A DNA stretch of 64,000 nucleotides from Gemmatimonadaceae bacterium (lineage in GTDB: Bacteria > Gemmatimonadota > Gemmatimonadetes > Gemmatimonadales > Gemmatimonadaceae). A model generated the notes under the pieces. The model searched no databases, had not been told where the DNA came from, and worked only from the letters and a program-made list of their open reading frames with translations. The DNA lies in NCBI GenBank assembly GCA_022843265.1, contig JALHNZ010000001.1:1-64000 (forward strand), written 5' to 3'. Below are positions 1 through 64,000 of this stretch, piece after piece (the stretch's first letter is position 1; the number at the start of each line of letters is the position of its first letter). Made by a program: the position numbers and the translations under genes.

Positions 1-2
1 TC

Positions 3-410
3 ATTACGCGGTCGGCGCTCAATCTGCTCGATCGCGTGCTTGAGAAGCTTCCCTTTGTGCGCCTGCTGTACAGCGCCATTCGCGATGTCCTCAACGCATT
101 TGTTGGCGAAAAGCGCCGCTTCGATCAGCCGGTGTCGCTTCGCATTGATGACGCGGGCAACGTACGCCTGTTCGGATTCGTCACGCAGGAGTCGCTGTCG
201 ACGCTCGGTCTTCCGGGGCACGTGAGCGTGTACTGTCCGCACTCGTACAACTTCTCGGGACAACTTGTTGTTGTCGCGTCAGATCGTGTGGAACGACTTG
301 AGAAGCCGAGCGCCGATGTGATGGCGTTTATTGTATCCGGCGGCGTTGCTGGACTGCCAGCGGGCGGAAGCGCGGGTGTTGTGCCGGAGGGTCAAACGAC
401 CCGCGCCTGA
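3..410 (+). CDS. DUF502 family membrane protein, C-terminal part
   Basis: The reading frame is open from the window edge, so the 5' end and the usual N-terminal transmembrane helices are missing. The first visible residues (ITRSALNLLDRVLEKLPFVRLLYSAIRDV) match the family pattern in which a short helix is followed by 'P-x-V-R-x-x-Y-x-x-x-[KR]-D/Q-V'. The rest is the soluble domain with 'LFGFVT' and 'VYCPHSYNFSGQL', which is the DUF502 'P.T.P.P.TSG' region in a divergent form, and it ends in a Pro/Gly/Ala-rich tail. DUF502 proteins are inner-membrane proteins of unknown function. The GTG at 36 is inside the domain and is not taken as the start. About 70 bases separate it from the cytochrome gene on the same strand. 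Confidence 0.75.
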   Translation: MTRSALNLLDRVLEKLPFVRLLYSAIRDVLNAFVGEKRRFDQPVSLRIDDAGNVRLFGFVTQESLSTLGLPGHVSVYCPHSYNFSGQLVVVASDRVERLEKPSADVMAFIVSGGVAGLPAGGSAGVVPEGQTTRA

Positions 411-481
411 GACGTTCGCGCCTACGAGGTTGTGGTCGTTCAGTGTGACCCAACCTTCGACGATGAGCAGGAGGTGGCCCC

Positions 482-1387
482 GTGCCGCGTCTCAAACGTG
501 TGATCTCTGTGGTGCTGGCGAGTGTCGGTGCAATCGGTCTGATGGCGGCTGGTACGGTGTATGGCGTGAGCACTACTGCACTCACCAAAGCCTACGACGC
601 GCCGCTGCGCGACGTGCCAGTTTCGTCTGACAGCGCAACACTCGCTCGCGGCGCGCATCTGGTTACTGCCGTCGGCAAGTGCGTAGATTGCCACAGTGCC
701 GATTTTGGTGGCAAGGTGGTTATTGATGATCCGGCGCTCGGGCGAATTCGTGCGTCAAACCTGACAACCGGTCGGGGCGGTGTGTTGGGAAACTACACCG
801 ATGCACAGTTGGCACGCGCGATACGACACGGCATCAAACGTGATGGTCGCGGTGCGCTCATCATGCCGTCAGACGATTGGATCACGCTCGCGGACGAAGA
901 TGTTGGTGCAATCATCAGCTATATCCGCTCGCTGCCCGCGGTCGACCGTGAACTGGCCGCGACGGTGCTGCGACCAATCGGACGTACTCTGCTCGCGGCC
1001 GGCCAGCTGCCGATCATTCCCGCCGCGCGCATTGATCATTCGATGCGAGCGAGTGCGGTCATGCCGGTGGATAGTTCGGTCGCCTATGGTAAGTACATGG
1101 CCGATGTCGGTGGATGCACGGGATGCCACGGACCCAGCCTCTCCGGTGGAAAGATTCCGGGCACCCCTCCTGACTTCAAACCGGCGTCGAACCTGACACC
1201 CGAAGGCATCGGACGCCTGACTGATGCACAGCTGGAGTCGGTGCTTCGCACTGGTCGTCGTCCCGATGGCAGCGAGTTGGATGCGTTCATGCCGTGGCGG
1301 TACACGGCGCTGCTGACGCCGGTGGAGATGCGCGCGCTGATCAAGTATCTGCGCACGGTGGACGCGAAGCCGTACGGTGGGCGGTAG
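482..1387 (+). CDS. Membrane-anchored diheme cytochrome c
   Basis: The 301-residue protein has a basic N-terminus and an uncleaved-looking hydrophobic helix at about residues 7-28. Two class I cytochrome c modules follow. Haem-binding motifs are CVDCH (67-71) and CTGCH (212-216); likely axial methionines lie in 'IMPSDDW' and 'FMPWRY'. Both modules end in the usual YIRSLP / YLRTVD helix. Such proteins carry electrons on the periplasmic face of the membrane, often as the cytochrome subunit of a dehydrogenase, but no dehydrogenase gene is adjacent here, so the partner is unknown. The start is GTG, placed just before a Pro-Arg-Leu-Lys-Arg n-region. Confidence 0.9.
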   Translation: MPRLKRVISVVLASVGAIGLMAAGTVYGVSTTALTKAYDAPLRDVPVSSDSATLARGAHLVTAVGKCVDCHSADFGGKVVIDDPALGRIRASNLTTGRGGVLGNYTDAQLARAIRHGIKRDGRGALIMPSDDWITLADEDVGAIISYIRSLPAVDRELAATVLRPIGRTLLAAGQLPIIPAARIDHSMRASAVMPVDSSVAYGKYMADVGGCTGCHGPSLSGGKIPGTPPDFKPASNLTPEGIGRLTDAQLESVLRTGRRPDGSELDAFMPWRYTALLTPVEMRALIKYLRTVDAKPYGGR

Positions 1388-1440
1388 CGGGTGCAGGCGT
1401 TCGTTTGATAACAAAACAACCGTTCCGGTGCTCAGCTTCA

Positions 1441-1735
1441 GCGAGGACCGGAACTGCTTTTACCACAAACATGCTGTTCTCCGTGTCTCCGTGACTCCGT
1501 GGTGAATGCCGTTCGCTCGCCCGCGAAACGAGTGCGTGAGCCGGGATCGGAACAGCATTAACACAGAGACGCAGAGACGCAGAGACAGCACGCCGAGTCA
1601 GACGGCGTCACCGCACCGCGATGTTTTCGTTTTTTGAATGTGTTATAAGCCGCGATCTCGTGCGAACAGGCAGTCTCTGCGACTCTGCGTCTCCGCGTTC
1701 CATGCAGTTCCGCGAGCACCGGAACTGCCTTTCGC
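1441..1735. repeat. Intergenic cluster of short imperfect repeats
   Basis: The 363-base gap between the cytochrome gene and the M3 peptidase contains no credible gene. It holds two repeat families. One is a tandem of 'CAGAGACG' units (1561-1586), whose inverse complement-like copies lie at about 1478-1505 (CTCCGTGTCTCCGTGACTCC) and 1671-1700 (GTCTCTGCGACTCTGCGTCT). The other is 'ACCGGAACTGC' at 1447-1457 and 1718-1728, with a degenerate copy (ATCGGAACAGC) at about 1546. The opposite orientations could fold transcripts into a long hairpin. Similar 'CACAGAGACACAGAGA' runs are scattered between genes in many unrelated bacterial genomes. Coordinates of the outer edges are approximate. Confidence 0.6.
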
Positions 1736-1750
1736 ACGGCAACACAAATG

Positions 1751-3571
1751 TCAGGCAACCGACAACGCCGCACCGAACGGCGACACCGCACCCTCACGCA
1801 GCTCCGCGATGCGCTCTTCGACAAACGCCACAAGCTCGCGCATGGTCGCGGTGTCGAACACCAGCTTCACGCCGGCCTCGGCGTACAATTCGGGCAGCGG
1901 CCGCGTCCCACCGAGGGCCAGGAAACGCTTGTACGCCTGCACGGCTTCGGGGCCGTTGCGCACGGCATTACGAAACACCTGCAACGCGCCGAGCTGCGCC
2001 AGGCCGTATTCGATGTAGTAGAACGGCAACTCGAAGATGTGCAGCTGCCGATACCACCGCGAGACGCGTTCATCGTTCAGCCCCGACCAGTCGACCACCG
2101 GCTCGAACTGCGCACGAATTCGTAACCACGCATCATCACGCGCCGCGGCACTGGCGCCGTCGGCATTCGCGTAGATCCAGGCCTGAAACGCATCGACGCT
2201 GGCAATGTGCGTGAGTGAGCAGAGCACGTCTTCGAAGTGCTCAAGCCACGCGATGCGCGCCTCTTCGGGCGTGTAGTAGCCCTCGGGCTGCGCCAGGAAC
2301 GGCATCGCAAGCAGCTCCATCGACATGGACGCCAACTCGGCCGCTTCATGCCCCGTACGACGCTGCCAGGCATACGGCAACTCATGCGCCGCAAAGTCGT
2401 GGAAGCAATGGCCGGCTTCGTGCACCAGCGTTTGCACATCGTCCGGCACGCCAACCGCATTCATAAAAATAAATGGACGGCCTCGGAATGCGAGATCGGT
2501 GCAATATCCACCGGGCGCCTTACCGGGCCGGCTCTCAAGATCCAACAACTGCTCCGCCGCCATGATGTCGAACTTCTCACCAAGTTCGGGATCTACGCGC
2601 GCAAAAATCCGTCGCGCACCGTTCACGAACTCATCGACGGTGCGGAATGGCACCAGCGGTGTCGTTGCGTCGACATCGACCGCCAGATCCCACGGTCGAA
2701 GGGTCTCAACTTGCAAGCGAGCGCGGCGATGCTCGTACAAACGCGCGACCGCGGGCACCACGGCTTCCTGCACCGCTGCGTGAAATCCCGCGCAATCTTC
2801 CGGCGTGTAGTCGAACCGATGCTTGGCCGCAAACGCGTATCGCTGGAAATCGGTAAAGCCAGCTTCGCGCGCGACGTCCTGGCGCAACGCCAGCATGGAA
2901 TCAAAAAGTGTGGCGAGTTCTTCCCGATGTGTGAGGTAGGCGTCGGCGCCAAGCCGGAATGCGCGCTCACGCACAGCCCGATCATTCGATTTGAGGTACG
3001 GCTGCAACTGGGGAATGGTTTTGGCTTCGCCATCCCAGTCGACCGACAACCCGCCGGTGCGCTTCTGATACGCCGCCGAGTATTCCTCAAGCTTGGAGAA
3101 GCGCGCAACATTCGCCTCACGAAAAATTTCGATATCGGAGCGAAAACGACGAATGGTGGTCTCAAGGTCCGGTCGTGACCAGCCCGTTTCGACCAACCGG
3201 CGTGCCAGTCGCACCTGTTGCTCTTCAAGCGTGGGGAAAATCTCCATCGAGAAGCGCAAGTACGCGCGCTCGGCGGCCTCATTGGCCGTATTGGCCGTGT
3301 ACGCGATCATGGCGAGCGTACCCGCTTCGCCCACCAGCATGTCGAGTCTGGACCACGCGGCGAGCCACGCCTCGATCTGCGCGCCGTCCGCGGGTGACGC
3401 GAGCGGAGCAACAGCGAGCGCTTCGTAATACGGTGCAATGTCGGACCACGTCGCGTCTGCAAATGCGGCGGGAGACTCTGGAAGCACGATCATTGATGAC
3501 GGGAGACTCAAGGAAGGGGAATAGCGAGGGGACACCGGGGAGCCGTGTGCAAGATTGACTGGCTGCGTCAT
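1751..3571 (-). CDS. M3 family oligoendopeptidase
   Basis: The 606-residue protein has the thimet/PepF architecture: a long helical N-terminal lobe and a C-terminal metalloprotease lobe. The zinc site HEAGH is at residues 384-388, and the helix 'AAELASMSMELL' (about 411-421) supplies the third glutamate. 'FPFYYIEYGLAQLGA'-type residues near 540 match the conserved substrate-binding Tyr region ('ELPFYYIEYGLAQ'). M3 enzymes cut short peptides in the cytoplasm and no signal peptide is visible. The first ATG is used; Met27 (3493) is an alternative, because the first 26 residues are Ser/Pro-rich and no Shine-Dalgarno decides between them. It is the last gene of a minus-strand run with deoC and the aldehyde dehydrogenase, 42 bases after the latter. 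Confidence 0.9.
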   Translation of the reverse strand: MTQPVNLAHGSPVSPRYSPSLSLPSSMIVLPESPAAFADATWSDIAPYYEALAVAPLASPADGAQIEAWLAAWSRLDMLVGEAGTLAMIAYTANTANEAAERAYLRFSMEIFPTLEEQQVRLARRLVETGWSRPDLETTIRRFRSDIEIFREANVARFSKLEEYSAAYQKRTGGLSVDWDGEAKTIPQLQPYLKSNDRAVRERAFRLGADAYLTHREELATLFDSMLALRQDVAREAGFTDFQRYAFAAKHRFDYTPEDCAGFHAAVQEAVVPAVARLYEHRRARLQVETLRPWDLAVDVDATTPLVPFRTVDEFVNGARRIFARVDPELGEKFDIMAAEQLLDLESRPGKAPGGYCTDLAFRGRPFIFMNAVGVPDDVQTLVHEAGHCFHDFAAHELPYAWQRRTGHEAAELASMSMELLAMPFLAQPEGYYTPEEARIAWLEHFEDVLCSLTHIASVDAFQAWIYANADGASAAARDDAWLRIRAQFEPVVDWSGLNDERVSRWYRQLHIFELPFYYIEYGLAQLGALQVFRNAVRNGPEAVQAYKRFLALGGTRPLPELYAEAGVKLVFDTATMRELVAFVEERIAELREGAVSPFGAALSVA

Positions 3572-3613
3572 GGGCGCGTCATGTCATGGTCATCGTTCTT
3601 CGGTCATCAGTCA

Positions 3614-6037
3614 TCAGGCCCCGTACGGAATCCAGATATTCTTCACCTGCGTAGCGCGGCGCAGGAACTCGCGACCTTCTCCAATGCGGGCGTCTGACCA
3701 GTCGCGCGGCGTCCAATCGACCCACGTTTGCTTCAGATTGCCAACCGACGCGCGCTCTACCGCGGTGGCGCCGGTATGGCTGCCGCAGTACCACAACGCA
3801 TCCACATTGTCGTGATCCGCCAGCACTTTCGCGAGTGCGTCACTCTGGCCGGTCACGATATTAATTACGCCACCTGGCACGTCCGATGTGTCGAGCACGC
3901 TATAGAAGTCGGTGACCACCAGCGGAGCAGTGTCCGACGGCACGGCAACAACTGTATTGCCCGTCGCAATCAGGGGCGCAACGAGCGAAACAAATCCGAG
4001 CAGTGGATGCGTGGGTGGGCAGACGACACCCACCACACCAAGCGGCTCATGCATGGCGAGTGATACAGCGCGCATGGGGACATCGTGCACCGCACCGTCG
4101 TGTTTGTCCGACCACGCGGCGTAGGTAAACAACCGAGAGATCGCCAACTCCACTTCCCGCTCACCCGTTTCGATCGACACACCGGTGCTTTGCGCAATAC
4201 GTGATGCGAACTCACGCGCCCGCGCAGACAGATTTTCGGCGATATAGTACAACACCTGCGCGCGCGCATGCCCGGGACGTCGCGCCCATGCCGATGCGGC
4301 ATGCGCCGCCTCAACCGCGTTTCGAATATCCTTGCGGTTGCCGTCGCCGACTTCACCCAGCAGGTGGCCCTTTGCCGAGTGCACCGGAACGCTGTACCCG
4401 GAATCCGGACGCGCTTGTTGGCCACCGATGTACAACTTTGGCGTGCGGTCTACGGCGGGCAGTGACGCACGTTCGACCGGATGCTCTTCGGTGATGGCAT
4501 CCGACACCGACGTTGTTTTGCCGGCCGCAGGGGAAGCGGCGGGCTCACGCATTGGCTTGACGTATTCCCACATGCCTTCGCGTCCACCTTCGCGACCAAA
4601 ACCCGACTCGCGATACCCACCAAACCCCGCGCTTGCGTCAAACGCGTTCGTACTGTTGATCCAGACCACACCGCAGCGCAAGCGCGGCGCAATGTCGAGC
4701 GCGAGATTGATGTCATCGCTCCACACACTCGCCGCGAGTCCGTAGGGCGTGTTGTTCGCGAGTTGCACCGCTTCGTCGGGCGTTCGGAACGTGTGCGTCA
4801 CGAGAACGGGCCCAAAAATCTCGACCTGTGCAATCGTGGCGGACGGCTCAACATTCGTGAACAACGTGGGCGGATAGAACCACCCGTCTTTTGGCTCGGC
4901 CCACGTCGGCTGCCAGCACGCTGCGCCCTCCGTAACACCTTGCGCAACCAGCTCACGAATGCGTGCCAGTTGTACCGGCGCGACGATGGCCCCCATATCG
5001 ACCGACTTATCGAGCGGTGCACCAACGCGCAGCTGCTCCATGCGCGCCTTGAGCTTCTCGTGCAGTCGCTCGGCGATGCCCTCTTGCACGAGCAATCGCG
5101 AGCCGGCGCAACACACCTGTCCCTGATTGAACCAGATCGCGTCAACCACGCCTTCAACGACGCTATCGAGATCCGCGTCGGCGAACACAAGGAACGGACT
5201 CTTGCCGCCAAGTTCCAGCGACAAGGACTTTCCCGTTCCCGCCGTCACGGTGCGAATGCGTCGACCAACTTCGGTTGAACCCGTGAACGCGATTTTGTCC
5301 ACACCATCATGTTCAACGAGGGCGGCGCCAGTCGTGCCATCGCCTGTCACCAGATTGAACACACCGGCGGGCAGCCCCGCATCACGCACAATCTCCGCAA
5401 ACAGCAAGGCGGACAACGGCGTGTACTCGGCAGGCTTCAGCACCACGGTGTTTCCGGCGGCCAGTGCCGGTGCCACTTTCCACGCGAGCATCAAGAGCGG
5501 GAAATTCCACGGAATGATCTGCCCGATCACGCCGACCGGCGCGTACCCCGCGAACTCGCGGTCAAACAGCTGCGCCCAGCCTGCGTGATGATAGAAGTGC
5601 CGCACCACAAGCGGGATATCCAGATCACGCGTTTCGCGGATCGGCTTGCCGTTATCCAACGACTCCAGCACCGCGAGTGCGCGCGCCTGTCGCTGCACGG
5701 CGCGCGCGAGCGCGTACAGATACCGGGCGCGCGCATGTGCGCTCAGCGCACTCCACGCGGGCTGCGCGGCGCGGGCCGCCTGCACCGCTGCATCTACATC
5801 CGACGCCGACCCCTGCGCAACGTGGGCCAGCAGCTTTCCGCTTGATGGGTCCATCACGTCGAAGTACGCGCCATCCGACGGTGCAACGAACTCGCCGTTG
5901 ATAAAATGATCAAAGCGTGCACCGCGTGCCGACAACCAGGCACGAACGGTCGCGTCACTCTCGGGCGCGGGACCATACTCCATCGATTCGAACAACGCGC
6001 GCACAGAAGGCTTCGCGGGGGGCAAGGTAGATGTCAT
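3614..6037 (-). CDS. Aldehyde dehydrogenase with a second, incomplete dehydrogenase unit
   Basis: Residues 1 to about 500 form a full NAD(P)-dependent aldehyde dehydrogenase: 'IPWNFP' (175-180), 'FTGSTEVG' (251-258), catalytic Glu275 in 'LELGGKSP' and catalytic Cys in 'GQVCCAG' (309-310). After a Pro/Ala-rich linker (about 500-530) a second ALDH fold begins ('LYIGGQQARPDSGY'). It has the cofactor-binding half, with 'PLGVVGVVCPP' and a degenerate 'YCGSHTGA', but stops before any catalytic Cys domain. At 807 residues it is about 1.6 times the usual length. It lies 6 bases downstream of deoC, so acetaldehyde from deoxyribose-5-phosphate cleavage is a plausible substrate (inference). The half unit probably has a structural or oligomerisation role rather than catalysis. 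Confidence 0.88.
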   Translation of the reverse strand: MTSTLPPAKPSVRALFESMEYGPAPESDATVRAWLSARGARFDHFINGEFVAPSDGAYFDVMDPSSGKLLAHVAQGSASDVDAAVQAARAAQPAWSALSAHARARYLYALARAVQRQARALAVLESLDNGKPIRETRDLDIPLVVRHFYHHAGWAQLFDREFAGYAPVGVIGQIIPWNFPLLMLAWKVAPALAAGNTVVLKPAEYTPLSALLFAEIVRDAGLPAGVFNLVTGDGTTGAALVEHDGVDKIAFTGSTEVGRRIRTVTAGTGKSLSLELGGKSPFLVFADADLDSVVEGVVDAIWFNQGQVCCAGSRLLVQEGIAERLHEKLKARMEQLRVGAPLDKSVDMGAIVAPVQLARIRELVAQGVTEGAACWQPTWAEPKDGWFYPPTLFTNVEPSATIAQVEIFGPVLVTHTFRTPDEAVQLANNTPYGLAASVWSDDINLALDIAPRLRCGVVWINSTNAFDASAGFGGYRESGFGREGGREGMWEYVKPMREPAASPAAGKTTSVSDAITEEHPVERASLPAVDRTPKLYIGGQQARPDSGYSVPVHSAKGHLLGEVGDGNRKDIRNAVEAAHAASAWARRPGHARAQVLYYIAENLSARAREFASRIAQSTGVSIETGEREVELAISRLFTYAAWSDKHDGAVHDVPMRAVSLAMHEPLGVVGVVCPPTHPLLGFVSLVAPLIATGNTVVAVPSDTAPLVVTDFYSVLDTSDVPGGVINIVTGQSDALAKVLADHDNVDALWYCGSHTGATAVERASVGNLKQTWVDWTPRDWSDARIGEGREFLRRATQVKNIWIPYGA

Positions 6038-6043
6038 GGCCGC

Positions 6044-7102
6044 TTATACCATCGGATGTCGATGCGCCGCAGAGTAGCGGCCCGTGACAAAATGCTCGAG
6101 CTGACGTTCAATGTCGGTGAGCAGTCCGCTTGCACCAAAGCGGAACAGATCCGGGCGCAACCAGCGATCACCCAGTTCCTCTTTGACAAGCGCCAGCCAG
6201 TCGAGCGACTGCTTGGCGGTGCGAATTCCGCCTGCGGGCTTGAATCCCACAACGTGTCCCGTGCGCTGCAAATAGTCGCGTATCTGTCGAACCATCACGA
6301 GTCCAACCGGCAGTGTGGCGTTCGTCGGCTCTTTACCCGTGGACGTCTTGATCACGTCGGAGCCCGCCATCATGGCGACCTGACTCGCGCGCGCGACGTT
6401 GGTGAGGGTCGCCAGTTCGCCCACACCAAGGATTGTCTTGATGTGCGCGTCTCCGCAGGCCTCGCGGAATGTGCGCACTTCGTCATACAACGCATTCCAT
6501 TCACCGCGTAGCACGTGCGCACGCGTGATGACCACGTCGATTTCCTGCGCACCTGCATCTACGGACGCGCGTATTTCCGCCACACGCTGCGACATCGGTG
6601 AGAGCCCCGCCGGGAAACCCGTGGACACCGCGGCGACCGGAATGCCACTGCCAGCCAGCGCTTTCACCGCGTCCGACACATACCGGTGATACACACAGAC
6701 GGCGCCTACCGTGATGCCGAGATCCGATACACCCAACGCTTCGAGCAAATCGTCGCGCACCGGCCGCCGCGCTTTCGCGCACAATCGATGCACATTGCCC
6801 GGCGTATCATCACCAGACAGCGTGGTGAGATCCATGCAGCTGATGGCACGCAGCAGCCAAGCGGCCTGCCATTCCTTCTTCACCGTGCGACGGGCCGGCA
6901 ACGTGGCCGCACGGCGCTCGGCCGCGCTGCGATTCACGTGTGTGGCCGCCACGACATCAAGATCGAGGTCCGTGCCTGGATTGCGGGCCGGATGCTCGGT
7001 AAACGATGGAACGCGAGGTGCCTGCGGCGTGGCGTCTGCGGTATGCAACGCGACCGGACGAACTGAAGTGGCCGCAGAGGGCCGGCTGGCGGACGTCATC
7101 AT
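6044..7102 (-). CDS. deoC: Deoxyribose-phosphate aldolase
   Basis: Class I aldolase that splits 2-deoxyribose-5-phosphate into acetaldehyde and glyceraldehyde-3-phosphate. Visible signatures are 'MDLTTLSGDDT' (first strand, with the proton-relay Asp), 'IDVVITRAHVLRGEW', 'KTILGVGEL' and the Schiff-base lysine in 'DVIKTSTGK', then 'VGFKPAGGIRT'. The open frame extends upstream to 7246, but that part is low-complexity and would run past the start of the divergent lipoprotein gene at 7231. The ATG pair at 7102/7099 gives about 352 residues, still longer than typical (220-260), with an N-terminal extension of about 85 residues before the TIM barrel. It is the first gene of the deoC-ALDH-M3 peptidase run. 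Confidence 0.9.
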   Translation of the reverse strand: MMTSASRPSAATSVRPVALHTADATPQAPRVPSFTEHPARNPGTDLDLDVVAATHVNRSAAERRAATLPARRTVKKEWQAAWLLRAISCMDLTTLSGDDTPGNVHRLCAKARRPVRDDLLEALGVSDLGITVGAVCVYHRYVSDAVKALAGSGIPVAAVSTGFPAGLSPMSQRVAEIRASVDAGAQEIDVVITRAHVLRGEWNALYDEVRTFREACGDAHIKTILGVGELATLTNVARASQVAMMAGSDVIKTSTGKEPTNATLPVGLVMVRQIRDYLQRTGHVVGFKPAGGIRTAKQSLDWLALVKEELGDRWLRPDLFRFGASGLLTDIERQLEHFVTGRYSAAHRHPMV

Positions 7103-7230
7103 CACAAGGTATCCGCTCGGCGTCGTTTCTGCCGCCCCCGTCCCGGCCAGATTCCACTCAACTCTGGCCCACTTGCTGCCGAGACCTCCAGCTGTTCCGC
7201 GTCCGCGTGTCCCCACCTGGAGTGCTTTGC

Positions 7231-7929
7231 ATGTCGCCTGTCTCACCGCGTGCCCGTCTGCCCCACCTCGTGCTGTCCTGGGCTGCTGTGCTCATCGTTC
7301 CCGCGATCTCGGGCTGCGAGAAAGTCGCGGCGCCCGCTACGGCGTCGGAAATTCAGGTCGTGCAGGGCAATCTGCAGAGTGCGGCTGCGGGAACGGTGTT
7401 GCCGACCCCCGTCGTGGTTCGTGTGCGCAGCAGCGACGGCTCCCCGGTGACGTCCGTGCCAGTCGGCTTTTCGGTGCAGCGCGGCGGCGGTACGGTAGAG
7501 CCCGCCACGGGCATGAGCGACGCGAACGGCGAAGTGAAGACCAAGTGGACGCTCGGTCCGCACCAGAACATTCATGAGCTGCTGGCAAGCGTGCCGGGCG
7601 TTGATGGGATCACCATCACGGCCATCGGCATCCTGCCCACGGACCTGATCGTGGCACAGGGCAACAACCAGAGTGCCAAAGCGGGCACCGCGCTCCCCAC
7701 GCAAATCGTGCTCCGCATCATCGGCTCCAACAGCACACCGATTCCCGGCATCCCGGTGTCGCTTTCGGTAACGGCCGGCGGTGGCGCGATCAATCCCTCA
7801 ACGGCCATTACCAACGCGAACGGCGAAGTGACGGTGCGCTGGACGCTGGGCACGCAGCAAGGCCTGCAAAACATTCAGGCCGCCGCACTAAATCTGGCGC
7901 CCATCGTTCTGAGCGCGACCGGCACCTGA
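7231..7929 (+). CDS. Lipoprotein with two Ig-like domains
   Basis: Starts at an ATG preceded by GGAG, 8 bases upstream; the frame is open further upstream, but that part overlaps the deoC N-terminus and is not protein-like. The product (232 residues) has a lipoprotein signal ending in 'VPAISGC'. Two tandem copies of a bacterial Ig-like (Big_1/invasin type) fold follow, each with the pattern 'VVQGNLQSAAAGTVLPTP...DANGEVKTKWTLG' and 'VAQGNNQSAKAGTALPTQ...NANGEVTVRWTLG'. Such domains are adhesive or spacer modules on the outer surface. The gene is divergent from deoC. Confidence 0.8.
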   Translation: MSPVSPRARLPHLVLSWAAVLIVPAISGCEKVAAPATASEIQVVQGNLQSAAAGTVLPTPVVVRVRSSDGSPVTSVPVGFSVQRGGGTVEPATGMSDANGEVKTKWTLGPHQNIHELLASVPGVDGITITAIGILPTDLIVAQGNNQSAKAGTALPTQIVLRIIGSNSTPIPGIPVSLSVTAGGGAINPSTAITNANGEVTVRWTLGTQQGLQNIQAAALNLAPIVLSATGT

Positions 7930-8021
7930 TCGCCGAGGGCAGTGATCCGCTGCCTTGCACCGAGATTCGCGGAACCCGGTGACGCGACCGGCGCATTGGG
8001 GTAGTAGTTCATGTCTGGACC

Positions 8022-9014
8022 GTGTTCCGCGGTTCACGCTGCTCCCCCTCGACCCACAACGTGCGCGCTGATCCGGTTTTCAAGACCGACCCACTTTTGC
8101 CGCACGCGCTTCGTGATCGTACGGTGGTCATCACGGGCGCGAGCGATGGAATCGGCCGTGCGCTGAGCGAACGGTGCGCGCACGCCGGGGCTCGCGTCGT
8201 CATGGTTGGACGAAACCATGCCAAGACCACGCACGCGGCAAATGTTGTCATGAACCGCACTGGTTCGCGCACGGTCTCGGTGGAAATCGCCGACTTGCTC
8301 TACCTCGAAGAGCAACATGCGCTTGGGGCGCGTTTGGCCGCCGCACATTCGTCGGTCTTCGCCTTGGTGAACAACGCGGGTGCAATTTTTCTCGAGCGAG
8401 CGCTCACGCGGGATGGACTCGAGCGCACGTTCGCGCTCAACCACGTGGCTTATGTCTCGCTGGCGCTGCACCTGTTGCCCAACCTGATCGCTGGCGCGCT
8501 GCACCATGCGCCCGCTCGCATTATTAACGTGGCATCACGCGCCCATGTGCGATCGCGCTTCGACGCGAACAACTTGCAGGGCGAGCGCGAGTATTCGGGT
8601 TGGTCGGCATACTCTCAGTCCAAGCTGGCGAATATCCTGTTCACTCGGGCACTTGCCCGTCGGGTGAATGCCAGCGAGGTGGTTGTGCATGCGTTGCATC
8701 CCGGTCTGGTGGCGTCGCGTTTCGCGGCCAACAACGGTGCGTTTGGTCGATTGCAGCGGCGCGTGATGGACTGGTTTTCGGTGTCGGCGCTCGCCGGCTC
8801 AGACACGGCGGCGTGGCTGCTCGCGTCTACGGAGGCCGCGCAAGAAAGCGGCGCCTACTGGGTGCGCCGCGAACGGGTTGAGCCGTCCGCGGCGGCGAGA
8901 GACGACCACGCGTCGGAGCTGCTCTGGGATCGCACGATCGAGCTGGCGGGGCTGCAACAGCTCAATCCCGCTTACTCTGACGCGGTGCTGCCAGGCGGAG
9001 TGTCCGCTTCGTGA
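8022..9014 (+). CDS. Short-chain dehydrogenase/reductase
   Basis: Classical SDR fold: cofactor motif TGASDGIG (38-45), NNAG (117-120), Asn140, and the catalytic pair Tyr197/Lys201 in 'YSQSK', with 'HPGLVASRF' after it. Overall it resembles the retinol-dehydrogenase/WW-oxidoreductase branch, so an NADP-dependent carbonyl or alcohol substrate is likely, but the substrate cannot be read from sequence. A GTG at 8061 is an alternative start that would remove 13 low-complexity residues. The stop codon overlaps the GTG of the following aarF-type gene (GTGA), implying translational coupling. Confidence 0.85.
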   Translation: MFRGSRCSPSTHNVRADPVFKTDPLLPHALRDRTVVITGASDGIGRALSERCAHAGARVVMVGRNHAKTTHAANVVMNRTGSRTVSVEIADLLYLEEQHALGARLAAAHSSVFALVNNAGAIFLERALTRDGLERTFALNHVAYVSLALHLLPNLIAGALHHAPARIINVASRAHVRSRFDANNLQGEREYSGWSAYSQSKLANILFTRALARRVNASEVVVHALHPGLVASRFAANNGAFGRLQRRVMDWFSVSALAGSDTAAWLLASTEAAQESGAYWVRRERVEPSAAARDDHASELLWDRTIELAGLQQLNPAYSDAVLPGGVSAS

Positions 9015-10516
9015 ACGCGCAACCATCACGCACCGAATCCCTGCGTCTGGGCGCGCGAGCGGTGCGCATCTCGTGGCACACGCTTCCGCTGCTTGTGTCG
9101 TTTCGACGAGATATCCGGCGCTGGGTGTGGTGGGGCGCTCCCCTGACCCGCTCGCACGAGTTTCATGTACGTCGCGCACGTGACCTTGTCGCCAGCGTGG
9201 CCACACTTGGCCCCGCGTTTGTCAAGCTGGCGCAGATCTTTGCGGCACGTGCGGATCTCGTGCCAGAGCCGTATCTGAGTCAGCTTGCCACGCTCACCGA
9301 CCGGGTGCCGCCGGTGTCGTGGACGCTCATTCGTCGCGCCCTGATCGACGCATACGGGCAGGAACCCGAGACGATGTTCGCGCAGCTCGACATCACGCCG
9401 CTCGCGGCCGGATCACTCGGCCAGGTGCATCGCGCTCGCGTCAACAACACCGATGTGGTGGTGAAGGTGCTGCGCCCCGGTGTTGAGGCCGTTGTGCGGC
9501 GTGACGGAAAGATTGCGTCGTGGCTGGCGGACAAAGTGTACGAACGATTTCCGCATCACCACGTGAACGGTGTGCGGGTTGTCTTGACGGAGTTTCGCAA
9601 GCGTGTGGAAGAAGAGATGGACTTTCGGCGTGAAGCGGCGCAGTGCGAGCGCATGCGTGAACGATTCCGCGATGACCGCGGGCTGCGCATTCCTCGCGTC
9701 GAAAGCATGTACACGCGACAACGTGCGATGGTCATGGAATACCTCGAAGGCACGCGCGTAGACGCACTCGAAGCACGCGTGGCGAGCGGTGACGTGAATC
9801 CGTCGCGGCTCGCGGAACGCCTGATCGAAACGTATGCACGCATGATGCTGCGTGATGGCGTGTTTCACGCGGATCCACACCCGGGGAATCTGTTAGTGGC
9901 GCCCGACGGTGCGCTGGTGCTGCTCGATTTCGGGATGGTCATCGATGTGGACACAGAAACACGTCGCGCGCTATTCAACACAGTCCTGGCGGCGATTCGG
10001 CGCGATGTTCCAGCGACAGTGTCCGGCTTCTTTGCGCTCGGACTGGTCACACCGGGCACATCGGTGGCCACCATGGAAGCGTTGGTGCGCACGCTGCTCG
10101 AGATCGCCTACGACAACGGCACCACGGCCGAGCGTGCGCAGGTGCTGGCGGACCGGGTGATGCGCGAGTTGTTCGACTGGCCCATCGTGCTGCCCGGAGA
10201 ACTGGTGTATTTCGCGCGCACGGCCGCGTTGATTGAGGGCGTGGGCGCAAAGTACGACCCGTCATTCAACAGCATTCAGGTGGCGTCACCCGTAGTGCTG
10301 CGCATGCGACGGGAAATTCTCGGCACGTTGTTCGGGAGCGTGCCGGGCGAGGATCGCCTCGTATCCGTGGCGCGCGGGCTGGGCGTGCTTGCGGGAACGG
10401 CCGTCTCCTGGCTGAAAACCAGGGGACGGCCGCAAGTGGAAGCAATGCTGACCGCTGTGGCGTTACGCAGTGGCGCGACGACGACGAACGGTAGCGATTC
10501 CGAACAGACCCACTGA
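9011..10516 (+). CDS. ABC1/AarF (UbiB) family atypical kinase
   Basis: A 501-residue member of the ABC1/UbiB protein-kinase-like family. It has the family 'GPAFVKLAQIFAARADLVP' segment (67-85), the Ala-rich nucleotide loop 'AAGSLGQVHRA' (132-142), Lys152 in 'VVVKVLRPG', the catalytic loop 'FHADPHPGN' and the metal motif 'LLDFGM'. UbiB homologues act at the inner membrane in isoprenoid-quinone synthesis or lipid transport. A C-terminal hydrophobic anchor is not obvious. Start GTG overlaps the SDR stop by 4 bases. Its last 54 bases are antisense to the end of the PEP-CTERM gene. Confidence 0.9.
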   Translation: MNAQPSRTESLRLGARAVRISWHTLPLLVSFRRDIRRWVWWGAPLTRSHEFHVRRARDLVASVATLGPAFVKLAQIFAARADLVPEPYLSQLATLTDRVPPVSWTLIRRALIDAYGQEPETMFAQLDITPLAAGSLGQVHRARVNNTDVVVKVLRPGVEAVVRRDGKIASWLADKVYERFPHHHVNGVRVVLTEFRKRVEEEMDFRREAAQCERMRERFRDDRGLRIPRVESMYTRQRAMVMEYLEGTRVDALEARVASGDVNPSRLAERLIETYARMMLRDGVFHADPHPGNLLVAPDGALVLLDFGMVIDVDTETRRALFNTVLAAIRRDVPATVSGFFALGLVTPGTSVATMEALVRTLLEIAYDNGTTAERAQVLADRVMRELFDWPIVLPGELVYFARTAALIEGVGAKYDPSFNSIQVASPVVLRMRREILGTLFGSVPGEDRLVSVARGLGVLAGTAVSWLKTRGRPQVEAMLTAVALRSGATTTNGSDSEQTH

Positions 10517-11152
10517 CAACAGGGCGAACGTGCCGGGCTCCGGAACGGAGATGAACGGCTGACCAGCGCCCTGGAAGATCAACTCCTGTGCACCGCCTGC
10601 GGTGTATCCTGCCTCGTCAAACTGCACATAGTAGAAGCTGTTCAGATCGAGCGAGCTGTATCCGGCGTCCGCGCTGGCGATGTAACCAGCCACAACGCTG
10701 TTGTCGCCCGGAATCAAGCCAGCCGGCGTGGCGCCCATGATGCTCCAGATGGCCGCGTTGAAATTGCTGACATTCGAGGCGGTCTTTACCGGGGCAAAGC
10801 CCTCGTACAGCGTGGTCACAAACGCGGCCTTCGCGAGCTTCGTCTTCAGCGCGCCGGCGCCAAGTGACGCAATCGTCTGCACCGTGATCGAGTTATCCGT
10901 CTGAAACACACCCGCGCCGTCAACACACCAGAAGCTGAATCCCGAGTTCGCCGACGTGATATCGAACTGCACCGCGAGAGGAGCCAACGGAGCCGTGAGC
11001 GTACCGGCGTACGGACCAACGCCAATGTTGTTCTTGTACATGCCCGTCATTGCAGCGGGGCTACCCTTGGTGAAAGTGCCCGCATACGACTGAGCGAGTA
11101 CGGAAGAGCTGCTCAGCGCAACGAGGCAGATCGCACGAGTGAGAACGTTCAT
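10463..11152 (-). CDS. PEP-CTERM sorting domain protein
   Basis: A secreted protein of 229 residues: signal peptide 'MNVLTRAICLVALSSSSVLA' followed by QS, a beta-rich body, and a C-terminal sorting tag made of 'VPEPGTFALL', a hydrophobic stretch and 'RRRRATA'. PEP-CTERM tags direct proteins to the exosortase system and are linked to extracellular polymer formation. The frame is open to 11206, but the ATG at 11152 gives the proper signal peptide. The arginine-rich end of the tag is encoded in the 54 bases that overlap the 3' end of the aarF-type gene on the other strand. Confidence 0.87.
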   Translation of the reverse strand: MNVLTRAICLVALSSSSVLAQSYAGTFTKGSPAAMTGMYKNNIGVGPYAGTLTAPLAPLAVQFDITSANSGFSFWCVDGAGVFQTDNSITVQTIASLGAGALKTKLAKAAFVTTLYEGFAPVKTASNVSNFNAAIWSIMGATPAGLIPGDNSVVAGYIASADAGYSSLDLNSFYYVQFDEAGYTAGGAQELIFQGAGQPFISVPEPGTFALLSVGLFGIATVRRRRATA

Positions 11153-11230
11153 TGTGGTCGGGACGAGTGATTGAGTGGTGACGCCGGATACACATCGTAT
11201 TGGCAATCACCGTACCGAGGTACGGACTCA

Positions 11231-11255
11231 CGCGCGCGAAGGGCGCGCGGTTTTT
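11231..11255 (+). terminator. Rho-independent-type terminator on the plus strand
   Basis: Stem CGCGCGC / GCGCGCG with a short loop followed by GTTTTT. It has a T tract only on the plus strand, yet the nearest upstream plus-strand gene is the aarF-type gene, which ended 715 bases earlier. A second small palindrome (CGTACC-GAG-GTACG type, 11211-11224) sits just before it. The same stretch is the leader region of the minus-strand PEP-CTERM gene. Confidence 0.55.
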
Positions 11256-11425
11256 CGCTTGTGCCTCTGTTGTGACACATGAGCGCGGCGCGTGAGCGAC
11301 ACGTGGCGTCACCGTCGACGTGCACGTGACAGGGCGAATCTTCCCAGGCGCCTGTTACTTCCGTACGAGTCGTATTTCCGTCGCGTGCATGCAACAGAAG
11401 TGCCGCAGGCTCGGACAACAGGCGG

Positions 11426-14400
11426 TCAGAATACCCATTCTTTGAACAGGTCAAAGCCCACCTGCATGCGTCGGCTCGCCGCCAATCCACCCTGCCCGCT
11501 GCACGGGCTCGGTCCGGGATCCACACCAACCTGTCCCGTCAGTCCCGGCTTGAATCGGTACTCAATGGCCACGCCGTACCAGAGATTCAATCGTCGCGCG
11601 GCATCGGTGGACACGCTGCGGCACACGCCAGTATCCAATCGCAAATACGTTTGCGTACCCAGCTGCTTGCCGGCAGTCACGCTGAGGTTGTCGAGCAGCG
11701 ACAGGACGCCCAGCTCTTCACTGCTCTGCCCGCCCGCTGAACTCACCTGCACCGTGTTGAAGACGGGCAGCAATCGCTGCAGAGTGCCTTCTGCGAATCC
11801 GCTCAGCGTGGGGACGATGAGCCCGGTCACGGCGCGAACCGTTTGTTGACTCTGTCGATCAAGCGCAAAGGTTGGCGCACCGAACACCAGCAGTGAAATC
11901 AGTTCCGATTCCGGTGCCTGTGCATACGCGTCGTCTTGCGAGGACAGACGCAACGTCGGGTTCTCCAGCTTGCCACCAATCGTGACATCAATCGCAACGT
12001 CTCGACCGTCAACGCCTCTCACCACGTGACGTGCGCGCACATCGAGCGATGGATTCAGCGTATCCTGCGGGAAGAAGCGTACGCGCCCGCTGTCAACGGC
12101 GAACGGTCGGTTTACGACGCCAAGATCCAGGCGATAGGTTCCGCGCTCAACCTGTACTTCGCCGTCGAGAGACAAACGCTGTCCATCCGCCTGCAGCACC
12201 GTCACATCGCCAGCAAGCTTCACCGTGGCCTCGCGGGTACGCACCCAGACCTCATCGCCAAGTCGCACACGAACATCGCGTGCCTCGAGATATTCGCCGA
12301 GGGACGTGAACTGATCACCGGCTGTGAGCACTACGGGCAGTTCGTCTTCGGCCAGCAAGGCGCGCGCTTCGGGCGAGTTCAGGTCAAGCACGGTGCGCGC
12401 TTGCGTGAGATCGAGCACAAGTGTGGCACGCGGTACAAAGAGATTCGCCGAAACAGTCGGACGAGGCAGATTGCCACCCAGCTGAAAGCTGCCCGCCAGA
12501 TCGAGGATGGTGCCATCACGCTGATTCGCGAGTTGCACGTTGTTCAGATACCCTCGCAGCGTGACGGCGGGGTTATCGCGAAGCGGGCGGCGCACGGTTG
12601 CGGTCAAATGCAGCGTGTCCGACGCGCGCGGGCCACTCTGAAAGCGAAACCTCTCGACGTGCAACGAATCGCCACCCGCCACAAAATCCAGTGTGGCTCC
12701 CGTGGGTCGAATCCCGAGGATGTCGCTGAACAGCGTTCCACCCTCGAGCTTCATGCCACCTTCAAACGAGGGTGCATCGAAGGTGCCGCCGAGCGTGAAG
12801 CGACCCGACACGAAAGCATCGAGATTACGGATGTCCGCCAGTCGCACAGGCAGATCGCGTAACCGCACGGAGTCCGCGACGATGGCACCGTTCAGCTCTT
12901 CGGTGTAGATGCGCTCACCGACAACGGATTGCAATCGCAAGTCTGCGGGCAATCGCACGTCACCACGCAGTGAACGACCCATGGTATCAGACACCGACGC
13001 ACTGAGATCCAGCTGTTGCTCGGCGTATCCCGCTTGCACTCGCACTCCGCTGAGGCTCGCGCTCGCGGAACCAAGCGAATCCACCTGGAAATCGGCCGTG
13101 ATACGCGGATCACGTCTCACACCACTCAGTTCCGCCGCACCACTCATCAACCCAGGAAGTCGCTCGGTACCAAGCGCGAACGCAGCCACTTCACCCGCGG
13201 GAAACTGATCCAGTCGCAAATAGGCGCTGATCGGATCAGTTAGAGGTACCTGCGCCCCGAGTTGCAGACTACCACCCTGATTGGACAGCAAGCTGAATGA
13301 GTCAATGCTGAAACCATCGGCGCGGTCTCGCAGAATCAGCGGCCGCGGGTTGGTCCACACCACATTCGCATAGCTGAAACGTACGCTGTCGGTGCGAACC
13401 AGCAACGTATCGTCACCGCGCGCGAACTGACCGCGCATGCGGAGTCGCGACGTATCGCGCGCCACCAGATCAAAACGCAGTGCGCCGGCCTTGGACGTGG
13501 CATCGTCTACGCCAAAGTTCGCGGTGGCAATGCTCAGCGCGCCAAAACCTTCCACCGAGTCGGCAGTGGCCGCCACGACGAACGATGCTTCGCCTGGCAA
13601 GTTGTCGGCGCGCGCCGAACCAAACAGTCGCCCAACAACAATTTCACCGACTCGCACCTGATTGCCGGCGACCGCCACACTGGTCAGATAATCCGCAAAC
13701 GAACCTTCGCCGTAGGCAGACAAGTTCAGGTCGCCGCTGAGCGAGTCGGCCGCGTAACCGCGCACCGTATTCGCGAGCACCGTATCGACTTCAGCAATCA
13801 TGCCCGCCAGCCGCGGCAACTCCGCGCGAACGAGTCGCAAGGAGTCCATGCGCAGTGATCCGCGGAACGTCGCGCGGTCGCCGGAATCGCGAGCCAGCCC
13901 ACCATCACCCTCAAACACAAAGCCGGGCGCCACAGCACGCAACGAATCCACACTCAACGCCTCCGCACCCCAGCTTCCCGCACCAAACAACGAGAATGGT
14001 GTGCGCGTCTCCGCGGCTGGTTGCATGAACGCGGCGGTGATACGTGCGGTATCGGTGGTGCCGCCCGACCCTCGCGCGAACACATTCAGCGTACCGCCAA
14101 CGCGTGTGACCGGCGCCATGCCGGCACGTAGCCAGCGCTCTGCGTTTACGGAATCCATTGTGAGCGCAACATCTGTGCGCCAATCGAGCGAGTCCGCCGC
14201 GTTCGTCGTGGCGCCTAACCAACCTGTCGCATTGAGCGTGCCCGCGCCGTCATCGACCTGCGTGAGCATAACAGAAAACGGCAGGCTATCTAACGCGCCC
14301 TTTGCCTCAACAGTCCCGCGCAACATGCCGCGCCCGGCAAATGCCGTGTCCCAACGTGCGAGCGACTGCACGTCAAACGGAGAAAAGCCGAGCGCCAGAT

Positions 14401-15967
14401 CCACGGTGGTTGTTCGTGTGTTCCATCGCGCAGCAGATCGACCCGTCACCGTGGAGACATGTCCTGCGTCGTCGGTCCACTGCAGCGTCAAGTCGCGCAC
14501 GTCGGCCGCATCGAGCGATGCCGAGGCCACACGACCATTGCCCGTGATCATCCCGTTTACCGCATCCGGCAGGTCGGGCACAATCGTGCGTACCGTGCGG
14601 AGATCGACTGACAAATTGCTGAAGCGCACATCGCGCGCCGTAGGATTCACGCCGATCGCCACCACACCGTTCGCACTGACGCGAGAACGTGCGCCCGGCG
14701 TGGTCGCATCATCGAACGCCAGCAACAGCGAGTCGATACGCAGCGCGTTCAGTGATCCGCCGGCTTTCGCCACAAAACGCCCCGTGAACGAACCGTCGAG
14801 TTCGGGTGGCAGCACATCCTCAGTCAGACGAGCCGCGAGCGCCGTAGTCATGGGCTCAAACGCGAGCGCAACATCACGCAACAGAAAATCCCGCGGCTCG
14901 ACCACCAGCGTGATGTTACCCGCCACACTCGACTCCATGGCACGGGCTTTCAGATCGGTGATCGCGATTTCGAGATGATCCGGATTCGCCAGCGTGCGCA
15001 TGCGCACGTTCGCCGAGCCCCTGCCACTCTCGGGCAAGACGGGCCACGTCCAGTTGATGTCGGCCAACGCCACATCGGGCGCACTGATTGCCACGTCGTA
15101 TTGGACGGGTCCGGGACGATACCACGATACCATGCCGCCCGCAGCAAGTTTTGAATCGGGCAGCAGGACACGCGACGCACGGAACGTGAGTGAGTCGTCG
15201 TACCACTTCACCTCACCGCCGAGATCACGCACGCGCACCGGCGGGTCGGATACCACAAGCGTTGCGCTGTCGATCGTGAGCGCACCAGGCGCGTCATCTG
15301 GCGTGATCGCGTACAGATCGCGACCAACCAGGCGTCCAATATCAAAGCGTCGAATCTCAACGATTCCGCCAGGCACGCGCACCAGCTCGTGGAGACTATC
15401 CCGGAGCGCCGTAATGCTATCGCGCTCGGCGCCTACCCACAGCGGGTGCGGTTCCCATGGAAGCGTGACAACGATTTTTGCTTCCCGCATGACAACCCGA
15501 TCAATCAACACATCATCGCCTATCCGCAGCGCACGCGGTGGCGCGGGCGGCTTGCTGGGATCACCAGTCAACAACCACTGCAGATTGAACGGTCCGACAA
15601 AATCCTTCCGCAAATCAAGCGCGACCGTATCAAGTTGCAGTTCACGAATACGGACCGCCTTGGAAAAAAAGGGGCGTACCGCCAACGTCGCGCGGACCTG
15701 CGCAACCGTCAGGATAGGCACACCGAGCGTATCGACCAGTTGCACATCACGCAGATCGATCGACGATGGATTGGCAGACCGAACGGAGCCAATCACCAGG
15801 CGTCCACGTCCGTCAAACGCGTTGTTCGCCGCGTTCACGATAGTCGACGCCAGTCGCGCGCGCCCGCCTTCGGATCGAAAGAGCCACAACGCGATGCCCG
15901 CTGCGACCAGTACAATGGCGGCCAACGTTCCAAACGAAATGCGAAAGTACGTCCGCCGCGTGGCCAC
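11426..15967 (-). CDS. tamB: Translocation and assembly module protein TamB
   Basis: A very long protein (1513 residues) with one N-terminal transmembrane anchor ('FGTLAAIVLVAAGIALWLF') and an extended repetitive beta-rich body, ending in the DUF490/TamB domain ('LDGEVQVERGTYRLDLGVVNRPF', 'DVRARHVVRG', 'LISLLVFG', 'GLTGQVGVD'). TamB spans the periplasm, links the inner membrane to TamA in the outer membrane, and belongs to the AsmA-like bridge proteins implicated in lipid transfer. The start chosen is the GTG one base after the tamA stop codon. The frame is open to 16063, but that would overlap tamA by about 95 bases. It is clearly co-transcribed with the preceding BamA/TamA gene. Confidence 0.9.
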   Translation of the reverse strand: MATRRTYFRISFGTLAAIVLVAAGIALWLFRSEGGRARLASTIVNAANNAFDGRGRLVIGSVRSANPSSIDLRDVQLVDTLGVPILTVAQVRATLAVRPFFSKAVRIRELQLDTVALDLRKDFVGPFNLQWLLTGDPSKPPAPPRALRIGDDVLIDRVVMREAKIVVTLPWEPHPLWVGAERDSITALRDSLHELVRVPGGIVEIRRFDIGRLVGRDLYAITPDDAPGALTIDSATLVVSDPPVRVRDLGGEVKWYDDSLTFRASRVLLPDSKLAAGGMVSWYRPGPVQYDVAISAPDVALADINWTWPVLPESGRGSANVRMRTLANPDHLEIAITDLKARAMESSVAGNITLVVEPRDFLLRDVALAFEPMTTALAARLTEDVLPPELDGSFTGRFVAKAGGSLNALRIDSLLLAFDDATTPGARSRVSANGVVAIGVNPTARDVRFSNLSVDLRTVRTIVPDLPDAVNGMITGNGRVASASLDAADVRDLTLQWTDDAGHVSTVTGRSAARWNTRTTTVDLALGFSPFDVQSLARWDTAFAGRGMLRGTVEAKGALDSLPFSVMLTQVDDGAGTLNATGWLGATTNAADSLDWRTDVALTMDSVNAERWLRAGMAPVTRVGGTLNVFARGSGGTTDTARITAAFMQPAAETRTPFSLFGAGSWGAEALSVDSLRAVAPGFVFEGDGGLARDSGDRATFRGSLRMDSLRLVRAELPRLAGMIAEVDTVLANTVRGYAADSLSGDLNLSAYGEGSFADYLTSVAVAGNQVRVGEIVVGRLFGSARADNLPGEASFVVAATADSVEGFGALSIATANFGVDDATSKAGALRFDLVARDTSRLRMRGQFARGDDTLLVRTDSVRFSYANVVWTNPRPLILRDRADGFSIDSFSLLSNQGGSLQLGAQVPLTDPISAYLRLDQFPAGEVAAFALGTERLPGLMSGAAELSGVRRDPRITADFQVDSLGSASASLSGVRVQAGYAEQQLDLSASVSDTMGRSLRGDVRLPADLRLQSVVGERIYTEELNGAIVADSVRLRDLPVRLADIRNLDAFVSGRFTLGGTFDAPSFEGGMKLEGGTLFSDILGIRPTGATLDFVAGGDSLHVERFRFQSGPRASDTLHLTATVRRPLRDNPAVTLRGYLNNVQLANQRDGTILDLAGSFQLGGNLPRPTVSANLFVPRATLVLDLTQARTVLDLNSPEARALLAEDELPVVLTAGDQFTSLGEYLEARDVRVRLGDEVWVRTREATVKLAGDVTVLQADGQRLSLDGEVQVERGTYRLDLGVVNRPFAVDSGRVRFFPQDTLNPSLDVRARHVVRGVDGRDVAIDVTIGGKLENPTLRLSSQDDAYAQAPESELISLLVFGAPTFALDRQSQQTVRAVTGLIVPTLSGFAEGTLQRLLPVFNTVQVSSAGGQSSEELGVLSLLDNLSVTAGKQLGTQTYLRLDTGVCRSVSTDAARRLNLWYGVAIEYRFKPGLTGQVGVDPGPSPCSGQGGLAASRRMQVGFDLFKEWVF

Positions 15968-15968
15968 G

Positions 15969-18338
15969 TTAAAACGCCTGGCCAAGACTGAAGTGAAACA
16001 CGAGGCGCGAGAGTGCGCTGCGACCAGCCGCGGGACGGAACGTGCGCGGACACGCGAGTCCACCGCTGGCGATCTGTTGGTCGAACTCGAGCTCCTGTCC
16101 CGGGCTCACGCAAATCACGTATGGCACGCCCGAACCGTCACGCCGCGTATCTACAAGATCAAACAGGAACGCTTTGCCAGCGTCCGCGCGCAACGGGTTG
16201 TATCCGATATCCACACGGAACGGCCCGAGCGGTGTGTCGAGTCGTACGCCGATTCCAGGCGTTGTTCGAATTTCGCTTACGGAAAACGCGGACACGCTAC
16301 GCGCCCATACCGTACCGGCATCCACAAACGCGACCCACTGCAAGTCGCGAGTGGGCCACGCAAAGCGTCGGCGGTATTCCACGTTCGCAACCACGGAGCC
16401 AGTACCTCCCTCGGGCGATGGCAGACGCACGGCGGCGTCGGGACGCACGACGAGTTGATACGAGTTTCCGAACGCGACAGAATCGACACCCGATCGGTCA
16501 ACACGGTAGACCACGGGGCCAAGCAGGTTCTGCTGATATCCACGGACCGTATTCTGTCCGCCAGAGAACAGTCGCTCCTGTGGCGGAAGAAACGGCGCGC
16601 CCGCAATCTGGAGGGCGTTCGGCGCAAACACCTGTGACCATTGCACCCGTGCTGCGAAAGTGCCTTCGCCAATTGGTATGAATCCGGTCGCGTCAAGCGT
16701 AGGACGGCTGAATGTGAACGCTCGCGTACGCTGCGCCGAATCCTGCAACTCGGCGAATCGTGTCACACCGTTTCGCCAGTCAGCACGCAGACGGCCGCCC
16801 CGACGTGGATCCGTGACGTTATCGACTCGATCGTGAAACCATGACGTGGTGATCGCACGCGTTGAGCTGCCCTGTCGCGCGAGCGCAAAATCGGCCGGTT
16901 GACAGAGTGCGAAGCGAACACAGGCCAGCACCGCGTCGGTAACAATGCGCCCCGATTCGTATTCGGCACTCACACTCGCCGACGTGCGACGGCCGAGCGA
17001 TTTTGACAATGCAACACCAACACCGATATCCGTCTCGATTTGAAACGCATTGAACTCGCCGCGCCGCTCGCTGTACACATCAATCGTTGGCGAAAGCTCG
17101 GCGCCGAACAGTGTGGAGGTCCCGAGCGAGACGCCCACGTAGTAGTTGAGCTCCTGACTGTACGGGTCGTCGCGCAAGAACTGTGGACATAATCCAGGCC
17201 ACTGGTCGAGCGGCCGACCAATGCCGATACGCGACGCGCGCGCGACAAACTCTACTCGGCGCCCAGGCCCAAGAAATCCACGATCGGTGATGCGTCCTTG
17301 CACTCGGCCGCATTCGAGCGTACCCCAGCCGAGGCCAACGCGCGCTGAGCGTGTTCGTGCTTCCGCCACCGAGATCCGCAGATCAATGGTGCTGTCCCGG
17401 CTGCCGGCGGGGGGCGTGACCGTGTCGATCAACACCAGGCGAAACGCATCGGTGCGGTACAACGCGCGCTGCGCATCGAGCACGTTTACCGCACGATACC
17501 GGTCGCCCGATTGCAGCTTCGACATGCGCATCACGTCCGCCGAATCGTACCGAGCGTCGCGGCGAGACACCGGCGTGATGTCGATCAGAATGTTTCCGGT
17601 GCGCAGCGGCACGCCGGGGTCGAAGGCAACGGATAAATCAACGAGTGCTTCGACCGTATCGATGGTCACCGTGCTCACCGGCTGGGCGCTGCGCGCGTAG
17701 CCGGCGTCTTGAAGCCGCGCCAGCACGCGGTCGGTTACCGCCTGCACCCGTACGCGGTCGAACACCTGACCTTCGAGCGCCCGAAGCGGTTCCGCCAGCG
17801 CTGCGCCGTTCGTCCCAGAGTCTGGCAGTCCGGACGCCGTCACCGTGCGAAGTCTTGCCACCGGTCCTGGAACGACCAGGAAGCGAACTCGAGTGCCTTT
17901 GGCTTCACGGTTCACAACTGGGCGAACGGCCGCGCTAAACCAACCGCGCTGACGATGCAGCACCGCGATGCGCAGGCCATCGCGCTCGACTTCGAGCGAA
18001 TCAAGGCACGGCGCAGATCCAATCCCAAGAACACGTGTGAAGAAGGACGGTCCGGTTGTTGCCAACACGGTCAGCAACTCATCCGTCTGGATCTCAGACC
18101 CTTCAATACGAATGCTCCGCACGCGATCGGCCTGATCGCAACGTTCGCTCGACTGTGCCGAGGCGCGTTCAAGCGGGACCAGCAGCACAGCCAACAGCAC
18201 CAACAGCGAGACAAACTGGTACACAAAACCGCGCCCCTCACGGCCGCGAGGTCGCCGAGGGGCGCAACTGAGGTTCAGTCGTTCGAGTCGAGTGTTCTTC
18301 ACTCCTTCAATCTCTCCTTCACACCCTCGCTTCGCCAC
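15969..18338 (-). CDS. tamA: BamA/TamA family outer-membrane protein
   Basis: An Omp85-family protein: signal-like segment 'FVSLLVLLAVLLVPLERASA', POTRA-type repeats over about residues 70-320, then a C-terminal 16-strand barrel with the lid-lock signature region 'LFSGGQNTVRGY', the late-strand 'FVDAGTVWAR' and 'GPFRVDIGYNPL', and a terminal Phe. Being directly coupled to tamB it is called TamA, the outer-membrane half of that pair, rather than BamA. The true start is unclear: the longest frame (18338) has a 38-residue polar lead. A GTG at 18224, with GAGGGG about 10 bases upstream, would start right at the hydrophobic segment, and a GTG at 18302 is also possible. Confidence 0.88.
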   Translation of the reverse strand: MAKRGCEGEIEGVKNTRLERLNLSCAPRRPRGREGRGFVYQFVSLLVLLAVLLVPLERASAQSSERCDQADRVRSIRIEGSEIQTDELLTVLATTGPSFFTRVLGIGSAPCLDSLEVERDGLRIAVLHRQRGWFSAAVRPVVNREAKGTRVRFLVVPGPVARLRTVTASGLPDSGTNGAALAEPLRALEGQVFDRVRVQAVTDRVLARLQDAGYARSAQPVSTVTIDTVEALVDLSVAFDPGVPLRTGNILIDITPVSRRDARYDSADVMRMSKLQSGDRYRAVNVLDAQRALYRTDAFRLVLIDTVTPPAGSRDSTIDLRISVAEARTRSARVGLGWGTLECGRVQGRITDRGFLGPGRRVEFVARASRIGIGRPLDQWPGLCPQFLRDDPYSQELNYYVGVSLGTSTLFGAELSPTIDVYSERRGEFNAFQIETDIGVGVALSKSLGRRTSASVSAEYESGRIVTDAVLACVRFALCQPADFALARQGSSTRAITTSWFHDRVDNVTDPRRGGRLRADWRNGVTRFAELQDSAQRTRAFTFSRPTLDATGFIPIGEGTFAARVQWSQVFAPNALQIAGAPFLPPQERLFSGGQNTVRGYQQNLLGPVVYRVDRSGVDSVAFGNSYQLVVRPDAAVRLPSPEGGTGSVVANVEYRRRFAWPTRDLQWVAFVDAGTVWARSVSAFSVSEIRTTPGIGVRLDTPLGPFRVDIGYNPLRADAGKAFLFDLVDTRRDGSGVPYVICVSPGQELEFDQQIASGGLACPRTFRPAAGRSALSRLVFHFSLGQAF
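18231..18265 (-). promoter_or_regulatory. Inverted repeat near the alternative tamA start
   Basis: GCGCCCCTC (18231-18239) and GAGGGGCGC (18257-18265) form a perfect 9-bp stem. On the minus strand the 3' arm carries GAGGGG, which is the Shine-Dalgarno candidate for the GTG at 18224, so folding would hide it. If translation begins at 18338 the repeat is simply inside the coding region. Confidence 0.35.
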
Positions 18339-18486
18339 GCCGCAGCACCGGCACCGTACCGGAAATTCGTCGTTCGGGCATCCAAACCAATCGAGTAGGC
18401 CCGTTGTCTACAGCTCAGCGCACCACGGCGTCGCTTGGTAGCGACGACCCTTCGCATACGAGCGCCGACCGCTTACTCCCCTGCCG

Positions 18487-21076
<2,590 letters not shown>

Positions 21077-21105
<29 letters not shown>

Positions 21106-22075
21106 CACCGAGCACGTGGCTGAACACATCGCGATCCACATTGCCACCACACAAAACAAACGCAACACACGCTTCCGAACGGCGCGTCGTGTCGGCGAGC
21201 ATCGCCGCCAGCCCGGCGGCACCCGCGCCTTCGGCCGCGTTGTGTGTCGTTGCAAAGAGCACGCGCATGGCGTCGGCAACTTGCTCGTCTGTCACCGCCT
21301 GAATCGGAATCGCAGCGGCACTGATGATCGCGAGCGCGCTCGCATCTGGCGTGCGACACGCCATGCCATCAGCGAGTTGCGTGGTGACGGCGTGCGACAC
21401 GGAGCGACCCGCGGCGACCGAGAGCGCGTACGCGGGCGCTCCCGCAGACACGACGCCAATGATTTCCACGGCGTGTTGCAACGCGCGCTTGGCCGCGATC
21501 GCGCCGCACACGCCGCTTCCCAACCCTACTGGCACATACAGCCGGTCAAGCGTTGGCACTGCCTCCAGCAGTTCGAGTGCCCAGGTACCCACGCCGGCAA
21601 CCAGATCGAGGTGGAAACTTGGCACGCGAATCCATCCACGCTGCGCGGCAATCTCGACAGCGGCTTCTACGGACGCCTGGAAATCCTCACCCACCTCCAA
21701 CACCTCGGCGCCGAGTGCTCGCATGGCCGCATTCTTCTCGCGACTGTTCCCCTGAGGCACCACAATCGCCACCCGAATACCGTATCGCGCCGCCGCGTAG
21801 GCGATCGACTGGCCGTGATTTCCTCGCGTGGCCGACACGAGGCCAGGCACGGCCACGCCAGACTGATGCAATCGCTCAAGGTAGACCAGACCGCCACGCA
21901 CCTTGAACGCGCCAACCGGCGTGTGATTCTCGTGTTTCACCCAGCATACCGAGCCAACCCGCTCCTCGAGCAGCGGCCAGCGGTACTGCGCGGTGGGGCC
22001 AAAGTTGGCGTGGACCAGCTGCTGTGCAGCGCGCAGCGCCTTCAGATCTGGGAGGCCATCGAGTGGGGATGTCAT
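21077..22075 (-). CDS. PLP-dependent threonine/serine dehydratase-like enzyme
   Basis: Fold-type II PLP enzyme of 332 residues. The Schiff-base lysine is Lys58 in 'GAFKVRGG', preceded by 'VKHENHTPV' as in threonine dehydratases. 'SATRGNHGQSIAYAA' is the Asn-loop and 'VPVGLGSGVCGA' the glycine-rich phosphate loop. There is no ACT regulatory domain, so it is closer to the catabolic or short threonine/serine dehydratases. The likely reaction is deamination of L-threonine to 2-oxobutanoate; other fold-II substrates (serine, hydroxyaspartate) cannot be excluded. Its end overlaps the end of the DUF5916 gene on the other strand. Confidence 0.85.
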
Positions 22076-22238
22076 GACGGGCGGTGTGACGGGTAGTCGA
22101 GAGACGGAATCGATCGGAGGCTACCAGGCCTTACCCGCTGAGGCAATGCAATAACTGATGGAAGGTGCCCATGTTTAACATGTTGCCGAGCCGCCAACGT
22201 CTCTGGCGGAGCTGACCATCGCCTTTGCCGACCTCACC

Positions 22239-23504
22239 ATGTCGCTTCGCCATACCACACGCGTTACGCTCGCCACCGCCGCTGTGGCGCTCGTGCCCGC
22301 TATCGCACTCGCGCAGGCCGCCACCGTGCCTGCGCAAAATGCCACGGTCAAAGCCGCGATGTCGCAGATTGAGCGCGACAATGCATGGACCCTCAACCAA
22401 CAGGTCACGCTCTGCGAGATTCCTGCCCCACCGTTCAAGGAGACGGCACGCGGCGTGTATTTCCGCGATCAACTGACGGCACTGGGTCTGACCCAGGTTC
22501 GTGTTGACGGTGAAGGCAACGTGATTGGTGAGCTTCGCGGCAACCGCTCGGGCCCAACCGTTGTGTTAAGCGGGCATCTCGATACGGTGTTTCCCGAGGG
22601 CACTGATGTCAAAGTGACGCGAGAAGGAACGCGACTCATTGGCCCCGGCATTGGTGATGATTGCCGTGGTCTGGCGGTGACGCTTGCAGTGACACGCTCG
22701 CTGCTCGCCAACAAGGTACCAATCACCGGACGCTTGCTGATTGTGGGCACGGTCGGAGAAGAAGGTCCAGGCAATCTGCGTGGCGTGCGTGCGCTGTTTA
22801 CCGGTCCGCTTCGGGACTCCATCGACTACTTCGTCAGTGTTGATGGTACCGGTATCGCAATCACGAACGGCGCCGTGGGAAGCGCGCGCTATCGGTTCAC
22901 CGTGCAGGGTCCCGGTGGGCACAGCTACGGTGCATTCGGTTTGGTGAATCCGATTCACGCCGTGGGTCGTGCGATTGCCGCGATTGGTGATATGCAGGTG
23001 CCAACGGAACCGCGCACCACATTCAGCGTGGGGCTGATCACCGGCGGCACGTCGGTGAATACAATTTCCGCGGACGCCTCGTTTGATCTCGACATGCGTA
23101 GCGAGTCTATGGCCACGCTCCTTGAGGTAGATGCCAAAGTCCAGCAGCTGGTGCGCGATGCTGTCGCCGCGGAACAGGCCCGTTGGCCAAACTCGCGTGG
23201 CAAACTCGAGCTGAAAATCGACACGATCGGCATTCGCCCGGCCGGCACGACGCCGGATTCCTCGCGCATTGTCCGCGTGGCGCAGGCGGCGGCTGATGCA
23301 CTCAAACTGTACGCACCGCTCAACGCATCAAGCACCGACGCAAACTTCCCGATCAGCCTCGGTATTCCAGCGATCACCGTAGACGGCGGTGGCGTTGGCC
23401 GCGCGTCGCACTCACTCGATGAGTCCTACGACGATCGAACTGATGGATTCAAAGGACCGCAATGGATCCTGCTGCTGGTGAGCGGATTGCTCGGCGTCAA
23501 GTAG
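22239..23504 (+). CDS. Secreted M20 family metallopeptidase
   Basis: 421 residues with a signal peptide ('TLATAAVALVPAIALA' then QA). The two-zinc site can be followed in order: 'LSGHLDTVF' (His, Asp), 'GIGDDCRGL' (bridging Asp), 'GTVGEEGPGN' (catalytic and metal Glu), 'SVDGTG' (Asp) and the C-terminal 'ASHSLDES' (His). The dimerisation domain lies between. M20 exopeptidases remove amino acids from di- or tripeptides or deacylate amino-acid conjugates; export suggests periplasmic peptide scavenging. It is divergent from the dehydratase gene across about 163 bases. Confidence 0.9.
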   Translation: MSLRHTTRVTLATAAVALVPAIALAQAATVPAQNATVKAAMSQIERDNAWTLNQQVTLCEIPAPPFKETARGVYFRDQLTALGLTQVRVDGEGNVIGELRGNRSGPTVVLSGHLDTVFPEGTDVKVTREGTRLIGPGIGDDCRGLAVTLAVTRSLLANKVPITGRLLIVGTVGEEGPGNLRGVRALFTGPLRDSIDYFVSVDGTGIAITNGAVGSARYRFTVQGPGGHSYGAFGLVNPIHAVGRAIAAIGDMQVPTEPRTTFSVGLITGGTSVNTISADASFDLDMRSESMATLLEVDAKVQQLVRDAVAAEQARWPNSRGKLELKIDTIGIRPAGTTPDSSRIVRVAQAAADALKLYAPLNASSTDANFPISLGIPAITVDGGGVGRASHSLDESYDDRTDGFKGPQWILLLVSGLLGVK

Positions 23505-23550
23505 TTCGGCACCCGCTAAGCGAAACCGAGAACGCTTGACGACTGCTCCG

Positions 23551-24501
23551 TCAGAACAGCCGCACCACGTCCGCCGCCGAGATTGGCGCGGGCGTGGGTT
23601 GCAGTCCAGCACGAAATGCGGCGTTGCCGATTAACTGCGCGGCACTCGCGCCCGCCGCACGCAACTCACGCAGCGAAGTGTCGCCAGCCGCCTTGCTGAG
23701 CTTTCTTCCTTCCGGCGTGCGCAGCAAGGTGTGGTGAAAATACGCGGGCGCCCTCGCGCGTCCGAGCGCGTGCGCAATCAGAATCTGTCGACCGGTTGAA
23801 CTGAGCAGATCTTCGCCTCGAATCACGACATCAATGCGCTGATCACGATCGTCAACCGTTACGGCGAACTGGTATGTCCAGTGTCCGAAACGGTCGCACA
23901 CCAGCACGTCGCCACAATCGTTCGCTGGCGTCTGTTCCTGTGGGCCAAGGCGAAGATCTTGAAACGACACGCGCTCTGGCTCGAGAATCACGCGGCGTGC
24001 TCGCGTGTCCGTGCTCGGGTGACCGAGCGTTCGACAGGTGCCAGGATAACGCGGCTCCTCTCCTTCTGCGACGGGTCCAACCGCGCGAAGAATATCACGA
24101 CGCGAGCAGGTGCAGGGATACACCAGCCGCTGCTTTTCCAGCGCGGTGATTGCCTCGCGATACGCGTGGCCGTTATCCGACTGACGATACACAGTTGGCC
24201 CGGCGCGAAAACTCGACACGCTCGCTTCGTGCGGCACGAACCCCAGCCACTCAAGATCCTCGAGCAGCGCGGCTTCATACTCAGGGCGACAGCGCGTGAG
24301 ATCATGATCTTCCACGCGCAGCACGACAAAACCGCCGTAGCGCTCCGCCAGCCCCCACACATGAATCGCGTTCACGAGGTGCCCGAGATGCAGATAGCCT
24401 GTGGGCGCCGGCGCAAACCGGGTGCGCCACCCGGACACCGGAAACCGGTCTCCGAACAACGCACCCGAGTGCTGCTGCAATGTCACGTGTTCGTCATGCA
24501 C
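23551..24501 (-). CDS. gluQ: Glutamyl-Q tRNA(Asp) synthetase
   Basis: 316 residues, a truncated glutamyl-tRNA synthetase without the anticodon-binding domain. HIGH motif as 'PTGYLHLGHLVNAI', 'RVEDHDLTRCRPEY', zinc-type cysteines in 'YPCTCSRRD' with the later 'YPGTCR', and a KMSKS motif as 'RKLSKAAGD'. GluQRS charges the queuosine base of tRNA-Asp with glutamate. It lies 9 bases downstream of the M14 carboxypeptidase gene on the same strand, so it is probably co-transcribed with it. Confidence 0.92.
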   Translation of the reverse strand: MHDEHVTLQQHSGALFGDRFPVSGWRTRFAPAPTGYLHLGHLVNAIHVWGLAERYGGFVVLRVEDHDLTRCRPEYEAALLEDLEWLGFVPHEASVSSFRAGPTVYRQSDNGHAYREAITALEKQRLVYPCTCSRRDILRAVGPVAEGEEPRYPGTCRTLGHPSTDTRARRVILEPERVSFQDLRLGPQEQTPANDCGDVLVCDRFGHWTYQFAVTVDDRDQRIDVVIRGEDLLSSTGRQILIAHALGRARAPAYFHHTLLRTPEGRKLSKAAGDTSLRELRAAGASAAQLIGNAAFRAGLQPTPAPISAADVVRLF

Positions 24502-24510
24502 AAGCGAAAG

Positions 24511-27297
24511 TTACTTCGCGGTGCTGCTTCCGTAGAACGTGTTGGTCACAAGTTTGAACGTGCCGTGTGACTGCGCGCGGAACATCACTTCCGGTCCAAG
24601 CAGGTACACCGTGCCCTTGCCCACTTTGGCCTCGGCCATCGCCACGCCGCCCTGCAGGCGTTCCTGTCCCCACGCCCAGCCACTGCGCAGCGGCTTCGGC
24701 GTATCGAACGTTGCAATCGCTCGCACACCCGCGGCCGCGGCGCCAGCGCCGAGCTTCATGACCGGGCTGTTGTCGAACATCACGATCGGGCGCGCATCCA
24801 TGCCAGCCGTGATCGGACGTGACGGATCCAGCGCCACCTGCAACAGCGATCCCGGGATGTAGTACTGCTCACCTGTGAGCGGGCGGCCGTTGTCGAGCAG
24901 GTGATTTTCAATCGGCAGCTGGAAATGCTGCGCAATGGCCGTTGAACTGCCAATCGTGATGATCTGCCCGCCCGCTTCCACGAACTGCTTGAGCTGCGGA
25001 ATGGTGCGCTCAGGTGACACGTTGCCAAGTGCCGGCCAGAACTCACGCGGAATGAGCGTCGAGTCCGCCGCCGAGGCGCCACCACCTGCAAAGCCACCGC
25101 CGCCAACCCCACGAGCACCGCGCGCAGCCGGAATGCCGCCATCAACAAACAGCAGGACGTCATACTTCGCGTTCAGCTTGCCCGCGTCGAGCTCTTTCGC
25201 GTACACCGTGGTAAACGGCATTTCGAGCTGTTCGAGGACGAGACGCGTCCAGCCCGCTGGCATCGAGCCACCAAAACGATCCCACACACCAACGCGCAAC
25301 TGACGCACCCGATCTGCCGCCGGACGTACGTCGGCCGCGGCAAACGACACACCAAGATCCTTGGCCGCCTGCGTCACCACCTGATCGGCGTAGCCACCGG
25401 TTGGAATGAACCACGATCCCACAGGATACGTCTGACCATTCGTCGTCACAGCCGCCGTGGTGCGAAACACCGGCGAGTTGCGCTTGGTCAAACGGTTGGC
25501 AACGGTCAGCGCATCATTTACCGATGCGTGCACGAGATAACCCGCGCGGCCCTTGTTCACCGTGCTTGGAATCATGGCCGTCACATCCGTCACCTTCTCG
25601 AACTGTCCGTCCACGTTGTCGAACACGCGGTCGTACTGCATGCCCATCTGCATGGCGAGCGTCCAACCGGCGTTGTCATACGGCGGAATCGGCGGGCCAC
25701 CCGGGAAACGGAAATCGTTCGGATGATCCTGCGGTTCAAACATGTCGAGAATGTGCGGACGGAACGCCTGCGAGGAGTTGAACACCCAGGAACCGGCCGG
25801 ATACTGCTTGCCCGATACCGTGAACGGCGCGGTGGCGCGGTGCACGACCACACCCGACTTCTGCAGCGCGCGCACGAACTTCGTGGCGGTTGCAAAGTCC
25901 GGCTGTGAACTCGGCAGAATGTACGCCCGCGGGTTACGATCTTCCGGCTTGCGAAGCACACCGAACATGGCCTCGTTCGAACCCGCGGCAGCAGCCGCCG
26001 TGTTCGCGCGCAACTTGGTCATGGAATCATTCAGCACCGCAACGCGAGACGGCCAGATCGTCCAGGAATCTTTCTTGCCGCTGGCGATCTGGTCGCTGCC
26101 CATCTTCCAACGATTGAACAACAAGGTTTCGCGATACTTCGACGCCACATCCAACACCGCGCGGTTGGCCGTGATCGAATAGTCAATCGACTGACGGAAG
26201 CGCCAGAGTCCCGGCTCGACAGGCAACGGCTGGTCACCACTACGCAGCTGACGATTGGCCACCAGCGGCACGCGCATCGGTGTAGGATTGCCAATCGTTT
26301 CCGTGAGCAACCCAATCATGTTGTGGAAATACACGGTCGTGCGCAGACCACCGTTCCACCACGTGGAGTAGTTCGCACCACTGCGCATCACCGTGCCACC
26401 CTTTTCTTCGGTGACAAAGCGGTTGTGCATGGCTGCACCCACCACATCAAGCCCGGTGATGATCAGCGGGTGAAAGTTGTAGTTCGCCGGATCACGGAAC
26501 GGCGGCGCAAACATCACCGCACCCTGCGGACCCGTCTGGTGATGGTTGTACATGATCACCGGGTGCCATTCGATGAACAGCTGACGGCTCATGTTCTCCG
26601 TTTCCTTCAGTGCGTTCATGTACGAGTCACGATTGTTATCGTGTCCCGCGTACTTCTGGTAGAGACGCGGCAGGCCACCGGTGCTGCGACGCAGACTGTC
26701 CGGCGAGCGCATATACCAATCGCTCACTAGCTCCATGCCGTCCGGATTCGCGTGCGCCATGAGAATGATGCAATCGTCGAGGAAACGCGTGGTCTCCTCA
26801 TCGCTCATGCTCGAAAGCTGCCAGAACGTTTCGATCAGCTGCTGCGCACCAAGGACTTCCGTCGCGTGCAAACCGCCGTCAATCCAGATGATGGCTTTGC
26901 CTTCACGCGCGAGACGCCGCGCTTCGGCCGAGTCCACGCCTTCTGCCAGCGAAAGGCGACGCGCGATCTCCTTGTAGCGCGCGAGATTGCGATGATTCGC
27001 CGGGCTCGTCACGATAGCCATGATCTGCGGCCGTCCTTCTTCAGACAAGCCGATCGTATCGAGTACTACACGATCCGTCTCACCGGCGACCTTCGCAAAA
27101 TACTGATGCAGCTTGGTGTAGTTCGGCAGCTGGTAGTCGGCACCGATGCGATGACCGAAAAACTGCTCGGGAGACGTGACACGGGATTGCGCCGAAAGGG
27201 CGGCTGGCAACGCGAGCGCGGTGCCGAGCAACAGGGTGCGTGCGACGGACGCGGCGCGCAGGCCGAATGTCCGCACGAAACGCGAATCTGAGGTCAT
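24511..27297 (-). CDS. Secreted M14 family zinc carboxypeptidase-like protein
   Basis: 928 residues with a signal peptide ('TLLLGTALALPAALSA' then QS). The M14 zinc motif is H144-A-T-E147 in 'GGLHATEVLGAQ', with the family 'AHANPDGME' segment and a candidate third zinc His in 'MYNHHQTG'. The long C-terminal half (from about 430) has a Rossmann-like/GATase-like appearance ('VLLFVDGGIP', 'IITIGSSTAIAQHF'), as is usual in large M14 proteins of soil bacteria. Likely a periplasmic or secreted peptide-degrading enzyme. Divergent from the TonB receptor gene. Confidence 0.87.
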   Translation of the reverse strand: MTSDSRFVRTFGLRAASVARTLLLGTALALPAALSAQSRVTSPEQFFGHRIGADYQLPNYTKLHQYFAKVAGETDRVVLDTIGLSEEGRPQIMAIVTSPANHRNLARYKEIARRLSLAEGVDSAEARRLAREGKAIIWIDGGLHATEVLGAQQLIETFWQLSSMSDEETTRFLDDCIILMAHANPDGMELVSDWYMRSPDSLRRSTGGLPRLYQKYAGHDNNRDSYMNALKETENMSRQLFIEWHPVIMYNHHQTGPQGAVMFAPPFRDPANYNFHPLIITGLDVVGAAMHNRFVTEEKGGTVMRSGANYSTWWNGGLRTTVYFHNMIGLLTETIGNPTPMRVPLVANRQLRSGDQPLPVEPGLWRFRQSIDYSITANRAVLDVASKYRETLLFNRWKMGSDQIASGKKDSWTIWPSRVAVLNDSMTKLRANTAAAAAGSNEAMFGVLRKPEDRNPRAYILPSSQPDFATATKFVRALQKSGVVVHRATAPFTVSGKQYPAGSWVFNSSQAFRPHILDMFEPQDHPNDFRFPGGPPIPPYDNAGWTLAMQMGMQYDRVFDNVDGQFEKVTDVTAMIPSTVNKGRAGYLVHASVNDALTVANRLTKRNSPVFRTTAAVTTNGQTYPVGSWFIPTGGYADQVVTQAAKDLGVSFAAADVRPAADRVRQLRVGVWDRFGGSMPAGWTRLVLEQLEMPFTTVYAKELDAGKLNAKYDVLLFVDGGIPAARGARGVGGGGFAGGGASAADSTLIPREFWPALGNVSPERTIPQLKQFVEAGGQIITIGSSTAIAQHFQLPIENHLLDNGRPLTGEQYYIPGSLLQVALDPSRPITAGMDARPIVMFDNSPVMKLGAGAAAAGVRAIATFDTPKPLRSGWAWGQERLQGGVAMAEAKVGKGTVYLLGPEVMFRAQSHGTFKLVTNTFYGSSTAK

Positions 27298-27494
27298 GGC
27301 TGATCAGGGAGGCAGGAAAACCGGAGAGGCGGGCCCAGCGGGCCGTCCCTGAGTTTACGTCGCGGCACCGTGAATCGCTGGTTGCCTGACCGATGCGAGC
27401 CCGTGACGAGTCCTTGACCCTCCACAAGACGAGCTGTGACATGCGCCGTGCTTCTACCTGACAGTTGGTTTTTCCTTCTTATCAGGGAGTGTTC

Positions 27495-30029
27495 ATGCAC
27501 CGTTCGATGGTTCTCCGGCTCACGTCGATGAGTCTTGCTCTTCTTCTGGCACTACCTGTAACGGCGCAGGCGCAGGCTGGCGTCATCACGGGCTCCGTGG
27601 TCACCGCTGAGGCGGGCCGGCCACTGGAAGCCGCCGAGGTCCTGCTGATCGGCGCGCCGCTTCGCGCCAGTACTGACGTCTCCGGCCGCTTTCGCCTGGC
27701 CGGCGTGCCAGCCGGCGCCCAGCGTTTGGTCGTGCGCGCGGTTGGACTCACGCCTGATACCGTCGCAGTGACCGTCATAAGCGGACAGACGATCAGCATT
27801 GAATCGCGCCTTCGCCGTCCCGCCAATACGATCAGTGCGGTTGCCGTGACGGCGCAGAAACGTACGGAGTCGGTGCAGGACGTGCCTGTACCGATCACAG
27901 CGTACGACGATCGCTTTCTGAAAGAACAGAGCGTGCAGCAGTTCGACGCCCTGTCAGCGTATGTGCCCGGACTCAACGTCCAGCTGCAAAGCCCCAACAA
28001 CCCGGGCTTCGTGATTCGCGGCATCACGTCCGACGACGGCACCAGCTTTGTCGAACCGCGCGTGTCAGTATTTCAGGACGGCGTCTCAATCTCCAAGTCG
28101 CGTGGTTCGGTGGTTGAACTCTTTGATCTCGAGCGCGTGGAAGTGCTTAAGGGTCCGCAGGGAACGCTCTTCGGACGCGGCGCGCAAATCGGCGCGGTAC
28201 ACGTTATCCAGAACAAAGCCGTGAACGCGCGTCAGACGGAAGTGACGGCCGGCGGCGGCAACTTTGGTGAGATCTTTGCCAGCGCGATGGTCAATCAGCC
28301 AATCGCCGAGAACAAACTGTTCGGACGCGTGGCCGCGATCTACAACAAGCGTGATGGTTTCATTGAAAACGCAGCCGGTGGTACGCTCAACGGCAAGAAC
28401 ACAGCGGCCATTCGCACCTCACTGCGTTGGTTGCCCTCGCTCTCAAGCACCGTTGACCTGGTCGCCAACTTCCAGAGCGACGACTCGCCAGGCACGTCGT
28501 TCAAGAGCCTCGTGTTCAACACGCCCGGCGGCGATCGCACACCGTTTTCGCGCGCGGCGCTGAACGGCGGCGACTCGCTGGGCATCAACCGTCAGGTAGG
28601 CGGTGTGACGCTGCTCTGGAATCAGCAGCTCGGCAGCAACTGGAGTCTGACGTCAACGAGCGCGTGGCGCCGCTTCTACTCCGACGAAGCGTTTGACGCC
28701 GACGGGACGCTCGCTCCGGTGCTGCAGTTCCGCGAAGTCGCGGAAGGGTCGCAGCTCAGCCAGGAAGCGCGCTTCAACTATGATGCCGGTGGTCGCGTGA
28801 CCGGTTTCGTCGGCGCCAGCGTTTTTAACGAAAAGGGCAGCCAGCGCGTGCCGTTTTCCACGGATGAACGCAGTCTCTTTGCACTGTTCAGCCCGTTTTT
28901 GGCCGCCGCTGGCGTACCGCGAATCCCGCTCATCAACACCGACGGTTCCGCAAATCTCGCGGTGGCCAATAATCCGCTCACGGGCCGTCCGTTCAAAACA
29001 CAGCACGAAGAACAGTATCAGAACTTTGGTGAGCTCACGGCCTATGAACTGTTTGCCGACGCCACCGTGCGTCCGACAGATCGCCTCACCCTCACCGCGG
29101 GCGTACGCGGCACGTTCGAAGATGTAAGCAACGCGTACGAAGTGAAAAACTCTGCCACACCGGGCTCACTTGGTTTCATTCTCGGCGCCACGCCGAACAA
29201 TCTTTTCGCGCCAACGAACGGCCGCAAAGAAGGGACCGGATCATTCCGGTCCGGTGTTGGCCGCGCCATCGCCAGCTATGATCTGGGTCGCGGCTATCTT
29301 GCTTTTGCCAGCGTATCCAAGGGACGTCGACCGAACGTTGTTGTGGTGAACGCGGCAGGTACGAACACGCTGAACGAAGAAACCGTGTGGAGTTACGAGG
29401 GCGGACTCAAGGGTCAGCTTGCCGGCGGTCGCATTCAGTTTGATGCCAATGGTTACCGTTACAACTACAACAACTTCCAGACGTCGATTGTGCGCATTAC
29501 CGATCAGGGTCTGCAGAACCTGACCCTCGATGTTGGCCGCGCGACATCGTGGGGACTTGAAAGCAGCATGCGCGGACAATTGACGGAGAAAGTCAGCGCG
29601 TTTGCCACGTTCGGCTACATCGACGCAAAATTTGATTCGCTCGATGCGAACGGCGATCGCCAGGCGCGTTCCGGCAACCGATTCCGCCTCACGCCGATGC
29701 ACTCGTACAGCACCGGCGTCTCGATCACCGCGCTTGATGGTACCCGCGGCAAGCTGATCGTATCGCCAAACGTTGTGTACCGCGGACGTGTATTTTTCGA
29801 AGATCTGAACCAGCCAAACATTCGGGAAAACGGATACGCCCTCGTGAACCTGCGCGCTGCGTACGCACTACCCGATCGTCGCACTGAGATCTCGCTGATC
29901 GGCCGCAATATTTTCGATCAGGCGTACATCATTGACGCCGGCAACACCGGCAACGCCTTCGGTATTCCCACCTTCATCGCTGGTGCACCGCAGTTCCTCA
30001 CGCTGCAGGTGTCGTACTCGCTACGCTAA
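27495..30029 (+). CDS. TonB-dependent receptor with carboxypeptidase-regulatory domain
   Basis: 844 residues. The ATG is preceded by AGGGAG at a good distance. Signal peptide 'MSLALLLALPVTAQA', then a carboxypeptidase-regulatory-like beta domain ('GVITGSVVTAEAGRPLEAAEVLL', about 30-110). The plug domain follows ('VQDVPVPITAYDDRFL', 'PGFVIRGITSDDG', 'VEVLKGPQGTLFGRG'), then a 22-strand barrel ending in 'LTLQVSYSLR'. It belongs to the iron-complex/outer-membrane transporter group; the ligand is not predictable. A strong terminator follows at 30051. It is divergent from the M14 carboxypeptidase gene, sharing a 197-base promoter region. Confidence 0.92.
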   Translation: MHRSMVLRLTSMSLALLLALPVTAQAQAGVITGSVVTAEAGRPLEAAEVLLIGAPLRASTDVSGRFRLAGVPAGAQRLVVRAVGLTPDTVAVTVISGQTISIESRLRRPANTISAVAVTAQKRTESVQDVPVPITAYDDRFLKEQSVQQFDALSAYVPGLNVQLQSPNNPGFVIRGITSDDGTSFVEPRVSVFQDGVSISKSRGSVVELFDLERVEVLKGPQGTLFGRGAQIGAVHVIQNKAVNARQTEVTAGGGNFGEIFASAMVNQPIAENKLFGRVAAIYNKRDGFIENAAGGTLNGKNTAAIRTSLRWLPSLSSTVDLVANFQSDDSPGTSFKSLVFNTPGGDRTPFSRAALNGGDSLGINRQVGGVTLLWNQQLGSNWSLTSTSAWRRFYSDEAFDADGTLAPVLQFREVAEGSQLSQEARFNYDAGGRVTGFVGASVFNEKGSQRVPFSTDERSLFALFSPFLAAAGVPRIPLINTDGSANLAVANNPLTGRPFKTQHEEQYQNFGELTAYELFADATVRPTDRLTLTAGVRGTFEDVSNAYEVKNSATPGSLGFILGATPNNLFAPTNGRKEGTGSFRSGVGRAIASYDLGRGYLAFASVSKGRRPNVVVVNAAGTNTLNEETVWSYEGGLKGQLAGGRIQFDANGYRYNYNNFQTSIVRITDQGLQNLTLDVGRATSWGLESSMRGQLTEKVSAFATFGYIDAKFDSLDANGDRQARSGNRFRLTPMHSYSTGVSITALDGTRGKLIVSPNVVYRGRVFFEDLNQPNIRENGYALVNLRAAYALPDRRTEISLIGRNIFDQAYIIDAGNTGNAFGIPTFIAGAPQFLTLQVSYSLR

Positions 30030-30050
30030 GCGGCCCCCCGCTGGAACACG

Positions 30051-30083
30051 GCGCGCGCCCGACTCCACGGGCGCGCGCTTTTT
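30051..30083 (+). terminator. Rho-independent terminator after the TonB receptor
   Basis: An 11-bp perfect stem (GCGCGCGCCCG / CGGGCGCGCGC) with a six-base loop followed by TTTTT. It lies 22 bases after the TonB receptor stop codon and separates it from the pseudouridine synthase gene. Confidence 0.9.
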
Positions 30084-30132
30084 GTGTACGTTGTGTCATG
30101 GCACGCAACGCGTTTCCGGTCCGGGCGGTCGT

Positions 30133-30882
30133 ATGAAACTCGCCCGCTACCTCTCGAATCTTGGCTACGGCACCAAGCGAGAGTTGGAGCGTATGCTCGA
30201 GAGCCAGCAGATCACGCTGGCCGATGGCACCGTGTTGCGCGACAGCGCGCAATCCGTGCCGCCTCACAGCGAGCTGCGGGTGATGGGCAAGCCGCTCGAC
30301 CCTCCGCCCGGTGCGGTGATCCTGTTGCACAAGCCGCCGGGCATGGTCTGCTCCACTGAGGATCAGAACCCGCTCGTCTACGATTTGCTGCCTTCTCGAT
30401 TCCGTGACCGTTCGCCGATCATGTCACCGGTTGGTCGTCTGGATCGCGATACCACCGGCCTGCTGCTCTTCACCGATGACGGCCAGCTGTTGCATCGGCT
30501 GACGTCTCCCAAGTCGCACTTGCCCAAACGCTACGTCGCGCACTTGGCCGAATCGTTGCGCGACGACGCAGCCGAGGTGTTTGCAACCGGCACGCTGATG
30601 CTGACGGGAGAAACCACGCCGCTGTTACCGGCCACGCTTGAACTGCTCGAACCGCGTGTCGCACGCGTGACCATTACCGAAGGTCGCTACCATCAGGTGC
30701 GACGCATGTTCGCGGCCGTTGGCAATCACGTACGCATGTTGCATCGCGACGCCTTTGGACCAATCACGCTGGACGGTGTGCGCGAAGGCGAGTGGCGCGT
30801 ACTCTCAACCAGTGAGCGCGAATCGCTCAACGTGGCGATTGAAGCAGCCCGCGCTACTCGCGCGTCGCGGAAAGCACCTTGA
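30133..30882 (+). CDS. rsuA: RsuA-family 16S rRNA pseudouridine synthase
   Basis: 249 residues from the ATG at 30133; the open frame further upstream overlaps the TonB terminator and is discarded. An S4-type RNA-binding start ('MKLARYLSNLGYGTKRELERML') is followed by the catalytic domain with 'LLHKPPGMVCST', the catalytic Asp104 in 'GRLDRDTTGLLLFT', and 'KRYVAHL'. The RsuA/RluB/E/F end motif is 'EGRYHQVRRMFAAVGNHV'. The short form and the lack of long tails favour RsuA (pseudouridine 516 in 16S rRNA) over RluB/RluF. Its 3' end overlaps the convergent rsmC-type gene by 29 bases. Confidence 0.85.
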   Translation: MKLARYLSNLGYGTKRELERMLESQQITLADGTVLRDSAQSVPPHSELRVMGKPLDPPPGAVILLHKPPGMVCSTEDQNPLVYDLLPSRFRDRSPIMSPVGRLDRDTTGLLLFTDDGQLLHRLTSPKSHLPKRYVAHLAESLRDDAAEVFATGTLMLTGETTPLLPATLELLEPRVARVTITEGRYHQVRRMFAAVGNHVRMLHRDAFGPITLDGVREGEWRVLSTSERESLNVAIEAARATRASRKAP

Positions 30883-31966
30883 AGCGGTTGCCATCAAACA
30901 CGGTGCGTCGATTGCCAAACACCCGTTCCAGTTCCCATTCGTACGGAAGCTTGCGGTTCGCCACCAGTTGAAGCGTGCCGCCCGGTCGCAGCACCTGCGC
31001 CGCTTCTTCAATAAATCGTACGGGCAGCGTCAGATCTGTTGTCTTGCCTACGTGGAACGGTGGATTGCAGAGCACGACATCAAATCGTTCGTCGCGAACG
31101 GCCTCGGTCACGTCACTTGCCAGCACTCGCCACCGCGCCGTACCCGAACACTCCATGGTACCTGTCGCACAGCGTATCGCTTCGCTATCTGCATCGACCA
31201 GTGTTACCGTGCCGTGTTTCAGAAGACGACCAGCAACGGCACCAAGCACGCCGGCGCCACAGCCAAGGTCCAGCACATCGGCACGCTCCGGGACGTGCAT
31301 GTGTTCAACAAGCGTGGCCGTGGCTTCATCAAGATGTTCCCACGAAAACACGCCGGGTCGCGTGAACACCGAGAGCGGCGACCCGCGCAACACATGCGAC
31401 ACTTCCAGAAAGGATTGCACATCATCAAACGGTGCGACAAGCGGCTGGAGTGCGGAGATGTCGACACGTTCGCCGCGTACACTCATCAACAAACGATGCC
31501 CGCCGGCATGGCCCATCACGGCGCACTTGCCAAATACACTCTCCAGCACTTTCGCGGCGGGTTTAATGCCTTCTTCGTTGCCACCAACAACAACACAACG
31601 TCCGCCAGGCTTCAGCACCTTCACAGTATCAAGCACCAACTGATAAAAGGCCACGCGCTCCGACGGCAAACGAATCACCACCACATCGAACGCGTACTCC
31701 TTTGCATCGCCAACGGAGAACCACTTCGCCAAACCGTGCGCGTGATGCACTTGCACCTGCGTGAGGCCGATCAACTCGACGTCTCGCCGCAACTGACTCA
31801 CCACCGGCCAACGCCGGTGCGACGCCGCAATACGTCCTTCAGCCGCGGCGCGCGCACCCATCGCCACCGTTGCACTCGACTCGGGATGGAAATACAGCAC
31901 GCAGTCGGTGGCGGCGATCCGTACTTGCTGGAGCAGCCGGGTGGCAGGAGAAACAGAGGATGACAT
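30854..31966 (-). CDS. rsmC: 16S rRNA guanine-N2 methyltransferase, RsmC/RlmG type
   Basis: 370 residues with two related methyltransferase-fold halves. The N-terminal half is degenerate ('VLKPGGRCVVVGGNEEGIKPAAK'). The C-terminal half is active, with SAM site 'VLDLGCGAGVLGAV', 'VDADSEAI' and catalytic motif 'VVLCNPPFHVG'. This doubled architecture is characteristic of RsmC (G1207 of 16S rRNA) and RlmG (23S rRNA); the two cannot be separated by eye. It follows the tlpA-type gene with a TAATG overlap (31966), indicating coupled translation, and converges on the pseudouridine synthase. Confidence 0.85.
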   Translation of the reverse strand: MSSSVSPATRLLQQVRIAATDCVLYFHPESSATVAMGARAAAEGRIAASHRRWPVVSQLRRDVELIGLTQVQVHHAHGLAKWFSVGDAKEYAFDVVVIRLPSERVAFYQLVLDTVKVLKPGGRCVVVGGNEEGIKPAAKVLESVFGKCAVMGHAGGHRLLMSVRGERVDISALQPLVAPFDDVQSFLEVSHVLRGSPLSVFTRPGVFSWEHLDEATATLVEHMHVPERADVLDLGCGAGVLGAVAGRLLKHGTVTLVDADSEAIRCATGTMECSGTARWRVLASDVTEAVRDERFDVVLCNPPFHVGKTTDLTLPVRFIEEAAQVLRPGGTLQLVANRKLPYEWELERVFGNRRTVFDGNRFKVLSATRE

Positions 31967-32571
31967 TACAGCCCCTTGTCAGCCAGCACTCGGCTGATCG
32001 CTGGTCGCAAACTCACCACCCCGATGGGTCCAAGCACACGATGTTGCACCACGCCATTGCGGTCGAGTAAGAAACTTGTTGGATAACCGCGCACACCGCC
32101 GAATGCGGAAATTGTGCCATCATTAACGATCGCGACCGGGTACGAGATCTCACGCTCGGCCAGAAATGCGTCGACCTCCATGGCTGGTCCGCGGTCCACC
32201 GAGAGACCAAGCACGACCAGTCCGTCCTCCGCGTACTGATCGGCGATTTGCTGCAACGCCGGCATCTCCACGCGACAGGGCGCGCACCATGTGGCCCAAA
32301 CGTTCACGAGCACGGCGCGTCCGCGCAGGCTGTCGTGCGTGACGAGCCGACCGTCGCGCGTGGTGACTTCATATTCGGGCGCACGCGCCTCGCCGCTGCG
32401 CACGCCCACGACGGCACCAAGGTGCGGCAAAAGTCGGGGTGTGGCCCAGATCACAACCGCCAGCACGAACAGATTTGACCAGTTCAACCAACGCCGCCAC
32501 CCGGGCGCACGTATGTCGCGATCGTGCTCGTCGCTCATTGCGGGCGAGTTGGTATGAAGCTCAGAGGACAA
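31966..32571 (-). CDS. TlpA-family membrane-anchored thioredoxin
   Basis: 201 residues: one N-terminal membrane helix ('LFVLAVVIWATPRLLPHLG', about 34-52), then a thioredoxin fold facing the periplasm with the active site 'WATWCAPCRVEMP' (Cys96 and Cys99) and the cis-Pro loop region 'GYPTSFLLD'. TlpA/ResA/CcmG proteins reduce disulfides, for example in apocytochrome c maturation, which fits the several c-type cytochromes in this window (inference). Met12 is an alternative start. The stop overlaps the start of the rsmC-type gene. Confidence 0.88.
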   Translation of the reverse strand: MSSELHTNSPAMSDEHDRDIRAPGWRRWLNWSNLFVLAVVIWATPRLLPHLGAVVGVRSGEARAPEYEVTTRDGRLVTHDSLRGRAVLVNVWATWCAPCRVEMPALQQIADQYAEDGLVVLGLSVDRGPAMEVDAFLAEREISYPVAIVNDGTISAFGGVRGYPTSFLLDRNGVVQHRVLGPIGVVSLRPAISRVLADKGL

Positions 32572-32668
32572 CGCGGGTTGGTCATTTGGAAGAAGATACT
32601 GTGCGCTTCGTCCCTATTGGTAGCGGTCCCTCTCGCGCGCTTGGCGTCCGACACATAGTCTCTGCCCC

Positions 32669-35041
32669 ATGCTCCCTGTCCTCCTCCTTAGTCTCGCGCT
32701 CACCGACTCCCTCCCCGGAACGCGCTTCTCCGATCCCGGCCCTGTATTCGACGGTCGACGCGGAGCGACATCGGTACCAACGCCGCGCATAGACGCCACC
32801 CCGAACGTGGACGGCGTGTTGGACGAAGCCGCGTGGCGTGACGCCGCTCTATTGACCGGATTCTCACAGTACTTCCCCACCGATGGCGTCGACGCACGCG
32901 ACAGCACCGAAGTGTTTGTGTGGTACTCGGCCACAGCGCTGCACGTGGGCATTCGCGCCTACGCCCCAGCAGGCACGGTGCGAGCAAACCTGGCAGACCG
33001 GGATCGCATCAGTCAGGACGACAACATTCAGGTGTTTCTCGGTACCTACGGCGACAGTCGACAGGCACTTGTGTTTGGCGTCAACCCGCTCGGCATTCAA
33101 AGCGATGGTGTGATTAACGAGACTGGCGCGCAAAGTGGCGGCGGATTTACCAGCAGCACGCCGCGTACTCGTGAAGCCGTAGATCTGGCGCCAGACTATG
33201 TCTGGAAGTCAAAGGGACATGTCACAGACTTCGGCTACGAAGTGGAAATGTCGATTCCGTTCAAAAGCCTGCGCTATCGCGCTGGTGATGAGCAGAACTG
33301 GCAGCTCAATGTGATTCGTACGGTGCAGCTCACGGGGCATGAGCAAAGCTGGGCCCCTGCGCTTCGCGCGGCGGCAAGCTTTCTCGCGCAATCGGGAACG
33401 CTCACTGGACTGCGTGATCTGCAGCGCGGCCTGACCGTCGACGTAATTCCGACGATTACCGCTGCCGCGAACGGCGCGCCAAGTCCCGGCACCAATCGTT
33501 GGACGTATCAAGCGGCTCGTCCGGAACTCGGTGGCAGCGCACGTTGGGGTATCACCAGCAACCTCACGCTCTCCGGCACGGCCAACCCCGACTTTAGCCA
33601 GGTTGAAGCGGACGCCACGCAATACACCTTCGATCCGCGGAGCGCGATCTTTTTCGCCGAGCGCAGGCCATTCTTTCTGGAAAGCCAGGAGCAGTTCACG
33701 GCTCCGAACCGCTTGATCTACACGCGACGAATCACTCAACCCATTGCCTCGGCCAAACTCACCGGCAAGCACAACGGCTTTGACATCGGAGTACTGTCGG
33801 CCGTTGATAGTCGCGAGGGATCATACAATCAGCGCGAAACGCCGCTGTACAACATTCTGCGTGTCCAGCGCGATCTCGGCACCACGAGTCGCATGGGATT
33901 TGTCTACACCGACAAGATTGAAGGCGATCGCTGGAATCGTGTGCTCGGCGTTGACGGTCGATTTGTGCGCGGTATTTTCAGCGCGCAGGGACAGCTAGCG
34001 GGATCAATGACTGGCAATGGCGACGCCACGAACTCTGCCCCCTTGTGGGATCTGTCGGCAAACTTTACCGGTCGCAAATACTACGCGCGATACGCCTTTA
34101 ACGGCATCAGTCCCGACTTCGATGCACAGTCTGGATTTATTGCGCGGCCCGGCATTTCCAACATTCAGGCCACGCACCGATACACCCGCTTTGGCGCACC
34201 CGGCGCACTCGTTGAAGCGTTTGTGCCGGAGGTCTACATGCTCGGCCGCTGGCAGTACAACGACATTGTGAATCGGCGACACGCCCAGGACGCGCAGATT
34301 CACTTCCGTACGAACACGCGTTTCCGTGGCGGATGGCAGTTCGGTGCACAGGTGCTGATTGAGGAATTTGGCTACGATCCCTCGCTCTATGCGAACTACG
34401 CGTTGCTTGTGCCCCGTGCAGGCGGCGGCGTGGACACCACGGGATACACCGGCACTCCCATGCTGCCGAATCTTGACTGGGTCATGTCGATTACCTCACC
34501 CGAGTTCAAACGATTCTCCTTCAATTTTTTCGGGATCCTCGGGCGCGATGAGAACTTCCCGGAGTGGAGTTCGGCTGGGGTTCGCATCTTGCAGGGCGCG
34601 CTGAATTTGCGCCCAACCGACCAGTTGCGCATTGCGGCCACGGTGAATGACGACACGTTCAATCGCGTGAGTGACCGAACGCAGGTGCAGCGCAGGTTCA
34701 CGAGGCGCGTACGCGCCGAGTATCAGATTACGCGGCAGATTTTCTTTCGCGTGATCGGTGAACATGCGGTCACAGACCAGGATTCGTTGCGCGACGATTC
34801 ACGCACCAATCTTCCGGTTTTTTATCGCGCTGCCAATGGCACGCTCACGCGCGCTGCCGCATTCAAGCGTGCGACCACGCGGCTCGATGTGCTCTTCTCA
34901 TACCTTCCAACTCCGGGCACGGTGCTGTTCTTTGGCTACGGCGACCAGCGCCGCGCAGACGAACCGATGGGGCCGGATCGGTTGATGCGCACACGGGACG
35001 CGTTCTTCACGAAGTTCAGCTATTTGTTTCGATTGCAGTAG
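32669..35041 (+). CDS. DUF5916 outer-membrane-type protein with CBM9-like domain (copy 2)
   Basis: 790 residues with a short signal-like N-terminus ('MLPVLLLSLALTDSLPG'), a CBM9-like module ('IDATPNVDGVLDEAAWRDAALLTGFSQYFP' pattern, about 45-230) and the DUF5916 region with the hallmark 'TANPDFSQVEADATQYTFDPRSAIFFAERRPFFLES' pattern. The end is beta-rich ('TKFSYLFRLQ'), as expected for a barrel. It is a divergent paralogue of the protein at 18487, so the genome keeps at least two. Function unknown. The next gene is convergent. Confidence 0.87.
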   Translation: MLPVLLLSLALTDSLPGTRFSDPGPVFDGRRGATSVPTPRIDATPNVDGVLDEAAWRDAALLTGFSQYFPTDGVDARDSTEVFVWYSATALHVGIRAYAPAGTVRANLADRDRISQDDNIQVFLGTYGDSRQALVFGVNPLGIQSDGVINETGAQSGGGFTSSTPRTREAVDLAPDYVWKSKGHVTDFGYEVEMSIPFKSLRYRAGDEQNWQLNVIRTVQLTGHEQSWAPALRAAASFLAQSGTLTGLRDLQRGLTVDVIPTITAAANGAPSPGTNRWTYQAARPELGGSARWGITSNLTLSGTANPDFSQVEADATQYTFDPRSAIFFAERRPFFLESQEQFTAPNRLIYTRRITQPIASAKLTGKHNGFDIGVLSAVDSREGSYNQRETPLYNILRVQRDLGTTSRMGFVYTDKIEGDRWNRVLGVDGRFVRGIFSAQGQLAGSMTGNGDATNSAPLWDLSANFTGRKYYARYAFNGISPDFDAQSGFIARPGISNIQATHRYTRFGAPGALVEAFVPEVYMLGRWQYNDIVNRRHAQDAQIHFRTNTRFRGGWQFGAQVLIEEFGYDPSLYANYALLVPRAGGGVDTTGYTGTPMLPNLDWVMSITSPEFKRFSFNFFGILGRDENFPEWSSAGVRILQGALNLRPTDQLRIAATVNDDTFNRVSDRTQVQRRFTRRVRAEYQITRQIFFRVIGEHAVTDQDSLRDDSRTNLPVFYRAANGTLTRAAAFKRATTRLDVLFSYLPTPGTVLFFGYGDQRRADEPMGPDRLMRTRDAFFTKFSYLFRLQ

Positions 35042-35055
35042 TGCCGAGAGCGCTC

Positions 35056-35074
35056 GACGCAACGTCCTTGCGTC
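35056..35074. terminator. Small bidirectional hairpin between convergent genes
   Basis: GACGCAA-CGTCC-TTGCGTC gives a 7-bp stem between the stop codons of the DUF5916 gene and the SET-domain gene, touching the latter's stop. There is no clear T tract. Confidence 0.35.
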
Positions 35075-35606
35075 AGAGCCCATCCGCCAGCAGCGCCCGC
35101 ACGCGCGCCGCAATCACGCGACGCGCTTCGCGTGATGCCGCGCTCTGCGGCGTGCGCTTGGGTCGAAGCAACGTACCGCGGCAACTTGTCGCACCGCACG
35201 CGCATGGGAAACGTCGTTTCGCTGCCGGCGTATGCTTCTCGTCCAGTTCGATGGCGTAGTCGTAGCCGAGCTCCTCGCCAGCGGCAACGTCACGCAGCGC
35301 GACCAGCCACAGATGATCGCCAATCACAATCGGTTCCAGATTCGGTTCGCAGGAATGATTGATAAAGCGCGCGTCGTTGCCACCAACGTTCGCATCGATC
35401 ACACGATCTTCGTCGAGTTGCAGGACAAACGTATGCGGCGCTTCCTCCTCTCCGTCCACAATCGGATAGCGTTGTTCCGCCACCTCATGTGGTATCAGCT
35501 CGCCGGTGTACTCAATGACCAGCGCGTGCTTGGCGATTGGGGCTTTGGCGAACATGCCTTGGCCATGTCGTGGAGAAAGACGTCGGTCAAGCGCGATTGG
35601 CGGCAT
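35073..35606 (-). CDS. SET-domain protein-lysine methyltransferase
   Basis: 177 residues, almost entirely a SET domain. N-terminal SET core 'RLSPRHGQGMFAKAPIAKHALVIEYTGELI', SAM/pseudoknot motif NHSCEPN (83-89), catalytic 'EELGYDYAI' (111-119), and a post-SET zinc cluster with Cys135, Cys137 and Cys142 in 'CACGATSCRG', which uses Cys86 of the NHSC motif as fourth ligand. This is the compact form of eukaryotic-type histone lysine methyltransferases; bacterial substrates are mostly unknown (ribosomal or nucleoid proteins are possible). The gene is divergent from the outer-membrane protein gene. Confidence 0.88.
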   Translation of the reverse strand: MPPIALDRRLSPRHGQGMFAKAPIAKHALVIEYTGELIPHEVAEQRYPIVDGEEEAPHTFVLQLDEDRVIDANVGGNDARFINHSCEPNLEPIVIGDHLWLVALRDVAAGEELGYDYAIELDEKHTPAAKRRFPCACGATSCRGTLLRPKRTPQSAASREARRVIAARVRALLADGL

Positions 35607-35760
35607 GCGGGTCGGGTCGAGTCATGGTTTACTGGACGCTGGGTGAAGCCAAACCAGGTTGCGTACACGGAATGGAATTTCACCCTGTTCGCAAGCTAAC
35701 TTCCCTGTGCGAGCTGTTGTGTGTTCTCGCAATGACCGTGGATTCTACAGGGAGGTGTGT

Positions 35761-36288
35761 GTGCGCGCTGGTCTCTTTGCTGCGCTGGCCTGTTCGCTCA
35801 TCGTCGCCGTGGTACCAACGCGAGCGGCGGCGCAGGGTTTTTCCGATGAGCCGGTAGGCTTCTCTCGCATTGTAAGTGTAAACCCCGTACTACTCGTGGT
35901 TCGCGGAAGTCTTGCGGCCGATATCGAGCAGCGTGTCGGACCAAGTGTTACACTCGGCGCCTCGTTCGCCAACTTCAATTTCTCCAACGCGGACTATCTC
36001 ACGCTGGAGGGGCGCGCTCGCTATTACGTGAGCGGGCGCGCACTCGATGGCATTGCCGTCGGCACGGTGCTTGGATTTGTTCGCTTGTCTGAAAATGCAG
36101 ACGACGGTGAAAACAGCGTCGGCATGAATCTCGGCTTCACCGGCGAACGTCAGTGGCTGCTCGGCGCAGAAGAACGCGTGGCTGTGACAGCTGGCGCGGG
36201 CGCCACACGCATCTTCTTTGCGGAAGATCGTCCTGCATTCCGCAGCGTATTGCCGATTCTCCGGTTGTCCGTAGGCTGGGGCTTTTAG
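35761..36288 (+). CDS. Small outer-membrane beta-barrel protein
   Basis: 175 residues from a GTG preceded by AGGGAGG; the frame is open to 35659, but that part is not protein-like. Signal peptide 'LFAALACSLIVAVVPTRAAA' then QG. The mature part is alternating beta strands with glycine-rich turns ('GSLAADIEQRVGPSVTLGASFANF', 'GRARYYVSG', 'LSVGWGF') and ends in Phe, as in eight-stranded barrels. The last strand and the size resemble OmpA/OmpW-like porin-fold proteins, but no specific family can be named. Confidence 0.75.
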   Translation: MRAGLFAALACSLIVAVVPTRAAAQGFSDEPVGFSRIVSVNPVLLVVRGSLAADIEQRVGPSVTLGASFANFNFSNADYLTLEGRARYYVSGRALDGIAVGTVLGFVRLSENADDGENSVGMNLGFTGERQWLLGAEERVAVTAGAGATRIFFAEDRPAFRSVLPILRLSVGWGF

Positions 36289-36291
36289 CGG

Positions 36292-36339
36292 GGGAGACGA
36301 CGCGCGCGTGTCATGGCCCGACACGCGCCGCCGTCTTCC
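36292..36339. terminator. Bidirectional hairpin between convergent genes
   Basis: A 20-base arm (about 36292-36312) and its imperfect complement (36320-36339) flank the loop ATGGCCC. The innermost part (GCGTGTC / GACACGC) is perfect. It lies exactly between the barrel protein gene and the dienelactone hydrolase gene, whose 3' ends face each other. Confidence 0.55.
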
Positions 36340-36341
36340 AC

Positions 36342-37214
36342 TTATCGCCCGATATGCGTTCTGAGAAACGCGATAGTCTTCGGCCACGCCTGTTCTGACG
36401 CGGCGGCGTTCGCCGGGTTGTTGTCTTGTGCGCGCAGGAATCCATGACCAGCGCCGTCAAAGATGTGCGACTCGTACGACTTGCCGAGCGCCTTCATTGT
36501 TGAGTCTGTCGCCGGAATCGTGGCGTTAATACGTGCATCGTTGCCGCCATACAACCCGAGCACCGGTGCTTTGATGGCACTCATCTGCGCAGCCGTTGGC
36601 GGTGACCCGTAATACACAACCGACGCTCCAAGCGCGGGTGACGTGGTCGCATGTAGAAACGATCGTGCACCGCCCCAGCAGAATCCCACAATGCCGTACT
36701 TGGGCAATGCGTTCGGCAACGCCATCCCGTACTTCGCCACCGCATCAAGAATGCGTGTGCCAATTTCTGGCGTCACTTTGCCGATCGCTACGCGACCCAG
36801 ATCTGACGTAGGATCCGCCTTCAGATCGCCTTCACGAAACATGGTGGTCAGATCCGGCGCGATACCAATGAAACCGTCAGCGGCCAGCTGATCGGCCACC
36901 GCACGCGTCCACGTATTGATGCCCGTGTTCTCGTGCAACGCAATAACGACCGCTGCTTTGCCGCTGCGCGACGGGTACACCACCCACGCCATCACGCTGT
37001 CTGTCGCGCCCACCTTGATTGCCACCCATTCCGCTCTCCGTGGTGACGACGCAATGCGAGCAACGGCGGTACCTGCCCCAGCCGCGATCGTGACGGGCTG
37101 ATTCGATGCGCTGCTTGTCTGGCCACCATCGGTTGAAGCGGACTGCGAACGGCCGCTCAGGAGTGAGCAACCGCCGAGCAAAGCGACGGTGCCGAGGGTC
37201 AGGATTTTACGCAT
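36342..37214 (-). CDS. Dienelactone hydrolase family lipoprotein
   Basis: 290 residues from the ATG at 37214, which has GGAG upstream; the ORF extends nine codons further without support. Lipoprotein signal 'ILTLGTVALLGGC', then an alpha/beta hydrolase fold of the DLH type: 'VIALHENTGINTW', nucleophile Cys in 'GFCWGG', Asp in 'YGGNDARI' and His in 'GAGHGFL'. The family hydrolyses dienelactones and other small esters. Membrane attachment to the cell envelope is unusual for a catabolic enzyme and points to an extracytoplasmic ester substrate (inference). Confidence 0.88.
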   Translation of the reverse strand: MRKILTLGTVALLGGCSLLSGRSQSASTDGGQTSSASNQPVTIAAGAGTAVARIASSPRRAEWVAIKVGATDSVMAWVVYPSRSGKAAVVIALHENTGINTWTRAVADQLAADGFIGIAPDLTTMFREGDLKADPTSDLGRVAIGKVTPEIGTRILDAVAKYGMALPNALPKYGIVGFCWGGARSFLHATTSPALGASVVYYGSPPTAAQMSAIKAPVLGLYGGNDARINATIPATDSTMKALGKSYESHIFDGAGHGFLRAQDNNPANAAASEQAWPKTIAFLRTHIGR

Positions 37215-37266
37215 GGGAACTCCGAAGGCGTGATACTGCAAACCAGCAGTGAACGAACTATCGAAC

Positions 37267-38583
37267 CTACGCCGACGATGTCGAGTTACCGACAGAAACG
37301 CGTTCCACGCGCCGGCCCTTCATCTTCAGCACTTTCACCGTACGGCCTGACCACAGGAACACATCGCCCTCGCGCGGCACTCGGCCAAGGCGAGACATCA
37401 CGAACCCGCCGAGCGTCAGTATTTCCTCGCGCTCGTCATCCGTGACGTCGAGATCAAGTCGGCTCTCCACTTCATCGAGCGACGCCGTCGCATCAACAAT
37501 CCACGCGCCCTCGGCATCCCGAACGAAGACGAGTTCGTCAGCCGCGTCGTCCGGAACCTCGCCGATGAGCGCCTCAAGCACATCATCGAGCGAAACGAGT
37601 CCGGCGACGCTGCCATACTCGTCAAGCACGATGGCTGCGTGCTCTCGCGACTGACGAAAACGATCCAGCATTTCAAACACCGGCATGGTTGCCGGTACAA
37701 AAATCGACGCGCGGGCGAGCGTACGAAGCCCCGCCGCATCCGGCACGGCCTCACCCGCAAAAAGACGCGACACAATGTCTTCGGCGTGAACGAGTCCGAC
37801 CACGTGATCCAACGTGCCATCACACACCAGAAAACGATCGCGTACCGCTTCTTCGAGTTGCACACGAACCGCTTCCGGGCCATCGGCGAGATCGACCCAT
37901 TGCACGTCTGGCCGAGGTGTCATGATCGACTCCACGGCACGATCGCCGAGCCTGAACGTGTTCTCGACAATCGCGCGTTCCGCCTCCTGCACCACGCCCG
38001 ATTCCGCGCCTTGTTCTACCATGGCGCGAATATCCTGCTCGGTGACTCCGGCTTCACTCACGGTGCCCAGGCCAAGCACACGCAGCACAAGATTGGTGGT
38101 CTTCGTGAGCATGCGGACCACGGGACCACCGACACTCGCCACGATCCGCATCGGGCGCGCCACCAGGGCGGCGACGCGCTCCGGATTGCCGAGCGCGATC
38201 CGCTTGGGCACGAGCTCGCCAATGATGAGCGAAAGGAACGTGATGGCTGCCACTACGATCGCGAAAGAAATCGTGAGCGCATAGGGACCAATCCACCGCA
38301 CGTCTCGCAGTTGCTCCGCGAGAACGGCCGCGATACCTGCACCGCCGAACGCGCCAGCAAGCACGCCCACCAGCGTGATGCCGATTTGCACGGTGGAGAG
38401 GAATGCCGTGGGGTTGGCCGCCAGCTCGAGCGCCGCGCGCGCGCCGAGATCGCCCTCTTCTTCCGAACGGTGCTCAAGTCGGGTACGACGCGCCGTCATG
38501 ACCGCCAACTCGGACATGGAGAACACGCCGTTGATCAGGAGCAGGATCAGGATGACAATGACTTCGGTGACGATTTCGCCCAT
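37267..38583 (-). CDS. CNNM/CBS-domain hemolysin-family membrane protein
   Basis: 438 residues in the UPF0053/CorB layout: an N-terminal DUF21/CNNM domain with four membrane segments (first 'VIVILILLLINGVFSMSELA', where the small-residue and Ser/Asn positions contribute to ion binding), a pair of CBS domains ('IMTPRPDVQWVDLADG', 'DEYGSVAGLVSLDDVLEALIGE') and a C-terminal CorC_HlyC transporter-associated domain. Homologues export Mg2+ or Co2+. The name haemolysin is historical. Its start is divergent from the next plus-strand gene, with a palindrome in between. Confidence 0.9.
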   Translation of the reverse strand: MGEIVTEVIVILILLLINGVFSMSELAVMTARRTRLEHRSEEEGDLGARAALELAANPTAFLSTVQIGITLVGVLAGAFGGAGIAAVLAEQLRDVRWIGPYALTISFAIVVAAITFLSLIIGELVPKRIALGNPERVAALVARPMRIVASVGGPVVRMLTKTTNLVLRVLGLGTVSEAGVTEQDIRAMVEQGAESGVVQEAERAIVENTFRLGDRAVESIMTPRPDVQWVDLADGPEAVRVQLEEAVRDRFLVCDGTLDHVVGLVHAEDIVSRLFAGEAVPDAAGLRTLARASIFVPATMPVFEMLDRFRQSREHAAIVLDEYGSVAGLVSLDDVLEALIGEVPDDAADELVFVRDAEGAWIVDATASLDEVESRLDLDVTDDEREEILTLGGFVMSRLGRVPREGDVFLWSGRTVKVLKMKGRRVERVSVGNSTSSA

Positions 38584-38604
38584 GGCGTGAAGTTAATGGC
38601 GGGG

Positions 38605-38630
38605 GTGACTTCTGCTTGTGCGGAAGTCAC
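38605..38630. promoter_or_regulatory. Palindrome in the divergent CNNM intergenic region
   Basis: GTGACTTCTGC-TTGT-GCGGAAGTCAC: an 11-bp dyad with one mismatch, centred in the 61-base gap between the CNNM gene (start 38583, minus) and the small secreted protein (start 38645, plus). Position and symmetry suit an operator for a dimeric regulator. Confidence 0.45.
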
Positions 38631-38644
38631 TATCTTTAGGCCAC

Positions 38645-39025
38645 ATGCCCTTGATCGTCCTGCTCTGGTTCGCGCTGCTCAATGCGCTGTCGCCTGCGAG
38701 CGCGTCTTACTCGACGCGGGAACAGCGCGCGTCAGCGAGCGCACCGGCCGAGGAATCGACGCCTTCCTGGGGCATTTCGGGCGCGCCGTCCTCCCGACAG
38801 GCGCTACGTGCTCCCGCACGGACCGCCGCGGCCATGGTGTCGCAGTCGTCGACTGTGGTCATTCCCGATCGGAGCGACGCGTCGCCGCGAGTGTGCGAGG
38901 CGTTTCGTACCGCCCTCGCTGCGCCACCCAACGTCCATGGCATCGCGCCGGCGCGCCACTGCTACGCGGCGTCGCGTGCCAGTCTGGTGCCGTACTTTCC
39001 CACTGCGCCGCCTCAACGCGACTAG
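38645..39025 (+). CDS. Hypothetical secreted protein
   Basis: 126 residues from the ATG at 38645. The N-terminus 'MPLIVLLWFALLNALSPASAS' looks like a signal peptide. The remainder is rich in Ala, Ser, Pro and Arg with two cysteines ('PRVCEAF', 'ARHCYAA') and no recognisable domain. Codon third positions are GC-rich, like the neighbours, which is the main support. There is no recognised family and it could be a spurious frame. Confidence 0.5.
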   Translation: MPLIVLLWFALLNALSPASASYSTREQRASASAPAEESTPSWGISGAPSSRQALRAPARTAAAMVSQSSTVVIPDRSDASPRVCEAFRTALAAPPNVHGIAPARHCYAASRASLVPYFPTAPPQRD

Positions 39026-39208
39026 CGGCTCGCGGTGTGCGATCGCGTCCTGAGACGCGCCATTCCCGCACCCGCACCCTGAACACTCATCGGCGACAGC
39101 GATTCGCGCTGCGCCGTTCACTCGCATTGCGGCGTCCCGCCTGTGGGAGGCTGCGCGCTCAGGCGTGCACGCCCTCCGCGAGGACGTCGCCTTACCGAAC
39201 CCTGATTC

Positions 39209-39427
39209 ATGAACTCCGAAACCGACGAAACCACGCCGCAACGCGCACCCGACAATCGCACATGGTACCAGCAAGAGCCTTGGCTGGCGCTGTGTCTCGC
39301 ATGTTTTCTCCCACTGATTGCGGCCATTTACGCCCCACAGTCGCTCAAAACGCCGCTACTCCTGCTATGCGGCGGGCTGTTTGTGGTGAGCATGGTCATG
39401 CTGAGTCGCCAGGCACGCGTGAAATAG
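39209..39427 (+). CDS. Small two-helix membrane protein
   Basis: 72 residues: a polar N-terminus ('MNSETDETTPQRAPDNRTWYQQEP') and two hydrophobic helices ('WLALCLACFLPLIAAIYA' and 'PLLLLCGGLFVVSMVML') with a short basic tail. The pattern suggests an inner-membrane hairpin. Function unknown. A GC-rich hairpin follows directly at 39438. Confidence 0.55.
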   Translation: MNSETDETTPQRAPDNRTWYQQEPWLALCLACFLPLIAAIYAPQSLKTPLLLLCGGLFVVSMVMLSRQARVK

Positions 39428-39437
39428 CGGCGCGACA

Positions 39438-39466
39438 ACGGCGGCGGGATCGTGCACCGCCGCCGT
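39438..39466 (+). terminator. GC-rich hairpin, probable terminator
   Basis: Perfect 10-bp stem ACGGCGGCGG / CCGCCGCCGT with a nine-base loop, 10 bases after the small membrane protein gene. There is no T tract. Confidence 0.5.
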
Positions 39467-39548
39467 CTGCGCTGCGCATCGCTAGGTTTGATCAGGCTCT
39501 TTGCGCAACACGCGCGGTCCGACACTCTCTTAACTCTCGTGAAGCTGT

Positions 39549-40004
39549 ATGACGCACAACGAAGAAGGTCATGTTGCCGAAGAAGGCAACCTCGTCAACT
39601 ATCCCGCGAATCATGTAGTGGCCGTGGTCGACACCTTGAGCCAGGTCAGGGCACTGGTGCCAGACCTGACCGCCAACGGATTTCTGGAGTCTGAGATCCA
39701 TGTGCATAGCGGTGTTGCACACGCGAACGAACTCGACGAGAGTACCGGACGCGGCGGTCTGGCGGGGATCGCCATTCGAATTGCCGAAGCGCTTGGCATT
39801 GAGAACGTGGAAATGGAAGTGAAGTCCCGCTATGAGCAGGCCATGCGCGACGGCCACTACGTGCTGGTGATTGCCGCGCCCACCGAAGAACGCAAGGAGC
39901 GCGTGTCGGAGATTCTCGCGCAGCACGAGGCGCATTCGGTCACGTTTCATGGTCGCTTTACTATTGAAGACATCGTGCCGCCCGACGACGACACAAGCGT
40001 GTAA
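39549..40004 (+). CDS. Hypothetical stress-protein-like soluble protein
   Basis: 151 residues, acidic, without membrane segments. 'HVVAVVDTLSQVRALVPDLTANGFLESEIHVHSG' resembles the ferredoxin-like fold of the general stress protein 17M type, in which a beta-alpha-beta unit opens with 'V.a.f.....a..a...L...Gf....i.v'. The second half ('GHYVLVIAAPTEERKERVSEILAQHEAHSVTFHG') repeats the beta-alpha-beta pattern. Comparable features occur in the 43180 protein on the other side of the cbb3 operon. The exact family is not certain. Confidence 0.65.
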   Translation: MTHNEEGHVAEEGNLVNYPANHVVAVVDTLSQVRALVPDLTANGFLESEIHVHSGVAHANELDESTGRGGLAGIAIRIAEALGIENVEMEVKSRYEQAMRDGHYVLVIAAPTEERKERVSEILAQHEAHSVTFHGRFTIEDIVPPDDDTSV

Positions 40005-40127
40005 GCGCGAACGGAGAGTTCCATGCGCACTCATGAGAGCTCTGTTTAGTCCCTTCGGTCGATGGACAGCATGACAGACGGCCCGCATTGTGTGATTGCT
40101 GGTTCTCTGTGACTTCAGCACACCGAT

Positions 40128-40376
40128 ATGCTGCCATCGTCCGTAGTTGTGATCGTCGCCACAGCGTTGCTCACGCTGGGCGCGGCGTTGCTGTTGTTTT
40201 GGGCCTGGCGCGCGGGATACTTCTCGAACTTCGACGCGCAGTCGCGCGTGATCTTCGACGGACTCGACGTGCGACTCGAGCGGCCGTGGGAATCTGAAGC
40301 ATCGCGTCGCGAACGCGAGGTTGAGTACGGCGAGCTGATTGAGCCGGCAGCCGGCGAGTGGGGAGGCGCATTGTGA
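40128..40376 (+). CDS. ccoS: cbb3 oxidase assembly protein, CcoS-like
   Basis: 82 residues: one N-terminal membrane helix ('VVVIVATALLTLGAALLLFWAW') followed by 'RAGYFSNFDAQSRVIFD', which matches the CcoS pattern 'W.v..GQF.D.d.p..rIl.D', and a charged tail. CcoS helps cofactor insertion into cbb3-type oxidase. Its stop overlaps the ccoN start (GTGA). In most bacteria ccoS sits with ccoGHI; here it leads the structural genes. The tail is longer than typical. Confidence 0.65.
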   Translation: MLPSSVVVIVATALLTLGAALLLFWAWRAGYFSNFDAQSRVIFDGLDVRLERPWESEASRREREVEYGELIEPAAGEWGGAL

Positions 40377-41851
40377 GCGAGTCCACGCTCGACGTGCGCG
40401 ATGTACGCGCGGTCGCTCTGTCGCGCGGCCTGGTGCCTGAAGATCTTGAGGCACGCCTCAGGGCCGATGCGTCGAGTCGGACGGTGGTGCTGGTGTTATT
40501 CACGGCCGGCATCATCTGGCTGCTGATCGGCTCGGCGTTCGGCGAGATCGCGAGTCTCAAGATGCACTGGCCGGATCTGCTGGTAGAGAGCGGCTGGCTC
40601 ACCTTCGGACGCATTCGTACGGCGCACTTGCACGCCGTCAACTACGGGTGGGCCACGGCCGTGCTCATTGGTGCATCGGTGTGGCTTATGCCTCGCCTCG
40701 TCCACGCGGAGTTACGCGGCGCACGACTCGCACTGATCGGCGGCGTGTTGTTCACCCTTGGCGTGGCCGTCGGCGTCGTCGCGGTGCTGATGGGCTACAG
40801 CGACGGCATGGAATGGCTTGAAGCGCCGCGTTTTCTCGCCGGTCCGTTTTTTGTTGTTGGCGGTGGCCTTGTGGGACTGTCGCTGTTTCGCACGGTGGCG
40901 TCGCGAACCGCCGACCACCTCTACATTTCCGTGTGGTACATCCTCGGTGCGTTCATCTGGTTTCCGATGTTGTACCTCACCGCCAAGTGGCGTGAATGGA
41001 GCGGAGTGGAAGGCGCGGCCGTGAATTGGTTTTTTGCGCACAACGTGTTGGGGTTCTGGCTAACGGCCATGAGCGTGGGACTTGCGTACTATTTTATACC
41101 AAAGGTGCTGGGTCGACCCGTGTACAGCTATTCGCTGAGCGTGCTTGGCTTCTGGTCGCTGGCCATGTTCTATTCGCTCAACGGCATGCATCACCTCGTT
41201 GGTGGTCCGCTGCCCACGTGGATGATTACCACGTCTATCGTTGCCAGCGTGTTCATGTTCATTCCCGTCGTCGCGACGGGCATTAACCTGCACATGACGG
41301 TGGTTGGCCGGTTCAACGCACTGCGTTATTCGCCAACGCTTCGTTTTGTCGTGCTGGGCGCGCTGGCGTACACCGCGGTGTCGTTGCAGGGGTCATTCAC
41401 GGCGCTGCGCGAAGTCAATCGCGTGACACATTTTACGCACTGGACGGTCGCGCACTCGCACGTGGGTGGCTACGCATTCGTCACCTTCATCTGCTTTGGT
41501 GCGATGTACTACATCGTGCCGCGCGTGGTTGGACACGAATGGCCGAGCGCACGACTGATCCGCTGGCATTTTAATTTCGTGCTCTCCGGCATCACGATTT
41601 ACGTGGTCGGTCTCACGGCCGCAGGTGTGGCACAGGGGCTCGCCCTGCTTGATCCGGCGATACCGTTTCAGGTGTCCGTTGAACGCTCCATGCTCGGCCT
41701 CTACGCGCGTTCGTTTGGCGGCCTGCTGTTGACCGCAGGTCATCTGGTGTTCGCGTGGCACTTCTGGATCATGGTGCGCATGCCATCGAACGTCCCGCGT
41801 CGCTCGCGTCCGCCGTTTCACGAAGCGCAACCGGTGCTGTACAGCTCATGA
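40373..41851 (+). CDS. ccoN: cbb3-type cytochrome c oxidase subunit I
   Basis: 492 residues from a GTG preceded by GGGGAGG. Twelve or so membrane helices carry the haem and copper ligands: His in 'RTAHLHAVNYGW' (85/87), 'WFFAHNVLGFW', 'NGMHHLVGGPLPTWM', and 'THFTHWTVAHSHVGGYAFVTF'. This is the catalytic subunit that reduces oxygen at a haem-copper centre in the inner membrane and pumps protons. An N-terminal cytoplasmic extension of about 35 residues ('SESTLDVRDVRAVALSRGL') is unusual. The stop overlaps the ccoO ATG (ATGA). Confidence 0.93.
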   Translation: MSESTLDVRDVRAVALSRGLVPEDLEARLRADASSRTVVLVLFTAGIIWLLIGSAFGEIASLKMHWPDLLVESGWLTFGRIRTAHLHAVNYGWATAVLIGASVWLMPRLVHAELRGARLALIGGVLFTLGVAVGVVAVLMGYSDGMEWLEAPRFLAGPFFVVGGGLVGLSLFRTVASRTADHLYISVWYILGAFIWFPMLYLTAKWREWSGVEGAAVNWFFAHNVLGFWLTAMSVGLAYYFIPKVLGRPVYSYSLSVLGFWSLAMFYSLNGMHHLVGGPLPTWMITTSIVASVFMFIPVVATGINLHMTVVGRFNALRYSPTLRFVVLGALAYTAVSLQGSFTALREVNRVTHFTHWTVAHSHVGGYAFVTFICFGAMYYIVPRVVGHEWPSARLIRWHFNFVLSGITIYVVGLTAAGVAQGLALLDPAIPFQVSVERSMLGLYARSFGGLLLTAGHLVFAWHFWIMVRMPSNVPRRSRPPFHEAQPVLYSS

Positions 41852-42459
41852 CACGCATCTCGCTCATCGCGCTTGGCGCGTTTGCCATCATGGCCAGTGC
41901 CATCTGTCTGCTCGTATTGCTGCCAAACGCGATGCTCAGCGATGTGGCCGCGCCGTCCGCGCTCGCCGATTACACGGCCGTGCAAGCGCAAGGCCGCGCG
42001 ATCTATGTGCGTGAGGGGTGCGTGTACTGCCATTCACAACAGGTGCGCGATCCGTCGTTCACGACCGACGTCGACCGCGGCTGGGGAACTCGTGCGACGG
42101 TGCCGGCCGACTACGTCTTCGACCGTCCGCACCTGCTCGGCACCATGCGCACGGGCCCTGACCTGATCAACGTCGGACAACGATTGCCGGACATCGGTTG
42201 GCATCTCATCCACCTGTATGATCCGCGCTCTCTCGTCTCCTGGTCCACGATGCCGGCGTTCCCGTATCTCTTCGAGCGCAAGGCTCCCGGAGATGTGCGT
42301 GCCGAAGATCGTGTGGTTGCTATTCCCGGCACCCGCGCACCGAAGGGCGTTATCGTCGTGGCGAGACCTGAGGCAATTGCGTTGGCGGAATACCTCATCT
42401 CGCTCAGCCGGCAATACCCGGTCAATGCAACCACGGGAGGTTCGCATGACCCAAGGTGA
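41848..42459 (+). CDS. ccoO: cbb3-type oxidase monohaem cytochrome c subunit
   Basis: 203 residues from the ATG overlapping the ccoN stop. One N-terminal helix ('LIALGAFAIMASAICLLVLLP'), then a single cytochrome c domain with CVYCH (58-62), the family phrase 'YCHSQQVRDPSF', 'GPDLINVGQRLPDIGWHLIHLYDPRSL' and the axial Met in 'WSTMPAFPYLF'. CcoO accepts electrons from CcoP or soluble cytochromes and passes them to CcoN. Confidence 0.93.
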   Translation: MTRISLIALGAFAIMASAICLLVLLPNAMLSDVAAPSALADYTAVQAQGRAIYVREGCVYCHSQQVRDPSFTTDVDRGWGTRATVPADYVFDRPHLLGTMRTGPDLINVGQRLPDIGWHLIHLYDPRSLVSWSTMPAFPYLFERKAPGDVRAEDRVVAIPGTRAPKGVIVVARPEAIALAEYLISLSRQYPVNATTGGSHDPR

Positions 42460-43183
42460 CGGCAAAATACCGGACGCGAGCGGTGTAGATTTGCAGCCCG
42501 ATGTTGAGCGTTTGCATCGCGCGATCAGACGCGAGCCGAGCGATCCGACCGAAGGTCGCGAGCCGGCACCCTGGTACTTCGTGGCCGCGATTGCAATCTC
42601 GCTGTTCTGGGGCGGCTGGTATCTCGGACGCCACGGCGGCGAGTTCAGCAATGCGACGCATCTCGCGTTGGGTACACGTGACGTGGGCACGACGGCGTCG
42701 GCCGCCAATCAGAACACGCTGGCCATTGACGATCCCCTTGCTGCCGGTGAGGCAGTCTTCGAGAAGCATTGCGTCGCGTGTCATCAATCAACGGGACTCG
42801 GTATTCCCGGCGCGTTTCCGCCGGTGGTGGGCAGCGAGTGGGTCACCGGTGATGCCGGAGTGCTCATTCGAATTTTGCTGCACGGCATGCAGGGACCGGT
42901 AGTGGTCGCCGGCGCAACATACAACGGCGCCATGCCCGCCTGGCGTGACGTGCTGAAGGACGGCGAGCTCGCCGCTGTCGCCACGTATATGAGGCAGTGG
43001 GAAGGCAACGATGCGTCCGCTATCGATCCGGCAATTGTTTCGTCGCTGCGCATCGAGACGGCGGACCGCACGACGGCGTACACGGCGGCTGAACTACTGG
43101 CACGTGGTGATGACGACGAGATCGATGATGCCGCGCCGCCAGCGGCGATCAGTGACTCGTTGCGAAAGGGACGCACACAATGA
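42446..43183 (+). CDS. ccoP: CcoP-like subunit with a single haem c
   Basis: 245 residues from the ATG at 42446, which has GGGAGG 5 bases upstream and overlaps the ccoO end by 14 bases. A 40-residue cytoplasmic lead is followed by one membrane helix ('WYFVAAIAISLFWGGWYLG') and one cytochrome c domain with CVACH (109-113) and axial Met in 'YNGAMPAW'. Canonical CcoP has two haems; only one CXXCH is present here, and the C-terminal 60 residues are acidic and Ala-rich. Its place in the operon makes the CcoP role likely. Confidence 0.85.
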   Translation: MTQGDGKIPDASGVDLQPDVERLHRAIRREPSDPTEGREPAPWYFVAAIAISLFWGGWYLGRHGGEFSNATHLALGTRDVGTTASAANQNTLAIDDPLAAGEAVFEKHCVACHQSTGLGIPGAFPPVVGSEWVTGDAGVLIRILLHGMQGPVVVAGATYNGAMPAWRDVLKDGELAAVATYMRQWEGNDASAIDPAIVSSLRIETADRTTAYTAAELLARGDDDEIDDAAPPAAISDSLRKGRTQ

Positions 43184-43737
43184 CCGCGCAGCGCGATGGT
43201 GCACTGCCAGTGTCTTCGAGCACGCGCACCGATGTCACAGTGACCGCATTGTTCGACGACGAGCTCGGTTTGGAGCGAGCACTTGATGCGCTGTACGATG
43301 CGGGTACACCGCGCGATCTGATCGAGGTGGTCGTGTCACGCGAAGCGGCCATCCGCTTTTACGCTGGCGCGCGCGGACATCGTGCACCGCGTCCTCCGGG
43401 GCGCGAAACGTGGCGCTACGCCGGCGTAGGCGCACTCGTGGGATTTATTGGCGGCGTGGCGATCGCCCTTGTCATGGTGGCGTGGCCCGGCATTGACGCA
43501 CCGGGCGGTTTGGCGCTCGTACAACTCGTCGGTCCCAACGTGAGCACGGTCGGCGGTGCAGCAGTGGGAGCCATGATCGGTGCATTCAAACGCCAACAGC
43601 CGCACGAACGCTTCGCTCGCGCGGCGGAAGCGTCGAATGCTATACTATTCGCCGTGACGGCGCGTAGTCCCGGCGACGCGGACGTGCTGTCGCAGCTTCT
43701 GGCGCGGCAGGGTGGCCGCGATATCCGCGTGTCGTGA
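43180..43737 (+). CDS. Membrane protein with stress-protein-like N-terminus
   Basis: 185 residues; start ATG overlaps the ccoP stop (ATGA), so it belongs to the cbb3 operon. Residues about 17-55 ('TDVTVTALFDDELGLERALDALYDAGTPRDLIEVVVS') look like the ferredoxin-like unit of 17M-type stress proteins. Two hydrophobic glycine-rich helices follow ('VGALVGFIGGVAIALVMVAW', 'VSTVGGAAVGAMIGAF'), and the C-terminus repeats a beta-alpha unit ('AILFAVTARSPGDADVLSQLLARQGG'). This arrangement is known from proteins that fold around glycine-zipper membrane helices. Function unknown. Confidence 0.7.
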   Translation: MTAQRDGALPVSSSTRTDVTVTALFDDELGLERALDALYDAGTPRDLIEVVVSREAAIRFYAGARGHRAPRPPGRETWRYAGVGALVGFIGGVAIALVMVAWPGIDAPGGLALVQLVGPNVSTVGGAAVGAMIGAFKRQQPHERFARAAEASNAILFAVTARSPGDADVLSQLLARQGGRDIRVS

Positions 43738-43824
43738 ATCGGCGACACCGCTGAAAGCCGACCGCAATCTCATGCTCGCTGACGCCCGAGAGGCGAGCCG
43801 GAGGACAACACGCTGCCGGATCAC

Positions 43825-44160
43825 ATGCTTCAATCGACTGCGTGGTTACTCAGCGGCCTGACGCGTAGTGTTGCCGGCGAACTTCTGCTGACGAAAGGCC
43901 GGATCGTCTTCGTCACACGCGAAGGCCATCAGATTTTTAACGCCGCGCTAGGCGACGTGTCCGCCGCGACGTTTCCGTGGTACTACTTCGGCGGCGGCAT
44001 GAAGCTTCGAGTTGGCACGGATACTCACCGCCTTTCCTTTACGCGACCAGGAAATCTTCCGGAGCTCAGCGAGCCTGCCGAACACGGTGATATCGTCAGT
44101 GGGCGGCGAGCCGGTGCCGCGTGGAAGGCGGCGCTCGCCGCTTTAATCACGAGTCGCTGA
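43825..44160 (+). CDS. Hypothetical protein with GRAM/PH-like fold
   Basis: 111 residues. 'GELLLTKGRIVFVTREGHQIFNAALGDVSAATFPWYYFGGGMKLRVGTDTHRLSFTRP' follows the strand pattern of bacterial PH/GRAM-like domains: a 'L.lt..rlvf' strand, an 'i.l..I' strand, a 'G..l.i' strand and a '..f.f' strand. It ends in a short Ala-rich helix. No signal or membrane segment. The stop is 9 bases from the end of the convergent rhodanese-like gene. Confidence 0.6.
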   Translation: MLQSTAWLLSGLTRSVAGELLLTKGRIVFVTREGHQIFNAALGDVSAATFPWYYFGGGMKLRVGTDTHRLSFTRPGNLPELSEPAEHGDIVSGRRAGAAWKAALAALITSR

Positions 44161-44169
44161 CAGACGGGT

Positions 44170-44817
44170 TTACCGCTGTCCACTGCGGCGCCAGGCTTCA
44201 ACGCCGCCGCGATACCAGAGCACATTCGTGAAGCCCGCGTTGATTGCCCGCAGCGCGGCGTTGTACGACATCCAGCATTGTGGCGAGAGACAATAGAACA
44301 CCAGTGGTGTGTCCTTCCTCCCCTGTGCCGCTTGCGACAACATGGCGGCGACGCGCGACTGCACCTCGTCGGTAAACGAGCCGGGTTGCGACATCCACGC
44401 GCCGGAAATCGCGTTGGGCAGCGCGTCTGGCCCACCGAGCACGTCCACGAGCACGTGCGGGATCTGCCTGCGTTGCAGGTCGAGTACTCCGGTGGTGGTC
44501 ACGACCTGTCCCCCCGGAATGCTGGTAGGCGTGGGCCCGTGCATGGACCCGTTGTACAGCGTCCGTGTGGGCGCTACGCCAAAGTCTTCCCGCTCCAACT
44601 GCGTGTTCTTATCAACGGGCGCGCTCTTTGACGCCGCGGTGCCAGGCGCCGCGTTGCCTGGCGCCGCTCCACTGCGGACTCGCTGAGAATCCGGAGGCGG
44701 CGTGGTGACCCTACGACCGAAGCGGTCCTGCGCCGCACTGTTGGTGGAGACCAGCGCGAGCAGCGGAAGCACGCAAATCGCGCGCATGAGAAGTTTGCGT
44801 GCTGTCAGACGCGTCAT
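44170..44817 (-). CDS. Periplasmic rhodanese-like protein with CXXXXCW-type motif
   Basis: 215 residues from the ATG overlapping the previous stop (ATGA). Signal peptide 'AICVLPLLALVSTNSAA' then QD. After a Pro/Ala-rich linker comes a rhodanese-like domain: 'HVLVDVLGGPDALPNAISGAW', then 'LVFYCLSPQCWMSYNAALRA' and 'GFTNVLWYRGGVEAWR'. The Cys-x4-Cys-Trp arrangement in the active-site loop matches the PQQ-dependent-catabolism-associated rhodanese-like family. No PQQ enzyme is seen nearby, so the role here is open. It is coupled to the lipoprotein upstream. Confidence 0.8.
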   Translation of the reverse strand: MTRLTARKLLMRAICVLPLLALVSTNSAAQDRFGRRVTTPPPDSQRVRSGAAPGNAAPGTAASKSAPVDKNTQLEREDFGVAPTRTLYNGSMHGPTPTSIPGGQVVTTTGVLDLQRRQIPHVLVDVLGGPDALPNAISGAWMSQPGSFTDEVQSRVAAMLSQAAQGRKDTPLVFYCLSPQCWMSYNAALRAINAGFTNVLWYRGGVEAWRRSGQR

Positions 44818-46073
44818 GGAATCACCTTCATCTGTGTGGCCTCGATGCCGTACTGGCTTGGGTTGAAACTGGGATTTTTGGTGAGGATATAGGCGTCCTG
44901 ACCGTGCACACGCCACGCATTGCCGAACGTGTGGTCGAGTTGCACGGGACTGTTACTGACGGGATCCAGATAGGTGTCCACACCGCGTATTGCCTCGAGG
45001 CTGCGACGCTGGATGCGATCATCCGTGGACTCGCCCGGATACAGCTCGCCACCGCCCGCGCCACTGGTCGCGCGGTCGAAGCCAGACATGCGCTGAAAAC
45101 TTTCAATGTTGGACTTGGTGGCAGCCGCACCCCCGGCCACGATGATCGCGGCGCGTTCACGGGTCCCCTGAACGGCCACCGCGCCAAGCTGCTGCTGCAG
45201 TGCAAAGAGCCGCTCCAACCACGGTCCGTTCGGCACGATCGAACGACGCGCGGCCTCGACAAGATCAAAATCCAGTTGTCCCTCGGGGGCGGAGGCGGCG
45301 AACGAACCAAGCGTTTCACCCGTGCCTGACATCAGCGGCGTGCCGCCCATCGGATTGGCCAGCTGCGAAGCGAAGAACACCGCCGACACACCTGCGAGAC
45401 CGCGCATTTCCACGCCGTCTTGCGTGAAGGCGAACAGCACTTCACCGCCATCCGCACGGACACGCATCGACAGCCCCATCGAGCTCATCATTTGTTGCGT
45501 CCGTTGCGCGTACTCAGTGGCGGAGCTCGCGTAGTCGGGGCGCTCACGGTAGTCCAGAATGCGAGCGCCAGCGTAGGCGCGCTGCACGTGCGCTTCGAGA
45601 TACTCACGCGCGCTGGTGAACGTGGCGGGTACGCAGTCGCCGCTGCCGCCGGTGTTCGAGTACGACCACACCTCGGTGGGGAAGATCGAGATCGAGGATC
45701 GACCTTCGGGCGACGTCGCCTGCCAGTTCACCCCGTAGGGGGCACTGCAGGTACCGGATCCGGCAATGATGCCGCCCGTGGTGCGCCACCCCATCGGCAC
45801 CAGCACGGACATCGCGGGCAACGCGGCAATCACGCCAGGATCATCGATGCTCACGCGCTGCAGCATGAGCGCATCCGGTGGCAGCGGCGCCGTGGGGCGC
45901 AGAGACGCTCCCGACTCGTTGCCAGGCAGAGAGCTCGCGTCCTCCGACATGCCGAGGGACGCACGTGTTTGCGCGTCGCCCTCACCACGGCCCGCGCCCT
46001 CGCAACCCAACAATGCAACGCAGAGCAAGAGGTGTTGGCCGAGCAACGCGTGGGGAAACGAACGTGAAGACAT
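44814..46073 (-). CDS. Unrecognised lipoprotein
   Basis: 419 residues. Lipoprotein signal 'LLLCVALLGC' at the N-terminus, then a Ser/Pro-rich linker (about 30-75) and a globular body with no recognised domain. Noted features are 'MSVLVPMGWRTTGGIIAGSGTCSAPYGVNW', a Cys pair that may be disulfide-linked ('SGTC' and 'SGDC'), a 'VRADGGEVLFAFTQDGVEMRG' beta segment and a C-terminal 'QLDHTFGNAWRVHGQDAYILTKNPSFNPSQYG'. It is translated just ahead of, and coupled to, the rhodanese-like gene. It starts 129 bases from the divergent arsR gene. Confidence 0.75.
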   Translation of the reverse strand: MSSRSFPHALLGQHLLLCVALLGCEGAGRGEGDAQTRASLGMSEDASSLPGNESGASLRPTAPLPPDALMLQRVSIDDPGVIAALPAMSVLVPMGWRTTGGIIAGSGTCSAPYGVNWQATSPEGRSSISIFPTEVWSYSNTGGSGDCVPATFTSAREYLEAHVQRAYAGARILDYRERPDYASSATEYAQRTQQMMSSMGLSMRVRADGGEVLFAFTQDGVEMRGLAGVSAVFFASQLANPMGGTPLMSGTGETLGSFAASAPEGQLDFDLVEAARRSIVPNGPWLERLFALQQQLGAVAVQGTRERAAIIVAGGAAATKSNIESFQRMSGFDRATSGAGGGELYPGESTDDRIQRRSLEAIRGVDTYLDPVSNSPVQLDHTFGNAWRVHGQDAYILTKNPSFNPSQYGIEATQMKVIP

Positions 46074-46168
46074 GGACAGGATTCCGTGTGAGTGGGGGTT
46101 CTCTCTGTACGCGCTGAATTTCCGGAACGAGGCTCACGATCCTGCCCCGCCGGCCCGACTGCGTCGTC

Positions 46169-46204
46169 TTGCACATTTCAAATATCGTTGTACTATTGAA
46201 ATAT
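46169..46204 (+). promoter_or_regulatory. arsR promoter with overlapping ArsR operator
   Basis: A -35-like TTGCAC (46169-46174) and a -10-like TACTAT (46191-46196) are 16 bases apart. An AT-rich inverted repeat, ATTTCAAATA (46175-46184) with TATTGAAATAT (46194-46204), lies across the spacer, the -10 box and the start codon. A start site 7 bases after the -10 falls on the A of the ATG (46203), so the mRNA is predicted to be leaderless. There is no Shine-Dalgarno sequence upstream. A bound ArsR dimer would block polymerase. Confidence 0.7.
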
Positions 46205-46577
46205 GGAAAAGAACGTCGCACTCTCCGTCTTCGACTCGCTCTCGTCCGGGGTCCGGCTCGACGTCTTCCGCCTGCTGGTGCGGACGGGAGCCGACGGCAT
46301 GGTGGCCGGTGACATCGCTTCGGCGCTCGAGATCCCGTCCACGAATCTGTCGTTTCACCTGAAGGCGCTGACGCAGGTTGGCATGCTCAGTGTCACGCAG
46401 GAAGGCCGATTTCTGCGATACCGCGCCAACATCCCGCAGATGCTCGACCTCATTGCCTACCTGACCGAAGAGTGTTGCGGCGGGCACCCGGAACAGTGCG
46501 CAGATCTGGGAGCACTCACGTGCTGCACAGACAATGCGATGGCCACGCTTTCCTCAACGCGCACACCATCCTCATGA
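46203..46577 (+). CDS. arsR: Arsenical resistance repressor ArsR
   Basis: 124 residues with a winged-helix HTH ('VAGDIASALEIPSTNLSFHLKALTQVGMLSVTQEGRFLRYRA'). The classic ELCVC metal site in the recognition helix is absent. Instead a C-terminal cluster (Cys91, Cys92, Cys99 in 'ECCGGHPEQC', then Cys107-Cys108) resembles the C-terminal As(III) site known from the Acidithiobacillus-type ArsR. As(III) binding should release the repressor from the operator at its own start. First gene of arsR-arsD-arsA-acr3. Its stop overlaps the arsD ATG. Confidence 0.93.
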   Translation: MEKNVALSVFDSLSSGVRLDVFRLLVRTGADGMVAGDIASALEIPSTNLSFHLKALTQVGMLSVTQEGRFLRYRANIPQMLDLIAYLTEECCGGHPEQCADLGALTCCTDNAMATLSSTRTPSS

Positions 46578-46978
46578 GACTTCAAGTGACGACGATTCAA
46601 GTGTATGACCCGGCTCTTTGCTGCAGCAGCGGCGTGTGTGGTACCGATGTGGATCAGGCGTTGGTCACGTTCTCCGCCGATGTAGAATGGGCTCGGCAGA
46701 ATGGCGCGAACATCGAGCGGTTCAACCTCGCGCAGCAGCCAGAGGCCTTCGCGGAAAACGCATTGGTGCGCGCTGCACTTGTTGCCGCTGGACAGAACGC
46801 GCTGCCAGTGGTTCTCGCCAATGGACAGCAGGTGCTCGCGGGACGCTATCCGAGTCGTGATGAACTGAGTGCGTGGATGGGAAGCACCACGGTACGCCGT
46901 ACGCCCCTGGTCCAGATGGATTCCTGCTGTGGACCGAACACCTCATCAGCCGAGTCCGCCACAGGCGGCTGCTGCTGA
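46574..46978 (+). CDS. arsD: Arsenite metallochaperone ArsD
   Basis: 134 residues from the ATG overlapping the arsR stop (ATGA). The thioredoxin-like fold begins 'VTTIQVYDPALCCSSGVCG', with Cys16, Cys17 and Cys22 matching the As(III)-binding Cys12/13/18 of plasmid ArsD. Two extra cysteine pairs near the end (118-119 and 133-134) correspond to the vicinal pairs of the long ArsD form. ArsD hands As(III) to the ArsA ATPase, raising its affinity. 18 bases before arsA. Confidence 0.93.
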   Translation: MRLQVTTIQVYDPALCCSSGVCGTDVDQALVTFSADVEWARQNGANIERFNLAQQPEAFAENALVRAALVAAGQNALPVVLANGQQVLAGRYPSRDELSAWMGSTTVRRTPLVQMDSCCGPNTSSAESATGGCC

Positions 46979-46996
46979 CCACCACCACACGTCAGC

Positions 46997-48784
46997 ATGC
47001 AATTTCTTGCGAACGCACCACGCTTTTTTTTCTTCACCGGCAAAGGCGGCGTAGGCAAAACGTCCATCGCCTGCGCGACCGGCGTAAAACTTGCGGAGGC
47101 GGGCAAGCGTGTGCTGCTGGTGAGCACCGACCCGGCATCGAACGTGGGACAGGTCTTCGGCATCCGCATTGGCAATACGATTACTGACATTGCTGCGGTA
47201 CCGAACCTGAGCGCGCTCGAAATCGATCCCGAAGCGGCGGCACAAGCGTATCGTGATCGCATTGTCGGCCCGGTGCGTGGTGTGTTGCCAGACGACGTGG
47301 TGAGAGGCATCGAGGAGCAACTCTCGGGTGCGTGCACTACGGAGATTGCGGCCTTCGACGAGTTCACCGCGCTGTTGATCGACTCGGCGCTCACTGCCGA
47401 CTACGATCACATTCTATTCGACACCGCGCCCACGGGGCATACGATTCGTTTGCTGCAGTTGCCCGGCGCGTGGAGCGGCTTTCTTGAGGCCGGCAAAGGT
47501 GATGCGTCATGCCTCGGTCCGCTCGCGGGTCTCGAAAAACAGCGTGAGCAATACAAGGCCGCCGTGAACGCGCTGTCCGACGCGCAACGCACTCGACTCG
47601 TGCTTGTCTCACGCGCACAAACGTCGGCGCTGCGAGAGGTGGCGCGCACGCATGAGGAGCTCGCCGCCATTGGCCTGCGCCAGCAACACCTGGTGATCAA
47701 TGGCGTGTTGCCAGCGAGTGCCGCGCATGGTGATGCGCTGGCCACCGCTGTGTTCCATCGCGAACAAGCCGCCATCGCGGCGATCCCCGCTGCGCTGCAC
47801 GCGCTGCCCCGTGATGAGATCGCACTCAAGTCGTTCAATCTGGTCGGACTGCACGCACTGCAGCAGTTGCTCGACGTCACCAATGCGCACGCGGAGAATC
47901 AACCCGTGCGCGCAGCCGAAGCGTTTACGGCGCCGACGCTCGCAGAGTTGGTGAATGACATCGCAGCTGATGGTCGAGGACTGGTCATGGTCATGGGCAA
48001 AGGCGGTGTGGGCAAAACAACGCTCGCGGCTGCCGTGGCGGTGGAGCTTGCGCATCGCGGCTTGTCGGTGCACCTGACCACATCAGATCCAGCGGCGCAC
48101 CTCACGGAGACGCTTGCGGAAACGCTCGACCACCTGAGTGTGAGCCGCATTGATCCGCACGCCGAAACAGAACGCTACCGTCAGAAAGTGCTCGACACAA
48201 AAGGCGCCAAGCTCGACGCACAGGGTCGTGCGCTGTTGGAGGAAGATCTGCGCTCGCCCTGTACTGAAGAAATCGCGGTATTCCACGCGTTTACGCGCAT
48301 CATTCGTGAGGCCAGCAAAAAGTTTGTGGTCATGGATACCGCACCCACCGGCCACACGTTGTTGTTGCTTGATGCCACCGGGGCGTATCACCGCGAAACC
48401 GCACGTCAAATGGGCGACAGCGGCGTGCATTTCACCACGCCGATGATGCAGTTGCAGGACCCGAAACAAACCAAGGTCTTGCTGGTCACGCTGGCCGAAA
48501 CCACACCGGTGCTGGAAGCGGCGAGTTTGCAGGACGACCTGCGCCGCGCCGGCATTGAACCGTGGGCGTGGGTGATCAACAACAGCCTCGCGGCGGCAGA
48601 CACGCACTCACCGCTCTTGTTGCAGCGAGCGGAGAATGAGCGCTCAGAGATTGAAGCCGTCGCGACTGTGCACGCCGTGCGCTATGCGGTGGTACCGTTG
48701 ATGGCGATTGAACCGGTTGGAGCCGCGAATCTGCGTGCGCTGTCGCGCGACTCGCACGCAGACCTGCAGAGCGTTCCAGCGTGA
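46997..48784 (+). CDS. arsA: Arsenite-translocating ATPase ArsA
   Basis: 595 residues in two homologous halves. P-loops are GKGGVGKTS (15-23) and GKGGVGKTT (in '[16 protein letters not shown]'). Each half has the signal-transduction motif DTAPTGHT. Candidate As(III)-ligand cysteines are in '[14 protein letters not shown]', '[11 protein letters not shown]' and '[13 protein letters not shown]', the positions expected for the three-cysteine site. ArsA energises arsenite export as the catalytic subunit of a pump. The stop overlaps the start of the transporter gene, so all four ars genes are tightly coupled. Confidence 0.94.
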
Positions 48785-49896
48785 ACGCGCCGTCACCGAT
48801 CGGTTCGTTCGAGCGCTACCTGTCGTTGTGGGTCGCACTCTGCATCACGGCGGGCATTGCCCTTGGCAGTCTGCTCCCTGGAGTCTTTCAAACGCTCTCG
48901 GGCGTTGAGTACGGCTCCGTGAACTTTATTGTCGCGGTACTCATCTGGTTGATGGTGTACCCGATGATGGTGTCCGTGGACTTCACTAGCCTCAAGCGCA
49001 TTCATGAACGCCCCAAAGGTCTGATCATCACCTTGACGGTGAACTGGCTGATCAAGCCATTCACCATGGCGGCACTGGGCGTGCTGTTTTTCAACTATCT
49101 GTTTGCAGACGTCATCGCTCCCGCAGACGCCAACCAGTACATCGCCGGTCTCATTCTACTGGGCGCGGCGCCGTGTACCGCCATGGTGTTTGTCTGGTCA
49201 CAGCTCACCGGTGGCGACGCCACTTACACGTTGGCACAGGTCGCGCTCAATGATGTGATCATGATCTTTGCCTTTGCGCCAATCGTTGCGTTGTTGCTCG
49301 GCGTGACCAACATCGACGTGCCATGGGCCACGTTGATCTTGTCGGTGGGATTGTACGTGTTGATCCCTTTGATCGCCGGTGTGCTCACACGGATCCAGTT
49401 GAGTAGCTCCGCCAATACGCCCGCGCTCGCCAACCTCGCGGTTTCGCGCTTCACTGCGCGCATCAAACCGTTGTCGATTCTTGGTTTGCTTGGCACGGTG
49501 GTGCTGCTGTTTGGTTTTCAGGGGCGCATTATTCTTGACCAGCCGCTGTTGATTGGCCTGATCGCCATTCCACTGTTGATTCAGTCGTACGGAATTTTTG
49601 CGATCTCGTATGGCGCAGCAAAACTGTGGAAAGTGCCATTTAATGTGGCCGCACCATGTGCGCTGATTGGCACCTCCAACTTTTTTGAGTTGGCGGTTGC
49701 GGTGGCGATCGGTTTGTTCGGTCTCAACTCCGGCGCCGCGCTGGTCACGGTGGTTGGGGTGCTGGTTGAAGTGCCGGTGATGCTGTCACTGGTTGCGTTT
49801 GCGAACCGGACGCGCGGGTGGTTTCCGGCGTCGCCGGACGATGCGGTGAGTTGTGCGCCGGTGGCAGTGGGCACGAATGAAAAGGCGCGTGTGTGA
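48781..49896 (+). CDS. acr3: Acr3-family arsenite efflux permease
   Basis: 371 residues, about ten membrane helices. '[19 protein letters not shown]', '[20 protein letters not shown]' and the key Cys in '[15 protein letters not shown]' identify the Acr3 (BART superfamily) permease rather than ArsB. Acr3 exports As(III) from the cytoplasm and here probably forms a pump with ArsA. Start GTG overlaps the arsA stop by four bases. A perfect hairpin follows at 49924. Confidence 0.94.
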
Positions 49897-49923
49897 CACG
49901 CCACCGATTGTGCGGAAACGAAC

Positions 49924-49957
49924 GATCCCCCGCCTCTACGAGTAGAGGCGGGGGATC
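49924..49957. terminator. Perfect hairpin: terminator of acr3 and original terminator of tRNA-Pro
   Basis: A 16-bp perfect inverted repeat (GATCCCCCGCCTCTAC and its complement) 27 bases after the acr3 stop. It also lies 30 bases beyond the tRNA-Pro fragment at 49988, on the 3' side of the minus-strand tRNA. Before the islands inserted it would have been the tRNA terminator; it is now 13 kb away. Confidence 0.75.
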
Positions 49958-49986
49958 ATCAGATCTGGCAAACGGTGCTGGTACTG

Positions 49987-50029
49987 ATCGGGACGGCGGG
50001 ATTCGAACCCGCGACCCCCTGAACCCCAT
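49987..50029 (-). other. Attachment-site copy 1 (3' part of tRNA-Pro)
   Basis: 43 bases identical to the 3' part of the intact tRNA-Pro gene at 63219-63292, from the discriminator base through the T arm and variable loop into the anticodon loop. The 5' half of the tRNA is absent, so it is not a tRNA gene. It marks the outer chromosomal junction left by integration. Identical copies at 54257 and 63218. Confidence 0.92.
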
Positions 50030-50134
50030 GCGAATCAGAGGCGAAATGGGTTTTTGCGTGAAGGTGGAAAGTGTTCATTAACAACGACTTCCACTGCTGA
50101 TTTCGCAAAGAAGGTTCGCGGCTTTGGGGCGAAA

Positions 50135-50175
50135 GATCGTCCCCCGGCCAAAAGATCGTCCCCCGATCGTCCCCC
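50135..50175 (+). promoter_or_regulatory. Triple GATCGTCCCCC direct repeat
   Basis: Three exact 11-bp units at 50135, 50154 and 50165; the last two are adjacent. They lie about 105 bases from the att core. The spacing and position are like arm-type integrase or excisionase binding sites, which is an inference. Confidence 0.6.
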
Positions 50176-50253
50176 ATACGCACTCAAACTTCACGACAAA
50201 AATCGGGAAAAGAAACTCTACTTTTGGCGAGCCCCTTGTCCCGGGGGGATTAC

Positions 50254-50464
50254 CGGGTTCTCGCTCACGTCGGACAACACGTGCCTCTCGGAGCTCGCAC
50301 TCTTCGCCGAGTGCCTCTTGTCTCTGGTGCGCGAAGTGCAAGCGCAGGGAGGCAATGACGTCGCGTTCCACCAGAAGTCGTCTCAGTACCGCGAAGCCAT
50401 TCTGGATCCGCACGCGCCGGCGCCAACGGCAATAGTGGACGCCGAGCGTATGACGGCCGCGTAG
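50254..50464 (+). pseudogene. Possible short coding remnant next to the island end
   Basis: The plus frame is open through the end repeat and gives 'GFSLTSDNTCLSELALFAECLLSLVREVQAQGGNDVAFHQKSSQYREA...MTAA' after it. This part is protein-like (amphipathic helix, then polar tail), but no start codon with a Shine-Dalgarno is evident. It ends one base from the convergent HTH gene. It may be the end of a gene truncated when the element end was formed. No family recognised. Confidence 0.3.
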
Positions 50465-50465
50465 G

Positions 50466-50699
50466 CTACCCGTTTCGCGTGCTCACACGCTCCCACACGA
50501 ACAACGCGCCGGGCTCGACATCGAACAACTCGCAGAGCCCGGCGAGTAGGACGCCATCCACACGCATGACCGCGCCTGTTTCTAAGTCACTGATGCGGGC
50601 GCGACGCGTTCTCAGTGCCAGCGCCACGGCCTCTTGGCTGAGCCCCGCATTTTCTCGGAGCTCACGCAATCGGAGACGAAGAACGCGACGCGGCGGCAT
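50466..50699 (-). CDS. XRE-family HTH regulator
   Basis: 77 residues covering a single Cro/C1-type helix-turn-helix: 'RLRELRENAGLSQEAVALALRTRRARISDLETGAVMRVDGVLLAGLCELFDVEPGALFVW'. The basic lead 'MPPRRVLRLR' precedes it. Small single-domain regulators of this kind commonly repress the excision or transfer genes of mobile elements. It is the outermost gene of element A. Confidence 0.85.
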   Translation of the reverse strand: MPPRRVLRLRLRELRENAGLSQEAVALALRTRRARISDLETGAVMRVDGVLLAGLCELFDVEPGALFVWERVSTRNG

Positions 50700-50750
50700 A
50701 CGCCAATCGACGCGTGCGACGCCGCCAAATACCGGCGTTCTAGGAATCGC

Positions 50751-51602
50751 TCAGGGCCGATTGGGCTTTGAGCTATCCGACATCGGCACGCCTTTGATCC
50801 AGTAGACGACTACACCGCACGTAGCAACCTGCGAACTGATGTTGCCCGGAGTAACGCGGAGCGGTTCCCACGCGTAGCGCCTGTACTCTTCGGGCACCTC
50901 GGCGTAGGTCGGGTAGTACTCCATGCCGATCACCACATCGGGAGTGAAGTAGACGCGGCCAGTGAGGCCGAGCGGCCGTCCGTCGAGTAGCTCAACAAGG
51001 CAGCGCCAGCCTGCGGTGGACTCCACGGTAAAGTCGCCCGCGCCGTTGGGGATTCGACGCACACCGGGTAACCCATCGAACAAGTCCGCCCAATATTTCG
51101 GTCGCAGCGCGGCGAGCTCGGCGTAGTCTCGCTTGTAGCCAACACTGGATTGGCTGCGGCACCTGAAGGCCTCGTATGTGACCATGGGACAGACACGAGC
51201 GGCAGTGGTCACAACCGCGTCCATCGTCGCGAGTTGCTTCTCCAAAGTGATAGACCAGTTCAGGTCTGTTTCGCCATCGAAGTTGAACGTCAACTGCACC
51301 GGGCGCCATCCGATCAGTCGCACGAGTAATGTGTCTGTACCTGAAACTGAACCGCGCAGCGAAAATTCCCCTTGCGCGTTGGTGAGTGCCGAAACGCCGG
51401 AGCGAAGCAAACGCACCGTTACGGGCGAAAGGGGGCGACCTGCTGAGTCGTGCACAATGCCGCGCAGAGTTTGAGCCTCTGCGCCCGACGGCAGCAATGC
51501 CGTTTGCGCTAAGAGGGCCGCGACGATGCTCCACCAATGGGACCCGGCTAACCTCCCAGTGCGCGTTACCACGCCTCTACAGCCTCCATCGTAAGCAGCC
51601 AC
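50751..51602 (-). CDS. Secreted carboxypeptidase-regulatory-like domain protein
   Basis: 283 residues. A signal segment ('WWSIVAALLAQTALLPSGAEA' then Q) is followed by a CarboxypepD_reg-like beta sandwich ('TLRGIVHDSAGRPLSPVTVRLLRSGVSALTNAQGEFSLRG'). The C-terminal part resembles the plug of a TonB receptor without the barrel ('YWADLFDGLPGVRRIPNGAGDFTVESTAGWRCLVELLDGRPL'). Such plug-only proteins occur in Gemmatimonadota-type genomes; function unknown. The exact start is uncertain because the first 22 residues are not signal-like. Confidence 0.7.
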   Translation of the reverse strand: MAAYDGGCRGVVTRTGRLAGSHWWSIVAALLAQTALLPSGAEAQTLRGIVHDSAGRPLSPVTVRLLRSGVSALTNAQGEFSLRGSVSGTDTLLVRLIGWRPVQLTFNFDGETDLNWSITLEKQLATMDAVVTTAARVCPMVTYEAFRCRSQSSVGYKRDYAELAALRPKYWADLFDGLPGVRRIPNGAGDFTVESTAGWRCLVELLDGRPLGLTGRVYFTPDVVIGMEYYPTYAEVPEEYRRYAWEPLRVTPGNISSQVATCGVVVYWIKGVPMSDSSKPNRP

Positions 51603-52011
51603 GACTCGTCATAAATGCGGCCAGAATAATGGTGATTGCGGGGCAGCGATCGCCAAGCACCACATGTCGAAGTCCGACGCTTTGCGCAATCAACGAGCGA
51701 CCGGACAGGAAAATGTTGGCTCTTGCGGGATGGTCGGAACTCATACCGGCGGCAACTGACTGGCGTTCCACGTTCGACCAGGCGAGCAGATACTGGTGGG
51801 AAATAGTCGGCGGAACCTTGCCGTGCTCGCCCGTGCGGACCTGCCCGATGACGCACAGCAGCCCCGCGTGACCTAAGGCCTCGCACGACTGCACGAAGGA
51901 GATTTGTGGGTCTGCATTGTACGAGTTGATTTGCACCGCGACTCCCAGGTTGCGGCGTTCGACTTTCGAGCCTGGCAGGAAACTGCAATTCAAGCGCGTC
52001 ACTTGCAACAA
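51577..52011 (-). CDS. Possible hypothetical protein in element A
   Basis: Minus-strand frame ending inside the previous gene's start. The segment 'GVAVQINSYNADPQISFVQSCEALGHAGLLCVIGQVRTGEHGKVPPTISHQYLLAWSNVERQ' is more protein-like than a random frame. There is no family match by eye, no Shine-Dalgarno, and the start (TTG at 52011 used here) is a guess. The upstream continuation of the frame to 52392 overlaps the next gene and is rejected. Confidence 0.25.
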   Translation of the reverse strand: MLQVTRLNCSFLPGSKVERRNLGVAVQINSYNADPQISFVQSCEALGHAGLLCVIGQVRTGEHGKVPPTISHQYLLAWSNVERQSVAAGMSSDHPARANIFLSGRSLIAQSVGLRHVVLGDRCPAITIILAAFMTSRGCLRWRL

Positions 52012-52102
52012 CGCGCAAGTTGCCGAGAACCAAACGGCGGAAACTCGCGCGTCAGGCGAGCGGCAAAGATACGCGTACGATGCTTTTGACCCTTCTGGTG
52101 CA

Positions 52103-52786
52103 CTAACTAGGCTGCTTCTCTCCGTCGCTTGATCCTCGTGCGTCACGCCCGCGACGACATGCAACACAGCGCCGACTGTTTGCGCGAGACGGCGTGAAGC
52201 TCTCTCCGCACGTACGACACGAGCGCGGCCAACGAGCGCGGCGTTGGCTTGCGGCGCTTCGGAGCGAGTCGCGAACGACAGACGGCAGACGAGCCGAGCC
52301 GCTGACGTCGCCTTGTCCGTCCGATGTATTCTCATCGCCTTCCGGTGTGTTCGCTGGCGCCGCTCTAGACGTGGGCGCGAGCGGAACGCCAAACTGAAAC
52401 AGCGCTACGGGTAGGTCACCCACCACCTTTTCCCACGCGATGCGGTACGCACCAATCGGCGCACCATGGCCGGCGCACGTCGAGGCCGTATAGAACAGCA
52501 GGTAGCGCTCTGGATCCGCAGCGTACCACTTCGCCAGCAGTGTCAGTGACTCGGGAGTCAAGGACCGCCAGTCGGCGCCGAAATGTGTCGCCAGTCCGAG
52601 GCGCAGCACAGCGAGAGCAGACGAGTGGCGCCGTGTGTAGGCCGCGACGACCAGCAGTTCGCGCAGACGCAGTGCAAACCAACGCGTTGTGCGCCGGCCG
52701 ATGCGCGGCAGCGCAAAAAACCAACACGGATCGGTTTCTTGCTCGGCGCCGTCATCGTCCGGCGTAGCCGTTGCGTCGTGTGTCAT
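52103..52786 (-). CDS. Unknown protein with C-terminal Cys4 zinc-finger-like motif
   Basis: 227 residues; start ATG overlaps the stop of the AlpA-type gene (ATGA). The N-terminal 135 residues are helical with Trp and Arg ('WFFALPRIGRRTTRWFALRLRELLVVAAYTRRHSSALAVLRLGL'), followed by a Ser/Gly/Asp linker. Then comes Cys190-x2-Cys193 ... Cys207-x2-Cys210 ('CRTCGESFTPSRANSRRCVAC'), as in zinc ribbons that bind nucleic acid. Coupling to an excisionase-like gene suggests a mobility or replication role; no known initiator motif is seen. Confidence 0.65.
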   Translation of the reverse strand: MTHDATATPDDDGAEQETDPCWFFALPRIGRRTTRWFALRLRELLVVAAYTRRHSSALAVLRLGLATHFGADWRSLTPESLTLLAKWYAADPERYLLFYTASTCAGHGAPIGAYRIAWEKVVGDLPVALFQFGVPLAPTSRAAPANTPEGDENTSDGQGDVSGSARLPSVVRDSLRSAASQRRARWPRSCRTCGESFTPSRANSRRCVACRRGRDARGSSDGEKQPS

Positions 52787-53052
52787 GCGGCGTGATCCGC
52801 CTGCGAGGTGCTGTCAAACGTGCGCGCAGATAGCCACGCATCGAGATCCAACACGCGGTAGCGCACCACGCGTCCCAGTCGCACGAATGCGGGACCGTCA
52901 CCGCGACAACGCCAGTTCTCAAGCGTGCGTTGTCCGAGCGCGAGGTATTGGGCGGCTTGTGCAGTCGTGAGCAACGCCGAAGAAATCGGGCGCGCGTCCG
53001 TCACGCTTGTCACGTTCGGCACGCTTGTCACACTTGCGGGGAGCGAGGTCAT
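52783..53052 (-). CDS. AlpA/excisionase-type helix-turn-helix protein
   Basis: 89 residues from the ATG at 53052, which has GGAG six bases upstream; the longer frame to 53094 is not supported. The single domain 'LLTTAQAAQYLALGQRTLENWRCRGDGPAFVRLGRVVRYRVLDLDAWLSAR' is the MerR-like winged HTH of the AlpA/excisionase (HTH_17) group. These proteins bend att DNA to favour excision, or activate integrase genes. In element A there is no integrase for it to control, which is odd. Translationally coupled to the Cys4 protein gene. Confidence 0.88.
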   Translation of the reverse strand: MTSLPASVTSVPNVTSVTDARPISSALLTTAQAAQYLALGQRTLENWRCRGDGPAFVRLGRVVRYRVLDLDAWLSARTFDSTSQADHAA

Positions 53053-53251
53053 TGCAACTCCGATGCAAAAGCAAAAGGACCCGAACAGCCTCAACCCCGA
53101 GGAATCCCCTCAGTCTGGTTGCGCTGTACGAGTCCTGGCACCTGTGCCGCTCGCCTGATTGTCAGCCCGCGTCGAGCTCGATCGAAGCAGAGTAGTCGAC
53201 GAATTGAACACTATCGCGTTCCCTGCACCTCCCGCAAGCCGCAGCGTGCGC

Positions 53252-54112
53252 TCATTTCGTTGCGGGTGCTGTCCCGGGCGATAACTGCGGATGGGTGTAC
53301 GGCGCAATGATGTTTATCGCGGGCGCCGCGTCCCCGCTGGAAACGGCTGAAAAAGCCGACACGGCTGCCGCAGTTAGTTGTCCAACACCAACGAGCATGT
53401 TGATGATGGAGAGGTTTCCATGCGCCCATGCGATGAGGGCGCCGAGCTTGCTCGTAGCTTCCTTGACTTGTACAACAGCCGAGTTACCCGACTCCGCTTC
53501 GAGATGATCGCGATGCTGGGCATATATTCCCGCGTATGCAGCGAACGCTCTTGTGATGCCATCGACTCCAAGCGCCTCGTAGTCGGCAACAGCCCGCAGC
53601 GCTTGATGCAATAGCTCAAGCAAGATCATACGAAGCGAGTCGTCTACTCCCTTCATAGTCACGATATCCGCAACGAGCTTGCTCAGCTCCGCGCGCATTT
53701 GCGCCAGCACATCATCGGGAATCGCTTTTGGCGCGTTGTGTCGGAGCCGGTAGTGCGCTTGCACGAGTGCTTCTAACAGCGGCTCTCTCAGGTACCCTCG
53801 CGCACCGCTGAACTGTACTCCGATGTTTTCGAGCGCGATCAGCGCGTCAATGTTCGGCCACAACTTGACCAACGATGCTGCCGCAAGTTGGTCAGAGTCC
53901 GCATCCAGCTCTGCCTTTGCGTTGTCCGCCAGCCGTCCAACGTCTGCTATAAACCGCTGAATATCCCTCGCCGTTTTAATGGTCTCGCCGCCCGCTTCCG
54001 CCCAAGCGGCGCTCAACGACTTTGACTCGTTGGCCCGATCCAACCGCGATAGCACCGCGTGCAGTCGCGAGAGGCTCGTCGCTCTATTGCCGTAGATATC
54101 TGGCAACGTCAA
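53252..54112 (-). CDS. Unknown helical protein with hydrophobic C-terminus
   Basis: 286 residues from a TTG with GGAG six bases upstream; a longer frame to 54205 begins beside a hairpin and is less likely. The sequence is almost wholly helical, with many Ala, Leu and acidic residues ('ARDIQRFIADVGRLADNAKAELDADSD'), and no catalytic motif. Near the end is a hydrophobic, glycine-containing segment ('LSIINMLVGVGQLTAAAVSAFSAVSSG'). No family recognised. It is the gene next to the tRNA-proximal end of element A, where cargo is usual. A membrane-acting effector is possible but unproven. Confidence 0.6.
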   Translation of the reverse strand: MTLPDIYGNRATSLSRLHAVLSRLDRANESKSLSAAWAEAGGETIKTARDIQRFIADVGRLADNAKAELDADSDQLAAASLVKLWPNIDALIALENIGVQFSGARGYLREPLLEALVQAHYRLRHNAPKAIPDDVLAQMRAELSKLVADIVTMKGVDDSLRMILLELLHQALRAVADYEALGVDGITRAFAAYAGIYAQHRDHLEAESGNSAVVQVKEATSKLGALIAWAHGNLSIINMLVGVGQLTAAAVSAFSAVSSGDAAPAINIIAPYTHPQLSPGTAPATK

Positions 54113-54205
54113 TGCTGTCTCCGGCGTACCAAGTGGCCTGTGCTCGCACGACCGAAAACGGCGCGCGATATTCCGGTGTTTTTCCGGCGGTCCTGCACAG
54201 CACAA

Positions 54206-54228
54206 AGCCCCGGCGATGCGCCGAGGCT
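54206..54228 (-). terminator. Hairpin terminator at the right end of element A
   Basis: On the minus strand AGCCTCGGCG-CAT-CGCCGGGGCT (one mismatch) is followed by TTGTG. It lies 29 bases downstream of the position that would be the tRNA-Pro 3' end at att copy 2, matching the spacing of the native (49924) and element B (63154) terminators. Confidence 0.55.
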
Positions 54229-54256
54229 AAGTGCTTCTAAATCAACCAGCTACAGT

Positions 54257-54299
54257 ATCGGGACGGCGGGATTCGAACCCGCGACCCCCTGAACCCCAT
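54257..54299 (-). other. Attachment-site copy 2 (3' part of tRNA-Pro)
   Basis: 43 bases identical to 49987-50029 and to 63218-63260. It separates elements A and B. The 5' part of the tRNA is missing and the flank reads 'GCGAATCAGACGCG' instead. Confidence 0.92.
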
Positions 54300-54524
54300 G
54301 CGAATCAGACGCGAAACGGGTTTTTGCGTGAACGTGGAAAGTGTTCATTCACAACGACTTCCACTGCTGAGCTCGCAAAGAAGGTTCGCGGTTTTGGGGT
54401 GAAATATCGTCCCCCAGCTAAAACATCGTCCCCCGATCGTCCCCCAAACGCACTCAAACTTCAGGACAAAAATCGTAAAAAAAACTCCACTTTTGGCGAG
54501 CATCTTTTCCCGGGGGGATTACCG
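54257..54524. repeat. Island end repeat, copy B (left end of element B)
   Basis: Second copy of the 268-base end found at 49987-50254, with scattered substitutions. It keeps three ATCGTCCCCC units (54406-54445); the first two have lost the leading G. Similarity ends after 'GGGGGGATTACCG'. No gene is assigned inside it. Confidence 0.88.
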
Positions 54525-54547
54525 AGGAAACCGTCGCCGCTTGCGAC

Positions 54548-54937
54548 GTGCAGCCTCAGTGTGTGCGCGCGTTCGTGTACGTACTCGAAAGTGAGATCGC
54601 ACCACGCAAAGCCGAGCAGTGGCTAACGCAGGTGCCGAACGACGAGAATCTCCGAAAGGGTATGCCTGCGTTTGAGTTGCGGTCGATGTTGATTGGCCAG
54701 AACGGGAGCGGCGCGAAGCAGCAGCTTCGTAAACCGTTCTTGGCTGACTTGATCGTCGAATCCTTCAAGGTGTTCAGTCTAGGCCAGCACCCCCTCGCGC
54801 TCGGGTGGCGCCGCGCCGAGCGACCGGCCTATAGGAACCCTTCCCGGCCATCGGGGAATAGTCGACACGTGATTCGAAGCGCTGCGTCACGCCATTCGCA
54901 ATCCGCGGCTCTCGGTGCCTCGGCCAGCCTATGTTGA
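54548..54937 (+). pseudogene. Possible gene fragment after the element B end
   Basis: An open plus-strand frame directly after the end repeat. The first 85 residues ('VRAFVYVLESEIAPRKAEQWLTQVPNDENLRKGMPAFELRSMLIGQNGSGAKQQLRKPFLADLIVESFKVF' pattern) look protein-like. The remainder is low in structure and probably not genuine. No start signal and no family recognised. It sits at the same place as the remnant after the element A end, but the two are not alike. Confidence 0.3.
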
Positions 54938-55476
54938 TCGCCCGTTCCCAGAGCGCACGCCGACACAGGATCAGTGTCGACCGCTAGAACTCGGCCATTT
55001 ACGCCGGAGAAGTTTTGATTGGCGTGCTGCAGTTGCAGTACGGGGACTACCACACCTGTTCCGGCGGGCAATGCGTGAAGCAGTCGAGTCGGTAGGTGCG
55101 CGTCGCGTCAACAGTCAAGGTCGACCGGCACACCTGAAAGCCGTTGTTCGACAGCATCAACGGTCCGTGCTTGGCATCAGCACACGGGCTCGCACTAGCC
55201 GCGGTAGCCGTACGCAGCAAAGGAGTTCTGACCGGAAAAGACTTTCTTTGACTGAGACTGCTTATCGTCGCGACGTGCCCCGACGATACGCCGAGAAGAA
55301 TGGCCGCTAACGATATTGCCGCCTGGAAAATCGAATCCGATACGGCGCAACGTGCAACGCTCATCCGGAGCGCCTCTACCGCGTACGCTCCTACACGCCT
55401 CGTCAGAGGCGTGGGCGCCAGCGAGTCTCCCCCGGACAGATCGATGAATCCGATCCACCTCTAGCTCCCAACTCCC
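54938..55476. other. Stretch without a supported gene
   Basis: About 540 bases between the fragment and the gluzincin lipoprotein. Only short frames with no start signals or recognisable composition are present on either strand. Probably decayed sequence plus the promoter of the following gene. Confidence 0.5.
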
Positions 55477-57306
55477 GTGCGCCCGAAAGCAATTGTCGCC
55501 GCCTTATCTCTCGTCGTCGTCGCCGCCTGCGACAACGCCACTCCCACCGAAACCTCTCCGGATCTCGACGTCACAAACGCCAGTACCAAAACCTCGACGG
55601 TTATAGACGGCCACCTCCGCGCAGCACCGCGCTTCGCCATCGACCTCAAGGTGCTTAACGCCCCGCGACTGGGCGCGCCAATTCACCTACGCGCGTCGAC
55701 GACGGCCGACGTGAGCACCGCAGAAGTCGAGTTGACGCTTTCCCTTCCAGAACTTGCACTAGCGCAGGACTCCTCATGGAAGATAAATCGCTCGTCCTCA
55801 GCCGTCGTGTCAGGCGCACGCTCTGCAAAGCGCCGCGCCCTCGCGCGTGGCGCACTTGATATCCGTGACACTTCAGTCGTAGTTGAGCGTCCTGGCATTT
55901 ATCGAGTCGTGGCCAGCGCTATAGCCAGCTCAAACGAAAGCGCGCGTGTGGCCGGTCAGCTCGTGCAGGATGCAGCTCACGCCGAGCTCTGGCTTCTCGT
56001 GGACTCCACCGGTAGCCGAGTGCTCAACGACTACGATGCGGCGGCCATCCCTGAAAAGTATGTCGCAACGCCCGGGCAGTTCCGTCTCCGTCGTCCTACC
56101 ATTGCCGGCGGGCCGCGTCAGACGTCAGCGGCTCGCGTGGCCCCCGAGACGACGCGTCCCTCCTCAACAACGGGTGTTCAGAGTTCGTCGAGCCTGACCT
56201 ACGGGAATCGCCGCCTTGTGTACTACGACTACGACACCTACTCATACCGCGGTGTCCCACAGGCCGTGGTCACGTGGCAGTTTTACGATATTCAGTACGG
56301 CGGTCCAACCAATGGCGGCTCGGCGCAGACCGACGAGAACGGCTACTTCCAAGGCGCCTGTCCGTACTACTATGAGTACGCCACCGGGCCAATCGGCTAC
56401 ACGAACACGCGGATCGAAGCCGCAGAAGGCGTGATGGTCGCAGACCAGTATTACGAAGGTCATGGCGGCGACTGTGAATCGTACTATGAACAGGTGATGC
56501 CGAGTACAGCCTCGCGCGTCTATCATCGGATGACGGAGGTCGCGAACAATTCTGGCCTCATCTTCGGCTACTACCGCCCAAAGCTCACCGTCGAAGTGAG
56601 GCCGGTTGGCATCAGCAGGTATGAATCTGGCTATGACAAGATTGTGCTGGAGCGGCCGACCACCTCAGGCACGAACCTCGTCGATCTAGGGGGCGTATGG
56701 GGACAGTTGGGTCGCTTCACGATGGGACATGAATACGGGCACGCGGCGCACGAAAAGGCGTTCGGCGGCATGGTGATTAACCCGAACTGCCCGGCTGGGC
56801 ACTCGCTCGAGAGCAGCACCGGCAACTACAACTGCGCGTTCAACGAAGGGTTTGCAAACTATCACGCGATTGAAACCGTCGGCTCGGCGATGGGGTACTT
56901 TTATACGAACTTCGTCACCAACTTTTACTACGACACGGGAACCGACGGCGGTACTTGGTCAGGGCCGGTCGGCTCTGCGCTCTGGTACTTGGCGCGCAGC
57001 TCCTCGCTAAACGGAGCCTTTACCGCGAACTACTATGCGCGACTGCTGCGCGGCGGATGTCTCGTGACCGTGCCAGGGGACTTCTTTGGGTTCGTGAAGC
57101 CGCAAGGGATTGACCATATGATCTATTGCTTAGAGCGCCAGGCGCCCGTTAGCAGTTCGCTCCAGTCGACATATTTTGGAGCGCGCAACCCGACATTCTC
57201 CATTAGCTGGAACATTAGCGCGCCGAGCAACCAACCGACGCAAAGCGCGATCCGTGCGGTGTGGGGCACCTACCTGCGCGGAACCTCTAACATCGTAGTG
57301 CCTTAA
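55477..57306 (+). CDS. Secreted gluzincin metallopeptidase-like lipoprotein
   Basis: 609 residues. Lipoprotein signal ending 'LVVVAAC' (Cys18). The N-terminal 200 residues are beta-rich. A carboxypeptidase-regulatory-like segment is seen around 255-320 ('YSYRGVPQAVVTWQFYD...TDENGYFQG'). The zinc motif HEYGH (418-422, in 'MGHEYGHAAHEK') is followed by Glu457 in 'NEGFANYHA', the gluzincin third ligand. The Cys/Tyr-rich ending suggests an extracellular fold. It is cargo of element B and probably cuts proteins outside the cell. Start GTG; no clear Shine-Dalgarno. Family not identified more closely. Confidence 0.8.
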   Translation: MRPKAIVAALSLVVVAACDNATPTETSPDLDVTNASTKTSTVIDGHLRAAPRFAIDLKVLNAPRLGAPIHLRASTTADVSTAEVELTLSLPELALAQDSSWKINRSSSAVVSGARSAKRRALARGALDIRDTSVVVERPGIYRVVASAIASSNESARVAGQLVQDAAHAELWLLVDSTGSRVLNDYDAAAIPEKYVATPGQFRLRRPTIAGGPRQTSAARVAPETTRPSSTTGVQSSSSLTYGNRRLVYYDYDTYSYRGVPQAVVTWQFYDIQYGGPTNGGSAQTDENGYFQGACPYYYEYATGPIGYTNTRIEAAEGVMVADQYYEGHGGDCESYYEQVMPSTASRVYHRMTEVANNSGLIFGYYRPKLTVEVRPVGISRYESGYDKIVLERPTTSGTNLVDLGGVWGQLGRFTMGHEYGHAAHEKAFGGMVINPNCPAGHSLESSTGNYNCAFNEGFANYHAIETVGSAMGYFYTNFVTNFYYDTGTDGGTWSGPVGSALWYLARSSSLNGAFTANYYARLLRGGCLVTVPGDFFGFVKPQGIDHMIYCLERQAPVSSSLQSTYFGARNPTFSISWNISAPSNQPTQSAIRAVWGTYLRGTSNIVVP

Positions 57307-57340
57307 GGTCGTTCCGTCGCAACGGCAGGCCTACAAGTGT

Positions 57341-57370
57341 CCGATCACACGATTCATTTCGTGTGATCGG
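57341..57370 (+). terminator. Perfect hairpin after the metallopeptidase gene
   Basis: 12-bp stem CCGATCACACGA / TCGTGTGATCGG with loop TTCATT, 35 bases after the stop codon. There is no T tract. The motif 'GTGATCGG' recurs at about 57394. Confidence 0.6.
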
Positions 57371-57481
57371 AGCTGGTGCTCACACAGGAGCTCACGTGAT
57401 CGGAGGGAGACGTCCACAGATGTTGTCTTGCCGATGCTCTCCGCGTTGCTGACGCTTTACATTTCTTTCATCGGACTATTT

Positions 57482-57922
57482 ATGCGCACCAGTCGTCAGA
57501 TACGCGGGCTCGGTATTCGCCGAACTTTACGTTTAGGTGTGGCCTCGCTTCTCGCGGGGACTGTCATTGTCGGTGTTGGGTGCCGGGAGGACATCATCGA
57601 ACCGCCCACGGTCCAGGCACTTGTTTACGGCACGGCGACGGTCGCCGGGCAACCAGCGGCTGGTCGCTCGGTCACCGCCCGAGGTTTCGCTCAAGGCTGC
57701 CAAGGAGTAGGATCCGCGCTGGGCGGAGACGCGAAGGCGGATGCGAGCGGCCACTATCGCATCCTCATGGGCGGCTACGCCGAGACGAGCTCGATTTGCG
57801 TCCAGGTCGGCCTCGTGTCTGCCACCGGCACGGACACCGTGTTCGCGGTCGGCACAGTCGAGGCTCGCCGTGACCCGCCGTTCGACAGCGTGCGAATTAG
57901 CGTCGACCGCGCCACTCCGTAA
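57482..57922 (+). CDS. Small lipoprotein with regulatory-like beta domain
   Basis: 146 residues from the ATG at 57482; the frame opens at 57428 but that lead has no signal character. Long basic n-region and hydrophobic core ending 'VGVGC' (Cys34). The mature part ('ALVYGTATVAGQPAAGRSVTARG...ASGHYRILMGG...SICVQVGLVSATG') has the strand pattern of a carboxypeptidase-regulatory/transthyretin-like fold, with paired cysteines. It follows the metallopeptidase gene on the same strand in element B; a functional link is plausible. Confidence 0.65.
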   Translation: MRTSRQIRGLGIRRTLRLGVASLLAGTVIVGVGCREDIIEPPTVQALVYGTATVAGQPAAGRSVTARGFAQGCQGVGSALGGDAKADASGHYRILMGGYAETSSICVQVGLVSATGTDTVFAVGTVEARRDPPFDSVRISVDRATP

Positions 57923-58255
57923 ATATTACGCAGCCGGGTACTTCGCGTCCTTTGGGCGCCCATGCCTCACCTCCTCGCCGCGCGTCATGGAGTAGGCGGC
58001 GTTGCTTCGAAGAGGGGGTGAGGACTGGTCACCACGAAAGACGTAGCTCGAGCCGAAGGGTGGAAGTCTCCGACGGGGATACGGTAGGTCCAGTCGGCTT
58101 CCTGCGACTAGGCCTGATTGGGGGCTCGACTCGCTCTAGTGGCACTAGCATCTGAAGCCGTGAAATGCGAAGGGAAGCCGCGCGACACCGCGATGAGTAA
58201 CACACGCTTTTCGTTAACGCCTAGAGCAGAATCTGAGTTAGTAACACCGACACTA
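57923..58255. other. Stretch without a supported gene
   Basis: About 330 bases after the small lipoprotein gene. Short frames only, none with a start signal or family resemblance. No strong hairpin seen. Confidence 0.45.
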
Positions 58256-58609
58256 TCATTCCCCGCCGCCGCCATCCCGAACACGCTCGAGCACATGCGC
58301 AACCGTATGTGCTTCACCAGCGTGAAATAGATCCAGCGCCGACTGCTCTTTCCAGCGCGACTTTGGTGTTGCAAGCCACCTCTTTCGCGTTGTCTCTTCC
58401 GGCATAAGCGCCTGCAGCGCCAGTGCAACGCAACCGAACACCATGAGGGCCGCCTGGACGGCGCCCTGCTCTTCCGGGTGTTCACCTACGGGACGGGATG
58501 TCGAGATCACTGACATTAGCGAAGCCACGGACATGTCAAGCGCACCCGAAATCTTTTCGGGATCACGCTGCCTGTTCTCGTCGCGCAGTTCGTGAGATGC
58601 ACTGAGCAA
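58256..58609 (-). CDS. Possible hypothetical protein in element B
   Basis: 117 codons with a TTG at the outer end; an ATG at codon 26 (in 'LDMSVASLMSV') is an alternative. The protein has one hydrophobic stretch ('AALMVFGCVALALQALM') and a polar helical end ('EQSALDLFHAGEAHTVAHVLERV'). No family recognised. A second short frame (58627-58827, minus) ends 17 bases upstream and may be the preceding gene of the pair, but it has no independent support. Confidence 0.35.
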   Translation of the reverse strand: MLSASHELRDENRQRDPEKISGALDMSVASLMSVISTSRPVGEHPEEQGAVQAALMVFGCVALALQALMPEETTRKRWLATPKSRWKEQSALDLFHAGEAHTVAHVLERVRDGGGGE

Positions 58610-58849
58610 TGTTCTGTCGGCGATAGCTAGAGCGACCGCCGCCGTCCCACCGCATCCGCCGATTGCGGAAGGACTTCATCGTGCTGCACCTGACTGGCAC
58701 GTACTACAAAGCCTGCGCCAAATCTCCCACCGGCAATATCATATTCGGACAAGTTTTCCCTCACTCTTTTCGCGCCTACTTGCGCCGAATTGGCCGCGGC
58801 GGCACGCGTCCATTGCGTGACCCACATCTGCGCTAAGGATCGCTCTTAG

Positions 58850-59300
58850 GACCCGTCCGACGCGGACCGTCCGGAGGACCTACGCCGGCCCCTCGCGTGG
58901 CTTGACGGCGTCGGACCTGCCGCGCCTCCGCCCGCGTGGCTAGAGAAAGCGCTGTTTGCCCTCGTGCCCGCAATGCCGCCGGACGTCGCTCCAGCCATGT
59001 CGTCACTGGCCCCCTATCGTTGGCTGCGCGTCGCTTCGGCGCCCGACTTTGCCGGCGAACTCGATGGCGCGCGCGACGTACTTGATCGTCTTGAGTCCAA
59101 AGTGCCACCGCAACTTCCCGCGCCGGACGCAGCAGAGTTTCTTGCGCTTGTGTGTGCGCGACGCGGACGGTTGGCGCGCCAGCGCGGCGAGATCGACGCA
59201 GCCGTGGACTGGTCTCAGCGTGGTCTCGCTCGCGCCGATGGCGCGCGACACCTCGATGCCTGGGGCGCATGCATACAGGGACTCGCCGCTTGCGCCCAGT
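58850..59300 (+). pseudogene. Remnant of a TPR-like protein gene
   Basis: Directly after a TAG (58847-58849) the plus frame reads as a coherent protein interior without a start: 'RPLAWLDGVGPAAPPPAWLEKALFALVPAMPPDV...', then 'EFLALVCARRGRLARQRGEIDAAVDWSQRGLARADGARHLDAWGACIQGLAACA', which has tetratricopeptide-like helix pairs. After about 59300 the frame turns into Arg-rich nonsense. Both ends therefore look lost. ATG codons inside (58964) are not likely starts. Confidence 0.5.
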
Positions 59301-59582
59301 TTCGTGTTGCTTCTACCGGCCGACGCATCCGGCGAGAGACATCAATGGGGCGCTCCAATCGCGCCAAATGCGCTCTTGGTCGTCACCAAACTCCAAGGCA
59401 CACCGCTCGCGCTGCGCCGCTTCATCGCGCGAGGTCGAAGTACGGGGGCCTGCGACCAACCGTTCGGCCGCAAGCCCCGCGCATTTCGCTTTACCCGGGC
59501 GAATTCTCTTGACGTTCCGAGAAGGTGAGACGCGCGACACGTGTCCGACGGGTCACAGTGTCGTTCCCTCGCTGATCCACGT

Positions 59583-59981
59583 TTAGTCTATTGACCCAAT
59601 GCCAAACTTGGCTGCTTTACCGGTGCGAATCGATAGTGATTCTGTCACCGCGAAAAAGATGGCAAGGCATGCTGTCGCGATGATCCAATAGATGATGCCG
59701 ACACGCGACATCGGTGAGTGCGACTCAGATCCAAACGTGACCGCCCACGGCAGAACGAGGAAGAGCCAAGGCAGAAACGCAGCCCGCAACGATGCACGCA
59801 TCCACTTGTAGTTGCTGAGTTCGGCGAGCATCGACAATCCGCCGCCGGCGATCACAAGCAGCGCCACCTTCAGCGCGGAAGCGGGCAAGCCATCCTGCGA
59901 AACACCGGAGTAGAGGAGCCACAGGCCAGACAACGTCGAACCTGTGAAAAAGGCAGCTGCCAGCCGTGTGCGCATCGCCAT
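59583..59981 (-). CDS. Four-helix membrane protein
   Basis: 132 residues, largely hydrophobic: 'AAAFFTGSTLSGLWLLYSGV', 'ALKVALLVIAGGGLSMLAEL', 'AAFLPWLFLVLPWAVTFG' and 'VGIIYWIIATACLAIFFAV', separated by short polar loops. No motif identifies its function. The composition is unlike a shadow frame, and the hydrophobic periodicity is the main support. Confidence 0.6.
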   Translation of the reverse strand: MAMRTRLAAAFFTGSTLSGLWLLYSGVSQDGLPASALKVALLVIAGGGLSMLAELSNYKWMRASLRAAFLPWLFLVLPWAVTFGSESHSPMSRVGIIYWIIATACLAIFFAVTESLSIRTGKAAKFGIGSID

Positions 59982-60197
59982 GATCTATCTCCCCCAAAAA
60001 GAAGTGTCTCGCCATCCCCCCGCGGCGGTCGTCCGAACCACTGTGGCTCCGGGCCTGCAGGATCGGTGTCCGCAACTATTCGAACCGGGGAGCGTGCTCC
60101 CGAGTTTACTGATTTGCGGCTGCATATGCACTAGTGGTTCCCGCGCCGAGCACCGCCCCCGCAATGTGCATCCGGCGTAGCAATATACCGCCAAACT

Positions 60198-60671
60198 TTG
60201 CGATCATCTTTTTGGTCCAAAGGTGAACGCACCTTGGATCTATCGCCTGAGGCTGTGGAGGCACTTCGCAAGCAGCGCCAACGACAGGCGGCGGACAAAC
60301 TCGCAATGGGAGGAGACTACGCTTCACACGGCTTCGTCTTCGCTGATGGCGACGGACGCCCGCTGCGCGAGCGATTTGTGTTGCGGAGTGTGTTTCGCCC
60401 ACTGCTGAAAAAAGCTGGACTACCCGCACACCGGCTCTACGACCTACGACACACGTCAGCGACGCTCCTTCTAGCGGAAGGGCTACCAGTTCATGTAGTC
60501 TCGCAGCGACTCGGCCACCGCGACATCGCGACCACACTGGACAACTACGCTCATGTTCTCCCAACGCAACAAGCGGCGGCTACAGAGAAGATTGCAAGCG
60601 TGCTACGAATCGCTTGTGCAAAGGTGCAACATGGGGCGACGGAGGCGCAGGCGAAGGGAGGAAAGGTTTGA
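60198..60671 (+). pseudogene. Tyrosine integrase, C-terminal fragment
   Basis: About 157 residues of the catalytic domain of a phage/island-type tyrosine recombinase. 'RTLDLSPEAVEALRKQRQRQ' is the strand-helix before the catalytic core. 'HRLYDLRHTSATLLLAEGLPVHVVSQRLGHRDIATTLDNYAHVLP' contains the second catalytic Arg (LRHT), the GH histidine and the nucleophilic Tyr. The N-terminal arm-binding and core-binding domains and the first catalytic Arg box are missing; the upstream sequence belongs to other frames. It begins at a TTG with no Shine-Dalgarno. The fragment is probably inactive. It is the only recombinase seen in either element. Confidence 0.85.
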
Positions 60672-60708
60672 ACAACTCCATCTTGTAGCGACTCAACAAC
60701 TCTTCTAA

Positions 60709-61287
60709 TCAGTTCCTAAGCAGCGGGCCTCGCCATTGACGGTATTCATGCCCCTTCGGAGTCACTTGAATAAGCGTGTCATTTACATGCACTAGGTGGT
60801 GATTCCTCAGCGCATTCAGGATAACCTGTCGCTCTTGCGGGTCGGTCACGCGATCAGAGAGCCAAACATCATACGTCTCATAAGTAGCGGGTGTTGATCT
60901 CATCGCTAGCCACTCCAGTACTTCTTGCGTCACGCGCACGAGAAAAAGATTAAGAAAGCGATACTCCCAAAGGTAGGCTGCTTCCCGCTGAGCGACGAGC
61001 TTCGCCTGCCACGACTCCTCCTTAACTGCTGCGATCGTCGTAATCTCAGGCGCGGCCAGCGGCTCGTTTGGACTCGCATTTATTGGAAGTGGTGGAGCAG
61101 CGGCAGCGTTTGCTGTTTGGGTGATCACCTGCCCGCCGAACACTTTTAGCTCTTCAATCTTCGAAATGAGTTCTCCGATGGGCGTTCGAAACAACGCGAA
61201 AAACGCGATCGCAGTCAGAGCGGCCATGACAGGGGACGCAAGAAACAGCTTGCCCCATTCAAGCCAATACAACGCGGCTGGCGACAT
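60709..61287 (-). CDS. Membrane-anchored protein with winged-helix-like C-terminus
   Basis: 192 residues: an N-terminal membrane helix ('LFLASPVMAALTAIAFFALF'), a coiled or linker segment to about residue 85, a helical middle ('QAKLVAQREAAYLWEYRFLNLFLVRVTQEVLEWL'), and an end whose pattern ('DPQERQVILNALRNHHLVHVNDTLIQVTPKGHEYRQW') is like a winged helix ending in the 'VTPKG..Y' wing strand. No family recognised. It lies downstream of the 61322 gene on the same strand. Confidence 0.65.
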   Translation of the reverse strand: MSPAALYWLEWGKLFLASPVMAALTAIAFFALFRTPIGELISKIEELKVFGGQVITQTANAAAAPPLPINASPNEPLAAPEITTIAAVKEESWQAKLVAQREAAYLWEYRFLNLFLVRVTQEVLEWLAMRSTPATYETYDVWLSDRVTDPQERQVILNALRNHHLVHVNDTLIQVTPKGHEYRQWRGPLLRN

Positions 61288-61321
61288 GTCGGATTCTTTT
61301 ATGAGAAACGAAGAGCGGGTA

Positions 61322-61846
61322 TCAGCGAAGGCCGAGCTTAACCGTTAGCATCGCGTCGAACGTTGCCGCTCTAAGTTTTGCTGCTTCAAGCGATTCATTT
61401 AGAATGGCAGAAGACTGGCCATCATCTTTCGCGACATCCTCGTACCGGCGTTCGCGAAGCGCGAGATTAAACGCGCGCACGCGGTGAGCAAGGTCGTCGG
61501 GAATGAAATGTGCAAGCTCTTGATAGCAGTAAGTGAGATTTTCTCGGGCTTGCTGCGTAAGCTGCCCATTCAGGTGCAGTGTTCGCCCCAACCTGACTAG
61601 AGACTGCTCAATCTCTGGCCGCGGTGCGGGAAGGAGAGAGAGCGGATACACGAGCGTTCCCGAAGCCGTCCAATCGGCAAGCCCAGTATCGAGAAGCTGG
61701 GAGTAGCCGTCGATAATCGCATCCACGCGTTGCGCCGAGAGTGTATCGAGCAGAACCGGGATCGGCCGGTCATGCACAGATTGTTTCTCAGCAGAGCCGT
61801 TTCCGCCGATCAGCCTGCGAAAGGCCTCTGTTATCGCGCTAATCAC
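61322..61846 (-). CDS. Unknown soluble protein in element B
   Basis: 174 residues from a GTG preceded by GGGGAGG at six bases; the frame continues upstream to 61942 without support. It is mostly helical ('ARENLTYCYQELAHFIPDDLAHRVRAFNLALRERRYEDVAKDDGQSS'), with a Pro-rich turn in the middle ('YPLSLLPAPRPEIEQSLVRLG'). No known motif. It is 34 bases upstream of the membrane-anchored gene at 60709, and the two may form an operon. Confidence 0.65.
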   Translation of the reverse strand: MISAITEAFRRLIGGNGSAEKQSVHDRPIPVLLDTLSAQRVDAIIDGYSQLLDTGLADWTASGTLVYPLSLLPAPRPEIEQSLVRLGRTLHLNGQLTQQARENLTYCYQELAHFIPDDLAHRVRAFNLALRERRYEDVAKDDGQSSAILNESLEAAKLRAATFDAMLTVKLGLR

Positions 61847-62065
61847 GTAACACCTCCCCTGCCTCGTAAATGAGCGGTACGGTCGCGACCAAGCTGCACC
61901 GATATAAGAGCAGTCGAGCCTAATGCGCGAGGCGAGCGACAATCATACAGCCGGCGACAAAAATTCGCGCATAACGTGCTGTGACAATGCCACCGAGGCG
62001 CTACACAATGGGGAATCGTCAATGAGTTACTTGCCTTCTCAATCACGCATTTTTCCGGAGAGCTT

Positions 62066-62383
62066 ATGAAGAGACGGCGCAACCCCCGCGAGGGCGGCGG
62101 CCCCGTGAGCCTGTGCGTGTACTGCATCCACAAGATCACCTTTACCAGCACCTGCGCGGCCTACCCAAGCGGGATTCCGGGCGACTTTAACTCGGGTTTC
62201 GCCGCTCACCTAACCGCTACAGGAGATGACAATGGCATCACTTTCGAGGCGCACAACGAGTACGGCATGACGCGAGAGAAGGCTTTATCGCTCGCTGGTC
62301 CCGATGCGTACAAGGCATTCCTTAAGGCGATGGACGCTCGCACGGACGAGGTGACTCTGGAAGAAGGCCAAGAGGACTCTTGA
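62066..62383 (+). CDS. Small conserved-type cysteine protein
   Basis: 105 residues, start ATG with GGAGAG upstream. 'VSLCVYCIHKITFTSTCAAYPSGIPGDFNSGFAAHLTATGDDNGITFE' follows a pattern I recall from uncharacterised small proteins, 'C..C.h......C.AfP.GIP..i..g...H..p..gD.Gi.F', in which three cysteines and a His could bind a metal. The C-terminal 35 residues are acidic and helical. Function unknown. Confidence 0.65.
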   Translation: MKRRRNPREGGGPVSLCVYCIHKITFTSTCAAYPSGIPGDFNSGFAAHLTATGDDNGITFEAHNEYGMTREKALSLAGPDAYKAFLKAMDARTDEVTLEEGQEDS

Positions 62384-62410
62384 ATCGGCGCGGCGTAGGT
62401 CAGCGGACTA

Positions 62411-63004
62411 CTACAGTTTTCCAGCGGCACGCGCCTCGCTGATCGCTTGGCACGCGAGGGCGACGTCAATGGGATCCTCAACGGCGATGATGAGATGCGG
62501 ACCCGTCAGCTTCTCAACGACTAGCGCATCGCGCTTGGCTGTGACGGCAACGATTCGCCCGAAAGGAACCTCAAGAGATCGTGCAGCACCCGAGAGCCTC
62601 AGACCCTTTGCATTTAGGGTCAGCGTGCCTGCGTCACGCTCTTTGACTTTCCCAGCGGGCGTTGGAGTGTACCAGGTGCAGGACGCTGTGAGAAACTCAT
62701 CACGATGCTTCACGCTCTCTACCCATGATCCGTCCTGATACCCGCTAAGTCTGAGCTGTCGCTCGGGATCACCGAGGACCACTCGGTATGTTTCCTGCTC
62801 TTCTCGCTGAATGCGACGGGGCACGAGCCAGCGTCGATTGACGCCCCAGTAGAACAGGCCGCCTCCGATAAGTAGCAATCCTACCGCGCTGTCACCCTCC
62901 CAAAGCAGCTTTAAGAAAGTGAACAGGAGCAGAGCGCCCAACCAAACAGGCCAGAGACCGGCTTTCTTGGGTTCCGGAGTTCGAAGAGTGGGAGCCTCGA
63001 TCAT
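62411..63004 (-). CDS. Membrane protein with PH-like C-terminal domain
   Basis: 197 residues: two N-terminal membrane helices ('WPVWLGALLLFTFLKLLW' and 'AVGLLLIGGGLFYWGV'), a basic stretch, then a beta-rich domain ('TLTLNAKGLRLSGAARSLEVPFGRIVAVTAKRDALVVEKL', 'HLIIAVEDPIDVALACQAISEAR'). Its strand order and final helix are like bacterial PH domains. No precise family. Last gene of element B before the terminator and the tRNA. Confidence 0.65.
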   Translation of the reverse strand: MIEAPTLRTPEPKKAGLWPVWLGALLLFTFLKLLWEGDSAVGLLLIGGGLFYWGVNRRWLVPRRIQREEQETYRVVLGDPERQLRLSGYQDGSWVESVKHRDEFLTASCTWYTPTPAGKVKERDAGTLTLNAKGLRLSGAARSLEVPFGRIVAVTAKRDALVVEKLTGPHLIIAVEDPIDVALACQAISEARAAGKL

Positions 63005-63153
63005 GCGTGCGCGGGTGTTAAATGGGAACGGTGCAACGAGCCGGTCTACGGTACCCTCCCGCGCGGCGCCTCGCGAGCCCTTGGTAGCCAGCCATTTCGC
63101 ACAGTTTTTCGGTTTCGCACACTATTCGCACAGTGAACTACTAAAGACGCACA

Positions 63154-63185
63154 ATCCCCCGCTCAGCCGAAGCCGAGCGAGGGAT
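63154..63185 (-). terminator. Terminator of tRNA-Pro supplied by element B
   Basis: On the minus strand a 14-bp stem (ATCCCTCGCTCGGC / GCTGAGCGGGGGAT, two G-T pairs) is closed by a stable TTCG tetraloop. It lies 33 bases past the tRNA 3' end. The remaining bases between 63005 and 63218 hold no gene. Confidence 0.75.
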
Positions 63186-63217
63186 CGTAAAACCAATCAA
63201 ATAAACACTTTCCAAAA

Positions 63218-63260
63218 ATCGGGACGGCGGGATTCGAACCCGCGACCCCCTGAACCCCAT
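63218..63260 (-). other. Attachment-site copy 3 (within intact tRNA-Pro)
   Basis: The 43-bp core as it appears inside the functional tRNA gene. To its right the sequence continues as the tRNA 5' half; at copies 1 and 2 it continues as element DNA. The divergence point lies in the anticodon loop, so strand exchange occurred at or before it. Confidence 0.92.
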
Positions 63261-63292
63261 TCAGGTGCGCTACCGGGCTGCGCTACGTCCCG
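63219..63292 (-). tRNA. tRNA-Pro(GGG)
   Basis: A complete 74-base cloverleaf: acceptor arm CGGGACG/CGTCCCG with discriminator A, D arm 'GCGCAGCCCGGTAGCGC', anticodon arm CCTGA-ATGGGGT-TCAGG with anticodon GGG, variable loop 'GGGTC', and T arm CGCGG-GTTCGAA-TCCCG-type. No CCA is encoded. The 3' part is the 43-bp att core also found at 49987 and 54257, so the 3' end of the present gene was delivered by element B. Confidence 0.95.
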
Positions 63293-63336
63293 TGCGTGAT
63301 CCACCAAACATGACCGGCGTTTCACCACAGACCTGC

Positions 63337-63365
63337 AACCTACCCTACCTCCCCTCGGGGTTCAA
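63337..63365 (-). promoter_or_regulatory. Probable tRNA-Pro promoter
   Basis: On the minus strand a -35-like TTGAAC (63360-63365) and a -10-like TAGGTT (63337-63342) have 17-base spacing, placing the start about 38 bases before the tRNA. The -35 box overlaps the stop codon of the histidine kinase gene. This promoter lies outside the att core and is untouched by the insertions. Confidence 0.5.
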
Positions 63366-64000
63366 CTGCCCGACGCGCCCACTTCAAAAGAGCCGCCCCG
63401 AAGCGCCGCAGAAACCGCTGCGGACATCTGCGCCAGTGGCACCGGCTTCTGCAACACCGCCGCCGCCCCGATCTCGGCCAATCGCTCCGGCGTGAGCCGA
63501 TAGCTGTAGCCCGTGACAATTACCACCGGCAAGTTGGCACGCACCTTGTGCACTGCCTCGGTCAGCACGTCGCCCGACATGCCTGGCATCGTCTGATCGG
63601 TGAGCAACAGATCGGTCGCCTGCGGCGCGGCCGAAAACGATTCCAGCGCCTCGCGAGGATCGCTGAACACCTGCACAACGCAGCCCAGTCGTTTGAGCAG
63701 CCGCTCGACCACGCGCGCCACCGCAGGCTCGTCGTCCACCAGCATGACGCGAGCACCCGTGAGAATGTTCGCCGCATCACCACTTGTGAGCGCGCCCGGA
63801 GACGAACCAGCAGTGGCAGCAGTAGGCACGTTCGAAGCGTTCATGGTGACCGCCGGCATTCCGATTGGAGTGTTTCGCATCTCAGGGGGAGTGATGGCCT
63901 GCACGCTCTGCGCGATGAGCGGAAGGTCCACTTCGAACGTCGTACCGATACCAACCGCACTGTCCACGCGCACACGCCCGCCATGCGACGCCACAATGCC
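63362..64000 (-). CDS. Hybrid histidine kinase, C-terminal part
   Basis: Runs off the right edge, so the sensor, HisKA and most of the ATPase domain are not visible. The first residues seen, 'GIVASHGGRVRVDSAVGIGTTFEVDLP', are the end of a HATPase_c domain (G2 box 'GIGTTF'). After a 50-residue low-complexity linker comes a receiver domain ('VMLVDDEPAVARVVERLLKRLGC', phospho-acceptor Asp in 'LLLTDQTMPGMSG', 'VVIVTGY', and Lys in 'LQKPVPLAQM'). The receiver at the C-terminus suggests a phosphorelay to a partner outside the window. Stop codon 70 bases from the tRNA. Confidence 0.9.
   Translation of the reverse strand, partial: GIVASHGGRVRVDSAVGIGTTFEVDLPLIAQSVQAITPPEMRNTPIGMPAVTMNASNVPTAATAGSSPGALTSGDAANILTGARVMLVDDEPAVARVVERLLKRLGCVVQVFSDPREALESFSAAPQATDLLLTDQTMPGMSGDVLTEAVHKVRANLPVVIVTGYSYRLTPERLAEIGAAAVLQKPVPLAQMSAAVSAALRGGSFEVGASGS

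Follow-up and report, generated by a model that had tools for sequence, protein, structure and literature searches.

The arsR gene of a Gemmatimonadaceae bacterium most probably has a compact, autoregulated promoter that drives an arsR-arsD-arsA-acr3 operon and gives a leaderless arsR mRNA. We analysed a window of 64,000 nucleotides (contig JALHNZ010000001.1 of assembly GCA_022843265.1, positions 1 to 64,000), in which arsR is the first of four ars genes:

46203–46577, forward strand: arsR, 124 aa, AfArsR-like (HTH_20, E = 2.2e-12; PDB 6j05, E = 2.8e-23)
46574–46978, forward strand: arsD, its start overlapping the arsR stop (ATGA)
46997–48784, forward strand: arsA, arsenical pump-driving ATPase (TIGR04291, E = 3e-275)
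48781–49896, forward strand: acr3, arsenite efflux transporter (TIGR00832, E = 2.3e-116), its GTG start overlapping the arsA stop

The solved structure nearest to the window ArsR, at the E value given above, is the ArsR of PDB 6j05, which we take to be AfArsR of Acidithiobacillus ferrooxidans. The CC-x6-C motif of the window protein (C91, C92 and C99) aligns with the type 2 arsenite site of 6j05, and this C-terminal three-cysteine CC...C arrangement is that of type 2 (AfArsR-like) proteins, the types being those defined in PMC11868830. Beside the operon, a 419-aa frame on the reverse strand (44814–46073) runs divergently from it and gave no match in a Pfam search, and a 77-aa Cro/C1-type helix-turn-helix protein is encoded downstream of acr3 (50466–50699, reverse strand).

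The elements at the arsR start, with offsets counted from the ATG and conservation taken over 81 upstream regions, are:

46169–46174, forward strand: −35-like hexamer TTGCAC, read from the sequence, with a 16-bp spacer to the −10
46177–46181, forward strand: inner-left operator half-site TTCAA (−26 to −22); T 79, T 76, C 67, A 72, A 71 of 81
46188–46192, forward strand: inner-right operator half-site TTGTA (−15 to −11); T 77, T 78, G 74, T 66, A 79 of 81
46191–46196, forward strand: −10 element TACTAT (−12 to −7), sigma-70-like, with A(−11) and T(−7) conserved
46195–46200, forward strand: outer-right operator half-site ATTGAA (−8 to −3), moderately conserved, holding most of the right arm of a repeat proposed earlier
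46203, forward strand: A of the arsR ATG, where transcription is predicted to begin on the basis of the 6-nt gap, the pyrimidine at −1 and the purine at +1

The first-pass annotation had the −10 ending six bases before the ATG, and this reading stands: 46197–46202 separate TACTAT from the ATG at 46203–46205. An in-frame TGA at 46197–46199, two codons upstream, rules out an alternative upstream in-frame start, so arsR cannot begin before the ATG at 46203. The sigma-70-like promoter of the window is weak, matching the consensus at 7 of 12 positions; its site was unlisted in a promoter consensus scan of the window, and TTGCAC is either degenerate or displaced by one base relative to the −35 block of the family. 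Leaderless genes are recognized by a −10 about 6–7 nt before the start codon and by the lack of an upstream Shine–Dalgarno sequence; arsR shows both, though the second is not distinctive in this host genome. RNA polymerase would use the −35 and −10 at 46169–46196 and begin at, or within one base of, the A of the ATG, so that the arsR mRNA would be leaderless and ribosomes would bind its 5′ AUG directly.

The distance from the −10 to the ATG is strongly conserved among relatives. A search of genome contigs gave 143 loci, the best 80 of which were kept as close orthologues; in a search of the phylum, 7 of 395 genomes had a match at E 1e-10, three of them, including the window's own, with high identity. 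The 81 distinct upstream regions comprise the window, L003 and 79 of the best 80 of the 143 loci, leaving out L087 (identical to L083) and L002 (same contig as L008), and come from Gemmatimonadota, Pseudomonadota, one member of Chlorobiota and one of Acidobacteriota. In 65 of the 81, a TANNNT motif has its first base at −12, against a median of 1/81 over offsets −70 to −1; A(−11) is found in 79 regions, as is T(−7). Conservation of the −10 position is far beyond chance. The same motif stands at −12 before just 2 of 292 other long open reading frames of these contigs; the gene calls behind this and the Shine–Dalgarno backgrounds are crude (long reading frames, taken from the first ATG or the first few ATG/GTG codons), and the fractions are noisy. 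Position −1 holds a pyrimidine in 64 of the 81 regions and a G in none.

Exceptions are few. In L027 and L083, A(−11) and T(−7) are kept but position −12 is neither a T nor an A; L017 lacks a −10 at −12 and carries its dyad at −50.5; and in L045 the −10 sits one base nearer the ATG. Start positions commonly vary by a base or two, and together with L045 this would fit mixed starts, mostly at the A of the ATG with a minority 1–2 nt inside or outside it, tuning the amount of ArsR. We consider such a mixture unlikely, as a spacing so firmly fixed points to a single main start.

The best dyad of the family, TTCAA-N6-TTG(A/T)A, is centred at −18.5 (46184.5 in the window) in 68 of the 81 regions. It occupies the spacer and the first bases of the −10, with which the inner-right half-site TTGTA has TA in common. 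In the relatives, the −35 block TT(T/G)CA(A/T) at −35 to −30 doubles as the outer-left half-site, and outer half-sites at about −35 to −29 and −8 to −3 extend the dyad to a near-perfect palindrome in some members (for example, L042 and L050). A canonical 12-2-12 ArsR/SmtB site (core TCAAATA-xx-TATTTGA, PMC6555750) was rejected on spacing, TCAA-N6-TTG(A/T) here versus TCAA-N8-TTGA. An ArsR dimer bound to TTCAA-N6-TTGTA and the flanking half-sites, from −35 to −3, would block polymerase, and As(III) binding at C91, C92 and C99 would release ArsR from the DNA.

The first-pass annotation had instead placed the operator over the start codon, on the inverted repeat ATTTCAA (46175–46181)/TTGAAAT (46196–46202). 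This repeat is exact over 7 bp and touches the ATG only through an added CA/TG pairing across one mismatch; when the 48-bp region was shuffled 3000 times with dinucleotides preserved, 4.5% of the shuffles contained a perfect inverted repeat of 7 bp (loop 3–20), and on its own the repeat is marginal against chance. In terms of the family pattern, its left arm falls on the inner-left half-site and its right arm on the outer-right one, with the centre at −14.5. An operator formed by this 14-bp-loop repeat and reaching the start codon, with ArsR also occluding the DNA of the AUG region, would draw on the exact arms in the window and on −14.5 being the second-best family centre when dyads are scored by complementarity over the arms (0.563). 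We hold it to be quite improbable, since the best centre is −18.5 (0.731), column −2 is unconserved and the near-perfect palindromes of L042 and L050 centre at −18.5. With conservation centred there and the outer half-sites ending at about −3, a start-codon-covering operator was rejected as the main dyad.

The operator at −18.5 also moves independently of the promoter. Ten loci have their dyad shifted by 1 to 11 bp, to −26.5 in seven of them and to −29.5, −19.5 or −10.5 in the remaining three, one apiece. Each of the ten retains (T/A)A...T at −12 to −7; the −10-to-ATG distance is thus held independently of the operator. Of all these comparisons, a −10 that stays put beside a moved operator speaks most strongly for selection on the distance as such. 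The 13 of 81 regions listed without the −18.5 dyad are these ten together with L017, L045 and L030; in L030 a second dyad does lie at −18.5 and the −10 is retained.

Missing Shine–Dalgarno sequences carry less weight. AGGA, GGAG or GAGG within −16 to −5 was found in 0 of the 81 arsR regions versus 60 of 292 other long reading frames of the same loci. In the window itself, arsR had earlier been set apart from many other genes by its lack of such a site; the lack is real, but the contrast is weak, as arsD and arsA have none either (duplex energies, with no Shine–Dalgarno core: arsR −0.9, arsD +1.9, arsA 0.0). Across 240 kb of the window's contig the Shine–Dalgarno signal is modest and many genes are without a clear site, and for both reasons we gave its absence little weight. 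Over the same 240 kb, TANNNT peaks at −13 to −11 (7, 7 and 4 of 449 candidate starts versus about 1–2 per position), and because of this enrichment leaderless starts are probably not rare in the host genome. The acr3 gene has a weak Shine–Dalgarno site. Overlapping or near starts, together with the missing sites of arsD and arsA and the weak one of acr3, suggest that these three genes are translationally coupled to arsR.

A start well upstream, with leadered, Shine–Dalgarno-free translation (A/U-rich or S1-dependent) and a −10-like sequence that is only operator, would suit the weak −35/−10 of the window and the many contig genes without a clear site, arsD and arsA among them, but is the least probable reading, given a −10 that stays at −12 when the operator moves (10/10), the pyrimidine/purine pair at −1/+1 and a Cupriavidus metallidurans arsR start reported at 0 bp (PMC9045368). 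We regard the arsR transcript as very likely leaderless, and on this point the earlier claim is well supported by the comparative data and by published start mapping in another species.

Beyond the close orthologues, we compared 35 further loci at 41–66% identity: every one at 55% or above is leaderless-like, and those at 43–51% are mixed, some being Shine–Dalgarno-led with a promoter further upstream. Three distant Gemmatimonadota relatives (41–46% identity) have TTGACA-17-TANNNT-6-(G/A)TG. A 124-row tree was built leaving out L002, L007 (partial), L087, L144, L092 and L093 (copies of L013 and L021), and L139 and L143 (in-frame stops); it is one run on few columns, with an unsettled bootstrap (0.921). 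Among its rows,.A...T stands at −12 in 106, a Shine–Dalgarno core without it in 7, and neither in 11. The main clade has the leaderless-type arrangement in 97 of 99 rows, and a sister branch, mostly at 43–51% identity, has.A...T at −12 in 6 of 22. Sister-clade members L111, L113, L119, L137, L138 and L141 carry a promoter further upstream and a Shine–Dalgarno core. With these genes Shine–Dalgarno-led, a single ArsR family appears to switch between leadered and leaderless forms. The window falls with L008 and L003, likewise from Gemmatimonadota, into one supported group inside a poorly resolved, mostly proteobacterial clade, and the patchy occurrence in Gemmatimonadota suggests horizontal transfer, in either direction.

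Leaderless mRNAs are usually treated as a trait of particular genomes. Here, one regulatory gene keeps the leaderless layout across Gemmatimonadota, beta- and gammaproteobacteria and others, and its flanking genes rarely do. Leaderless arsR is a kind already known, and apart from the C. metallidurans reports the open-licence PMC literature searched held no paper on a conserved leaderless arsR; what is new is the breadth of conservation, which is undescribed in that literature. These arsR genes offer a clean natural collection in which to study why selection favours leaderless starts in autorepressors, and so short an arsenic-responsive promoter may find use in biosensors. We advance only tentatively, as a possibility we rather doubt, that the block from the −35 to the AUG is a portable, self-contained expression cassette, that leaderlessness is a trait of the gene and not of its host, and that arsR loads ribosomes downstream. 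Were this so, a mobile ars operon could be transcribed, autorepressed and translated with little need of host leader signals, in keeping with a layout retained across bacteria that otherwise show Shine–Dalgarno signals, and the leaderless arsR would load ribosomes for the overlapping, Shine–Dalgarno-poor arsD, arsA and acr3.

Leaderless autorepressors are familiar from lambda cI and Tn1721 tetR, which are translated from a 5′ AUG and have their operator in the promoter, with proteins and operators unrelated to ArsR. AfArsR (6j05) shares with the window ArsR the C-terminal CC...C arsenite site and, by sequence, the winged-helix fold, and differs in cysteine spacing (CC-x5-C versus CC-x6-C). TANNNT about 12 bp before the start is a described bacterial leaderless signal (Zheng 2011, PMC3160421), and the leaderless genes of that genome-wide survey have the same signal and distance as the window arsR; a term search of PMC3160421 found no mention of ArsR or Gemmatimonadota, and nothing on leaderless arsR was found in the retrieved sections of PMC5116461 and PMC3032703. 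PMC7563307 counts arsR of C. metallidurans among the leaderless mRNAs of that species, and PMC9045368 puts the mapped start of this gene 0 bp upstream of Rmet_0333; the passages on it in these two sources hold no discussion of breadth of conservation. Like the window gene, arsR of strain CH34 heads its ars operon, and it is reported as leaderless and RpoD-dependent; the operon differs (arsRIC2BC1HP), and the likeness is drawn from the published description, not from sequence. The P. putida ArsR1 and ArsR2 promoters share with the window an operator overlapping the −10 (footprints −39 to +14 and −36 to +23) and differ in being leadered, as ribosome-binding sites are marked in the figure legend (PMC7994332). 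Near-leaderless ArsR-family genes are also found in Thermus, where TtsmtB starts at −3 (PMC5658604).
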